Below, in pieces: positions 1 through 64,000 of a stretch of 64,000 bases of DNA. The translations under genes and the position numbers were made by a program. Positions within the stretch are counted from its first letter, which is position 1; each line of letters opens with the position of its first letter. The stretch spans positions 62,001-126,000 of the forward strand of contig CAJNOJ010000234.1 in the NCBI GenBank assembly GCA_905250025.1, in the 5' to 3' direction. This DNA is from Adineta ricciae. Its lineage: Eukaryota; Rotifera; Eurotatoria; Adinetida; Adinetidae. A model generated the notes under the pieces. It had not been told where the DNA came from and ran no database searches. It worked only from the letters and a program-made list of their open reading frames with translations.

Positions 1-1794
1 CCGCGCACTTCATCGAAATCTCACTCGCGTCTTGAACTACGAGAAAATCCCCGTTCATCTGGCGTTCAGATAACAAATTTAACATGGAAGACTGTTTATT
101 CCGTTGATGAATGCTTGAAGTTCAAACGGCTAGGTGATCTAGCTCGAACCATGGGCTCAACACAAATGAATCGAGATTCATCACGATCGCATACGATGTT
201 CTCACTTTCCATTCAACATCAGAACAATAATCAAACAAAAACGTTTCGACAGGGCAAACTAAACTTCGTTGATCTCGGTAACAACCCATGCCTTACTTCG
301 TCTAGTGCATTTGATTTTGATCACTATTAAGCTGGAAGCGAACGACAAGTCAGAACGGGTGCGAGCGGACAGCAATTACTCGAATCAGCTAAAATCAATC
401 TCTCGTTATCAGCACTAAATAAAGTTATTTCCTCATTAGTACATACGCATACAACGCATGTACCATATCGAGATTCCAAATTAACACGTCTTTTGCAAGA
501 CAGCATTGGCGGAACAACCAAAACAATCATGATTGCTTGTATATCGCCGTCGGAAGATAATTACGAAGAAATATTATGCACGTTACGGTAAATTGCAAGA
601 GAAATACAGCACATTCGAAGAATTCCATCGTTTCATGTTTTAGTTACGCATCCCGAACGAAAAACATTTGTAATACTCCAATCATTAATGAAAATTCCTC
701 TTACATACTTCTCCAACAATATGCGGAAGAAATTCAACGACTAAGAGCGATTATCAATTCATCTAATCTTCACATGAATTCAGTATCTCGTTCGATGGTT
801 TTGACTTCGGATATCAAATTCGATGATCAACATTCGATCAAAACCATATGTGATCATCAACTCTCATCGGAAACGTCGCCTTTGATCAAGTAAATCATTA
901 ACTTTAGTCGGAAGAAAAGTTAACCTTTCCAAATTCGATTTCTTACATCATTTAGATGTCAACGTACAGTCAGTTGTCAGACGATGTCAATTATTACTAA
1001 TGAGCAAACCTTGTCTGAGCAAGAAAGTTATAAACAAATATTCGTCATTTTTGACGAAAATCAGCAGAGTTATCAGATATTAGCTTGGCATTACTATCCG
1101 GTCACTTCACAATGTGAAGGACATCTGATTCTTCTCGTGAAAGAAAATCAAAATGCTTGGATAGGCACCCTGACAACAAGCACAATGAAAGGAGACCAAA
1201 CACTATTGTGGAGTAATTATCTCAACCAACGCCAACATCATTTGTATCTGTCAGCAGAAAGCAATGATTTGATCACTCATTTTGAGATACAAGAAACTTC
1301 AGTAAGATTACTCATTCGTGGCCTTCACTTTTACGATTTCTTATCTTTAGTCTGCAGATGCAGTACAATCGCTAGGTTTTTATACCTCATCAAGTTATGT
1401 TGCTTTGAATAACGTTCGAGTTTATCAGAACCCATTGATTAAGAATCATTTTATCACATTAAAAGAAACAGATGATGTGATCTATTACCTTTGTGATATT
1501 CTACAGACATCGTCATCGAACGAATTTATTGTTTTTAATCTGAATCAACAGAATTTGTATCAACTGCATCATATCCGATTCAATTCTGAAGTTTCCTTTG
1601 AGAACAATGATGATATCGAGGTCAAACATTGTTGTTGTTGTTTCAATGGAACTAACGAATCGAAAATAAGCAAATTAATATCATCGTCGCATTTCTTATC
1701 GTTGATTAATATGTCGTGTGAAATCGAAGAAGAAAATGGAATTATCAGAACAAACTTACATTTCGTTGATTTAAATAATCACTCGATATACTGA
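1..1794 (+). CDS. Kinesin motor protein, 5'-truncated by window edge (kinesin-2-like)
   Basis: ATP-driven microtubule motor; only the second half of the motor domain and the tail lie in the window. Five exons: 1-277, 332-587, 644-889, 956-1301, 1351-1794, joined in frame by introns of 49-66 bp with GT/AG borders. Visible motifs in order: the switch I loop with SSRSH, switch II DLAGSE (created by joining exons 1 and 2), a stretch like [14 protein letters not shown], then [10 protein letters not shown], and [11 protein letters not shown] across the intron 2 junction. The neck begins with INEN and EIQRLRAII, as in kinesin-2 (KIF17/KIF3) proteins. The remaining tail, about 290 residues, shows no coiled coil or domain I recognise and contains a short CCCC run. 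Apparent stops at 328 and 588 are intronic, so this is not a pseudogene. Subfamily assignment is tentative; motor identity is certain. Confidence 0.9.
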
Positions 1795-1959
1795 TTGCAT
1801 TTAATCTTTAAAAAAACACTGCTAAATAATCCTGACAATCTTCAATTTCAACACTTATCTCCGAACATCTGGTGTCGATTCTCAAATATTGCTGCTGATC
1901 AAATAAATACCTCTCGATATTCTTCTTGTTTTTGCTAAATTTCAAGTGCCCACTCGAAA

Positions 1960-2701
1960 ATGAAGCTCTGTATCGTTGCTGCCCTCGTTGTTCTTCTCTC
2001 TGGTAAAAAAAAAGAAACATTTGGGTTTTGTCTACATCTACTGCTCATATTGTTTTAGTCTCGGCTTTTGCCGCCAAACCACTTTCACTTGGTTCACTTT
2101 GTTTGAATCCAGTCAATTGTTTTGTCAATCCATGTCAAGTATGTTCATAAAAATCTTTGACATTTATTTGTTTTGTTATCTTTTAACCAATAATCGTAGT
2201 TCTCTCGATGTGCCGCACATCCTAACGCTGTCTGCACGTAAGTTATTCATTAAACTGTACTAAAATTTTTCATTACTTCTTCGTTTCTAGTGCTAACTAC
2301 TGTGGTGGTTGTAACGCTATCTGGTCTGTTGGTGGTCGACGTGTTGATTGTATGTGTCAGAAAATAAATCGGATAAAGATAATTCATTAAATCTCGTTTT
2401 CATTCAGGCACAGAAGCTGATGAAGTCGAAGCAAGTATGTAGGAGAAGATTTTTCCAATGGAAATCTACATAGATGGAATTCTCGTAGGAAAATGTGTCA
2501 TGGTTAACTGTTTTATGGACCCATGTGGTTTGGCTAAATGCCCAAATCATCCAGAAGCAAGATGCCGGTATGTTAACAGGAAATTCCTTTCGTTGTTGTG
2601 CTTATAACTATATTATGAAATGTTGCTTTAGTGCTGATTATTGCGGTGGATGTAATGCACGATTTTACAACGCTGCTGGACAACGTGTTCAATGCAATTA
2701 A
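1960..2701 (+). CDS. Secreted protein with two tandem 8-cysteine modules
   Basis: Seven exons (1960-2002, 2059-2138, 2200-2237, 2291-2349, 2408-2434, 2489-2567, 2632-2701) sum to 396 bp, giving 131 residues. It starts with a hydrophobic signal peptide (MKLCIVAALVVLLS...), then has two copies of a module with eight cysteines. Each copy shows C-x4/5-C-x4-C-x4-C-x7-C-x4-C-x2-C followed by NA and a last Cys 12-13 residues later; the fixed core is a Tyr then CGGCNA. A short acidic linker joins the copies. The protein is probably extracellular and disulphide-rich; its function is unknown. The same module occurs once in the gene at 8250. No matching short ORF is large enough to be seen without splicing, so automatic prediction could miss or fragment it. 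I recognise no named domain. Confidence 0.8.
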
Positions 2702-2742
2702 ACTTTCTTTTTTTTTCTTCGCTTATTTACAAAACTGACGAC

Positions 2743-2748
2743 AATAAA
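2743..2748 (+). terminator. Polyadenylation signal AATAAA
   Basis: Canonical hexamer 42 bp after the stop codon of the two-module cysteine-rich gene, at the expected distance. Confidence 0.55.
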
Positions 2749-2785
2749 AGAAAGAAAGAAAAGGAAAGGACTAAAATAAAAACTT

Positions 2786-5546
2786 TTAACATAGAGTACC
2801 ATGTATACAAGACAAGGAGGTCGAACAAGAATCCGATGGATTGTCCAAGTTCATATAGACATGATCGGATGTCGACTGAGGAATTGGATAAAAATAACTT
2901 TCAACTTCACGATCACATAAGAGATCATCTAAAGAGTCCATTGTTTGCTGAGGGATAGATGTTCGTTGGTGCGGATGAACGCTTTTCTGAGACGAGACTT
3001 GATTAGGAACTTGAGAGATCATAAGAACTGCACCAACAGAACGTCTTGGCCGTGGTTGCTGAGGTTGTTGTTGTTGTTGTTGTTGATTGAGAAGTGTCAA
3101 TCCATAGGAATTATTCAATAAATCTTCATCGACGGATTTTGTTGGATTTGAATGAAAATAATATTTCTTGGCGACGACATGTTTCGCTGATTGAAACGAC
3201 ATTTCGTTTTTGTTCGTTGATGAGAAAGGAGGAAATTGATAAACACCTGGTAAAGATTTATCTGTATGTTTAAGTGATTGATTTTCCTTATTGGATTTAT
3301 GTTTATCGACATCGATAGTCGATTGTCGTTGAGAAAAATCCATTGTACGTCGACGATTTGATTTTAAAGATCGTTTGTCAAATATTTGTGGTGCAGTTGG
3401 TGACGGTGTCATTCTCTCGGTCATTCCTTTCGTAAGAATCGATGAAGAAAATGACGACGATGGCGAAAGTGATTTTTCAGCTTGATGTTCAACAATAGGT
3501 CGAGTAATACGTGCCACTAACGATGAACTTCGTCGTGGTGGTTTAATATTTGTTGGCGTTTGTCGCATGACAGTAGAAATCACTGAAAAAAAAACATGAA
3601 AAGACACGTAACTTAAATGTACCTATTACTTTGAAAGAACTGTCACTTCGTTTTACTTTGGGGTCGTTTTCTTCGTTCGGAGTCCTATAGTTTATCGATA
3701 TTTGCAGTATTTAAATAGGGCAAAGTGGTAGGTACAGCAGTTGAGTACAAGTAAAGAATTTTGTACACAAATCTGTCACACACGTCGTATTGTATGACAA
3801 CATGAGAGCATGAAGAGAGAGAGAGGGAGGGAGAGGGAGAAAGAGAAGAAGAAGAAGAAGGATTGAAGTTATTATGAAGTATTTGACTGTATCTAAGCAA
3901 ACATTTTCTATTCTGTTGCTACAACACGTCTGAGTATTGAAAAAAATTATTAAATTAATATAGGACAAGATATAAATATAAATATAAATATATATTTAAT
4001 CGAGAAGAAATGTCTGTAGGAAAGTCGTCTGATTAAAATGAAAGTATGATGTTTTGTCAAAAGAAAAAAAAAGAAATCGATCTTTTTCTGTCTCAATATA
4101 ATGTTGTCATATAGACTTTCGAAGTAAGAAAATAAAAACAAGAGAAAATTTCGTTGTTATAGCTCACATTTTTCATTACTTGCGCATGTGTACCTTGTAG
4201 TTGGTAAAGCAATGCTTGTCAACTAGCGTTGAAGTCTTTGGAGAGAGTCTGAAGTTGATGAATAACGTAGATATTTTTCGCTTTGCTTTATTTCTTCTGT
4301 TCTTTGGCTGAAACTCGTTTCTTCCTTGCTCTCCTAACATTCAGACAGGCAGCAAAGTAATACGAATGCGTATGTCATATTGTACACCATGATCAACACT
4401 TCAGATATGAGTCAACGTCTTTTGCGTCGAATTCTAATCGTGTAGAGAAGCAAAAACGAACGAGATTTTGAGAGTAGTAGCGAAAGATCATATATCACAG
4501 TCAAGTATTTTCGTTGTCTTCGAGTAAATTTCATCAGAAGAAGAAAACAAAACATGAAATTCGATTTGTTTTACCTTTACTATCTGTGTATGTTGTTGAC
4601 TGTTGCTGATTGTCATGAATATACGGTAAATCTTGATGATCGAGTTCAGTCTGCGTTATTTTCGCTTGCTGATCGAGCCATGCTGATATTTTGTCATAAG
4701 TTGTCTTTGACTGTTGAATTGGTGAATCTTGATAATATGTAAATGGTAACGAGATTGTGTTACTTGCAACAAGCGATGACGGAAGTACATCGTAGATGGT
4801 TGATTGTTGATGGTATTGACGAAGGATGTTCGTTGACGATATTTGTCGGGAATTCATCACTCTGACCCGTCGCGTATGCTTGGATTTGGACGGTACGAGG
4901 AAGTTTTTTAATTTTGAGAAAAGATGATGGAAACCTGAAAAATAGTCTGGTTATTTTCTCGATTAAGCTTGTCGAAGCGAAAGAAAATAATACATATATA
5001 TATAAAGAGAGAGAGAGAAGGAGTCTGTTTGCGTTAAACACAAAAAATCCTAACCAATGATTTGTTCTAACAACAAATTAGCTCAATGGTTATACATAGA
5101 TCTTGTCTTTCTGCTTTGCTAGATACTAGAATAATAGATGGATACAATCTTCGACTGATAAGATAGATGATATATAAATATAAAAGAAATGTCAACAGCA
5201 CCAAGATCAACTGTCGAAATAGCAGCAGTAGAGATCGATTCCTGGTTTTTGCCACGTGTATTCTATTCTTTTTCTCTTTTCCCTTATTAGACTTACCCTT
5301 TGATTTGGCATCGTATTGTTCGTGTTGTTGCTGATGTTGTTGTTTTGAAGCAATTGATGGCGATGGTTTCTTCGACGATGTATTCCTTGTCGTTGACACT
5401 GAAGAGCCACCTGTCGAATAGCCGCTTGACGTTGTAATGGACGTCTCCGGTGACAATGTACCCAGAATCGAATGCTTTAGCATATTTGTAATTTTTGGCG
5501 CTTGTAACATTGATCGATGCGTTCGACGACGTTCAGTAGATAACAT
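2786..5546 (-). CDS. Low-complexity protein of unknown function with poly-Gln tract
   Basis: Three exons on the minus strand: 5546-5297, 4934-4575 and 3582-2786, summing to 1407 bp (468 residues) in frame. The first donor is a strong G|GTAAGT at 5296; acceptors are TTTTTCAG and TTTTTTTTCAG. The protein is rich in Ser, Thr, Gln, Lys and Arg, carries a run of seven Gln near the C-terminus, and contains basic clusters (for example RPRRS) and Tyr-containing motifs (YMNL, SYFYP) that could be phosphorylation sites. No globular domain, signal peptide or membrane segment is seen. The second intron is about 1 kb, long for this window. A hydrophobic open frame that reads through the first donor (5067-5296) is intronic and is not part of this model. 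Function not recognised; probably an intracellular disordered adaptor, which is inference. Confidence 0.6.
5086..5296 (+). repeat. Left arm of perfect 211-bp inverted repeat 1
   Basis: The reverse complement of this segment is identical to 6198-6408. It lies wholly inside the first intron of the 2786-5546 gene; its right edge coincides with the intron's GTAAGT donor. The partner arm ends directly at an ambiguous base. Confidence 0.95.
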
Positions 5547-6197
5547 GTTTAGATAATTCCTTGTTTAATCGAATCTAGAAATGAATACGATGGGAAAACA
5601 TGCTTTATATCAATAAAACTCGATATTTTTAGATCAAATTAAAATAGAAAAACATCCGAACAGTCAGAAATTGAATAAATAATAAACCATAGGAGGAGAA
5701 AAACACAGAAAATGAGGGCGTATGAGTATATTCTGTCACATTCAAAACTCGATGAATGATAATAATGAATTTACTCAGCTTGTCGTCATTTTCTCTCTCT
5801 CTCTCTTTCTCTTGTTTCTTTACCATTTGATACCATTACAATCTAGACATTTTAGAGATGTTTATGTGTACATTATTTTTCAATTTTCTTCCTTTCGTTG
5901 TCCATGTCTCGATGATTAGGCGAATTTGTTTCATTCAATGAGTAAAACTTTGTTTTAATATTTCGTTTGATTATTCATTCATACTTACATTTAACGCTAG
6001 TAATTGGCGTCTGGCGATTATGATCAGAAATAAAACTGAGCAGAACAACATACTTTACTATAAGTACGACAATTTAGCTCTCTTGTTACGGTGAAGATGA
6101 TTTGATGTCGTCATGTTGTTTTGTTCTAATCGTGTATAATACAAGTATACACGCTCATGTTTCGACTTAACGGAAGTAAATATCTCTAATAGAAGAT
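5547..6197. other. Spacer between inverted-repeat arms; no gene seen
   Basis: Upstream flank of the minus-strand gene starting at 5546. It is AT-rich with a CT-rich run near 5793-5816. Open frames here are short, composed of low-complexity residues and lack splice-compatible neighbours. Confidence 0.5.
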
Positions 6198-6408
6198 GTA
6201 AGTCTAATAAGGGAAAAGAGAAAAAGAATAGAATACACGTGGCAAAAACCAGGAATCGATCTCTACTGCTGCTATTTCGACAGTTGATCTTGGTGCTGTT
6301 GACATTTCTTTTATATTTATATATCATCTATCTTATCAGTCGAAGATTGTATCCATCTATTATTCTAGTATCTAGCAAAGCAGAAAGACAAGATCTATGT
6401 ATAACCAT
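6198..6408 (-). repeat. Right arm of inverted repeat 1, abutting an N
   Basis: Exact reverse complement of 5086-5296 with no mismatch over 211 bp. The copy stops at the base immediately before the N at 6409. The hydrophobic reading frame visible here is merely the copied intron. Confidence 0.95.
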
Positions 6409-6409
6409 N
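6409..6409. other. Single ambiguous base: probable scaffold join
   Basis: One of only two N bases in 64 kb. Some short-read scaffolders write a single n when two contigs are joined with zero or negative estimated gap. Together with the foldback copy just before it, this marks a likely contig junction, so linkage across 6409 is not assured. Confidence 0.75.
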
Positions 6410-8200
6410 GATGACAAATTACAGAGAAGCAAAATAAAGTTTCATGTAGAATAAATATTGGCTGGATTCGTCGTTTTCAGGAGAAGGTGGAAATTGGATC
6501 GAAATAATGCAGGAAGTGGGCAGCCAACGCCTAGACGAGTCGTAGTTAGACTCTCTAAGTGCCGCAATATATGTATATGTTCGTAATATCCGTCCTGTCG
6601 AGTCAAAGCATTACACAGTTGAAAGGATTATGTCCAAAGAAAAAAAAAGTTAAACCGTAAGCCATTTATGCATTATTTAAAATACGTTTATTTTCAAGAA
6701 GATCGGAAGATCGTCATTTTCTCGTCGTTAAGCGCATGAAAGATTCTTAATTTCAAATCAACATTTTTGATTTCGAAGAGTTAGAATCGTATTCATTATC
6801 CATGGTGCGTCCTATTAGTTGCCATTCTGTATTATGTAAGTTTCTTACATGGAAAGAATCGTCGGATGTGTGCACATGATTAGTTCTCTTATTCTTCAGT
6901 TTACTGAAAAAAAAAACAAGATGAGAAGCATGTTCTCATTCTTCAGAGAACACAAAAAAATCGCCACTGCAAAGAAGTTTTTTCAAATGCAAATTATGCG
7001 ACTGTGTTTGCGTGAATTTCTTCTCTCTTCATCAAGTTACTTTGAAAAAAAAAATACCCACCAAACTCGCTCGTGTCGCTCACTGCGAAAAAAAGACGAA
7101 CGAAATCACGATGCTCTTTTTCCGTCATCATCTTGAGCAAGACATCTGTATGTCCTCGTTATAATTATTTGATATTAATATGTTATAATTGCCTCGGTTA
7201 TTAGTGAAGATATTTTTGTTTTACGACAGAAGTTCCGGTGATTGTTTTTTTGTTTGATCATTTGCAACAAATTCATGTTACGATGTTAATGAAAAGAAAA
7301 ACGAGATTTGATTTACGAAACAATTCATCACGGGGATGACGAGAATGTGAGAAGGGTAAGGTATAGTATTGGTTTTTTAGGTTTAAGATGAAGTGAAAGG
7401 ATCGATGCAATTCGATATCGGCTAGAAGATTTGAGTGTTTGTCAATGCACAGCAGTACAAGTTTTGTTGATGATTATTGATTTCGATGTTTTGACCGATG
7501 GAATTAAGTTAGATTAGATTATGCATTATGATGATTATCGTGATCAAGATAACGAATGTCTTCTTTTGGTTTTTGCAAGAAATGCTTCAAATCAGAAAAA
7601 TTTTTCGTTCAATTCACAAGTTAGAAAATCGACTTATGTAAGTGATCGAGAAAATGAGTCATTCTAGACATGATTGTCTTTCATCCTTCTTCTAGAGATC
7701 GAGATAGACAGATTGTTCAATTAATTTGTCGAACATCACTGATCCAGTTTTGAGTCTAAGACATATTTCATAAACGTGTGTCAGTTCATTGTCTAAATTA
7801 CATCTTGTTATCAAACCAATTCGTTTATTTGATTAAAAATCGTTTTGAAGCGTCAATTCAACTCACTGGTCGTTTCCTTTCCGTTCTTTGAGACTACTGT
7901 CTGACATCAGCTAAAATGCATTTGAGTCGAATAATTCAATGCTTGATGAATGATGACGTTTTTCTATCCAGTAGTCGAAGGAATAGATTGGATAACGATG
8001 AAGTTACAAGTCCGGTGGCTTTACACAATCATCAATGCATCCAATGATCAACAGCAACAACGACAATTGACTTTTTTTCTTAATGTCTTTTGTTTGATAC
8101 AAAAATAAATGTTTTTTTAAAACAAATTCATCCTCTTTCTTTGCTATCAATGCATTATTACGGCTGCATCTGTTTGTAATGTGTCCATTTGTTGCTCACG
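6410..8200. other. Non-coding stretch, no gene recognised
   Basis: About 1.8 kb with many stops in all frames, several A-runs and no conserved motif. AATAAA-type hexamers near 6431 and 6452 could belong to a gene whose body lies beyond the contig edge at 6410, but nothing codes convincingly. Confidence 0.45.
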
Positions 8201-8208
8201 TATAAATA
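8201..8208 (+). promoter_or_regulatory. TATA box of single-module cysteine-rich gene
   Basis: TATAAATA about 50 bp before the ATG at 8250, consistent with a core promoter and a short 5' untranslated region. Confidence 0.55.
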
Positions 8209-8249
8209 CAAAAGGAAGAAGAGTACGATTTCACATTGAATTTTTCACT

Positions 8250-8592
8250 ATGGCTCGACAATTCTACGTTTTCTCGGTCATTCTTTTGCTTGTTTTGTGT
8301 GAAGCCTCGAGTAAGATTTAGTTGAAAGAAAAGAAAAAAAAACCGAAATCGAAAGGTATTCTGTCTGCCGTAGTTGTCCTTAGTCGAACAACAGCATGTG
8401 CAAATCCTGTCAATTGTTTGATTAATCCATGCCAAGGTGCAACATGCAAGAACTATCCGAATGCTGTCTGCCGGTAAACACCGCCGAAGTTTCAATGTCA
8501 GTATTGAGTGTTTTGTTGTGTTTAGAGCAAATTACTGTGGAGGATGCAATCGAACTTTCTACGTTGGCTGTAAAAAGGTCGAATGTGGATAA
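8250..8592 (+). CDS. Secreted cysteine-rich protein, single 8-Cys module
   Basis: Three exons (8250-8310, 8374-8473, 8526-8592) total 228 bp, giving 75 residues. Residues 1-20 form a signal peptide (MARQFYVFSVILLLVLCEAS). The mature part is one copy of the module found twice in the gene at 1960, including the PVNC, NPC and YCGGCN blocks, with one extra Cys near the end. The acceptor at 8372-8373 is required to keep the frame; a competing AG seven bases downstream would break it. The last intron falls at the same codon position and phase as introns in both modules of the 1960 gene, supporting common descent. A small extracellular disulphide-rich protein of unknown role. Confidence 0.8.
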
Positions 8593-8631
8593 GAATCAGT
8601 TTTCATATGATCTACGGACATCTTTATTAAC

Positions 8632-8637
8632 AATAAA
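8632..8637 (+). terminator. Polyadenylation signal AATAAA
   Basis: Hexamer 40 bp after the stop of the 8250 gene. Confidence 0.5.
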
Positions 8638-9452
8638 TTAAGGAGAAAAAAAATTAATGTCATGAAGGAGAATACTGGATTAAGATTGTAGGTTGTCGAC
8701 ATCTATTTACATTGAATGATGCCTGATTTATGTCAGTGCATTATTTTTTAATTTGTTTGACAAGGAGCAAAAATAGAGTTGCTTCGTCATCGCACACAAT
8801 CACTTTTCTCTTTTCTTTTTTAACAAAAGCCTTCAAGGAACGGAATATTTCATTAAATCATGCTCGCTTTCTATTCTCGCAATCTTTATTGATATATTTA
8901 CAAACACTTCCAATCTTCAATAACTTTCATGATATGTCACAAACACAGCGTTTGAGAGTAACGTATTCTTGAAGACATTATTCACTATCTGGAAATAAAT
9001 TTCACCAGAATCAAAGGAAATGACATTGAAATTAGTCTCAATGACAGAAAGTATTGCACGAGTTCTTTTTCCCAGGCTCTATCAAGATTTATCGTTCGTC
9101 ATTTTCGTGTTTTGATTCGCATTACATAAAAACGAGAGTCAATAACACAGTGCATTGATTAAAGTCCATTGATAGTAGGTACGTACTAGTGATTAACAAA
9201 ATATTCACACAATGAGAACGTAGAAAGCAAGATATTGATTAGTACTGTAATATTCAAGAAATAAATACTGTATTTACCTTTCGTTTTTTTCTCCTTCTTC
9301 CTTTTCTATTTAGTTATCGTTACTGTGTCTATAATAGTCGATTGTATAACTCGCATTTCTCGTTGAGTTTCGTCCTTTACGTCTATTTACTATTACCATT
9401 TGAAAAGAAAACGTTACTACCAAGCGATAGCTGTGTATACAGGTGGATTAAC
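8638..9452. other. Intergenic, probably holding 5' leader of NAD kinase
   Basis: No coding signal. A pyrimidine-rich stretch near 9283-9311 and an ACAG just before 9442 could be a leader intron of the downstream gene; this is a guess. Confidence 0.35.
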
Positions 9453-11247
9453 ATGAATCAAAATGATGCAAATCACGTGTCGAAAAGTTTATCATTACAA
9501 CAACGGCGAACACAGAGCGTCGATGAACATTCATTGAAAAGACTGGATGGTGAAGTTTTTGGAGAAAATGGTCAACGAATGAATAAAGGAATATCAGATG
9601 GGTCTTGTGATATAATAGAAGAGTGTAGTGATATTTATGGATGTAATGTACCCACAAGAAATGCCGATAAATTACCGTCAGGAGTGCGCAGGTAGAAACT
9701 GTGACTTTGTAATTTGAGAAGTATAAAGGTGTTGGTACTCTAGTCGAGCTTTTAGACGATCACGATCTTGTTTTGCGCCTTCACCACATTGTAGTTTTGG
9801 ACCAAAAGCTACATTGAAAAAAATACAAAATAACAACCAACTGATGTAGGTGCATTCCATGTCTGTTTCTGCATAATTATATCATTCGATATCAATAGTG
9901 TTATTCAGGACCCGTCTTCTCAACGGCTTCATTGGCTCTGTCCGCCAAAATACGTTCTTATAATTCGTAAGCCAGGTCAATCGACAGTGCCAGAATTTCG
10001 TACACTTGTGCTCAATCTTCTAAAAGTAGCGCATGTTTCAAAAAAAATAGTCCTCGAAAGTAGATGAACTGTTCTGATTTTTAGCGTGATCTGACAGTTT
10101 ACATAGACTCATCCGACGAGACATATTTACCTTTTGATAAGAACGAAACTGACAAAGAGAAAGTGACTGAACGATGCAAAATTTTCGATGAAGGTATTGA
10201 TTTGTATTAACAATGAATCGAAACTTTTCTTTCCCTTCAATCAAATTTAGAACACGACATATCAGTCATCGATTTAGCGATTTGTCTGGGCGGTGATGGT
10301 ACGTTGTTGCATGCTTCAAGTATATTTCAACAAACTTGTCCACCGATTTTATCATTCTCATTGGGCTCATTGGGATTTTTGACTCCATTCGATTTTAAAT
10401 ACCACGATAAAATCTTGAATGAAGTCTTATCCGGTAATGTAGCTCTTCTGCTACGAACACGTTTAAGCTGTGTGATTCAAAAAGACACGCCAGATACATC
10501 CAAGGTTTATTCAGGTGAAAACGGTACAACGACAGAACATAATGATCATGGCAACACTTATCTTGTTCTAAATGAAGTTGTCATCGATCGTGGACCTAAT
10601 TCCTATCTGTCTAACTTGGATTTGTATATTAACGATAAATTTATAACCAAGGTTCAAGGCGATGGTGAGTTAGATTGCAAAATAAGTCACGCTGAGAGTC
10701 GCCAAATTCTATCTAGGACTGATTATTTCCACTCCCACGGGTTCGACAGCTTATGGAATGGCTGGTATGCTTTCATATGATTTTATAATATTGTCTAGAT
10801 GATCTGACTCTAGCTGGTGCTTCCATGGTTCATCCGAATGTTCCTGCCATGGTGATCTGTCCTATATGCCCACATTCGTTGTCTTTTCGGCCAATTGTTG
10901 TACCAGCTGGCCTTGAACTTGAAGTGAAGGTATCTGAAGATACTCGTTTAACTGCATGGCTTTCAGTCGATGGACGAAATCGACTTGAACTCCAACAACA
11001 AGATAGGTTAATTTCATCAATAATTCTAGAAAAAAAAAGAATATTTTCGTTGATTTTTAGTGTCCGAATCACTACGAGCGTTTATCCTATTCCATCCATA
11101 AGTCGGTTCGATCAACTGGGGGACTGGTTCGAATCTTTGGCAAACATCCTCCATTGGAATCTACGAAAGCCACAATCCAGTCTCGACACTGATCAAGATC
11201 TGCAATTGCAAGATGACGAAAGCAACGAATTTGTTCCGACATCGTGA
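9453..11247 (+). CDS. NADK: NAD kinase
   Basis: Phosphorylates NAD+ to NADP+ using ATP, the only cellular route to NADP(H). Eight exons: 9453-9691, 9744-9845, 9899-10025, 10085-10193, 10251-10664, 10717-10764, 10814-11006, 11061-11247; total 1419 bp, 472 residues, close to human NADK. The N-terminal region has a Ser/Arg-rich segment then FGPKAT, as in animal cytosolic NADK. The nucleotide-binding LGGDGTLL motif spans the start of exon 5, followed by SLGSLGFLTPF, then NEVVIDRG, the glycine-rich STPTGSTAY in exon 6, and PICPHSLSFRPIVVP in exon 7. These place all catalytic elements. Exon 3 must use the AG at 9897-9898; the later CAG at 9906-9908 would shift the frame. The start is the first ATG in the exon; residues before FGPKAT are poorly conserved, so it is less sure. 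Confidence 0.96.
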
Positions 11248-11274
11248 CTGGAATAGAATTTCAAATGATTTGCG

Positions 11275-11280
11275 AATAAA
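11275..11280 (+). terminator. Polyadenylation signal AATAAA
   Basis: Hexamer 28 bp after the NAD kinase stop codon. Confidence 0.55.
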
Positions 11281-11445
11281 CCTGAGTGTTTTCATTTTTT
11301 AACTATCTAAGATTTCATACATCAATTTTTCATTACGAAAAACAGAAAGTACTGAAAGCAAATTCATTATTGAAAAGTTCTACAACGACTGAAATCTTTC
11401 TATTCGATAACAATGTTCAAATTTACTGTCTGTAATCGACAGTCT

Positions 11446-12485
11446 TCATCGAATATGTATCATTGGTATGAACAATGTTCCAAACCAATGTACATATATA
11501 AATATGGATAATTGTAACGAACGCAAATCGAACAGTGACGAGAAGACATAAGGTAGATGAACAAGGAATAAAAGACAAGTTATAAGAAACAATATGTAAG
11601 AATTCAATGGTTGTTTGAGACAATTTTTTGTTTTGATTGTCGGTGTATGAATTAATGAACATGTTGAAAGTTCATCAAATAAAAACAAGGCTTCATGTTG
11701 ACTGATTTTATATGGTAATGATGGCTGTACATATAGAGACGAACATTTCTACAACAAATAGAATTCAATTAAATCAACTGATATTCATTTTCGAAAAAAA
11801 TATTCACTATGTTATTTGTCGGTTGATCTAAATGGAAATTGAATACTGTTTTAACGAGATTGGTTAATTCAGTCATATCTTGATGATGTTCATAATTATC
11901 ATACAATGGTGTATGCGCTTTTTCTTTTTTATTGTAATAGTATAATATTAGTGGCCAACATAGATGAATGCAACTTAATATTAAGGAAATGAGCAGTGGA
12001 AGACAGTACATACTGAAATAAAGAATCGGGAGAATCCACCATGGAATATCTTGAGTTAATCTTCGATAGGGGAGGTAATCTACTTGATGAAAAGGTGAAC
12101 TTAACCATAATAATGGCGAATAGGCAATGATTGGTGTTATCCAAATGAAACAAATGAATATTCGTTGAAATGAACGCGTTGTGATTAATAGAAGAAGTGA
12201 ATATAATTGAACGGTATCAATAATATGAAATGCAAACGACCATAGACGCCAGATAAATGATTCTGTTGACCAAATCGAACGAAAATAGAAGAACGGAATT
12301 AACCAGATCGATACAATCAACGACGAACACGAATAATTAATCAGAATCGAACGGACGCGTCGTATTTGTTTCGTATGTTGATAAATAATCAAGTAAAGTA
12401 TATGAGAAATATTTATAATAAAGATTAATAAAAGAAGAAGAGTTGCTAGACAGAACTCAATCGAGATCGTTCGTATATCAAACAT
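11446..12485 (-). CDS. Divergent rhodopsin-like seven-helix receptor
   Basis: Two exons, 12485-11808 and 11748-11446, sum to 981 bp (326 residues). Exon 1 gives five hydrophobic helices (first one near residues 10-35), and exon 2 supplies helices six and seven, so the apparent five-helix protein is an artefact of reading only the first exon. A Trp pair before helix 5 and a Pro in helix 6 (HLPYVF) suit the class A fold. The usual DRY at the end of helix 3 is replaced by a TTRSFQ stretch, and NPxxY in helix 7 by IPMIH. The ligand is unknown. The intron (59 bp, donor GTGAAT) is inferred from phase and helix completion. The family is probable; coupling to G proteins is uncertain given the altered motifs. 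Confidence 0.65.
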
Positions 12486-13452
12486 GTTATTTATCAACTA
12501 AATTGACTTTGTATTTCAAGACATTAATGAACACATCTGTTCTTAATCGATATGATGCATGTTCAATGTGAAAGAGTTGACCTGTACAATGGTATAGCTT
12601 AGTCAGTTAACCTTTTCTTCTTTGTGTAGATATGCATATGTATGTGCGTGTGTGTGACAGAAACAATAATACATTGAAGATAAGATAATCATATCATTAT
12701 GTTATGAAACATTGATGAGAACGAAGTCTATTGAATGATTTGAAAAATAAACTGATTACAATGGTATATGTGATTGTTTATATTATCAACTAGACTGACT
12801 CGCGTTTGTTTTTTCTCTTATGTGTATGTGTGGGTAAATTTCTTATCATTGAGAATGAAGATAGATCATCGATCTTTTGTATATATCTCTTTTCATTTTC
12901 TTAAAATTGATTGCATTGCGTTTGTTTAGAGAGAGAAAGAGAGAGACGGAATACGAACTGATCCGATGAGTGATGTAATTCTCATACGTTGATGAAAGGT
13001 CATTCGAAACGAGAGATTATTACCTCAAACCCCTTATCTCAGTCAGAACTCATTTTTCAGGGTTGAATGATGACGACTCGAAATAAAACTGTACATCAGC
13101 GATGCATGTATAAACAAACCATGTTCCTTTAAACCATCATCATTTAGGAAAAGTAATGATGATGTTTATTTGATTATATCAAATGAATAAAGTCCAACAC
13201 ACGTAATTGATGTGTTCGTAATGTTCGCCGCATCGATGACGACAATGGTGACTAGAAGAGAGAAGAGAAATTTGTGCATCATCATCATGAAATAAGCATT
13301 CAAATGTCTATCTGATATCGATTTGAAAAAAGATAAAATGTTGAGTTAGGGATGCTATGTCATACGGTGAGAGTATCTCGAAGTAAGAGAAAGAAAACAG
13401 GGTATGGCTATTATCACTTTTCTTTCGATGACATTGCGAAGATAATGAAATG
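12486..13452. other. Intergenic, no gene seen
   Basis: Divergent spacer between the receptor and the glutathione S-transferase. Contains purine-rich tracts and many stops; only the TATA box at its right edge stands out. Confidence 0.5.
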
Positions 13453-13461
13453 TATATAAAA
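13453..13461 (+). promoter_or_regulatory. TATA box of glutathione S-transferase gene
   Basis: TATATAAAA, 54 bp before the ATG, followed by a short CA/TC-rich leader. Strong match to a metazoan TATA element. Confidence 0.65.
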
Positions 13462-13514
13462 AGGTAAACACACTCTTCATTTTCATTGTTTCTCGTCGAC
13501 AACAAAAAACGAAC

Positions 13515-14147
13515 ATGAGCAGTGGTGATCTTAAGTTGTACTACTTCAATTTGGCAGCTCGTGGTGAATTAACCCGACTCATCTTAGCAGCTGCTGGTCG
13601 ATCGTACGATGATATTCGTTTTAATTTTGAACAATGGCCAGAATACAAACCAAAAATGATCTTAGGCCAATGCCCAGTTCTCGAACTTGCCGATGGCACC
13701 CAAATTCCTCAATCATTGTCCATTGCTCGTTACGTTGCCCGTGAAGCAAACATGGCCGGTGCTGACAATCTTGAATCAGCAAAAATCGACGCTGTTGTTG
13801 AAACACAACGCGACATCAACGAAATTTTCTATTCGAAAGTCTTTTTCGAAAAAGACGAAACCAAAAAAGCTGAACAATTGAAAACTTTTCTTGAAGATAC
13901 ACTTGTCAAACATGTCGAAAGCTTAGGTAAATTGAAGAAAGCTTACAGCAAAGACGAACGATATTTCGTCGGCAATCAATTATCATGGGCCGACTTATTT
14001 GTCTATCAATCAATTCAAGCTTTAGTTCAAGCTCTCCCGGAAGTCAAAGGGAAATTCGGTGATCAATTCAAACCATTGATCGATGCAGTTTACGCAAATG
14101 AAAATTTGAAAAAATATTTAGATTCACGACCAAAAACTGACTTTTAA
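13515..14147 (+). CDS. Glutathione S-transferase, sigma-like
   Basis: Conjugates glutathione to electrophiles; sigma-class members also act as prostaglandin D synthases or peroxidases. Intronless, 210 residues, the usual cytosolic GST length. The N-terminal thioredoxin-like domain begins KLYYFNLAARGE, with the catalytic Tyr about position 9, and carries the glutathione-contact segment GQCPVLELADG then IPQSLSIARYVAR. The all-helical C-terminal domain has the conserved N-capping and hydrophobic staple region around LSWADLFVYQ. It has a clear TATA box and polyadenylation signal, unlike most genes here, suggesting strong or inducible transcription. Absence of introns in an intron-rich window is noted, but the protein is typical animal sigma class, so transfer is not implied. 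Confidence 0.93.
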   Translation: MSSGDLKLYYFNLAARGELTRLILAAAGRSYDDIRFNFEQWPEYKPKMILGQCPVLELADGTQIPQSLSIARYVAREANMAGADNLESAKIDAVVETQRDINEIFYSKVFFEKDETKKAEQLKTFLEDTLVKHVESLGKLKKAYSKDERYFVGNQLSWADLFVYQSIQALVQALPEVKGKFGDQFKPLIDAVYANENLKKYLDSRPKTDF

Positions 14148-14182
14148 GAACAAACCGCTAGTTTAGGCTTTTCTTTATATGA

Positions 14183-14188
14183 AATAAA
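14183..14188 (+). terminator. Polyadenylation signal AATAAA
   Basis: Hexamer 36 bp after the glutathione S-transferase stop. Confidence 0.55.
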
Positions 14189-14867
14189 TGTTCTTACGGA
14201 ATTTAATAGTGCCTGTTTTTCAGGAGAACAAGATTGATTCAGGTTGACAGTTTCTATAGTAAAGTAGAAGATAAGAGATAAGAAATCGATATGAATACAT
14301 ACTGGAGTTGGTAGGAGAAGATCTTTTGATAAACGTTAAACTGCTGTTATCAGTAATCGATTGAGTCATCTGAAATATGAAAACTGGTGTTGGGTTTTCA
14401 TGTCTTCGAGCGATTTCTAACGGGCAGAAACCTTTCGTACAGATTGTCTCGAATTAAAAATAGTTTATAGATATATGAGATGTTGATAAAAACAAACTTT
14501 ATCAAAAGTGTCAGAGATCTCTATTAGCATAAACAAAAAACAAAGGTGTTTCATATTTACTCAAGGTCTTATTCCAGTTTTAGTAGTTATTCTCAGTTTC
14601 TTTCCGATTTTAATCAAAACATAGGTTTGTTTGGTATATTCTGTCTTCGTGTTAGTGTAAAGAATGATTTAATCTATACCAAAGGGGGCATAGAAGATCA
14701 CTGATTCATAGTTGGTATACGTAACGTTGTTTTCATTAGAAACTTACATTATTTGTATTGATGCTAGGATTCTCGTCTGTGATCAGTTCGTGAGTTGATT
14801 GATTTGATTCACTAGTTTCATTCTGTGGTGTCAGATGAGATCTAAGCAAAGGAAATTATATTGAATA
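14189..14867. other. Unresolved stretch; possible minus-strand 3' exons
   Basis: On the minus strand, open segments at about 14745-14840 and 14303-14372 have plausible splice signals (the second ends at a GTATGT donor). They may be 3' exons or untranslated exons of the gene at 14868-15767, but no conserved motif confirms this. Confidence 0.3.
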
Positions 14868-15767
14868 TTATTTCACTGGTTTGTCTCTCAACTGATATTC
14901 TGTTGGTTTTCTAATAGGAAGATTATTTCCTAACGATTCTTCCTGAATTGTTTCCTCTCGAGCATTTTTCCTGGTATTTTTCTCCACATTATCACAACGT
15001 TTGATTGCGAACTGTTTATTCGGATCACCAAAACGGTAGGCAGCCATTTTGATTGCTGGATACAACCAAGTCAGTACCACACGACATTGAAGAAATATAT
15101 CATTGACAAATGTTTGTAAAATGATTGCATCTTTAAAACGCACCTATTGTAAACAAAGTCAATTCGTTCTTCGACAAGATTAATGCATGTTACACTACTT
15201 GATTATCTAGTTCACACAAAATCAATTGAAAATTAGTAACTAAAAGATCAAGTGATAGAAACAATTGATCATTCGGCAACAGAAGATTGTGTCCACTAAA
15301 TGAAGAGAATATCTCGAGATTGTTTAAGACAAAACGCCAACTAACAGATCTTGATGGATTTTTTTCAAATCTCTCAACCGTTCGATGTTACATTTGAAGA
15401 TATTCAACGACCGATGTGTATCCGGTATGTTAAACATACCAGATTGTGGATAATGAATTCTCGCTGAGCGTATGTCCAAGAATGTATTCTGTGTACGTTT
15501 ACACAACTTTTTCATTCGTAAAACAAATTCTTCAAACTCTCGATCTAGACTATAATAAAGTGCACACACGCGTGGTACACAGTAATGATCGAAACGTGTC
15601 AATGTCATTGTTTGTACACGTTTTAATGAAGAGGTTTGAAATGCATTGATCGCAAAGTAGGTTAACTCGGAAGTGTATTCAATGAAATTATTGATTAGTT
15701 GAGCAAGTAGTAGACGGACAGTTTTAGGAGCTGATTTCTTGTTTAATTTCTCTTCGGATTCAAACAT
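14868..15767 (-). CDS. Unknown alpha-helical protein, multi-exon
   Basis: Coding segments at 15767 to about 15330, about 15302-15177, and 15143-14868 read in compatible frames through one or more short introns. The last of these (donor after DNQ, acceptor AATAG at 15144) is convincing; the first boundary is uncertain. The protein is rich in Leu, Phe, Arg and Lys and predicted largely helical, with a middle segment LALYYSLDREFEEF-like in character and a basic tail (EKNTRKNAREE). No signal peptide or membrane helix. I do not recognise the family. The 3' end is unsure: the frame can stop at 14868, or splice via a GTGAAA donor to a short exon ending in a stop near 14820. The coding potential is judged from length and even composition, not homology. 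Confidence 0.5.
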
Positions 15768-16469
15768 AAGTAGAAAAAAGAGTTTGTCAAATTAGAGATA
15801 TAATTAAGCGCATTTATTCTCATCTGTTCGAAGAAATTTTCCTGAAAATTAAGTTGACGAAGAGTGCATCTGCAGTTGACAATTTAGTTAATTCGACTTC
15901 AACGCTAAGAAATCCTTCTTAGTAAGAAAAGAACTTCTATAAAATAAAATGTTCTCATTAATTGTGGTTGCCAATCGCATCGAGGGTATTTATTTGTGGC
16001 GAAGCTATTGTTTGAACAGAAACGTGAATCGTGAAACAAGTGTTCCATTTGCACTTGAAGTATAAAAAAAGAAAAATATAATTCAATTATCTGCTACATT
16101 TCAACAACATAACCGAACAATTCAATGTTTATCTTTCACAAAAAAACACACACACATTGTTTGTCCATATGGACGAAAACCAGTTTTGTCATTAGCTCAT
16201 AATGTGTTATTTTCTCCTTAGGCAAACAGCGTGCAAATCGGTAATTTTCTTTTCTTCTCTTTCTTTGCTAATAATCATCACAAATCGTCTGTATTGCCTC
16301 GAAACATTGTCGATCACTAGACATTAAAATGGTATGCTAAGAGCGAACGAAAAAGAAAAGAAAAAGTATATCAAGATATACAAATATTTTTTACACATCG
16401 TTATTTTATTTCTTTATTTTTCACGTGCATCACCACGATATTTGCTATTCGAAGATTATTTTTTGCACC
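15768..16469. other. Intergenic, no gene seen
   Basis: Divergent spacer between the unknown helical gene and the cyclase-family gene; CA-rich run near 16146-16156 and CT-rich tract near 16249-16266. No convincing TATA box. Confidence 0.45.
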
Positions 16470-17432
16470 ATGAGCTTTCAATGTCTTCTCTTTCTAATCA
16501 TCTTACATTCCTCATTATCCGTTCCTTTGACATTCATTGATCTATCACATACGATTCATCCTTCGATCCCGTTCTTTCCCAGTCAAGTACGTTTTAATTT
16601 CACACAACGCATTGCCCAATGGATGAATGAAGACAACAAATTTTTCTACGCAACCAATGCATTTACCACAGGTGAACACATGGGCACTCATATCGATGCT
16701 CCCTATCATTTTTCTCCAACTGGATGGAAAGTCGATGAAATTCCATTTTCTCATTTAATATCTGTACATGCTCGTATCATTGATGTTTCCAAACGCTGTA
16801 GTCAAGATAAAAACTATCTTATCACAATTGACGACGTCAAAAGAAGTGACTTATCTGTACCTGAAATCGATGCCGAAACTGGCGAACGATTTTTATTTGT
16901 TTTGATCTTCTATACCGGATGGACAAAATATTGGCCCGATCAAACAGCGTATGCTGGTAACAATTCGGATGTTCAATTTCCTGGTTTAAGTGAACAATTA
17001 GCTATCTATTTGGTTAATACATATGGAGATAATTTTGTCGGCGTTGGAATTGATACTCTTTCGAGTAAGAGGAGAATCAGTTGGACATAGACTTATTTTC
17101 GAATATTTGTTTGTTTAGCTGATTACGGTCAATCGAAAACATACGCAGTTCATCAAATATTAGCGCGACATAACAAATATGGATTGGAAAATCTAGCTTT
17201 AACCGAGAACTTGTTAAATAATGTACAGAAGAATTTTTTTACTTTAGATGTGCATCCAATGAAGATTGGAAATGGAACAGGTGCACCTTGTCGAGTCGTT
17301 GTACGACTGAATGGTTCCAAACAAAACACAAATTGGTTTGGCTTGTTGATTTTTTTCATTTTAACTTTTCTCCTTGGTTTTGTTATCAAAATAGTCTATG
17401 ATTTCAAATGTACCCAAAATAAAGAGTACTGA
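16470..17432 (+). CDS. Cyclase/kynurenine-formamidase-like enzyme, membrane-anchored
   Basis: Two exons, 16470-17064 and 17119-17432, sum to 909 bp (302 residues). The family (Pfam 'putative cyclase', PF04199) holds metal-dependent hydrolases including kynurenine formamidase. The signature metal site is present as EHMGTHIDAPYHF around residues 71-83, after DLSHTIHPSIPFFP. An N-terminal hydrophobic stretch (MSFQCLLFLIILHSSLSVPL) is a signal peptide, and a second hydrophobic segment (WFGLLIFFILTFLLGFVIKI) lies about 20 residues from the end. Together they predict an extracellular or luminal enzyme held by a C-terminal helix. The start is the ATG that begins the signal peptide; upstream in-frame residues are poor. 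Substrate unknown. Confidence 0.85.
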
Positions 17433-17668
17433 CGAGTCTAGAGGAAAATTCTTCATTATATTTTATTCATATGTTCCTGCTTTGAATTACTTTGATCTAT
17501 AGTTCCGTTGCAGTTTAGACAATTCTTAGAAATTTTCTTTTCTAGCCGAAAGCAGCCATCTTTACCGAGTTTAAGCATTGAAATATTCTCTTATTATCAT
17601 TTCAATCATATCACTGAGAAGAAAAACGCAAACACATACGAAATGTACTGACAGAAAAAAGAAGAATA

Positions 17669-18932
17669 TTAAACACAAGATGTGTCGACAGTAGGTTCTG
17701 ATGACCTTTTCTTTTTCGAATACTTCATTCTTCTTTGTTGCGATGACTGAGTCGTGCCTGAATGTTCGTCAGTAATTTCTCCGCCATTCCGTATCGTTGA
17801 ATGTCTTGCTGACGAATTCAGCCGATGGTGAGAATATTTTTTATAATCATCGATCTTCTGACAATGCCAACAATTGAATAAAACTCTCATACATTCATGA
17901 CGCAATTGATTATTCATTATTCCGTACACTAATGGTGATGCACAAATTGAGATACAATAAAGTAATGTTAATAGAACGTAAATATCTGGATGTAATTGGC
18001 CACGTTTATCAAATGCGCGAACGAAACCATATGGATGATATCCGAGAAAGAACAATGTAAATAATATTGCGAACATCTTGGTAATGCGTATTTCGCGCCG
18101 TAGTGAATGCGATGTGGAGACTGTATTGGTATTGGTTCGAACAGTGGTGTTCGTTGCACTTAGAACATGTACGAATATTCCGACGAAACAAATGATTATG
18201 ATGACATTTGGTAGTAATATGAGAACGGTTATGTTAAGATAGATTTGAATTTTATTTCGTAGTGAGCAACGTAGTGCTCGATCAGAGTACGCGATCGATT
18301 TCGTTAGAAATGATGGTATACAACAAAGTATCGGCAAGACTCGAGTAATGACAAGTGATACGATAATGTAAGCCTTGACGGACATTCGACGGAGGAGATT
18401 TGGATAGACAACGACCATTAAGCGATGAATGGCAATGAGACAATGATGCCAAAGAAGACAACCCATACAAATTGTCGAACAGTAAACAACTAATTTACAG
18501 ATTAAAGGTCCTCCAACCCAGTGTCGATTAGCGTAGGATAGTCCGACAAACAATTGATTGAAGCCAATGTTGAGAAGATCATTGAATTGTAACTAAACGA
18601 AACAAAACATCAATCAAGATAGCTGTATGACTTTTGAATAGGAAAAAGAAAGATATTTGTTTTTAATATAATTTGTTGTTGCTATCGAATCTTACCGAAA
18701 CGATAAATATATTGATAATGTTCGATCGAAGTTTTCTTACGGAGAGTATAGTTGTTATAAGAATAAGATTTCCAATTAGACCGAAGAAAATAAAAACAAT
18801 AGCAACTATGGCACCGATGAATGTGGCTTGTCTTGTTGGAATAGGTAGATGATGGGTAAGATTCGTGGGCGAAGAAGTAAACGTTGCTTCTGTTGACCAG
18901 TTATGTCGCGTGACGAAGATTGCCTCATTCAT
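17669..18932 (-). CDS. Class A G-protein-coupled receptor (moody/Tre1- or melatonin-receptor-like)
   Basis: Two exons, 18932-18696 and 18592-17669, total 1161 bp (386 residues). Seven helices. Helix 1 has FIFFGLIGNLILI with the conserved GN; helix 2 begins SLQFNDLL across the junction; a Trp then Cys (HWVGGPLIC) precedes helix 3; the DRY position reads HRL; helix 7 has ASPLVYGIMN in place of NPxxY, followed by NNQLRHE of helix 8. N-terminus has two N-glycosylation sequons (NWS, NLT). The tail is basic and Ser-rich. Best resemblance from memory is to the moody/Tre1 or melatonin-like receptor group; ligand unknown. It is convergent with the cyclase gene, about 240 bp between stops. Confidence 0.85.
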
Positions 18933-21900
18933 GGTTCGATAATGATCAAGAATAGAGCAGGCAATTTAGTTTTTCGAATATCGCCTAGAATATTTAATAA
19001 GAAATCAAAATACAACAAAAACATGGGATAGATAGCTGAAATGAAGTTAACGCGGCGATCGCCATATGGAAGTATTTATCGGCAAACATAAGAGCTTACA
19101 CGAGAAGTAAGGAGAAAAGAGATTTTCTTCATCACAACACATTTTTATTTCCCTCGAGTCATCTTCTCTTCTCTCCCTGACTAGTTACATTCATGTCTCT
19201 TGGTTCAAGTTCGTAAGATACCAGTGCATCTTCTCTCTGTCTCTCTCTCTCTCTCTTCATGTAGGCGGAACTCGTCGATGTGATGAAATCAACGTTCCAA
19301 CTCAACTGATGGAAAATCATACAAATTAATAGCGATCGACAATATTTTTAGTTGAAGAAATCTGTAAGGAAAAACAAGTTTATGTCAACATTGCATTTCC
19401 GAAACATTCAATAAATACATAATAGCTATGGGTTTCTTCGGCTTTCTTTATTTACTCATTGAGTGTTCTGTCTCAACATGCTTCTAATCCGATGGAAACT
19501 CTAGATAAAAAGACTGTTCCTTCGAAGTCGGTTAATATGTGTCAGAACGGAATATTCAATGATTGATTGTTTTTTTTCTAAAACCCAAAGACTCCAAGTA
19601 TAGTGTGACAAAAACCTATATATTGACTTGCGATTATTATTAGTTTTATGTGCATCAGCTGAGGTATGATTAATTTTTTCTAATGTATAGCATGACAAAC
19701 AACAGAAGAAAAGAATGCTAAAACTAGGTAAGTGAACTGAAATTTTGCCAATAGTAATATGTCGAATTGAAGTGTAATGAAAAACGTTAGTTAAATACCT
19801 TAGAGAGCAACCTTGTCATGAAGACATGTCTATTGACCAAACTTACCTTAGACGATTCAATTTAAATAAAGGGAAAAGCCTATTGGCTACATTTACTGCT
19901 TTTATAGACTTAATCAAAACATTTATATTAGAAGGAAAGAAGTTCAATAATTTTTATTATCCAATGAACGAAAAAACTGAGTGTTGAGAACGAGTTTTTT
20001 TTCTTCGAGTTTGTTATTGTTTCTTCTTTTTTTCTCATGACATATTCTCTGTCGGTTCCCATCTCTTCCTCTTCTCTAGTTATATATATATATATTTGAG
20101 TCCGATGGATTGTAAATGAAGGGTAGAGACACTGCTGACTTTTCCATACGCTTTTTTTCTCCCCTTTAGAAAAATCCAAATCGGAATGCTTACCTCTTTC
20201 TTCTGCCGTCTCGATTTCTCTTTAGTATTCTTTCCAATGAATCGAACTGAAAGGCTGTTAATCATTCTCTAGTCACTTTTCTCTCAATGTGGAACTAATC
20301 AACTAATTTAACACAGAATATTTTTGTACGTCTACTGTAGTTCACACCTCTTCGAACAAATATTTTCTTTTCTTATTATCGATACGAGATATTTATTACT
20401 CCTATCCTCGATCTCACGTTCCTATTCGACATGAATTATGAATGTCAATGACACTGTCTACATACATACATATAAATATATGAATATTATCAGAGATCTA
20501 TCGATTCCTTTTTTTGTTGTCTAGTTGTCATTAGTATTACTATTATTGTTATTATATCCTTGTAACGAATAAATAATGATCAAGTCAACGAGTGATTGTC
20601 AAAGAACGAAAAAAAAAATAGAGTTTTTTGCTTGAATGCCTAGTGTACTTATCCTTCTTAACAATCATGATTTGTGATTTAAAGACAGAATTGGAGAGAT
20701 CAATAAGCATATCGTAATGATAAAAAATTCTGATTCCCTTATCTGAACTGATTTTATGTTTGACGACGAATCTGTTGTTTAGATGAGAATTTGCTCGATG
20801 TTAGTGATGAGCGACGCGAAATTCTTTCTGCATCGTTTTATCGAATCAAGAACTAGTGTTTTTCTTTTCGACATACGCAAATGCAAATGGATTTCAACGA
20901 TAATTAGTCTTATCGATCGATAGTTAACTCTGCAATTGGATTATCGGTCGATAATGTTCTTAAATATGAAAGACATCATTCGATTAATTCTCTAACAAAC
21001 AAAATCATGTGCCGGCCCATGTTTCATCTCACTTAACTTAATTGTTGAGATATATTCCTACGAGGACTTGAAGAAGAAGAAGAAGTCATCACTGCATTCA
21101 ATAACACTTCTGCTAATCAATTGCGAGTATAGGAAGGTTACAAAAATGATCTCGAACGAGAGTTTTTCCATATGTGCGACGACGGTGACTTGCGAAAAAT
21201 GAAACGCTCGGTTCAGACTGGCTTGTAGGCGACATTTAGTTCAATACCTGTCTTGGTTTTGAAAGAAAGAAAAAAGAAAGTTCGAGACGAAGGGAAAATT
21301 AGATAGTCAAAAAACCGGATGTCAATAAAGCAAAATAATCAGTAAATGTCTTAGGTCGGACGAAGACAACGAGGTACTTAGCTCTATTGCATTGAGAAAA
21401 ACTAGAAAGAGAAGACAGACGAAGCTTAGATGTATATATTCATATATATCTTCGGCGAGAAGAAGAAGAAAAAAAAGAGAGAAATGATCAGAATATATGT
21501 CAGTCTCGTTTGTATCGATTGACAATTTTTTTTCTAAATAGTTGTAAGTTTGTGAAAAAAGCCGATCAATTAGTGTGTCATTTTATTACTCTGAAATATA
21601 AGTCGATCCGCTTGGAGTTTTTCCCTTCTGGTACAAAATATTATTATGGCCTAAGGTCACCGATTTGAATAATGATCAAATAACGTTCTACAGCTGCTGA
21701 ATAGAATTCAATCAGCTCGGAAGTCTGAAATCGAAAATCACGCTTGATTGACATTATAAAGTCTCGTTTTGATCCATTCTGATGAGAAGCTCAAACGGTG
21801 GGAAGCATTTGCCATTCGAGATTAATTACGACGCCATCCATCGTCTGCTAGAGTTGTATCTCTAGTTCATAGCTTTTGTTATTAACATACTCAAACAAAA

Positions 21901-22759
21901 AAGTTTCGTATAATTAGTTCTATTTTAGCTTGTCGAGCTTTCCTCGAGTATCATTTGTTTAATGAAAGAATCTGATTTCCGTTCAGATAAAATTAGAGGG
22001 AAATAACACATCAAGGTTCCAAGATTACGACAATATTATAAAATATTTCTAATGTCAACAGCAAGCAGACTGTTTGTCTTGTTAATAAAAGGTCAAGATT
22101 TAGTCTTCACTATGTAATGTTGACGACTATAATATTATTATCCGATTAAAGGAAGAACTTCTTTTTTTTTCTGTATATATCTATGAAGAAAAACAACTCG
22201 TACTTTGATAAGACATATATGTTTATCTGTTAAGAAAATACAAGTAGAGATATACATCTCGTCACAATCGACGAGAAAAATTGTCAGGAAGTGCAACGCG
22301 AGTAAATGCTACTACTAGTACTTTGTATCGTTGATAGCACAAGGAATTTCTCATGAGAATACTTCTTGTTTAGCCAATTTGGAATTATATAACTACCTCA
22401 GAGATTTACGTTCGTGGAAACATAAATATTTTGAGTTGATTGACTTGTGTTGCACTAATGTGTTGTTTCTCGTTTATTTCATCGGACTGTACATCTAATT
22501 TAGTTAGATATCCATAGATCTTGAGATAATGCCTTCGATATGTTGATATTATGCGTATGAGTGATAATAAGATATGCAATATCAAAGTAGATATTCGATG
22601 TTCTACTGGTGTATGTATGAATTGTTTTCGAATGTTTTATTTAATCATGTGAAATTTATTCTACAATCTAGGAATATGTGGGTTTTTTCCTCTTTTCAAA
22701 CTCTATCTGACATCCGTTGTCAACCAAATCACTAATCTACACTAACAGAAACACATGAA
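18933..22759. other. Long AT-rich intergenic region (3.8 kb)
   Basis: No gene recognised on either strand. It contains simple sequence: CT-rich near 19234-19256, a short (TA)n near 20082-20094, GAA-rich at 21071-21081 and 21461-21480. Open frames are short and low complexity. Regulatory content cannot be judged by eye. Confidence 0.5.
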
Positions 22760-25575
22760 TTAGAGTATAGTACAAAGGCGACTTCGTTTTCTTAGTTTAT
22801 CATCGTCTTTGGTATTTTCTGGAGTGTTGGATCTAGTTATATGACTTTGATTTTGTTTGCATAAGCTTTGTAGTTCACTTTGTAAGGAAACATATTCGGT
22901 AACTGGAACGGTTGAACCTGTACGTTGACGAAGCTCGTCGTTTAAACTAAAATACATCGATGCTGGTTCCATGGATAAGATTTCCGCAAGGTGAATAAGT
23001 GCAGAACCGTTGAGACGTTTTACTAAAGGTTTTAATGTATCAAAGTTGCCTTTGGTCGTATTGCACCATTCATTGACATCATCTGAAGACCAATCGAGTA
23101 CTGGACATGACATGTAATGGTAGGATTGATTTGGAATTTGACTCGAACGATCGAGACTCAGTTGATCATTGGTTTGATTTAATACAGGTGAATTGGAGTC
23201 GCTTGTTTGATGCAAAAGTCGTCGAATTTCTTTGAGAATTGAATGTGTATCAATAATTATCAGTGGTTCAAGCCAACTGCCTTCGAGATCGCATTGTTGT
23301 TCGATTTGAATTGTCAATATAGGAATCGAATAAGGTTGAAAGGAAATATATTGAAAAGCAAAATGTGCTAAATTGTCAATTTTCATTCTTGTACTTGCAC
23401 AAAACAGACAGAGTACCGATTGGTCAATCGAATTAATCAATGTATCAAGTGATTGACAGGTGGTTGTAAGAACCAGTTCGAATGAATACTGAAATTCTGT
23501 CTGAAGACGATCACGAAATGTGACACAAACATCGTGATAGGATTCATCGGAATAAATGATGCATATCGCAGTGTTCGTTGTCAATGATAGACCATGATTG
23601 GATATCGTTCGATCTAGAGTAGAGAAGAGAAAGGATTTCGAAGTCAAAATCATTAGTAAAACAATTCGATTACTTAAACTTTGATAGCCTGAGTCTAGTA
23701 ATGACAGAATTGCTTGAGAAGCAATGTGGGTACTCGATGTGGATGTATTTAAATTTGTCGTTAACCACCGACATAGATCCAGACGTTTTTGTAAAACATC
23801 GTGAATATCTGTCGACGTACTGAATGAAAATGTCCATAGTAGTTCGGTCATAATTTCGATTAAAGCTAACGAATCATCATCATCTTGTACGATAGAGAGA
23901 ATTGTGTCGATAATCATAGAAATCAGATTGACTTTTTTCGTATAAGTTATCAATTCATCAACAATCATGGTAAATGAAAGAAAATGTGTACGTAATAAAC
24001 TAAACCAATCCAAGGCATTTAGATAAATTTGATCCCGTGAGGATGATGTAGTCGAATCATAGGATGTGTCATTATGAGTATTGCTTAATAATTGAAGAAT
24101 TTTAATAGTTCGTTGTGCTAACAAATGTATCAAGCGTTTAAAAAAGGACGATTGATAGAAATCACGTTGAGTTAATAGTAACGATAATGGATACCAAAAT
24201 TTGTGTGGCGGACGTTTAATCGTTCGTAAAATATGTTGAATATATCCCAAACGACGTAAATGTCGTTTACCATTGATAGTTAATGACAATGTCACTAAGA
24301 GGGAAATGATATCATCAATAACGCCTGGCGTTGAACATAAAATTTCGAAATGTGGAACGAAGAAAGCACAAAGATTGGCATCGACAATTGTCTCAGGATA
24401 TGTCGATGCGAGACGATCAATGAGGCGAATAAGTCGAATGATTAATGGCGATAGATCTTCGGCTGGATTCTGAGGAAGTTCACACCAAATATGAAGAATA
24501 TTTCGTATTGGTGGTATCAGAGTCAATGTCGAGGTTGTAATTGAGAGAGTGCAATAATCTAAGCAAGTAAATAGCAGAAAAATCGATCGAATGGGAATCT
24601 TTTCATTTAATGATGTATAGCGTAAGAAATCCACGGATAATTGAATAAATATTGGAAATTTTAAACAATCAATAAGACATGTTGTTAAATGATCCTTTAC
24701 GACAGCACTCGACGATAATATGGGATGATTAAATAGAATAACTAATGAATTTACACACCGGTAAAGAACATCGAGAATATCAGTTGGATTTACTTGATCA
24801 TCGGATGTTGTTTGTAGTTGAATATCATCTGGAGACACTTGACCTTCGTTTTCCTTCGAATCACAAAGAGAAAGAAACTTTTCAGAGAGATCTTCATCAC
24901 TCATTTGATTCACATGATCAATCCATTTTTATTCTTTCAATCCTTTTTGTACAACAACAGAATACTCTTTCATTTTCGATTGATACCTCAACATTACTTT
25001 GCTTTTTAACTGATTCCTTACAAAGTACTTAACATAAAAATAATGCACTGGATTTTCTCTCTGTCTCTCAGTTCTTCACTGCTGTTACTTACCGTTGACT
25101 GACTTACAACTGAACCATGTTGTTCATTACTTTCATTCGTAATCAGGTGATATATCACTTGACACATTGTCTTTAAAAAGCTCTTCTCGATAAACAAATG
25201 TGTTAAGACACGTTGAAATATTTCTTGTTTTTCATGGTCGTTAAGTAAATGTTCTTGTTGACTTAACCATTCCGATAATAATTTAAATAATTGGTGCATG
25301 TAGAACAATGCTCGATGTTCTTCGCCATTGATCATATAATTAACCAGCCATGATTGTAATAAACGTTCGGACCATTGTCGGATAACGAGAAACAATTGAT
25401 GATTAATTATATCGATGTTTAATTCTTCGATAGGCATGCAGGAGATCGATTGTCCGATGAGAGACAGTGATGGAAGTAGATACTGAGGTGGACATGCGTG
25501 AAAAAGCGCGAGAATTTCGTCCAAATGTTCGGTTGGTGACAGTGATGACGTGCATAATTGTCGAATTTCATTCAT
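22760..25575 (-). CDS. Helical-repeat / TIR / SAM-like protein with C-terminal CAAX box
   Basis: Probable cytosolic signalling or innate-immunity protein. Exon 1 is 25575 to about 25093 (strong ACG|GTAAGT donor) and the large exon runs to the stop at 22760; the acceptor is uncertain (24877 keeps frame and gives about 866 residues). Roughly residues 1-580 are Leu-rich paired helices like armadillo repeats. A TIR-like domain follows (about 593-710): NTAICIIYSDESYHDVC (beta A), then SIDQSVLCLFCAST, then PILTIQI. Next is a SAM-like segment (about 755-825: LDWSSDDVNEWC, LNGSALIHLAEIL). The C-terminus is RKRSRLCTIL: a polybasic stretch before a C-a-a-L prenylation motif, predicting geranylgeranylation and membrane tethering. 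The Glu expected in the third TIR helix appears replaced, suggesting no NADase activity. The domain order resembles other lophotrochozoan ARM-TIR proteins and differs from SARM1. Confidence 0.8.
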
Positions 25576-26558
25576 CGTTGTCCGTCTCTATGGATGTTTG
25601 CTTTCGAAATAAATGAATAAACAAGTTTTGTGAAAAAACAAACGCCAGGAAAGAAAGAAGTGGAGAATCAAATCAAAATTCTCTGCGTTTTTCGTCTCGA
25701 TAAGTAAAAAAAAGGAATCGGAATTGGACACGCCGACAGTTTATTTCAATTGTCGTTTACTTTCGCTGTTTAATAATGCAAGAAGTGAGTTATGCGCAGA
25801 TGAATGCAGAAATCAAATACATATTCTCGAGTCTATCATTATACTCAAGTATTTACTAAGTGTTATATGTCTTGATATCTATTAACGAGACTGATGAAAC
25901 AAAAAAAAAGCAATTCTTTTCAAGATTGAGAGATTTTTATTGCATATATTAACAAGTGACAAGTTGAAGTTCTACATGCAATTATTGACAAAAGAAATAC
26001 CATTTCGACGTGGTCAACACCCAAAAGCAAAGTATTACTTTCGATGAAATCAAGTTTGAATTGATTCACATTGAGAACACAACTGGTCATTATCCCTAAG
26101 AAAGACATCTGGATACTATGTCATTGCCTTCTTTTTCAAGTATTTGCTCGTGAAACTTTCCCCTACTGTTCATAATTGCATCGATAAATCTTTCTACTGT
26201 GTGCACCACCCGGCTAAGTCAGAAGGTTACTACACATTTGTTTTCTTTTTTATCTGGTCGACATTTATTGATTTAATAATAATAGCTTTATTATTCTACT
26301 ACTCTCCCATGTTCTATTGGATATCATTCACATATGTATTTTGAAAACGCACACATATATATTGATATATATATACACACACACACATCCATACGAGCAC
26401 ATACGAATAAGAAGAGGTATAAGACAACAACAATAGCAACAACAAGAAGAGTGTCACCGGGTTGAACATGTAACAAAAAAAAACAAGAAGCAAAAGGAGA
26501 AATATGACGATAAGGGATATTCTGTCTTTCTTATTCGCTGCATAGATCGATGTTGAAG
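25576..26558. other. Spacer between TIR gene and Toll-like receptor gene
   Basis: About 1 kb separating two same-strand genes. Contains (TA)n and (CA)n runs near 26354-26391. No coding signal. Confidence 0.5.
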
Positions 26559-29500
26559 TTAGTATGGTACATATGTTGCTGAACCACAATTTTGTTCAAG
26601 AAAGAGTTCTAATTGTTCATGAATAAGTGCCGACGGGTTAGAATTCCATTCATAGATATTGGATGTGTGGTATAATTTGGCAATCTTTTCACGTGCTTTC
26701 ATTGATGATGATGATTGATGATTGTACGGATCATCATTCACAAGGATAAGAAAGATCTTTATTGACGAACATGTCGAGAGAATTTTCATGTAATCATGTA
26801 TGATATGATACGGTTTACGTAAAATGATAATTGTTACACAAGAATTTTCAATTAGCCAATCTAATTCACCTAGCATGCGATCGCGATGTATAAAATAGAA
26901 GCTAAAGCGTTTGCCATATATATCTTCGAGAATTTCGCCTATATTTCCATGAACTAATTCGCTATCATTGATTGAGTATAAGACGAGAGCGTCGAGTTTG
27001 ATTTGCAAACAGGAACGCGTAGGTTGTAAGGTGGGTGCAGCTTGTTTGGATCCGGAAGAGTTCGTTCGTTTTAACATGGGGACAATCGATCGAATTGTAG
27101 TGGATGTGGAGACCGTTGACGAATGAGAGATAGGCCGATTGGATAACAAACGTTGTTGTTGTTGTTGTTGTTGTTGCTGTTGTTGTGTTTGACGAGGTGG
27201 AGGAAGTGGTGGTACCGCCGGTTGTGGACGAATAACAGATGACAATTCTGTTTGAGAAACTGTTAAAGGTATAGAGGCATAATCATCTTCTTCATCATTA
27301 TCCGAATAGGATATAGACACATCGTTTTCTTGTTGTTTATATGCTGTGATTGAACTTAAGCCTAAAGAAACATGCGATAATGTCTTGATTTTTTTTTCTC
27401 GCAAAAAGCGAAACCATACTTTTTTGTCTAGTTGAATGAAGTAATTTTTGTATTGCTGTTGTTGATGACGATGACGATATTTGTGGTGGTGTTGTTGATG
27501 TAGATGACTGTAATGTTTTCTGGTAATGATTAGATGTTTTCTTCAAATCACCATTCGATAGAAGTTTTCTTTCGGCAGGCGACGGATGTTTCGAACGTTT
27601 TTTCCGTTGACAAAGACAAAGTAGAACACATAGTATAACGACACAAACAATAATCAATATAAATATACTAATACCAATTAAAATATAAATACGATACTTC
27701 TCATGGAATACTAATTGTAAAATTCGTCTCGAATTTGGAGTGTAATCATACAATGATTGTTCTTCTTCAGATTGTAAATGCTGATTATTGATATTCAAGC
27801 TTTTTTGACAAGATTCACTGTTCGAATGTTGACAACAATCGTTGGCTGTCAATGGCGTTTCAATGTTAAAACTCGATGCTAAAATTGATCGATTACAAGC
27901 GAAACCTTTGCCGTAGGTTAATGATTTCAAACGTATATTTGATTGAAATTCGCCGTTATTATCGTAAAACTTCGGTATCCATGGATTATTATGAAGGAAA
28001 AGATAACGAAGATTGAATAAGGTTGAGAATGTTCGCGAATGAATGGTTTTTAACTGATTTGAAGATAGATCCAGATGTTCCATCTTGTTTAAAGTGGAAA
28101 ATTCTTCACTGGATAACTGTTCAAGATGATTGTTTGATAAAAGTAAATATTGTAGTTTAGTCAAGTGTGTTAAATTCTTTTCCAAAGACTTGATTTGATT
28201 GTGATTCAAATTCAAATGTGTTGTCGATAGTGGAATACTCGATGGAATTTTACTTAAATATCGATTAGAGCAATTTACATAGTTCTTCGTTGAATCGAAT
28301 GAATGTTTACATGTACATTCCATGGGACATTGATAATAACATTCACAGTTATTCATTTCGAATGGTGACATCAATGATGAACAGCAGGAGCAAGTCGATG
28401 GACAGGATTTTACATAGGAACAAAAACTATTTGAAGAATTCAGATCGAATAATGAGCGATGAATTGTCGATTCAATCATATCTTGACACGTTAAATTAGA
28501 TAAATGTAAAAGTTTTATACGAGCTTGTTTAACAAGGTTTTGTGAAAGTATTGAAGCAGTTGGTGGAGCATTTTCGAGAAACAATTGTTGACGACGACGA
28601 CGACGTTTGTGTAGGTAATTCGTGGGATTTCGTGTTTGAGAGAAGATATCTGGCGGTATGTATTGCGAAGGATAAAGTGCAGGTGAAAATTGTTGTGAAG
28701 TCGGTTGAAATGCTGGAGGTACTAAAGAAAAACCGAAGTAAACTTCACTTTAAATCCATTTTCTACGCTCGATGGATTCTTGATACATTCTCTAATAGTA
28801 AACATATTTCTCACGCAATATTGATGCCTAATGAAGTTATAATTGCTTTTCTAGTCTTACGAGATCGATAACTATCAATAAATGATTATTTCATTGTTTA
28901 TATTCTTCCGATTACTTTTCTTGTTTAACGTTGTAATATTTTTCTTCGTCATCCTGGATGTATATTAACCTTTGTGTTTTCGCAGTCGTCTCTCTGACAG
29001 ATCGGAGTGATGTAATTGAAAGTTAAAAGTTAATAGAAACGAGTAACTTATCAGTATATCAATTAACTTCCTCTGAACATCATACACACAAGGATGGAGG
29101 ATAATTAGGGCAAAGACAAATGACAGAGAACAATTGACTTCGCTAGTCGGCTGAAGTTAATCATGCAATCTATATGCAAGGCATGTTGTCATTGATAGGT
29201 CACAAAGAAAATTAGAACAGCTGGCCTGATCAAAAAAGAAAATCTTCGACTTTTTCCCGAATAAAGAAAAACATTTGCTTTTCATTAGATCAAACAATAA
29301 CAGATAATTTGACTTACATTGAAACGTTGTTGGTTGAGATGTTGGAACATCGCTTTGTAATAGAGGAGAGATATTCTCATGTAGAACACAATCGCATTCC
29401 AATGGATTGTTGTTGATATTCAATTCAATCAATGGGCCACGTCGTTTAATTCCTGTTAATGGTAATTGTAGAGTCTTGAGTTGATTGGAAGATAAATCAA

Positions 29501-30839
29501 GTGAAATGATATATTTATCTTGCGTTGACGCTGATGAAAAGATATCGAAGTCGATTTGATTGATATTATTCAGCGACATATCCACGTATAACACAGGTAA
29601 ATGATGATCATAACTAGCTATTGTATGCGCATCATATGGGACGGGAAGACGAGGTAATAAATTCAAATTGTTTGATGAAATATTTAAATAACGAAGTTTT
29701 TGTAATGGGAGAAATAAATCATCGAATGGTAATGAAGGGTATGAAGCTGTTAAATCAAGTATTTCTAAATACGGTATACGTGTGAATGTGTCCTGTTGAA
29801 TATCTAATGGTGAATTATAACTTAAATTTAATGTATTTAATGAATACAACGATTTGAATGATGTGTAATCCAATGCTTTGATCAGATTGTTTGATAAGTC
29901 CAAATAGCGTAGCGTTGATGGAAATTTCGTTTTTAGGATGCTGATTTGGTTGTTCGAGAGAATCAACGTGACTAAATCAGGTATTTCAATTTGAGAGAAT
30001 AATCTATTCAATTGCAGATCATCTAATTGTGTATGACAGAGATCAAGATAAACTAAATTTGGATATGAACCAATCAAATCGAAATGTGTTGTGTGGGTGA
30101 TGGTCAAATGTATGAGCGAAGAAAGTGAATTCAATAGAAATTGTTTTGAAGAAAATTTCACAAAATAAAACGCTAGAAATGTTGTTGTACTTGTTAAATT
30201 CAGTGAATTAATATTGAATGTTGTATTATAAAAAATCAATGTTTCCGGTTTGACTTGGAGAATGAACTGATTCGTTTCGATAATTGTATCGAGAAAACGT
30301 AAAGAGAGAAGACTTAATTGACATTGATGAAGCGACGTGTTCGATTGTAAACGGTAGAATGTTACACGAGATTGATTCAATGAAGAACAAAATTGCTCGA
30401 AATTGACGAGATTTTGCATGAGATCATTATTGAAATGATCAAATTCGTATTCATGTTCGTCGAAAGTTTTCTTCGTTAAATGAGAGAATGATGTTCGAAA
30501 CTGATGAACATTTTCCGATTCGATTTCGTCGAGTCTGACGCGAAGAATGTCTTCAGTGAGACGTTTTGTCGCATTATCTGAACAAATATTTGCCAGCAAC
30601 GGCGTCGAGAATAACGACGAACAAAGATTGGATGATGAAAACATTGGAGGTGATGAGAGACATGTACACATGTCACATTTATATATGCGCTGATTGAGAT
30701 CTTTATAATGACATGGATATATAGGACGAATTGTTGTTGGCAAAAGTGTTGAACTTATTGGTATAATGGACGAGATGAATAGAATGGTCATTAAGGTGGT
30801 AGAAAGTTGAAAATTAATAACGATATAGTCATTGTTCAT
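26559..30839 (-). CDS. Toll-like receptor (LRR-TM-TIR)
   Basis: Three exons, 30839-29318, 28721-27420 and 27361-26559, sum to 3627 bp, giving 1208 residues. The N-terminal hydrophobic stretch is a signal sequence. The ectodomain has leucine-rich repeats (for example LRYLDLSNNLIKAL, LRYLNISSNNLNLLP) ending in a cysteine cap (NPLECDCVL), then a second block opened by an N-terminal Cys cap (CPMECTC...NCSN) and more repeats: the multiple-cysteine-cluster arrangement of protostome Tolls. A single membrane helix lies near residues 840-866. The cytoplasmic side has a roughly 200-residue linker with poly-Pro and 11 Gln, then a TIR domain from about 1064 (DALVLYS box 1; HRDRMLGE box 2 lacking the usual Pro; YEWNSNP near box 3). 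An apparent frameshift at an A-run near 27400 is resolved by a 59-bp intron (27362-27420 region). The ATG sits one base after a TTTTAG acceptor. Confidence 0.9.
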
Positions 30840-30978
30840 TCTAAAACACAGAAAATGACTTGTTATGTTTTCTCGCTTGCAAAGATTCACAATTGAGTCT
30901 ATGTTAATCAATGATAGTTTATGTTCTATGCGAGGTTAACCTATACTTTAAGATTAACGATGTTCACATGTCAACATA
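30805..30978 (+). repeat. Left arm of perfect 174-bp inverted repeat 2
   Basis: Reverse complement is identical to 32585-32758. The arm covers the first codons of the Toll-like receptor gene and its immediate upstream region. Confidence 0.95.
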
Positions 30979-31942
30979 TATCTAAATAAATGAAACGAAA
31001 GTAGTTAATCCGTTTCCGCCCATTCAGGTTCACACTTACAATTGTCTCACACGCTCTATCTCATCTCTTACTATTCCTTTTGCCTTTTCGCATCTATTTA
31101 TTTTTTTCATATTCTAATCGTACGGTGTCAAAATGCAGTTGTTATTTGATTAAACAAATGTCAAGTTCTTCTCTTTCTCCTTCTCCTTCTATCTCACCTA
31201 TAGTCGGCATCGACGAGTAGATTTCATTGTTGAACTTCACCAGTGGCAGGAAGGTGTCGAACGCACAGATCATCACCATGATCGTTATCATCCGATCATG
31301 TGTATGTTTATATAAAAGCGTTTTCTAGGTTTTATTCTTTTCGAGTTTTGCTGGAAGATGCAGATAAATGAATCTATTGTGGATGAAAGAAAAGCAAGAT
31401 ATAAATGTCTGAAAGAAAAGAACATATCTAGATGATGATAGTCTCTCTCGGTTTTTTTTTATGATTATGTAAGAGCAATGGAGAAGTAACAGTGTAATGA
31501 ACAAATAATTTGTGCGTAACTGTATGCGTGTGCGTTATGTCGTGTATACGTATGTCAATCGAGGGATACATTTGATTCAGATTTCATGGAGAACAAGGAC
31601 TAATGAAGCGAAAAATTGTCTCGCCGCTATGTCACTCACCTTAATACATGTACATATGTACTTGTAAGTGAAAGAGCGTTAGTAGGCTTTCGGAATAATT
31701 AATCGAGCGAAATTCACATCAGTGAACAACTAACGATTTGAAAAAAAAAGAGGAGAGACAGAAAGAACCCTAATTTATGAACTGAACAAGTGGGTGGGAG
31801 AGAAGAAAAAGAGACAGAATGAAAATATCCGATGTATCCACCGTGAGTTTATTGACTTAGCTAAATGCGAAGTGCCTGAGCTGTTCAGCCATAAGCTAAA
31901 AAAGAACAAGAGAGAGAATATTTCATGGCATTGCGTCTCTCT

Positions 31943-31977
<35 letters not shown>

Positions 31978-32584
31978 AAGACATATCAAACGCAAGGGAG
32001 TAGACAATTGTGTATATATATGTATGTGTATTGTTCTTTCGGTACCACTTTATAGAAAAATAATGAGCCTAACAGCCGGCGAAAAAAGAAAGAAATCTGT
32101 AGGACGGGACACAATAACGATATATGTTTTGAACTAGTCAACAACGTTGAAATGATGATAATGGTGATGATTATGGCACGAACTCTCCCTTTTTTCTCTT
32201 TCCAGAGATGAAATGTGACAATTTAATCTTTCGCTCGAATAACTATGTTCTATTTAATTTTATAAAACTAATGCGACCGAAAAAAGAAGATTCAATAACG
32301 TGCTATTGACTTTCATGGAAATCGATCCGATTAGATAGGTTTACTTTCAGTGAACTGTTAATGAAAAACAATAGGTATATTCAGGTCGATTACAATCATA
32401 GAAATGCTAATATCTTTCAGTGGTGAGAACCAACTGAGAACGAACTACGACAGTACAAATAATACCAAGGTTATCACTTGCATGAATAATATATTTAGGG
32501 TGAATATACAGCGGGAATGTTACGTAAAATCAGGTCTTTTATTTGTCAATCGAGAGTATATATATATGTGTGTGTGTGAGCAAG
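30979..32584. other. Upstream region of Toll-like receptor; no gene seen
   Basis: About 1.6 kb between inverted-repeat arms. Contains a TCTTTCTCCTTCTCC pyrimidine tract near 31172 and a long (CT)n at 31946-31973. Open frames are low complexity. Confidence 0.5.
31946..31973. repeat. (CT)14 microsatellite
   Basis: Uninterrupted CT dinucleotides, the longest in the window. Confidence 0.85.
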
Positions 32585-32758
32585 TATGTTGACATGTGAA
32601 CATCGTTAATCTTAAAGTATAGGTTAACCTCGCATAGAACATAAACTATCATTGATTAACATAGACTCAATTGTGAATCTTTGCAAGCGAGAAAACATAA
32701 CAAGTCATTTTCTGTGTTTTAGAATGAACAATGACTATATCGTTATTAATTTTCAACT
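32585..32758 (-). repeat. Right arm of inverted repeat 2, abutting an N
   Basis: Exact reverse complement of 30805-30978, no mismatch. It carries a plus-strand copy of the Toll-like receptor start (TTTTAG, ATG and about 13 codons) that stops dead at the N. Confidence 0.95.
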
Positions 32759-32759
32759 N
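32759..32759. other. Single ambiguous base: probable scaffold join
   Basis: Second of the two N bases. To its left is a foldback copy; to its right the minus-strand CCDC141-like gene is cut within an immunoglobulin domain. Both facts indicate a contig junction with missing sequence. Confidence 0.85.
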
Positions 32760-35700
32760 AAGCTTTACTGGTTGTCCTTCTCGTATGATATATGATGCTT
32801 TTAGAGGTTCAGTAAGACGCGGCTCGTATTCCGATACCATAATGAAGTCTAAAACAGATGAAATCATATATTGATTCGACGCGTTTTCGACATAGTCTCA
32901 ATTATCGTTGTTTTCTATGACGTTTACGAGAGTAAAATTGCTTATACAACTTGGCAAACGCATTTATCTTCCATTCGAACAACTTGCTTATCTGTCACAG
33001 TCGACAAAAAAGACAATATGGCAGACTACCACCGTTGCCTCTCTCGACCTTCTCGATTTATATGTACGAAAGCGTAAGCATTACTAACATCATCAGTTTT
33101 TTCAGCAAGCCTATGATTGGGTATCTTCTATATCTCTCCTTCTTTTTTCCTGTAGTAGTGTTTCCCCCTTCTTTTTCTGTTACTTTCTGATAGATTCTTG
33201 CATATGTTTCTCTTTCGTATTTACCATGTTGTTGTTGATTAGAATAAACACAAAGATCAGCTACTGATGTTGCCTCGCCGCTAAAGTTTCTTGCTCTACA
33301 TGCGTATTTTCCAGTATCACTTATTTGTACATGTCGAAGTGTTAAATGATATAGTTGATGTTTAGCTACCGAATCTGATAGAGAGTCGCCTTCACATATT
33401 TCCACACCATCACGTTCCCAAATAACATGAGGAGTCGGTTCACCATAGATGATACATTCAAAAACTACAGTTGAACCAACCGATGCATTTTGTGAACGTA
33501 ACGGTTCGACGAACGTTGGGGCATGATGCTGCTGAAATTTATTGTCAATAGGGACGACCAGTGGCCCACCTAAAATAGAGCAGCAATATGATTTCCCATC
33601 CCAGTAAGTATGACAATCGAGACAGCTGACATCTTATTTTGAAAAAATCCCTCCACTGTAATATAACTTAAAATACAAATAAATCCAACAGGGATTATTT
33701 ATGTCACACGCTGTTCGTCAATGGCAATATTTGTCATATAGGACCGTCTGTCTGTCTGTCATATGATATCAGAAGGCGAACATCGATGCTATTTCTCGAC
33801 TATCTCTATATTCTTTGTCAAACCTCGCCTCGAATGTCCTATCAGCAACGATGCATGCATACATTTAAGACTTTCCTTGGTAAATAATTACGAATACCAC
33901 TGAACTATCCATTCCGAGATATGCTATTCACATGAACAATGCTCTGGTTAGGTAAGATGACTGATTAACTCGTCGATAGATCAATGATCACTGTGTTTTC
34001 ATCAAGTTTAACACTATCATCAGTTATCTGAACGTCTTCTCGAATATTTTTTCAAGTCGCTTTTCATCGTTGAACAACATCTGATTTGCCACTAACTAAC
34101 TTTGATTACTTCGAACGATAAGATAAGCCGAACTTTCCGTAGTGCCCGCGCTGTTATTAGCTCGACATGTATAATAGGCCGAATCATCTCTCTGTACATC
34201 AGCGAGTGTTAATGTTGCAAGCCCACGTTCATATTTGATATCATGTGTTAGCGACGAGATAAATATCTTATTTTTCAGCCAAGTTACTGTCATCGGTTCG
34301 TTTCCATCGATAAGACATTCAAATGTGAATCTATGAATATATTGAAAGGATTTCTTCTATGGGAAAACTGAAAGTTTTACTTTGTTCCTTGATTAACCGT
34401 TGCATCTATCAATGGCTTAACAAAAGCAGGCGGATTTTTCGTTTCCTGGAAGAAATCTGATCGATATTCGAAATTTCGTTGAACAACTGATATATCTTGA
34501 TGAACTTTGATGAATGCATTGATTAATTCAATATTTCGTGCAGTCACATGTTTTATCCGATGTTGTCCTTCATCCGGTCCTAGATAAATACAATTAACAA
34601 ACAGATTTTCCTAATTCAGGAAACAACCAACCGAAAACTTCGACAGCCAATGTACTTATATATCTCATTTTTTCTTGTTCGTATTCTTTGCCTTGGTCGA
34701 TTGCAGTTGAGACTTTCTCAAGTAAATTCTGCGTATCAGAAACGGTTTGACAGCACACCGTATCTCGTCCGATTTCAATTAGTAATTCGCTCGATTGTTG
34801 ATGCCATCGCTCCATCTAAACGACAGTAAAACTTCTCATTACATGAACAAACATCGCAAACAGACAACCTCGTCCAGAAGTTTATAATAAGCAGTGGTTT
34901 TCTCGACATGTTCTCGATAATCACCGACCGAAACATGAACAACCGACAGTTTCTTCTCGACGTCTTTAACTTCGTATAGGACTTGCTCATATTCCGGATG
35001 TTTCTGCTGAATCATAATTTCTGCCGTTGTACGAAATCTTCGCACAGCTCGTTCACAACTCTGAAATAAAAATTGCTCGTTAGTCTTTTCTTTTCTTTGA
35101 ATTTTTTCTACTAACATCGTAGAGTCGAGTGATTTCATGCATTGTTTCAGCTCGATTAAGAGCTTCTCGATACGTTTGAGGAATATTTTGCCGTCGTCGA
35201 TCGATTTCTTGTTGCAATGAACCGATTTCGTAAACAATCTTAATAATAAAGAATTCATTTCTCTCTTATTTTCGCTCTTCGATTACAAACTTTATATTTA
35301 TCATCGAGAAACTGACACCATTCAACGCGTTGCTTCAATTTCGATCGGTTTTCTTCGCATAGTTGTTGCCATTGCGAATATTTCGACTCGATTTCATTTT
35401 GTTTCAGATAGATCTCATTAATGAATGACGTTTGACCACACTAAAACAAGCATAAAAACAACTGACTTCCCATTCTCTCTTTTCCAAGCATTTCTTCATG
35501 CATGCAGAATATTCCTAACCTGTTTAGCTTTACTCTCAGCTTGAAGTGCATCCTGTCGACATTGTTCATACGTTTGCATAATTCTATCTCGTTCGGTTTC
35601 ATATTGTCGGATCAAGACTTCTGTACTGCGAATGTCATTCGGCAAGGACGATAAAGTTTGATTGTTGTTGATCAGTTGTGTTTCGATTTTCGATGTGTTC

Positions 35701-38700
35701 TTGTAGTAGTTGATCATCGAATGTAAGAATGTTCGAGTATGGTTTATACGCGATAAATACTGTTGCTGCGCTTTGATAAGTTCGTTGACAATTTGCTCTT
35801 TTTGCCCATTGGTTTCACCGCGCATATTCAGTTGTTCAGCTGTTCTCAAACGATCTTCAATTTCACGAGTGATCTCCTACGAAACCATATCATATTAATT
35901 AGCAAACTCCAATGAAATTACTTGAACACTATTGGTGAAATCGCTGAGTAATCGTTGATATCTATCAATATGATCGTTTGGAGACATCGATGGTGGATTG
36001 AAATGTAATTCGAATCGGTGAGATTTCTCGATGGTCTAGAAAAGGATTCAGCATAGATTTCGAAGTGAAGAATCGAACAGCTTCACATACATTTCGTGCG
36101 TCATGCATGAACTGTTGCCATTGATTTTTAAAATCTTTCAGACTCGCTAGTTTTCGTATCCAAAGGTCAAAATTTGATGTGATCTGTTCGAATTTCCGAT
36201 TGATTTGTTCACATTGATCGAATATAGCTCGATGGGTATCACCTGAATACAAATCAACGTGCTCAGATTCCTAGAACGAGAAAAACGTCAGATGAGAATT
36301 TCAATTGTAGATTTTACCGTATCCAAAGCATGGCGAAGACTTCGACTTGTCTCGATTAGTTCGTGATAACTGTTTCGAAGATTTGCCCAAGTTTCTTCGA
36401 TGTGTTTTACCGCTGATTCAGGTAAAAGATCGATATTATCACGAAAGCTGATCACATCATCGATGCTGGCTAAACCATTGGACAACTAATCAAAGAAATT
36501 CTATTCGAGAAACCAAAGGTCAAAATCAAGTCGAACCTGTTCAGCTTGGTATCGAAAACCTGAATATGATTGAGCGAGTGTATGTCGTCGAACAATCTTA
36601 TCCGTGAGACTTTGCCAAAGAGAAAAGACATGATCGAACCGTTTACGAGCCACTTGACAATTTCGATCATTACTAGCTTGTAATTCATGGACCAATGTTC
36701 CCAGACGATGAATGTCTTCTTCTCGACTCTACAGAGACATTGATTATGAAATGTTCCTATTCTGCAACGTATTTTTGATAACTCCTGCAGAGAAGCTTGC
36801 CTTGAAAAAGACAGCTATGTTCGATACGATCAATTCTACCCTAAACATTGTACAACAGACAGACTAGCGTTTGTTTAGACTTCATCGAAGCTTTTAAGTC
36901 ACAGAGCTCTTGTTGTGTACTATTGTATAAATAATCTCATTAAAGTGACTGTTCATTTATCAATTCCTAATGTGATTAGCTTTGGTAGAATTGTAAATTA
37001 GACACGTAATAATCATTAGTCGAATCTCTCATTCGATTATAAAGAGGTCAGTATATTTATTTTCTCTTCCTGTCCTAAACATATGCTTTTATTGTCATCT
37101 CTTACGTAATCGAAATCATCTTTCTTCGGACTATATACTAATTAAATCAAACAACAGCATATGTTCAGATCTTGGGAAAACAACTCGAATTTTCTTAGCT
37201 AGATAACATCTGTAACAACCGTGTTCCACTAAATGTCATTGAATCAAAGAGAAACGAGTGCACGTTCACCATCAACATATCGATGTTGTCATACACTCGA
37301 AGAAAAACAAAACAAATGCCGCCGCACTGCACACAACGGTAGAGATGTAGATAAACAAAGTCGCTTGATACGTTACGTAAACGCACTAGACAATGCATAA
37401 ATACATGTGCATGTATATAATGATACGACTTTTTATACGTTTTCAGGATAATTTTGTTCTAATTAGGCTCGTTATTCTCCTCAAAATGGGCAAACAATTC
37501 GAAATTGCTAATATGAGATCAGCAGTATCATTATCGTTGACATTAGTTGCATTATCTTTTGTATCCAAAGACAATGACAGATCATCATCAACACATTGAC
37601 AACTGTTGATCTGTTGTGGTTAATAGGTTTCATTGAGAAAAGAAGAAGAAGAAGAAGAAACTCGTCTAACCTTTAGGTCATGTTCAATAATTTGTTGGTG
37701 AGATTCTAAGAAATCATTCGTTTGTTTGGTTAAATCGAACGGATTACTTAAATCGATTAAAAATCGATTCGAACTGAGAAATCGTTCGGCGACATTATGC
37801 AGCCACGATTGCATTCTTGTACATTGATTATCGAACGTTTGATACAATGTTGAGCCTTGTCGATCTAATTTTTCATGTTCTTCTTGTAAACGATGGCGAA
37901 TATTTTCGATTCGTTTCTCTAGATCATGGACACGCTGCCGAATCATATGTGTACTTGCGTTATTATTCGAACTTTTCTCTAATAGGATATGTCCTTCGCG
38001 AAGTGGAATCTCAGTTGATTGAATTAATTTTTCTTTCATTTGTTGATATTCTTCTAAAAGTTCTTCGCTTGATCGTAAATGATTCGAGGAATGAGATAAT
38101 AATTGTGCATCGAAAGTATCAAGCACAGAAAATGCATTCGATGAATCGACGTAGAATTTATGCGCTAAGCGTAATAATCGACGACGATTGTCAAGTTTAA
38201 GTGCATATTTTTCCCATAAAACCAACAGTGTATGAGCATAAGCATGTAAACGGTCGGCTCGTGATAAACCGGTGTGCACCCACGAGTCCACCGCTCGCAT
38301 ACAACGAAGCACTCGATCATGAATTGTTTGTGATTCATTCTCTACATCATTATGAACAGTTTGTAAGCGTTCGATCTCGTCAAGTGTACGTCCAAGATCG
38401 GTATTTTCGACGTAGACTTGGCCTCGTTCATGTAGCCAATTCAGAAGTTGATCAATTTCATGTTTGGTTTCGGACATTTGTATATATTCGCTTAGAATCT
38501 TTCGATTTCGTTCCCATTCATCTTCGAATTGCCGTCGTTCATCATGATGCAAACTAAGTAAGTGTTCTATTTCGTAACAAGCAGCCACTGTTGAGTGCTG
38601 ATTAATAGCTTCATTAGATGAGCCAAATTTTCGAACGCATTCTAATAACAATTGTCCTTCATTTAATGTATCTAACGACGCTTCAAGGACTTCTTTTCGA

Positions 38701-39513
38701 AAGAGTTCATGTTCATCAAACAACATGTGTATCGACTGTTTATCGAAATCAGCATTTTCTAACGATGTAAACCATGTTCGAGCTGTATTTACTCGATCAG
38801 TAAACTAAAAAACAATAAAGTATCATATGTTCGTTTTCGACAAGAGATTCAAGATGTCGAACGAACTCGAGCAGCGATTGTGTGATATCGTATGGCTTGA
38901 TTTAAAAGATTCCTTCGACCTTCCAATTGTAAATTAAGCTCTTTCCATGCTTCGCCGAGACTACGTGCCATGGCTTCGTATACTTCATTATAAGATTTTT
39001 GTTGAGTGACAAGATCATCTGCACGTGTCAACAGTTCGGTTATATGATCTTGTTTAGCCTACATTGTGTCAATAGGAAAGATTTCAACGGCATAAGGAAG
39101 TACAATTATCATTCGTATTACTTTCAATTTACTAATTAGTTCTTCATGAACTGTTTGATGTTTAATTGTATCTTCAAGATTCGAACCGACATCCATTAGA
39201 TCAGGTTCCATTTGTTGAATACGGACTTGGGCAATATCCGAGCTCTAAAGAATTTATATCAACTAGTCTCTAGTTAAGGAAAACGTCAACATACTCGAAG
39301 AACAGCTAAAACAATTCTTGCTTCACCAGCTTGTACAGCAATTGTGCTAATTGTTGTTGTCGTCGGCGGATTATCATTCAAATTAAAGATTCCATCGAGA
39401 TCGGACACGTTCACATTAACCTGCGATATCGATCCATTACTTGATGATCTTACATTCGCCGAGGCCTTTGTTCGATGAGGGTGGTGATGTTCTTGTTCTT
39501 CGTGTTCGGCCAT
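32760..39513 (-). CDS. CCDC141: CCDC141-like spectrin-repeat/Ig protein, 3'-truncated
   Basis: Cytoskeletal coiled-coil protein; vertebrate CCDC141 (CAMDI) binds DISC1 and myosin II regulators and acts in neuron migration. Starts at the ATG at 39513. After a His/Ser-rich head, the segment STIAVQAGEARIVLAVLR, then MEPDLMDVGSNLEDT and AMARSLGEAWKELNLQLEGR, match the CCDC141 N-terminus as I remember it. Many exons of spectrin-like helices follow; the largest runs 38726 to about 37670, and others lie between 36700 and 34600. The intron at about 36740-37640 is long. Then come I-set immunoglobulin domains: one around 34430-34110 (VTWLKNK ... DSAYYTCRANNSAG), one around 33570-33230 (VIWERDGVEI ... 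DTGKYACRARNFSG), and the start of a third (LTEPLKASYIIREGQPVKL) ending at 32760 against the N. Vertebrate CCDC141 has fewer Ig domains. Confidence 0.85.
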
Positions 39514-40015
39514 CGGTGATCAAACTTAATTCGATTATCCTATTATATGTATACAATATATATATATCTGTATGAAATTTTCACCACCACCACCCTGTGG
39601 CTAAAACTTGTCGACCTTTGACAGTTGTTCTGTTTCGTATATGATAAACTCGTTTACTACTGATGATAGATGAAATGCGTAAGAACTCGTTTTTTTTTCT
39701 TTGAGTCGTACTAATGGTAACCATCGACCAAACAAACACAAGGCTTTCTCTAGCACTGTTCGATAGTGTTATCCTTCTGTAATGGAATTTATATCAGCAG
39801 AAGAGGAAAATACTTCAAAGAAAGAGAGAGAGAGAAAGAAGAACAACAACGATAGGTTACATAGTAGCTGAAAGAGAGAAAGAGAAGCAACTATCGATAA
39901 ATGGTACCGACATAGACTTGTGTATGTGCCCATCGTTTACATATTCTCTAGTATTGATGATAATGAGAACGATCCACAAAAGCAAGAATGTTAGCCCACT
40001 GTTTGTATGAGAGTA
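39514..40015. other. Intergenic spacer between CCDC141-like and PLCL-like genes
   Basis: About 500 bp with (TA)n near 39560 and GA-rich tracts near 39819-39838 and 39868-39890; no gene. Confidence 0.45.
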
Positions 40016-43000
40016 CTATGGTTTCTCTTCCGGTGTCCTAGTCGATTGTTCTGCCAGTATACACAGCTGTATTGAATTCATTAGATCATTGGTTAAAGAA
40101 TATTTTATTTGTAAAAAAAAACAAATCTTCTTCTTGTAACAAAAGAAAAAATAATCATATGGAGATGACACACTTACAAGTATATATATATAGAGAGAGA
40201 GAGACAGACAGAGAAAGAGATAAATAAGCACAGGTAAAACACGTATACAATCAAGAGATATATAGCATTTTACTGAAAAACGAAAAAATCAAAGAGAAAA
40301 ATCAGGAACTGAAATGACTCGATTAAATAAAATAGAAAACACCGGATGTGAGACAGAATTTGCTATATTTTTGATCTTTCTTGTGAATAGTTATTCGGAT
40401 TGGACTAATAAATGTGTTGTTTCAGCTGCTTCGAGAATCTATTACAAAATAAATAATCACATATTTTCAAAGAATAACACTTTGATTGAAAACAAAAGAA
40501 ACTCCTTCGAACAATGATACTCACTTGTCGAATGGTCACAATCGCATCTTGTTTAGCTTTATTTAACAAATCTGTTTGGCCATGCAACAAAGCGAGATCA
40601 TAAGAGAAATTATCAATTGCTTTAGTGAACTTTTTTCCACGTAAACCGTTGCCTTCGAGTAATTTTGGAATGTCTTTACTCAACTCGCATACTTCGGATT
40701 GTACACTGAATAACTACAATAATTCGAAGAAAAAAAGCCGGCAATTAGACGGTTTTGCAGAGATGAACATGACCTACTTTTTTATGTATCACACTACCAT
40801 TATCAATTAGCGCTCGACATCGATTAATCACCTAAATAAGCAACGTTTTCTTCTCGTGTTGTAAGTCGTCGGAACTTACTTCTTCAAGAGCGACGACGCT
40901 CTGACGGGATAGCTCAGGTAATGTTGTTGAATATTCGAAGATAGGAATCTTGGAAGAAAAAAACAAAATTGAATTGACTTCAATGTCATGAGAGGAAAAG
41001 TGCTACTGATGTATTTGTGTATTTGTTCCGAGTTAAATTCATGATCGGAAGTGTGACAAAGTGTGATTTTCCTACGTTATGGCTCGTTCAGGTGAAAAAT
41101 ACTCACATCCGATTGATTTCGAATAGTTACAGCACCAACGAGATTGGCCTTTTGTAATCGACTAGCAATTTTTCTCACACATTGTTTGACATTGGAAATA
41201 TCAGGTAAACCGCACATTTCATTCAATTCACAGAGACTTTGTTCCACAGCATGCCGATATTCGAATGCGGTTTCCAGCGGTTGAACTACAGACTTAAAAA
41301 GATCATCGATTTGCCGATGATTCACAGGTCGAAATGCTGCAACACGTAATTTACGTCGTAATAGAGAACGACGATAACGAGACATTGATCGACGAGGTTT
41401 CTATTTTCATACGAGAGTGATCAGAGAAATTAGAAAAGAAATAACTAAACATACAACGGCCAATGATTTGCTATTGACAACAATGTGTACAAATAGATAA
41501 GCGTTGGCAATGAGATCACCACCAATCGTATACAGATGAACATGTCGATAGCCTAGAAAAGATACCATTACTATGTCTGAGTAATCGCGCATTCAGTGCA
41601 TTACCTGGTTGAATACAATCGAATGGTAAAGTATATTGTCCGATGAAATCATAATCGAGTGACTCATCATCCAACACAACAAATCGAACAAGTGTTAATT
41701 CAGGAAAAGCTATTTCGAATTCAAATGCTTCATTGAATTGTGGACTTTCGCCTAAAGATATTATCATAACATTAATTGTTGTGGAACAACACAACAGCAA
41801 GCTCGCTACTTACAATTATGATAAACAGTTTTGGTGCGTACTTCGTCACAATCTCTGGGTACCCCAAATATTTGTACGACGACATACGGATCAACAGAAT
41901 TTGCTTTCAATTCTGCTTGTTCGGGCTTTGGAAGATGTAGCGCACTAATAACCTTATGAATAACAGAAAGAAAAAACAAAATTAAGAAATTATTCTTGTT
42001 TTATCGTTTTCATACTTTAATATGAAGTATTTGAGGCGTATTCGATGAGTAAAGATTCGTCGAGAGTCTTCCACTAATGATCGATGATGACGCTGCTGCC
42101 GCCGCAGCGGCATTATCGTAGCGCAGATAGGTTGGTTTGAGTACATAGCCACAACCACCATTGCTTAAAAATCGCCCAAAATAGACATCCATAAATTTTC
42201 CAGCAGTTTGATAATTCATTGCCACTAAGTTAGAAAGAGGCTCGTTCATTATTTTGTCAAATCAATTTGCTTTTCGACGAGAAAAAGATCAATTCTTATC
42301 AAATCAAAATACATGGAAAAAGCCTCAAGCAAATAAGCAATTTAGCAAGAGCATCTATTCACCGGTTTGTCTCGGAAAGGAAAACAATTGATAACCTTAA
42401 ATAGTTTTTCTCGAATACGAATTCTTTGAAAAGAAATTATTTTGATGGTTGTTACTTCTCATTCAAAATTCAAGTAACGAAACTAACCCATCTGACAACC
42501 CACATTCCAGAAATCTTGCGGGTTCAAGTTCGATGAATCAACACGCCATGTTCCAGGAGATATACGGGAGAGAAAACGTTTGTTATAATTAACAAATTCT
42601 TCGGCATCACTGGTAGCTAAACGTAAACCTGCATTTTCACTAAATGTACAAACTTGACCAGATTGTTCTGAAACGAAATATTGCCTCTACCGATCTGTGC
42701 GCTGTTTTCAAAGATTAAGACTTACGTTCATTCGATGACGTTTCAAAATCTTCAAAGGGTGCCGAACGAAGCAATGTAACAAGATCGGAAAAGGCTAAAG
42801 CTAACCGTCGATGTCTTTTACTATTTGTATCCTAGACAAATCCGAATCAATTAACAAATTCATCACTCAACTATGTCGACAAAACCAACTTTTTTCGATC
42901 GTCTTTTGTTATCTTCATAGCAATCTTCGTCATCAGTTATTTCGCCATATTCTTTGTTGATCTCGTTGGAAAATGATGGCGGCAATTTCTTTCCCTGAAA

Positions 43001-45973
43001 TAAGCATGAAATACAAAGCATTCGATCAATTCTTCTTTTACTTTGATGATTATCTTCCCACGTAGATCATTCGGTGATGGTAGCGGTCGATACTCATTCG
43101 ATATACTATTTACATTAGTTGTTAGATGATCGAGAAATATTTTATCCCCAAATATTTCAATTAATAACTGCGCTAAACGTTCTTGTTGACTGACCGCACA
43201 CTGTAACTCAATACAGAGTATCAACGGATAACTAAAACAGTTAGAGAATTAAATGAAGACGAACAGAAATCTCTGGCGAACCTAGACGTTTCGAAAGCAT
43301 AATTGTTAATCGCTTCTAAGACTTCATTCACAGGTATACGAGTCGTTAATGTGCCATTGTGAATTGTTGGCTGACCGTCGGCTCCATCGAAACAGTGAAG
43401 TTCCAGGCAACGACAGCCGCGCATCAACGCATGGATAAATCCATCAACACTTGATGGACCTTTCAATTGATCAGCTAAGAGAAATCTACATAAACAATAA
43501 TAACATGGTGATTTCTTTGTATTTACGAATCTTTCGGATAATAGATGCAAATTAATGCGTGTACTTTTCTTCTCGAAGTATCTTTCTTCGTACTATTAGA
43601 TAGCGTGATTCTCATCCATTAGTCATTTTGGACACAGCATGTTCATTTCTACTCATTGGCTATATGCATATTAGATTGCAGCGTGACATATTCTACTTAT
43701 TTCCCTCCATGTCAAATGTTTATTAAGACAAAATCGCGTATTTTTGCTCTTCTTCGCGAACAAGTCAATCTAATACGAAACTTCTCCAATGAACCGAAAG
43801 TCGTTTCTTCTTTTTCTTCTCGCCGACAGAGATGCAATTATGTGACGATCGATTTCTGATCATCGAAAAGATCTTAATGGAATTATACTTACGTATTATG
43901 CGACGATGCTATAAAATAATGATTAAGTGGATGGTCCATTTCTTGACAGACATTTCGATTATGTGGATTAAATATATCACATTCTGGTGATAAGAGATAA
44001 TTTGTGAAGCCTTGAATAGAAGAAGTTCTATTAGGGTAGGGAATACTTCAGTCGTCAGTTGCTGAACATACCATCAATACCCAAATGTCCAGCAAGCTTC
44101 GCTTCCGCCGACGGTTCGAATTCTTGGATGATTTCTGCACATTTTTCACGTGTAATTTTGGAGTTCTAGTGAAACGTAGGAGAAGCGTGTCAAGGTTAAA
44201 AAATAGAATTTCTTATTTTCCTTACGCCTTGTTCAGCTTCAAGAAATAATGTTAGGTCTTCCGTCGATAAGAAATCTTGATTACGGGAATATCTGTATCG
44301 GAAAGAAAACAAGCATGAATAATAGATGAAATGCAACAATGATATTGTTACCTGACAAGAAGATGATAGATCTCGGGTCGGGTTGAAAGTTCTTTGAAGA
44401 CGTTAATAAGTTCGTCTGTTGTGAAAAATCCACGTGCACTTTCTGATTTACTTGATTGAATTTCCTAGAAATAGGATTATCCGATCAAACTGTAGCGTGT
44501 TGTTGCGCCTACCTGTAATCGAACTTTCGCCTTTTCCTCCGATATACCGTAATCTATCAGTAGTCGTATGGCTTCTTCTTCGTCCATGGAATTTGTACTC
44601 GAGCGTTGTTCATCTCGATTGATTTGTTCAGGAACTGTGAACGCGTCGCGTAGCCATCGATCGCGCATTTGTTGTCGATCCTCAAAATCTTTACAAACAC
44701 GAAAGTCATTCCTTTTGCTCTCTTCCGTCGCCCGTAGTTCAATCAAGATCTAGTTTTTTTTTTTCATACAAATAGAAATTCCATTTCCTTGATTAGTCAG
44801 GTATGAATATCATGTAAATGTGACAAATAGAAATAGATTTATTGAAATCTAAGCTTTCTACACGATCCGATCCAATCCGAGCGGAAGGAAGAGATTTTCA
44901 AATTTCCGAATCAGTCTACTAATGCGATGACTCAATAGTGCATCTCAAGATATTTCGGTTTTCCCTTGGAGAATATATGAGAGAATAATCTCATTCGATG
45001 GACTCATTCTTACCAGCTGGTGATGGTGCTGAACCTTGTCCAGCAATAAGACACGATAAACCAGTCACCCATATATTGGCTTCGTCAGCACTACTGGCAA
45101 CGAGATCAAGTGAAGCATATTGATTATTTCCATTTGTGTAAATAATTGAGAAAAATGATTCGTTTTGAAACTGATGTGTGTATTCTCGAAGACGTTCAGT
45201 CGTTTTACCCAATCGTATCTCTTTGATAGAATCAATTGTGACTAAGAAGAAAAGACAATTGAAAGGCATGAAACGATTTACAATGAGATTGTACTCATGG
45301 CTTTTGATGGTTTTTTCGATGTTGGATACCAGCTAATTGCTGTTAACGTTTCATTTAGTTTATACAAACGACGAAATTGTCGAGCGTAGGAACGAACTTT
45401 GAGAAAATCACTTCCTTCTTGCATGTACCGAAGACAATCGCACACTAAAGTCAGAGAAAGATTTCTTATTGAGAGCGAAAATGATACAATTAATCGTTTA
45501 CCATCTGCAACTTTCTTTTCAAATGGCATAGTACTAAACGAGACGGCTTTTCTTTTAAATGATTTATTCGTTGGATTTTCTTCATGCTGATTTATTAAGA
45601 CTGTTGAACTTTCCTCTGGATTTATCTCATAATTATCATTATTTGTCGTTAAGATTTGCTGATTATCATCGATTGTTGACGAATGATTAGTATTATTGTT
45701 ATTATTATTATTATTATGAGTCGTCAGGCTTCGACCGACGACATCATCTTGGAAAAATGCACGCCGGCGATTAATTTGTTGTTGTTTTCGCAAGACACTT
45801 GTCGAGACAGATGACGATCGACATGACACAGTTGACGTTGTACTATTCGAAGACGAACGAAGGTTTGCCAGGTGATTCTCATCAATCTCTTCGTCTTTAT
45901 TCTGTTCACCATTCATTGTCGACAAGTACTTGCCACCATTTATTTCATTCTCATTCGTTATATCATCAGTCAT
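40016..45973 (-). CDS. Phospholipase C-like inactive protein (PRIP/PLCL)
   Basis: Inositol-phosphate-binding scaffold related to PLC-delta but lacking catalysis; vertebrate PLCL1/2 bind Ins(1,4,5)P3, GABARAP and protein phosphatase 1. Starts at 45973 with a Ser/Asn-rich head (runs of Asn), then [17 protein letters not shown] and a PH domain ([10 protein letters not shown] ... [12 protein letters not shown]; 45550-45030). EF-hand-like exons occupy about 44750-44040. The X domain (43970-43000) keeps SSHNT, but LELDCWDG becomes LELHCFDG and the second catalytic His is lost ([11 protein letters not shown]). The Y domain follows ([34 protein letters not shown]; 42790-42080), then a C2 domain ([10 protein letters not shown] ... 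[19 protein letters not shown]; 42040-41430). The C-terminal helical region runs LCGLP ... LRGKKFTKA and ends EEKP at 40016. Start, order and C-terminal extension all match PLCL rather than active PLCs. Confidence 0.92.
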
Positions 45974-48900
45974 ATCGAAGCGTAATAATGGAATTTGAGT
46001 TATCGATACCTATAGTAGGTGGATGGCATGCCATAGTTTGTTTAATTACCATTCTAAATCGAAAGAAAACGCATATAGGTATGATTAGGACGCACATTGA
46101 AAATGTAGATAGGGATGTGTAGGTGAACCGGTCTAGTGAGATTGCATGTTCATGACAATATTTTGTCACTACTACCGTATGTTATCTTATGCTCGTTATG
46201 TAGAGAAGAAGGGAAATAATCGAATGGAAAGAACTAGAGAACGAGATGTGTTTCTTTTTTTTGACAGAGTGAAAGAGAAAAGGACGAACAGAACATGGGA
46301 GAAGGAAGGAAAAAAACAACTAAATCTCCCATGAGTATGAAGAAAATTCTAATGAAATAAATGACTATGGAATGAACATCATTCATGAAGGTTTTTTTAA
46401 TGATAAGACGATTAGGCACTCTACACTCAATATATAAATCTGTCGTGTAATAAAATAGAGCCCCTACTCGTACCCTCCTAGCCTTAGTCTTCAAACGGCA
46501 TTGTATATGAGTATGCTTAGATAGAACAATGGAAAGAATGGTAAAATATAATTTCTCTTTTCTTATTCTACAAGAATGGCTTTGACAAGCTACATGCACA
46601 TGTTGGCACGCACAGACATACACAGATTGGTGTCAATGCTACTTCTTCTTCTTCTTTTTCATTGTGCTGCGGAATTCCTATTTGTAATCTATTTTTAAAC
46701 CTCTAGCAAGCGAGCAACTCTACAGCGCGTTTTCGAATGACTTGGGGAAGAAACGACAAAAAAAAGTGCAATTGTGTGGTCGTAAAAAAATCGTTAGATT
46801 TGCTTTTGTCAATTGAATTAAAGACGGTAGACGTGGCAGGAGAAGACTACGCGTGCCATTTGGGTAATTTTTTTTCTCTTCTTTTTTGATTTTCTTGCTA
46901 GATATGTTCGTTCTAAATGGATCCTGTTGCTTTGTAGATAAAAGAAACAACGACATCATGCTGGACTAATCGAGAAAACAATATGAAAAGCTTGTTGATT
47001 CATAAAAAGAGAAAGCAAACCAAACAAAAGAAAGTCGAGTGAACTAAATTGCCACGATAGTCGCTCTATTCCACACAAGTCTACGTGTTGATGTATGTAT
47101 AGACATGCTGCTTTTAATAATGACGATAATTATCATAAGAATCGGAATGTTGCTCGAATCATGATTATTCTTAGATTTCTAGTGGAGATGTTGTAATAGC
47201 AGAAAAAGAAAGAAACGTTAGCATCTGTTTTACATTCTTAGTGAATGACGTTTAGAACGAGAAGAACTGTTGCAGCAGAATGTCGAAGAAATCAAATGTA
47301 TAAACACGTCGAACTGTTCTTTAGCATTCTTTTTACATCATTAACTTTACGTGTTGCTTCTTAGCATTGATACCAGAGCTGCTGCTGATGATGACGACGA
47401 CGAAAGATGCTGGAAAGGTTCTTCTCTTTTATCACTAGACATATTTTTTCTTACCCTTACAGAAAGGAGTGCTAATTGTTCGCACCCTATTAAGCCAATC
47501 GAACAAATGATCACGGTATGTTAATTTTGTTGTTTGAGGGCAAATAAAAAACCTCCTTGCTATCGTCATCAAACAATCAATCAATAGTATGACGACATCA
47601 TCGGTCGTTATCTGAGATCGAACAGTTACATATTTCTGTAAACATTATGTCAATTGAAGCACATTTATGAAGTTGAACTTAAATAAACATGACATACAAT
47701 CTAGAGAAACTAGATGCACGCAAAGCACTGATCTTATTACCCTCGTCGGAGTAATTTACCGCGCATGTTCACTACAGCACTTTTGCTAGCTATTCATCTC
47801 TTGAGATACTGATCGTCAGCTGCATGTGCTCATTAGACGGAAATTATCAACGGAATGAGAAAAGAAAAGGCCACTCCTTTGAAAAAAAGGCATCATAGAC
47901 AAGCCTTACGGCGGTAGTTTGTTGAAAATGATCGTGCTTAATTCTGAAAAGAGAATGGAAAGTTAAAAATAGCTGGTAGTAAAAAAGCAAAATTTCTTCC
48001 GCATGCTACCAGAAAAACAAACTGAACATAAACATGTTCTCATCATCAGTGTTGCGCACTTTTATCTTCTCATTCATTGAAAAACAAATATCTGGCTGTG
48101 ACTTAACACATTAGTTAACTTGATTACTCTCTCGTATTTTCATTTCGCTCGTCAACAGACGTTGCCATTCTTCCTCTTCTCTAACGAGACCGACAATGTA
48201 TTTCTTACAGATCACGTATTCAATTAGAAGTACATGATATATCGTCGGTTGAGTTTTCATTATTAACAACGGTTCCTGTTCTCATCGTTGACAATCGATG
48301 TGTCGATATCTAATGCTAGAGCAAAAGAAAAGTGAAGTTCATTTTGAAAAACGATGAGTTGAACTAGAAAACGAATCTAGTTCCATTAAATTGATAAAAA
48401 AAAACTGAATTTGATGTTTAGCAATTAACGCTCTTATCTTCGAATGTAACAAATACTCTGACATTCAACAAAATATTTCCTTCGTCGAACGTAAGATGCA
48501 TATATAATACAACAACATCGATCTTACCCATTCTGTCAGCATAAACTGCGTTAATTAAATACGAGCCGATCTACAAAAATTCGAACACATATATATATAT
48601 AAATCATTAATCAAATTTGACGGTGACAACGAATAGAATGTTTTTCACTCTTTGTCTCTCCTTCTTGTTTCAATGAAATTTATTTGATATGAAAAATATA
48701 TGACACAAGACAACACCGAGCAAGTATGAGCATATTGAAATGAATAATTGAACAAAAAAATGTATTTCGTGCATATGAGAAGAAGAAACGCGTTCGGATG
48801 GTTTCTTATTTGCCCGCACATGAGGCAAAGAAGAGATTAAAACAGAAGAAAAGAAAAACGGCAAATCACTGTTATTAATATACAAAAAAATGCAAATCAT

Positions 48901-49351
48901 CTTATATACATATCTACACACACACAAATCAATTAATCTTGATCATCAATAATGTCATTTGTAAGAAAAATTTTCGGTGAGATGATTTTAATCTGATGAA
49001 AATCAATTATTAATGTGCATATATAAACAAGCGCAGAACTTGTCAGAACCCATGCTGAGATAATCGTGCTTAAATGATATGTCCAGCCCTAGACGAAATC
49101 GATTTCAAATGGACATTCAAGATTTTTTTTTCTTTCATAGTACATACTGGACTGGTTGCCGTCCACAATTTCTGCTCGTTATCGAACTTCACAACTGTAA
49201 TTGTTTGACAAATAACAACTAAAAGCGAAGATTTCGTTAAGCATTTGTTGACTAGAACGATGGGAAATGTTGAATCCCATGTCGAAACGAAGACATCTAA
49301 TTCTATTCACTCATTACAAAATCAACGGAACTTGAAATCAATAGACATTTC
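45974..49351. other. Long intergenic region (3.4 kb)
   Basis: No gene recognised. AT-rich, with poly-A/T tracts and a short (AT)n near 48590. Probably holds the PLCL-like promoter at its left end; no TATA element is convincing. Confidence 0.45.
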
Positions 49352-50238
49352 TCATCGATCTTTCGCACTGATGGCAAGAGCTATTTTCTTACATGCAACA
49401 AGCGCGGCACTTGCGATTACTGTAAGTATGGCTCGAATAATTGGTATTATTCGACTTGAATATAACAATGGTTGAATCCATAATGATAAAAGCATTTCAC
49501 AAAAGAGTGTCCCAACAGTGGCAACAAATGTTAAATACGTTGCAAATAGTCGAACAGGAAATACATTAGCATGCTACAAATAACAAGGACAATGGCAGAT
49601 TAAGATACCTTAAACCTGAGGTTACTCACTGGGAAATTTGAAATAATACTCATACTCACTGCACTTATCATGCCAAAGATTAGAAATGTCAAATTTACGC
49701 GTGAATATTTACTTCCACATGTCGGATTATTTCGGATAAGCTCAGCACTAAAACACAAAGATTAGCTGTACTGATTTTCATTTAACATTGCATTTACATT
49801 TGCCGATAACGAATGTAAATCGTGATGATCACTAAATGAGAAATCGCACACATTCACGGAGAAGAGTTTTCGATCGAAAATAACTTACAAACGAACGAAG
49901 CGAAATTGATTATTTGAGAGTAAATGCACGACTCCGGTGAATCAGTTGATGATCGACTAGGAAACGAAAGAAAAATAAATAAATATCATCACGTTCGACT
50001 AACATCTTCTTGATAGAATTTTTAAACATGTGTAATCATTGGACTTGCTCGTTTACCTACCTTAGAAATGGAAATTCAAATTTCGAGTGACCTAATTGAA
50101 CAGCAACGAGAAAACTAAAAGTAAACCATCGTCTCGAACGATTTAACATCGGCAGTCATCGACTCACGAAAGAAAGTACGCCAGTGGAACAAGAATGCAT
50201 ACCGATAGTGGAAAGACATACAAACATCGTTCAATCAT
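49352..50238 (-). CDS. Frag1/DRAM/Sfk1-family (DRAM/TMEM150-like) membrane protein
   Basis: Six small exons (50238-50168, 50114-50061, 49956-49889, 49831-49798, 49747-49630, 49573-49352) total 567 bp, giving 188 residues in frame. The family has six-helix endolysosomal or plasma-membrane proteins; DRAM1/2 modulate autophagy and TMEM150 helps place PI4K. Helix 1 is VCILVPLAYFLSFLVAV, followed by a short loop with the family-style SSTDSPESC segment. Next come FASFVLIITIYIRYRQI, a helix within the exon 5 region (LTFLIFGMISAVSMSIISNFP), LFATYLTFVATVGTLFCEML, and a last helix (IIRAILTVIASAALVAC), then a basic tail. No single exon exceeds 75 codons, so it is invisible to simple ORF scans. Length and helix spacing fit DRAM; choice between DRAM and TMEM150 is open. 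Confidence 0.72.
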
Positions 50239-50479
50239 ATTTAGAAATGATCTAAAAACAACAAGAATTGTTTTATTCTATCTGACAAATCAACAAAACT
50301 AAAACACAACGAATACGGACTGTTAATTCAAAAACCGGATAAAAATACAAAATATATCACACATTGTCATCAGAAACAGATATACACATGCACACAAATA
50401 CAAATACGAAACTAAATAAATTCATCAAAACGTGTTCTCCCGTTTGAACTAGTTGAGCAGAACAAAAATCACTTGAGTT

Positions 50480-52307
50480 TTACTGTTCAATCTTTATACA
50501 CAATTGACAAAACCATTCACCAGGTGGAGGTTCACTTAGTGGAGGATTCAAACAATCCATATGATAAGCTCTAAAAGAAAAGATTCAGATGAACAAATCT
50601 TTCTCTCTAATCTCCTACCGATCACAACGATCACAAAAGAGTAGTTCATCATCATGCTCCACTCTATCGCATTGAATACATTTCTTACAATCGACGCATT
50701 GCCATGAATAAGTTTTAATTGTTTGAACGATTGTATTCGTTTCGAAATTGAGACATTTATATACATGCATGTTCTTTTCACATGTCGAACAACGGATTAG
50801 TTCGTCGTTAATCAAATCACCCTCACCGCACATTGTGCAAATTTTCACCTGAGAGTGACTCGACTAAACTAAGCGATAGTTAACGAACGTTCGAATTGTA
50901 ACGCTTACTTGAGTTTTATTGCTTGTCTTTTTGCTCGGCTTTGGTTTCTTTAGAATGAAATCGGTGTCCAATTTAAGTTGAAACTTATTGGCGTCGGTTA
51001 ATAAAGCATCGTCAAGAAATTTATCACGTTGAATGGCAACAATCGGTTGGGCTATTGTGGATGTCAACATTTGGTTCGATGCGGAGTCGGCTATTGCTTC
51101 TTGTTTCAATAACGAAATCAATAAAGAGTCGCTTTTTCCCAAAGGTCGACGATTGATTCGCTCACTAGAAAGATGTCCGAAACGAAATGAGAGTGACAAG
51201 TATTTGAAAGGTAAATCACCTGTTCTTCAGCTCGCTTCGGCAGATGTTCGAATGTATGTTTAATTGGTTTTTCGTTTTAAATTTCTGATTGCAAGTTGGA
51301 CAATCAAAATGCACTATCGTTCGCCGATTAATCATCTTATTCATCGAAATGGTATCAGTTGGGAGCAGAATTTGTTCATCATGCATATTTATTAGCGGCT
51401 CAGTTTTGATCTCATTATGATTATTTTCTATCGACTGCTGTTCGGATACTTTCACTGATTCACTTGTCTCAGTTTTCGTTGCATTTCGCATCAGAGACGA
51501 TGATGACAAGAATAAATACGGATTGTATTTCTGTTGCCGACGATAGTATCGTCGAGGATAGGCACAAACTTGATCGGAGCGTGTCACATGTAATCGATCA
51601 GATGTTTTACGGAACAACATCGAATTCATTTGACGTATACCTGTTTGGCTATCTATGACATAGGGCATACGACGTCGTCGATCGACAAGTAATGACTAAA
51701 CGAAAGCAGAAGGTTCTTTTTAGTACAAATTTGTTTCTATATATAAACACATTTTCATGCAGAGATTTCTTTTCCCGCGAGGTCACAGCAGACCTTCTGT
51801 CTTATGTTTTATGCTCTTTGAATGCTTATCGAACAGTTCGATTTGTTTCTGTTACATTATCATCGATGAATATAATCCAGAGAAACTACAAACAGAATCC
51901 TTATCAGACACAGGGAAAGACCTTGAGATAAAACAATACAGCAGATCTCTCATATCGTTTGATCTCAGCTGAAACTTTCGAGAAAAATCTTCGGAAAAGA
52001 AAGGAGAACAGCTCCAGGCGATTAGTTTAGTTGGCCGTAATAATATGGATTTCTCACTTGAAAGGAAAAGAAATCCGTCAAATAAAGATTAAAACTTAAA
52101 TTGATAAGCTTAATAAACACGCTTGTCTAGTCAGCACGTGTATTTCAATCATCCATCATTCAGCAAAGAAAAATTGTCTCTTACTTGATTATATTTCGAT
52201 GCTAATACAACCGATTCATCATAATTCTTGCCCAATATATTACTCATGGAGGGATTTGGAATAATCATCGGTGTTCCTGTTGACGATGATGATGATGATG
52301 TTATCAT
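50480..52307 (-). CDS. DPF (d4/requiem) family chromatin protein, tandem PHD fingers
   Basis: BAF45-type subunit of SWI/SNF (BAF) remodelling complexes; the double PHD reads acylated histone H3. Exon 1 (52307 to about 52187) has a Ser run then ILGKNYDESVVLASKYNQ, matching the N-terminal requiem domain. After a roughly 480-bp intron comes RRRRMPYVIDSQTG and YPRRYYRRQQK (51700-51540), the requiem signature. A zinc finger FDCPTCNQKFKTKNQL lies near 51300-51250; its last ligand is Cys instead of His. The tandem PHD begins at 50848 (CTMCGEGDLINDELIRCSTC ... TYSWQCVDCKKCIQC ... LLFCDRCDR) and finishes in the last exon (AYHMDCLNPPLSEPPPGEW, FCQLC). The ATG is eight bases after a pyrimidine-rich AG, perhaps a leader-intron or trans-splice acceptor. 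Confidence 0.88.
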
Positions 52308-52622
52308 GATCAAATCTGCAATAGAAAACATCAAGTAGCAATATATGTATATACGTTTCTTTCATATGCATACAAAACAAGCAAGCAACTTTTGAAATAA
52401 ATTAGAAATCGAACTAAACAATTTGTAATACATTGGACGGGATATACATAGATATATACACAAATATAGAAATAGACAGATAGATAAAGCAAAGAACAGA
52501 GAGAGAGAGAGATAGAAAGAGAAAATAGAAGTTCATCAGTTAAAATACTAATTCATTCGTTATTGTTTTTTTTCGAAACGGGCGGCAATTTTGAATTGAT
52601 CTGACCGTAGAAAAACTTGTTC

Positions 52623-54093
52623 TTATTTACCACCAGAAGAGGCTTTGTTTGTAGCGACAATCACCGTCACAATAACAGCTACAATCACCAAGACTAACAA
52701 GACAATTGTTAGTGTACAAAGAAACTTTCGTCGATTACATCGTTGATAACATCTTCCGGCCTAAATTAGAAAAACAAATTTCGAGAAAATCATCTTAAGA
52801 AAATAAACATTGGAAAATGGAATGCTAGAATAACCTTGACATAACTAGAGAAAATCGAAGTAAACTGAATTACCTCTCCTTCTCCAGTCACATTCACTTC
52901 ACTTTTTCATTCATTCACGAAAAGCAAACGAGTAGACATAGAAAGCATATGCATATCATTCAATCACCATGCAGTACGATTTAGTAACAACAACAACAAC
53001 AACGACGGCGACAGAGAACATACGGCTCCCGATGGCTCTTCGTTAAAATACCGCCGAAGTGTATAACGATTTCTTTCTTGTCGTTGAAGATTATCCATAG
53101 TTATCTCAGATGTATATTTGTGCATATTTTCAACTAGAATAGTGATTGTTTCGACTTATTCATGTCGATAAAAACAACAATAATATTTACCAAATTCTTT
53201 TGAATAAGATGTCGCATGTGTTCGTAATTGATAAACATCGATTTGTTCGATTTCTTCGCGAAGTGATTGTACATGTTGAATTTGACTAGCAAAGAGAAGA
53301 ACGAAAGAGAATGTTTGTTTGTTTATTTTGAGTGATTTAACTGCAAAATAGCGAAGTATTTACCTTAATAATTCAATGTATCGATTTGTTTCATTCTCTT
53401 CAGCTTCGTGATTTTCATATGAGGCTTCATCAGCATTGATTGTCGAGTCTTCAAAACCCAAATTAACAACATTGGTGCGATCTTCAAATAAATCGTTTTG
53501 CAAAATGATGTCGACATGTACGTGAAATCTTACCTCCGCCAGCTAATGGAAAATAGAACAGAAGTATCGAAAATTTATGAAGCAAATCTTCATAATAGCT
53601 CAGTGATGCCAAAGTGAAACACAAACATTTTTCAAAGTTGGCCATAGCTAGATCACTTTTAATTCTAAACGAGAAGAGAGAAACAAGTCGAGTTTCGTAG
53701 GAATTCCAGTACATACGAAGCCGTGGCCGATGCGGCTTTTCCTATTAGTTCTCGTTGATAAAAAAAGCTTCGATTCAGTCGTTCTTTCAGTTTTTGTATC
53801 TTATTTCGTAATTTCGTTGTATCACATGATGTACCGATATAATAAACATATTGTCGAAATTTGCCTACGTCTTTCATACAGTCATGCAATGCCTACAAAC
53901 AACGACGGTATAGTTTTGAGGTGAAGATGAAGAATTCGAGATGGGTTACTTTGAAAATTTCACGATCATCTGGCACATTTGTCGTTGTTGTTGTTGTTCC
54001 CGCTCCCGCTGAAGGTTGTCTCGATGTTGGAATTACATCTATGGGTCTCATCGAAACAATAGTTGAATCGACAACACCGCCCGTCGGGGGCAT
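52623..54093 (-). CDS. RGS9BP/RGS7BP-like membrane protein (syntaxin-type fold)
   Basis: Family role: anchors R7-group RGS proteins to membranes to speed G-protein deactivation (R9AP in photoreceptors). The start ATG is at 54093, with a Pro/Thr-rich head. From about 53895 comes ALHDCMKDVGKFRQYVYYIG, then DTTKLRNKIQKLKERLNRSF, resembling the N-terminal helices of R9AP/R7BP, then a Cys-rich helix (MANFEKCLCFTLASLSYYEDLL). A later coiled stretch (IQHVQSLREEIEQIDVY, near 53290-53200) lies in the position of the SNARE-like helix. The C-terminus is a single membrane helix (FLCTLTIVLLVLVIVAVIVTVIVA) with a short luminal tail ending GGK. Divergent syntaxin is the main alternative; the SNARE layers are not evident. 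Six or more exons with short introns. Confidence 0.6.
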
Positions 54094-54382
54094 ACTTTCT
54101 TTTTACGAAATGTCAAATCCTTTTGACCGACTTATTTTTCGCCGGATTGTTATCTAGTCAGAAACTGAAGAAGGTTTTGATATACGGAAAAGAAAAAAGG
54201 AAAGGAAATCGATGAAGAACAGACAAATATTGTATGTCGCTAAATCCTATAATTGATTCTTCGACGAATGTAGCGCTCTACTTCGTTCTTATCTATTCCA
54301 CGAAGATTTACTTAAAACTTCGCTGGAAAGTAATCGAAAAAGACGAGAAAATTTTCAAATACGATTTTGACTTTCTTTATAG
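54094..54382. other. Divergent spacer
   Basis: Between the RGS9BP-like start (minus) and a small plus-strand ORF. It contains an open plus-strand stretch near 54270-54360 that could be an upstream exon of that ORF, but no splice pair keeps the frame convincingly. Confidence 0.3.
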
Positions 54383-54586
54383 ATGTCGCTCGATGACGAT
54401 TCGCCTATAATAAAGTCGTTAGCGAGCGAGCGAGCTCGTATGGCTTTGATCTTCACTTATTATTATCACGCATTAGATCGATTACGATATTGCTTTCATG
54501 AAAGATATTATCCAGGATTAGCAATGAGAAAAACCACAGACATCGATGACATTCATAGAGAATATTTCTTTTTAATGATTGAATAA
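54383..54586 (+). CDS. Small hypothetical protein, 67 residues
   Basis: ATG lies directly after CTTTATAG, a good acceptor or trans-splice site, and the frame stays open to 54586. The sequence is non-repetitive and aromatic-rich (YYYHALDRLRYCFHERYYP), unlike the low-complexity shadows around it, and has no membrane helix. It would be the only plus-strand gene in the right half of the window. I do not recognise it; it may be the last exon of a slightly longer gene or not a gene. Confidence 0.35.
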   Translation: MSLDDDSPIIKSLASERARMALIFTYYYHALDRLRYCFHERYYPGLAMRKTTDIDDIHREYFFLMIE

Positions 54587-54699
54587 TTTATTTTCTTTTA
54601 TTAATTAGCAATTTAATCAATAATTGAGCCTAAAACGATGAACAAATTCTGTTCTTGTTGATCAAAACAATTATGGCAAGTAGCCTTTTTTAATCAATA

Positions 54700-54718
54700 A
54701 ATATATATATATATATAT
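54700..54718. repeat. (AT)n microsatellite
   Basis: About nine AT units in the short spacer between the small ORF and the NudE gene's stop codon. Confidence 0.75.
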
Positions 54719-54780
54719 GCATATACATAAATAGATAGAAATTCATCTATATCTGAGAAATAAAACAGAGCAGAACTCAG

Positions 54781-56097
54781 CTAAGACGTTGTTGGCGCTA
54801 CATTCGTCTCATTGTTTGTGTTGTAGTTCGAATTACTCGCTGTTGAATTGAATCGCGATCGATTCGCTGCTGCCGGAGCTGCCATTTGAGAACGCTTCCG
54901 TTGGGCGGATAGAGCTGATTCAATCGAACTAAAACGTCGAAAAGCTTCGTTGATTAATTTCAGTGATTGTAATCGAGTGGGATTCGATATTGCTTGGTAG
55001 GAATCGTGTCCTTTTGGAGATTGAATATCACTCGATATTGAACTAGTGCGATTCAAATCTTGGGGAATCGTAATTTTCGGATGCGGATGATCACTATTTG
55101 GTACATCTACACAGAAAAATAAACATTAGAATATATAGCGAAGACATTTTCTTCTGAAAAACGAAGTCACAATGACGGAGAAATGTGTAAATCGCTAGAG
55201 GTTTGATAGCATCTCTAGACATATAGGAATGGTAAAGCTACTTCTGAGTAATCATTTAACGCAGTCAACAAGCTCATCTGATCATTGGTGAACGAGTGAC
55301 TTACCTTGTTGTATATTGGAGTCTCGTGATAAATTTCCTGATGTGGCTGCTGCTTCGGATAGGATGGTTTTCATCCGAATACTATTGACATGGGGTGTTT
55401 CTTTAGCATTCATCATTTTCTCCATATTTGTTTTATGTAATACATCCAATTCTTCACGTAATTCTCGAGTTTCATCACGTAATCGTTGAACAGTTTCAGT
55501 TAACTATTAAAATTGAATGCAAAACGAGCAGGCAGTCATCACATCTGCGTACAAAGAAGTTGATTTTACTTGTTGTTTCTCGTCGAGTTCATTTTCTAAC
55601 AGAGCGTTCTGTTCCAAGGCTCGATTAAGTCTTGTTTCAAACGTTGATAAACTATCCAACAATGTCCGTTTACCTAGAAAAGAAAAGAAAGGTCTGAAAA
55701 AGGACAACTTCTTCTCTTTCAATCTCTCTTTACTTCGTTCCAGATCGTCATTAGTTTGCTCTAATTCTCGAATGTAATGTGTCAGCTTTTCGTTTAAATT
55801 TTTACACGCATTTAGCTCCTCCTGAGTTTGATCGAAACGTTTGTCGAATTGTTTTATTGTTTGTTCCGTCCGTTCGCGGTATTGTTCGTTTTGTGTACGC
55901 TCAACAAACAGATCTTGCTGATAACGATGTGTCTGATTGTCTAATTGTTTCAATTGCACTTCTAATTCTTGTTCATAATTCAGCGACGATTGTTGATACT
56001 CGTCAAATTCGTTCTCTAAATGTTCGAAACGTGCTCGATATTCGACATATCGTTCATAGGCTTCTTCGAACGTTGTGGGTTCGTTTTCGTCTGACAT
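54781..56097 (-). CDS. NudE/NDEL1 dynein regulator
   Basis: Coiled-coil protein that links LIS1 to cytoplasmic dynein in nuclear migration and mitosis. The start ATG is at 56097 (MSDENEPTTFEEAYERYVEY), followed by a long coiled coil. Its NudE signature includes YEQELEVQLKQLD, then YIRELEQTNDDLERSKER near the end of exon 1, FETRLNRALEQNALLENELD (about 55660-55590), and LRDETRELREEL (about 55500). The C-terminal region (LQSLKLINEAFRRFSSIESAL, near 54970-54910) matches the conserved C-terminal helix of NDE1/NDEL1 that contacts dynein. Ser-rich linkers lie between. A pyrimidine-rich AG lies 19 bp before the ATG. About four exons; total near 330 residues, similar to animal NudE. Confidence 0.93.
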
Positions 56098-56348
56098 GAT
56101 CAGTCGTTTTCGAAATCTAAAAACATCTATTCCGTAAACGAAACAAAATAAATCGAAAAATATCCATTTTGCTTTGCTGCTTTTAGTGAAAATCATGAAG
56201 AGAATAATAAATTAAATATTACGGTAATATCTCTAATGACACAACAAGAAGCCACGAGACAAAGAACAACAAAGGCACAGGTTGACAGTTCTGATATCGA
56301 AAAAAAATGCGAGATGTGGAGAAGAAAAATAGAGTGACTTTGATATTG

Positions 56349-58177
56349 CTAATGGGACATGTCAGATTTGACCATTGTTGGTGGTTTGATTCGAAAACAG
56401 TGGATGCCTAGTGCGTCACATAGTTCTTGACATACTTTGATATTATATCGAAGTAAATCACCGAGACTGTAAATCTAAACGAAGCAAAGAAAAAAATTCG
56501 AATGAATAAGATATGATAATCTTTATCAAATCGTATTGTTAATCTTAGTTAACCTTGACCAATACATGGTCCTCGATGCTATTTGAACTACATCAATCAA
56601 TCAAAAGAAAGTGTCTTTTTCTTTTCTCTCTTGCATGAAGAGCAGTTGTCGAAATGCATCGCTAACATCGTTCATCATCATCATTTGCAACTTACAAGAA
56701 AAAACCAAAGAAATTTATGCTCAGAAATATAACAGCCAAAATATTGATTCACACAGAACGCTATGGGACCGTAGTAAGCTGAATCCCAAGCGTACAGAGA
56801 ACTTTTTGACATGTGCGCGACCTAGAACGAGATTAGCAAAGATGAACTTGAAACGCACAGTTGATTAATTTACAATGATTCGATTTGTTATTTTGGAAAA
56901 ACCAATTCCGTAACATAATAAATGTAAGGCGGTGTGTTCTTCAAGTGAGTTTGATATAGTGTGGTTAGAAGCAATAAATGCAAGAAATACGAGAAAACCA
57001 ATTGGCCAAACAGGGAAAATTATGCTTGTTTCCTTTGTTTGAAAAGAAATGAGATATTGCGAGAGAGTATGTGTGTTAAAAGTAGAATGGATACGTACAG
57101 CGATAGTGGAGTAATGTCGGCCGCAACCGCCTTTTGAGATAGTGTGGATATTATTCATTGCATTGCACAAACCAGAAATAATCATGGCCAATGCGGCCAA
57201 AACACGTAGTTCGATATGTATGATTGGGATCTGATATCAGTTGAAGATATTTAGAAAAGAAAACGAACTCTTTCAGATACAAACCGATTTCGTCCACACC
57301 GGAGGCCAAATGGCTGTAACCATGCAAATGAACAGAAAGAAAAACTGAGCTTCCGTACAGTCAAAACTAAATGATAAATACAAAAGAATGGATTGAGAAA
57401 AGAAAAGCGGCGATAACTGAGCATCTACCTAGCAAACCGAAGTTTTCCGGTCACATAGGTTTGCCAATGCGCACAATAGAAAATAATATACGAAAACATG
57501 CAACACCAAAACATTAACCATGGATAAACACCCAGTTGAATCGTACAGCAAAATGCTATCGTAACAAAGGCTAATGAAGAGGAAAAAAAGATACAGCTAA
57601 CTAGAGCGGTAAATCTAATTCAATTTACCCGTTGAAACCGAATCACACCCATGATCGAACAGTTCACCCAAAGGTGTTGACGAATCTGTTCGACGTGCTT
57701 GTTTACCATCAATTGCGTCCAGTGATTGATAAATAAAGGTGCCGAGTCCTGTCAGGAAATACATCCATCGTGTACACTGTATTAAAGGTGAACATTTGCG
57801 TATATTCGAATGAAGATAAATAGTTTTACCTGTTCTTTGGCACCGTCTGTTAGAATCATCAGAAAAATGCTTGCGCCTATATTTACTGCTAAGCCAACGA
57901 TTGTGATCAGGTTTGGCGCGACCCACAATGGACAGTATTCGACTAGCCACTTCCAAAAGATTTGCATGTATGGATCAAGTAGTGTTGTACCTTCCGATGC
58001 ATATTTATGTTCTTTTAGACGTGTAATCTGAAGATCTGTTAGAATGTTTGGCCAACGTCGAGCGAGTCTCCGAATGCATGATCCTGAATGTTGAAAATTT
58101 TGCGTCATTTGTCTCGTATTACCATGAAATGAAGACGACAGATTACTATCGGTGGTTCGTTTACTAGACATACTCAT
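56349..58177 (-). CDS. Choline/ethanolamine phosphotransferase (CEPT1-like)
   Basis: Transfers phosphocholine or phosphoethanolamine from the CDP-alcohol to diacylglycerol, the last Kennedy-pathway step, in the ER/Golgi membrane. The start ATG is at 58177. The N-terminus has [18 protein letters not shown] and [20 protein letters not shown]. The CDP-alcohol phosphatidyltransferase motif D-G-x2-A-R-x8-G-x3-D-x3-D is complete in [20 protein letters not shown], then GCDS (about 57720-57640). Helical exons continue through 57600-56870 ([17 protein letters not shown]) and 56830-56690 ([19 protein letters not shown]), and the last exon ends [20 protein letters not shown] at 56349, like the LHIHVFRIK tail of CEPT1. 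The ATG is seven bases after a TTTTAG acceptor. CHPT1 versus CEPT1 specificity cannot be told. Confidence 0.93.
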
Positions 58178-58663
58178 GAAATATCTAAAATGATAGAAAG
58201 AAAATAAAAAAAGAAAAGAAATGGTAGTCGTTCCGGTCGAATGACCCAACTTATCATCTATGTTCGATCAAAGCAAAAGAAACATCTACGTGTAAATGCA
58301 ACTCTACATACATGAACTGTGTGCAATTTTAATAGACGCAATGAATCAGGACGTATTTGAAAATATTAATAACAAATTAATAAAGATGACATGCACACGT
58401 TGAAGGAAATATGAAAACTGTCTTACTCATCGGACGCAAAACACTTGACACACAAAACAAACATTTTCACACGTATTCAGCTTTCGTCATCTTTTCATTC
58501 AATTGAAAACGAACGGATATCCGACATTGTCTATTAATCACAAAAAGCTTTTTTCGATGGGAAAGCAAGGTATATGGTATTCATGACACATTCAATATAT
58601 CTCAATCATTGCTTAGAACAGGGGAACATGAAAAGCAAACAAGCAAATGGATATTCCATTTAT
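58178..58663. other. Spacer between two same-strand genes
   Basis: AT-rich, roughly 490 bp, no gene or clear signal. Confidence 0.4.
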
Positions 58664-61198
58664 TTAAACATTCAAAAAATCTGTTGAAGGAGCAACAGAC
58701 GAGAGATTCATTCTCTGTCGCATTCGTGCTGGTAGACTATGGTAGAAATCATCGAGTGAATAAATTCGCGACCAATCAAGTAGAACAGGTGCGTAACCAC
58801 ATATAGACCGATTGAGTAAATCGATCATATTTTGTATAATTCCAAATGAGAATGGACTACGAGTGGCTGATCGAAGATATTTATAACGCCAGAAGTTCAT
58901 TTTTTCATTTGTAGTATAGCCAGATGCAATCTGTATAATGAAAACTGCTACAGAAAAATATCAATAACGAAAGTTGACAAATACCTGATAAAGAATAGTT
59001 AAACACAGTCCACTAATCCAAGTTATGTGCAAGAACGCAAGTCCAGTGAAAAAAAGAACAGCTGGAGTACAAGTGTAGGCAACTGAAAGCCCTTGCAAAA
59101 TCGATTCCGATGAAAACAAATGGCAATGATCTCGGTAGTCTAAATATTATGAAAATTTCAGTCCACAAATCCCAAACTAATGTTAAAAACTTACATAGGT
59201 ATGCACCATAGAGATACAAAGCAAGACATATGGGTGTAAAAAAGAGAAAGCCAGTAAAGTAGCGCAGATTTTTCTCGCCAACACAATTATCGATCCACTA
59301 AAAAGAGTTATTATAATAAAATTTTTACTCAAATTGTTTACATAAGGTTTCAGCACTTGACACACCCTCAAGATTGATTAAATGGGATGAGACACGCCTT
59401 CTACTTATGAATGCATATACTTACTGGACAATGATGATCAAATTTGGATACACATCTTTGACATTCTTTGCAATGTTTTGATCGGAGTGGCCGACGTATC
59501 AGACATGCCGTGCAAAAATTACTGTAATCAAAGAGATTTTGTTCGACTAGTTGACAAATAGTCTTGAAAAAAATAGTTCACAGTTTTAGGTTTTTATTTT
59601 CCAATTATTTCATACTCGATTCACTTGATCCCGATTTCCATGGATAAAACCCGGATCACACTTTTCAGCAAGATAGTAATTACTCCACGAAAGATAAGTG
59701 CATATAACTATTGGAAATATTGTATATGGGATGAAATGTACGTCTAAACAACAAGACGAATGGTTTAACTGAGATGAATATGAGTATGTGAAGTTTACAT
59801 GGCAGCAAATAGTAGAAATAACAAACATATAGCCAGAAGATTGATGCTTGAGCGATAGATATTGGTAAATATCGATCGACTTTGTTATCGAAGAAGATCC
59901 TGGAAAAGCAGTCGACGTAAACAAGAGGGATTTTTCCTTAAGATGAGTTTACTTACATCATATACCCGTTGGCTGCAAGAAATAAAGCGAGGCATAGGAC
60001 ACCTTTATAAATCAATGAAATATTCCATTGAAATATAAATGCAATGAAGAAAATAAGTAAATATGGCGAAAGTTTCGTTCCTAAGCGTCGGCTTGATTTA
60101 CTGAATTGCAAATATTTCGGTAAATTGGAATTGGACGGTTGATTCTCTGTTAGCAGATATGTTAAATAACGAGATTCTGGCTGTCGACTTGCAACATCGT
60201 ATGCAGTTTCATTCTAAAATAAAAAACCAATGTTCGTAGTTATTCGATAGAAGAAAAGTAAGATCCATACATCAGCATTTCGGATATCGATATGAGCACC
60301 GGATTGCAGTAGAATTCGAATTGCTTCTCGATTTACTGCCATAATTGCATAATGAAGAGGAGTACATTTATTCGTTGGATTTTGATAATTAACTTGAGAA
60401 CCAAGTCTAGGATTCTCATAATTAGACGTTTTTTTCCAACAAAATGTTTCAGTTTACCGAATTAGTAACTGCGTCGGATCACGAGATCTGCTTCTGCTAA
60501 CAGAATGCATTAATGGTGTCATACCGTGTTTATCAAGTAGATCTATATTTTCTCCTTTGGCAATTAGATAGGCAACGATTTCCGTATGACCAAACATGCT
60601 CGCAAGATGTAGAGCCGAATAACCTTATTTCGAAAAGCAAACATTTCCACGATTGTTTGTTTTGTGTGAACAATTTACCTTCACCATCAAAGAGTGATGG
60701 CTGTGCTTGTTGGGACAAAAGGAAAACCACCATTTCGAGCACACCATCGCGGATAGCCCAATGTAACGGCGTTGAATTCAGTTCGCCACCAAAAGCATTC
60801 ACGTCTGCTCGTTTGCTGATAAGATATTTCGCTATTTCAACATGATTGTTAATCGCTGCCCAGTGAAGCAATGTTATGTTTCCATTTACTGGTGTTGACG
60901 CGAGAGAAGGGTAAGGCTCAATTAATTCCACTACGCGATCATAATATCCATATTGAACGGCTCTAATGGTGATCAAATAGGTGAAAGGTAATTTTCAATG
61001 GATAACTTACGAAACAAGATCGGCTGTTCGAGCGTCAGGAGGAGCTGGCTGATTGTTAATTGCCATGGACGGTTCAACAGGATAAGGTGGTGGTTTGTGA
61101 ACTCCACCATTCCCTAAACTAGGCTACAAATATTAAAAAAAACAACAAACAAATATATTCAAATCCAAGTGAACGCATGTTACTTCTGCCGATTTCAT
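58664..61198 (-). CDS. ZDHHC17: Ankyrin-repeat DHHC palmitoyltransferase (ZDHHC17/HIP14-like)
   Basis: Golgi/vesicle S-acyltransferase that palmitoylates neuronal and vesicle proteins. The start is a five-codon exon at 61198 (MKSAE, then a GTAACA donor), followed by a Pro-rich exon. Ankyrin repeats lie between about 60980 and 60180 ([40 protein letters not shown] and others). Membrane helices follow (60080-59640), then the Cys-rich DHHC domain: [20 protein letters not shown] and FDHHCP in one exon (about 59530-59440), [14 protein letters not shown] in the next. The catalytic Cys of DHHC is present. The C-terminal exon has [15 protein letters not shown] and [13 protein letters not shown], matching the HIP14 tail. 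Stop at 58664. ZDHHC13 is the alternative paralogue; the intact DHHC favours ZDHHC17. Confidence 0.93.
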
Positions 61199-64000
61199 TT
61201 TAACCAAAAGATGTTGTTATTTTAACATGGCTTTTTCTTGTTCTCACAGTGTTTCGAAGGAAACGCATCGAGAATATAACGGAGAAAAAAATTGTTCGGC
61301 ATCACAATTTTTTACGAGACTCATGAATCATTTGCGATGATGGCAACGAGCGAATCAATAAGGATTTCATTCGTCTTTTGATTTCAAGTGCAAAAAACTG
61401 CATTCAACAGTTGTTTTTTCTTGATCGTCTTCGATTCCTTTGAAATGAATGAAAAAACGACGTCAACCGTACGCATACGATGAGATGGTGTTGTAGATTA
61501 AATGCAAAAAGATTTCTTATTCGGTGCGTAAATTATTTCTAAGTAACGAAAGAGGACGCTGGTTTATTAACGGCAATTGGCTCAATAGATGGCTACTCAT
61601 ATGTAAAATCAGCCTTGAGCAAAAAACTTCGTCTAAATATATCGATTATTCCTTTAATCATTCATTTTTCTCTGACAATTGAAAGTAGTAGATCAAATGA
61701 TTAGGAAATCAGTAATAATTCTATCCAATGTGTCTTTTTCTTGCGAAGAAGGAAGGCCTGCACGCATGCGTCATTTCACACTTCAAATTTGATCGAGGTT
61801 TTCACTTTAAGTATCGAGTAAGTTCATTTTTATGCAAGACAATGCGTCGTTTGTTTTCTTTTCTCGTGCTCACACTTCGATATCTCCGTTTCTCCGAATT
61901 AATAACTGAAAAAATAGATTAACAACGATCATTCTAGAGAAGAACTGACAAAATCGTTCATTCATCATCGAATCTGAGAGAAATCTTTTGTTTTGAGTTT
62001 ATGAAGACAATGAAATGATACTCAATCGATGAATTCTATGTTATCACGTAGACTGCGTTCGATTGATTGATTAGCATTTAAATAATAGAAGAAAATATGC
62101 AAATGTCTCCTAAATATTATGAACTACATTCACTAGACAATTCAAGCGAATTATAAATTCATGAAATCGTGAGAAAGATTATGATTTTCAACGCTAAAAT
62201 CTCGATTGCATTCGTTAGAATACTCTGTAACAATAGAATACCGGACAAAAATAACATTAGTTCGCTTGTCTAGATTTCTTATCAAAACAATTACTTCACG
62301 TCGGTGGCAAGTCGAGAGTGTATGTCGCTTGATTCTCGAATAAAAGCAAAAGAACTTTCAATACATTTTCAAATATGTTAATATTCATCGAATAACATCG
62401 CTTGTGAACTGTATTCAATTCCATTCGACAATAGAAACCCTATGTCATACACATTTTCATATTCATTAGACCTTTCAACTACGTAAACAAGTTCGAAATG
62501 AATGTAAGCATTACTATGTTGAAATCGAATATTACATTTCGAATTTGAATATGAGACAAATCAAGTATTCGAACAGTCTTTCTCATGTGTACATGTCAGT
62601 AAAGAAGCGGATATCATCTCTGAACTGCTTCGGATATAATAACTGAAATCGTGCAGATTACAGAAGTAATCAATCATGCTTCTTCTCTTGGAAATCTCAT
62701 GAGCTAACGAAATCATTCTACTTTTCTTTTATCCGTTTGCCGAAGAAACTAATTAATTAGTTCGTACACTTGATCAATACCAAATAAGTTCTATTTGGCA
62801 GATTATGTTCTTGAATAGTCAAACAAGCCATAGTCATTCACGCAATACTTTACACGACATATGTGTTACAGAAGAAAGACCAGATGGACTTCCATTGCGG
62901 CCTATTATTACCTTGACCTGTCAACGAGTGAAGAGGAGAGGGAAAAAATGAGCCGCAAAAGAGATCATTATGTATTAATTAATATTCTTAGGGTAAATGA
63001 ATCTTGAATATTTGATGTCTTCATATCAATAAAAGGCTTCGCCAGAGAGAAAATAAAATAATTACAAATATTTGATCTATCCATCTTCTTTGATGGTTGA
63101 TGAACCACAAAAGTCTTATCTTTCCTTATGTCGGTTGTACCTCGATTATATTGCCCGTTCTTCTAACCTTGTCGAATGCCTATGTCTGTCTGTTAATGGT
63201 TCATTAGAACAGATTTGTATTAATTTAAATCCACTTGTAATTTGTCTTCAGCTATTAATTCTATCGAATTAGCTCAATATTTCATTGAATGAAGCAGAGA
63301 AAAAGCCATATTTTCGTTCGTCTGGTAACATTCCTCGAAGAGACTATCGTCGATTGTGTAATTCACTTCGGTATGTATATATTCAAGCGATAACAACCAT
63401 CGACAAGACATCAAACCATTAAAGTATAGTTCGTCAATCAAAGTAGATTCTCCCTTGTTCGTTTCTTTTTCTTTTTCGAACAAGAATTAAGCAACAATAA
63501 TAATAGCATTTCTTTTCTTTTCATTCTTTGTCTCATATGTTGAAGTGTTAGAGCCACCGTATACTTTCAATCATTTGATACAGACGCATGTATATGTATC
63601 GACGGCCAAAGTTTACTTATCGTAATCGCTCATCTTTTCAATTTCATTGTTTTACTCACGTCCAATTTCGATTTTGTTATCTCCATATACATTTTTCTTT
63701 TCAATTAGATATTTTTTGCATATACTCATAAAGAAGAAACCAATCTAATGATACAAGGTATATGAAAACTAATCAGCATGTCAAGTTGTTTATTGCTTAT
63801 GAAAAATACCAGCAAGTAAATTGTACATGAGCAGAACTAGTTCCGTCGAATGATTTGTATTCACTTGTCAGCTTTGATGGCTCGCGATTGTATATCGAGA
63901 ACGAGTAGGTGAGTGAAAAAAAGAAAGAAAAAAAAAGCAAACGAAAGGCATAGATGATGCAATAAGCGAGCTCTTCGACTACAATAACCCACTATAAAAA
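61199..64000. other. Terminal AT-rich region, no gene recognised
   Basis: About 2.8 kb upstream of the ZDHHC17-like gene. Open frames on both strands are short and lack conserved motifs or paired splice sites. No repeats beyond short A/T runs were seen. Confidence 0.5.

Follow-up and report, generated by a model that had tools for sequence, protein, structure and literature searches.

The 64,000-nucleotide stretch of the Adineta ricciae genome analyzed here (the window, on contig C234) codes on its minus strand, at positions 22760-25575, for a predicted 858-residue protein that probably has the domain type ARM-TIR-SAM and that very likely ends in a functional CAAX box. We are just as confident that this tail is real and that it recurs through a wider family of TIR-SAM proteins. 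The explanation toward which we lean is that the gene product is a lipid-anchored bdelloid TIR-SAM protein, acting as a non-catalytic scaffold or regulator for an adjoining receptor or for paralogues that carry a glutamate missing from its own TIR-like domain. We infer its splicing, prenylation, location, partners, and function from sequence.

The gene is read as two exons. Exon 1 (25093-25575; 161 codons, MNEIRQ...SQST) is defined by the open reading frame (ORF) listing and the spliced reading and ends at a phase 0 donor, ACG/GTAAGT; it is followed by a 239-base intron (24854-25092, GTAAGT...TTCGAAG) and by exon 2 (22760-24853), which codes for 697 residues and the stop and covers the remaining helical region, the TIR-like domain, the SAM-like domain, and the tail. 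The minus-strand ORF at 22760-24928 ends in ...DDDKLRKRSRLCTIL and a stop codon. The splice sites are predicted from GT-AG signals and from agreement with a homologue on contig C39, which has the same sites, and an ohnolog on contig C27, which has a 53-base intron at the same position; exon 1 itself is also found in both (97% in C39, 62% in C27). An upstream MSDEDLSEKF was considered as the start of the second exon and rejected, as comparison with the C27 ohnolog places it within the intron. A single exon of the window holds the TIR-like part, the SAM-like part, and the tail, including the stop, and poly(A)-signal-like motifs lie on the same strand 100 nt (AATAAA, 22655-22660) and ~115 nt (overlapping ATTAAA/AATAAA, 22636-22645) 3' of the stop. 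The initial annotation had placed the feature at 22760-23600; the tail is where it was reported, but the interval takes in no more than the final third of the gene, with the TIR-like part, the SAM-like part, and the tail.

Bdelloid genomes are expected to hold paired homologues as well as ohnologs. C234 and C39 are colinear over ~14 kb with 94.4% nucleotide identity, the C39 homologue of the gene is 95% identical, and exon 2 is under purifying selection judging from the comparison of these two copies (dN 0.021, dS 0.126). On C27 the gene order is maintained at lower identity than on C39; the ohnolog is 51 and 53% identical in two pieces, with a spliced product of 831 residues. It carries an extra 55-base intron (GTAAGT...TTTAG) between the helical part and the TIR that is absent from the window and from C39. 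A frameshift at this place in C27 was considered and rejected, since the intron maintains the frame. Telomere-repeat counts are no guide to bdelloid affinity, at 12 and 26 matches versus 14 and 30 for the control.

The tail itself (KLRKRSRLCTIL, 22763-22798, minus strand) was characterized through the ORF translation, a family census, and tail comparison, and consists of C-T-I-L preceded by six lysines or arginines in twelve residues. The C39 homologue also ends in CTIL and the C27 ohnolog in KHSRFCTII, with KPKKRRWKHSRF (7/12 basic) preceding CTII, and all three copies have a Cys at position -4, an aliphatic a2, and an X of the FTase/GGTase I type. Over the 32-codon tail, C234 and C39 differ by six non-synonymous changes (dN 0.08), all upstream of the last 15 residues; these are identical, yet they have no synonymous changes either, and the identity is weak evidence because of this. 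The C27 ohnolog is more telling on conservation of the tail than the C39 identity, in that its synonymous sites are saturated (dS about 2) and SR-x-C-T-I-x is nevertheless retained. The polybasic CAAX box of geranylgeranyl type that the initial annotation proposed is present in homologue and ohnolog alike, and it recurs in distant TIR-SAM paralogues.

A search of the 130-Mb assembly for relatives beyond the three window-type copies identifies a TIR_2-plus-SAM paralogue on contig C94 (E 3e-8) and a weaker match on C182, both with the order TIR-SAM-tail. Used as a query, the C94 TIR-SAM protein has 129 match rows in the genome (found exon by exon, hence corresponding to fewer genes), of which 50, ranked by likeness to this CAAX-bearing query, were taken into the census: 30 that were cut first and 20 selected for matches extending into or close to the SAM. 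The window, C39, C27, and C182 loci were also included. SAM-containing ORFs were recognized with a profile (A2) built from 14 rows, 11 of them ending in CAAX, all trimmed before the tail; at E below 1e-3 it matches 50 ORFs, or 45 once five same-place repeats are removed. Among the last 14 positions of these 45, Cys occurs at -4 in 20 ORFs, at -5 in four, at -1 in three, at -10 in one, and elsewhere in none, and all 20 tails with Cys at -4 fit C-x-[ILVMFTA]-[LIMFSAQC], where x is not Pro. The comparison set comprised 130 closed ORFs, each 100 residues or longer, from the window and seven other stretches, mostly non-genes and excluding family ORFs and any ORF ending in CTIL; here Cys is at -4 in 8/130 and the CAAX pattern is present in 1/130 (Fisher p 6e-13 against 20/45, with relatedness ignored). 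Merging ORFs that are at least 85% alike leaves CAAX in 17 of 36 groups. The tail is thus beyond chance, as the C39 and C27 copies had also indicated, and the notion that it is a peculiarity of one protein gives way to a pattern spread through part of the TIR-SAM family.

The reading in which the C terminus is simply extended, free of constraint, and matches a CAAX box by accident is consequently very improbable. It would accommodate the fast evolution of the stretch from SAM to tail and the 25 of 45 SAM ORFs that have no CAAX, some of which may continue into further 3' exons, but it is at odds with the position-specific enrichment, with the ohnolog, and with binomial p values of 4e-13 (20/45) and 7e-12 (17/36) at the control rate of 8/130, relatedness again being ignored. 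In a tree of 42 SAM rows (three short-SAM rows omitted) the CAAX label requires at least eight changes, versus a mean of 14.0 on shuffling; frequent loss from an old origin and repeated gain would both account for this.

The composition of the boxes bears on what kind of signal they are. They comprise CTIL (three ORFs), CSVM (two), CTII, CALL, CALF, CQII, CRMM, CRLM, CELM, CNVM, CVVM, CNLL, CNIL, CSLM, CVLS, CSIL, and CVIS, such that a2 is Ile, Leu, Val, or Met in 20/20 tails and X is Met in eight, Leu in seven, Ile in two, Ser in two, and Phe in one; a further paralogue in which SAM was not detected (L031) ends in CVLL. Prenyltransferases have preferences at a2 and X that match the tails found, and this spectrum of residues therefore points to a prenylation signal rather than to a PDZ ligand. 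We reject on the family pattern, as highly improbable, a role of the window tail as a class I PDZ ligand (T-I-L) in place of a CAAX box: although C-T-I-L does fit [ST]-x-[VIL], only 5/20 of the Cys(-4) tails do so, 8/20 end in Met, and a2 is aliphatic or Met throughout. We assign a similarly small probability to palmitoylation of the Cys, or membrane binding through charge alone, with no prenylation. A second Cys stands beside the first in three tails (L021, L022, and L023) and several tails are basic, as that reading would predict, whereas the a2 and X residues agree with prenyltransferase preferences and eight of the 20 tails (L019, L032, L033, L035, L036, L038, L041, and L043) retain the CAAX box with no second Cys and no more than one basic residue in twelve. 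The polybasic stretch is strong in the window type and in L051 (5/12 before the Cys) and is missing (0/12) from the CNVM, CSVM, and CSLM tails.

Members of the family are clustered in places. Seven of the 129 match rows fall within ~32 kb on contig C19, and among the C19 and C7 loci (L017-L025) Met closes the boxes on C19, where four ORFs have none, and the boxes of the two C7 genes end in Ile and Leu. One ORF on C225 (L041, 32278-33276) contains two TIR_2 stretches, a SAM, and a CSVM tail, and has a near-identical copy downstream.

Candidate enzymes for the modification are encoded in the genome. The prenyltransferase beta-subunit family PF00432 has nine match rows, assigned at the level of the family; the six best form three pairs with similar scores, of which the third runs through stops as if spanning introns. 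ICMT (PF04140) also has nine match rows, in a search that matches 5/14 prokaryote control genomes as well. Separately, excerpts of a lamin study report that the lamins of these animals are without CAAX and give the A. ricciae lamin tail as VVAEKVVSVK (PMC10125929). An open stretch ending in VVAEKVVSVK and a stop is present in two of 17 stretches lying 3' of LTD-domain matches, both on contig C5 (L070 and L071) and without CAAX, and it corresponds to the published tail as excerpted there. A TAG-type in-frame stop directly precedes it, as would be expected at an AG acceptor.

The domains preceding the tail are diverged to different degrees. The SAM-like domain (22865-23104, minus strand) is matched by A2 at E 3.8e-26, the window being one of the rows of that profile, and A2 in turn identifies SAM domains in PDB, the best being ETV6 chains (E 9.2e-6). 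The TIR-like domain (23222-23575, minus strand) is detected with a local TIR profile of 51 paralogue stretches, relatives of the Glu-bearing C94 protein, at a domain E of 1.1e-4; the window-type TIRs range from 1e-5 to 1e-4 in this set of six sequences, and the window TIR is a weak match by hhalign (E 0.064). No Pfam TIR match is found in either window exon or in the C27 copy, in contrast to the seven of seven other paralogue ORFs scanned that have TIR_2 (E 3e-21 to 3e-40). The TIR assignment of the initial annotation is accordingly weaker than was put there, for a TIR-like domain that is degenerate and that lacks the catalytic Glu. In the alignments the Glu column is occupied by Ala in the window, Val in C39, and Ile in C27, but by Glu in 51 of the 52 paralogue stretches that cover it (a count that includes repeats from overlapping loci) and by Thr in the other; three further stretches fall short of the column. 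The stretch matched in the plant TIR proteins Roq1 and RUN1 ends in a Glu that we take to be catalytic, and the paralogue Glu is aligned with it. Because the window member has Ala in this column it is unlikely to cleave NAD, and the Glu-bearing paralogues may do so.

Upstream of the TIR-like domain is a presumed ARM-like helical region (23600-25575, minus strand, limits approximate) that spans both exons and the intron between them. AlphaFold, run on exon 2 as a single sequence, gives a model of very low confidence (mean pLDDT 42.5) that has helices to residue 391 save for two-residue strands near its start, then alternating strands and helices, and then helices again; the model is consistent with an ARM-TIR-SAM arrangement and proves nothing. 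There is no Pfam ARM match in either exon, exon 1 having a single chance-level Pfam match (E 0.19) and exon 2 none, and no PDB relatives of the protein, searched as the 715 residues of the second ORF, are found at E up to 1. The ARM part that had been proposed thus stands as a helical region in that model and is not borne out by Pfam.

Directly upstream of the CAAX gene and on the same strand is a gene with leucine-rich repeats, a transmembrane segment, and a TIR-like domain (26562-30935). Its first leucine-rich-repeat ORF is at 29157-30935 (LRR_8, E 3.7e-11), and an LRRNT-like region, further repeats, and the transmembrane segment are at 27337-28749 (LRR_8, E 4.5e-14; LRRNT 4e-4, below the cut-off), with a hydropathy peak of 3.56 at about 27610-27672. 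The cytoplasmic TIR-like domain (26562-27017; KLDALVLYS..., IHRDRMLGELDWLIENS...) is 77% identical in the C27 copy and is recognized weakly by the local profile (domain E 0.0046 for C27 and 0.11-0.12 for the other two copies) and by hhalign (E 0.067). The cytoplasmic part has no Pfam or PDB match and only three genome matches, namely, itself and the C39 and C27 copies. With LRR and transmembrane segments detected and the TIR recognized by a weak profile and by eye, this is probably a diverged Toll-like receptor. The order of this gene, the CAAX gene, and a GPCR gene is retained in both C39 and C27. Toll-like receptors are reported to be absent from surveyed bdelloids, and A. vaga is described as having TIR and LRR proteins with no canonical TLR (PMC6043800). 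The connection to Toll signaling drawn in the initial annotation gains from this placement and its linkage in C39 and C27, and from placement only; a role of the window protein as a Toll adaptor is a tentative proposal. We also observe ORFs with Death plus TIR_2 domains, resembling MyD88, at C265:41627-42802 and C28:413158-414450, the latter with two TIR matches, and no match to the Rel-homology domain genome-wide in a search to which the control genomes gave none either. Excerpts of a paper on rotifer MLKL make no mention of TIR (PMC11476962).

A functional CAAX box need not imply Toll, and the proteins may instead form a membrane-anchored SARM-like system for NAD cleavage, cell death, or neuronal or stress responses, with the window member as a non-catalytic modulator. 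We regard this as a rather doubtful alternative. The Glu in 51/52 covering paralogue stretches, the SAM in 45 ORFs, and the three genome matches of the neighbor's cytoplasmic part versus 129 rows for the TIR-SAM query speak for it; survival of the receptor-gene linkage in the C27 ohnolog speaks against it.

Several known systems share parts of this design. SARM1 contains ARM, SAM, and TIR parts in the order ARM-SAM-SAM-TIR, which differs from the rotifer arrangement of a helical region followed by a TIR-like domain, a single SAM, and CAAX, with no Glu in the window TIR. The paralogue TIR profile reaches the NAD(+) hydrolase tir-1 (8p2m, E 0.0069), although its best PDB match is the CRISPR-associated TIR Cat1 (E 5.8e-11), and the SAM profile matches SARM1 at chance level only (E 0.91). 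TIRAP/Mal and TRAM are likewise TIR proteins with a membrane-placing signal. That signal is PIP2 binding or N-myristoylation, as opposed to the C-terminal CAAX of the rotifer protein, and we know of no ARM or SAM in either. Rho-type GTPases and G-protein gamma subunits use a polybasic stretch or an aliphatic CAAL box as a membrane anchor; the likeness is in the anchor alone, the proteins being unrelated. Molluscan ARM-TIR proteins (Crassostrea gigas and Aplysia californica), described in excerpts as a class of unknown function from genomes in which TIR adaptors are expanded (PMC4346834 and PMC9334734), share an armadillo-type part and TIR, with the ARM repeats of the rotifer protein being presumed. 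A prenylation tail is unmentioned in those excerpts, and the rotifer protein differs in having a SAM-like domain after the TIR and a CAAX end.

In the mechanism that we favor, geranylgeranyltransferase I would attach its lipid to the CTIL Cys, which would be methylated once the three residues behind it had been removed, and the adjoining polybasic stretch would favor the inner leaflet of the plasma membrane with its negative charge. At the membrane the helical and SAM parts would collect partners and the TIR-like part would provide a docking surface. Since the Glu with which NAD-cleaving TIRs carry out catalysis is missing from the window copy, this copy would most likely serve as a scaffold or regulator for the Toll-like receptor next door or for the Glu-bearing, prenyl-tailed TIR-SAM paralogues. 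More speculatively, bdelloids might possess an expanded prenyl-anchored TIR-SAM system in which farnesyl and geranylgeranyl tails are mixed. NAD would then be cleaved at membranes by the members that carry the Glu, and those without it, the window protein among them, would regulate these or couple them to a hidden Toll-like receptor missed by rotifer surveys.

From its recurrence, the tail would seem to mark a family of TIR proteins tethered to membranes. Animal TIR adaptors reach membranes through lipid-binding domains or N-myristoylation, and we found no prenylated TIR protein in the open-access literature, judged by titles and the openings of abstracts. If true, prenylation signals at the C termini of a TIR family would represent another solution to membrane placement, and membrane-bound TIR signaling, if prenyl-anchored, would be testable with prenyltransferase inhibitors. 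Such a family would sit in animals whose lamins, according to the excerpted report, lack CAAX (PMC10125929).
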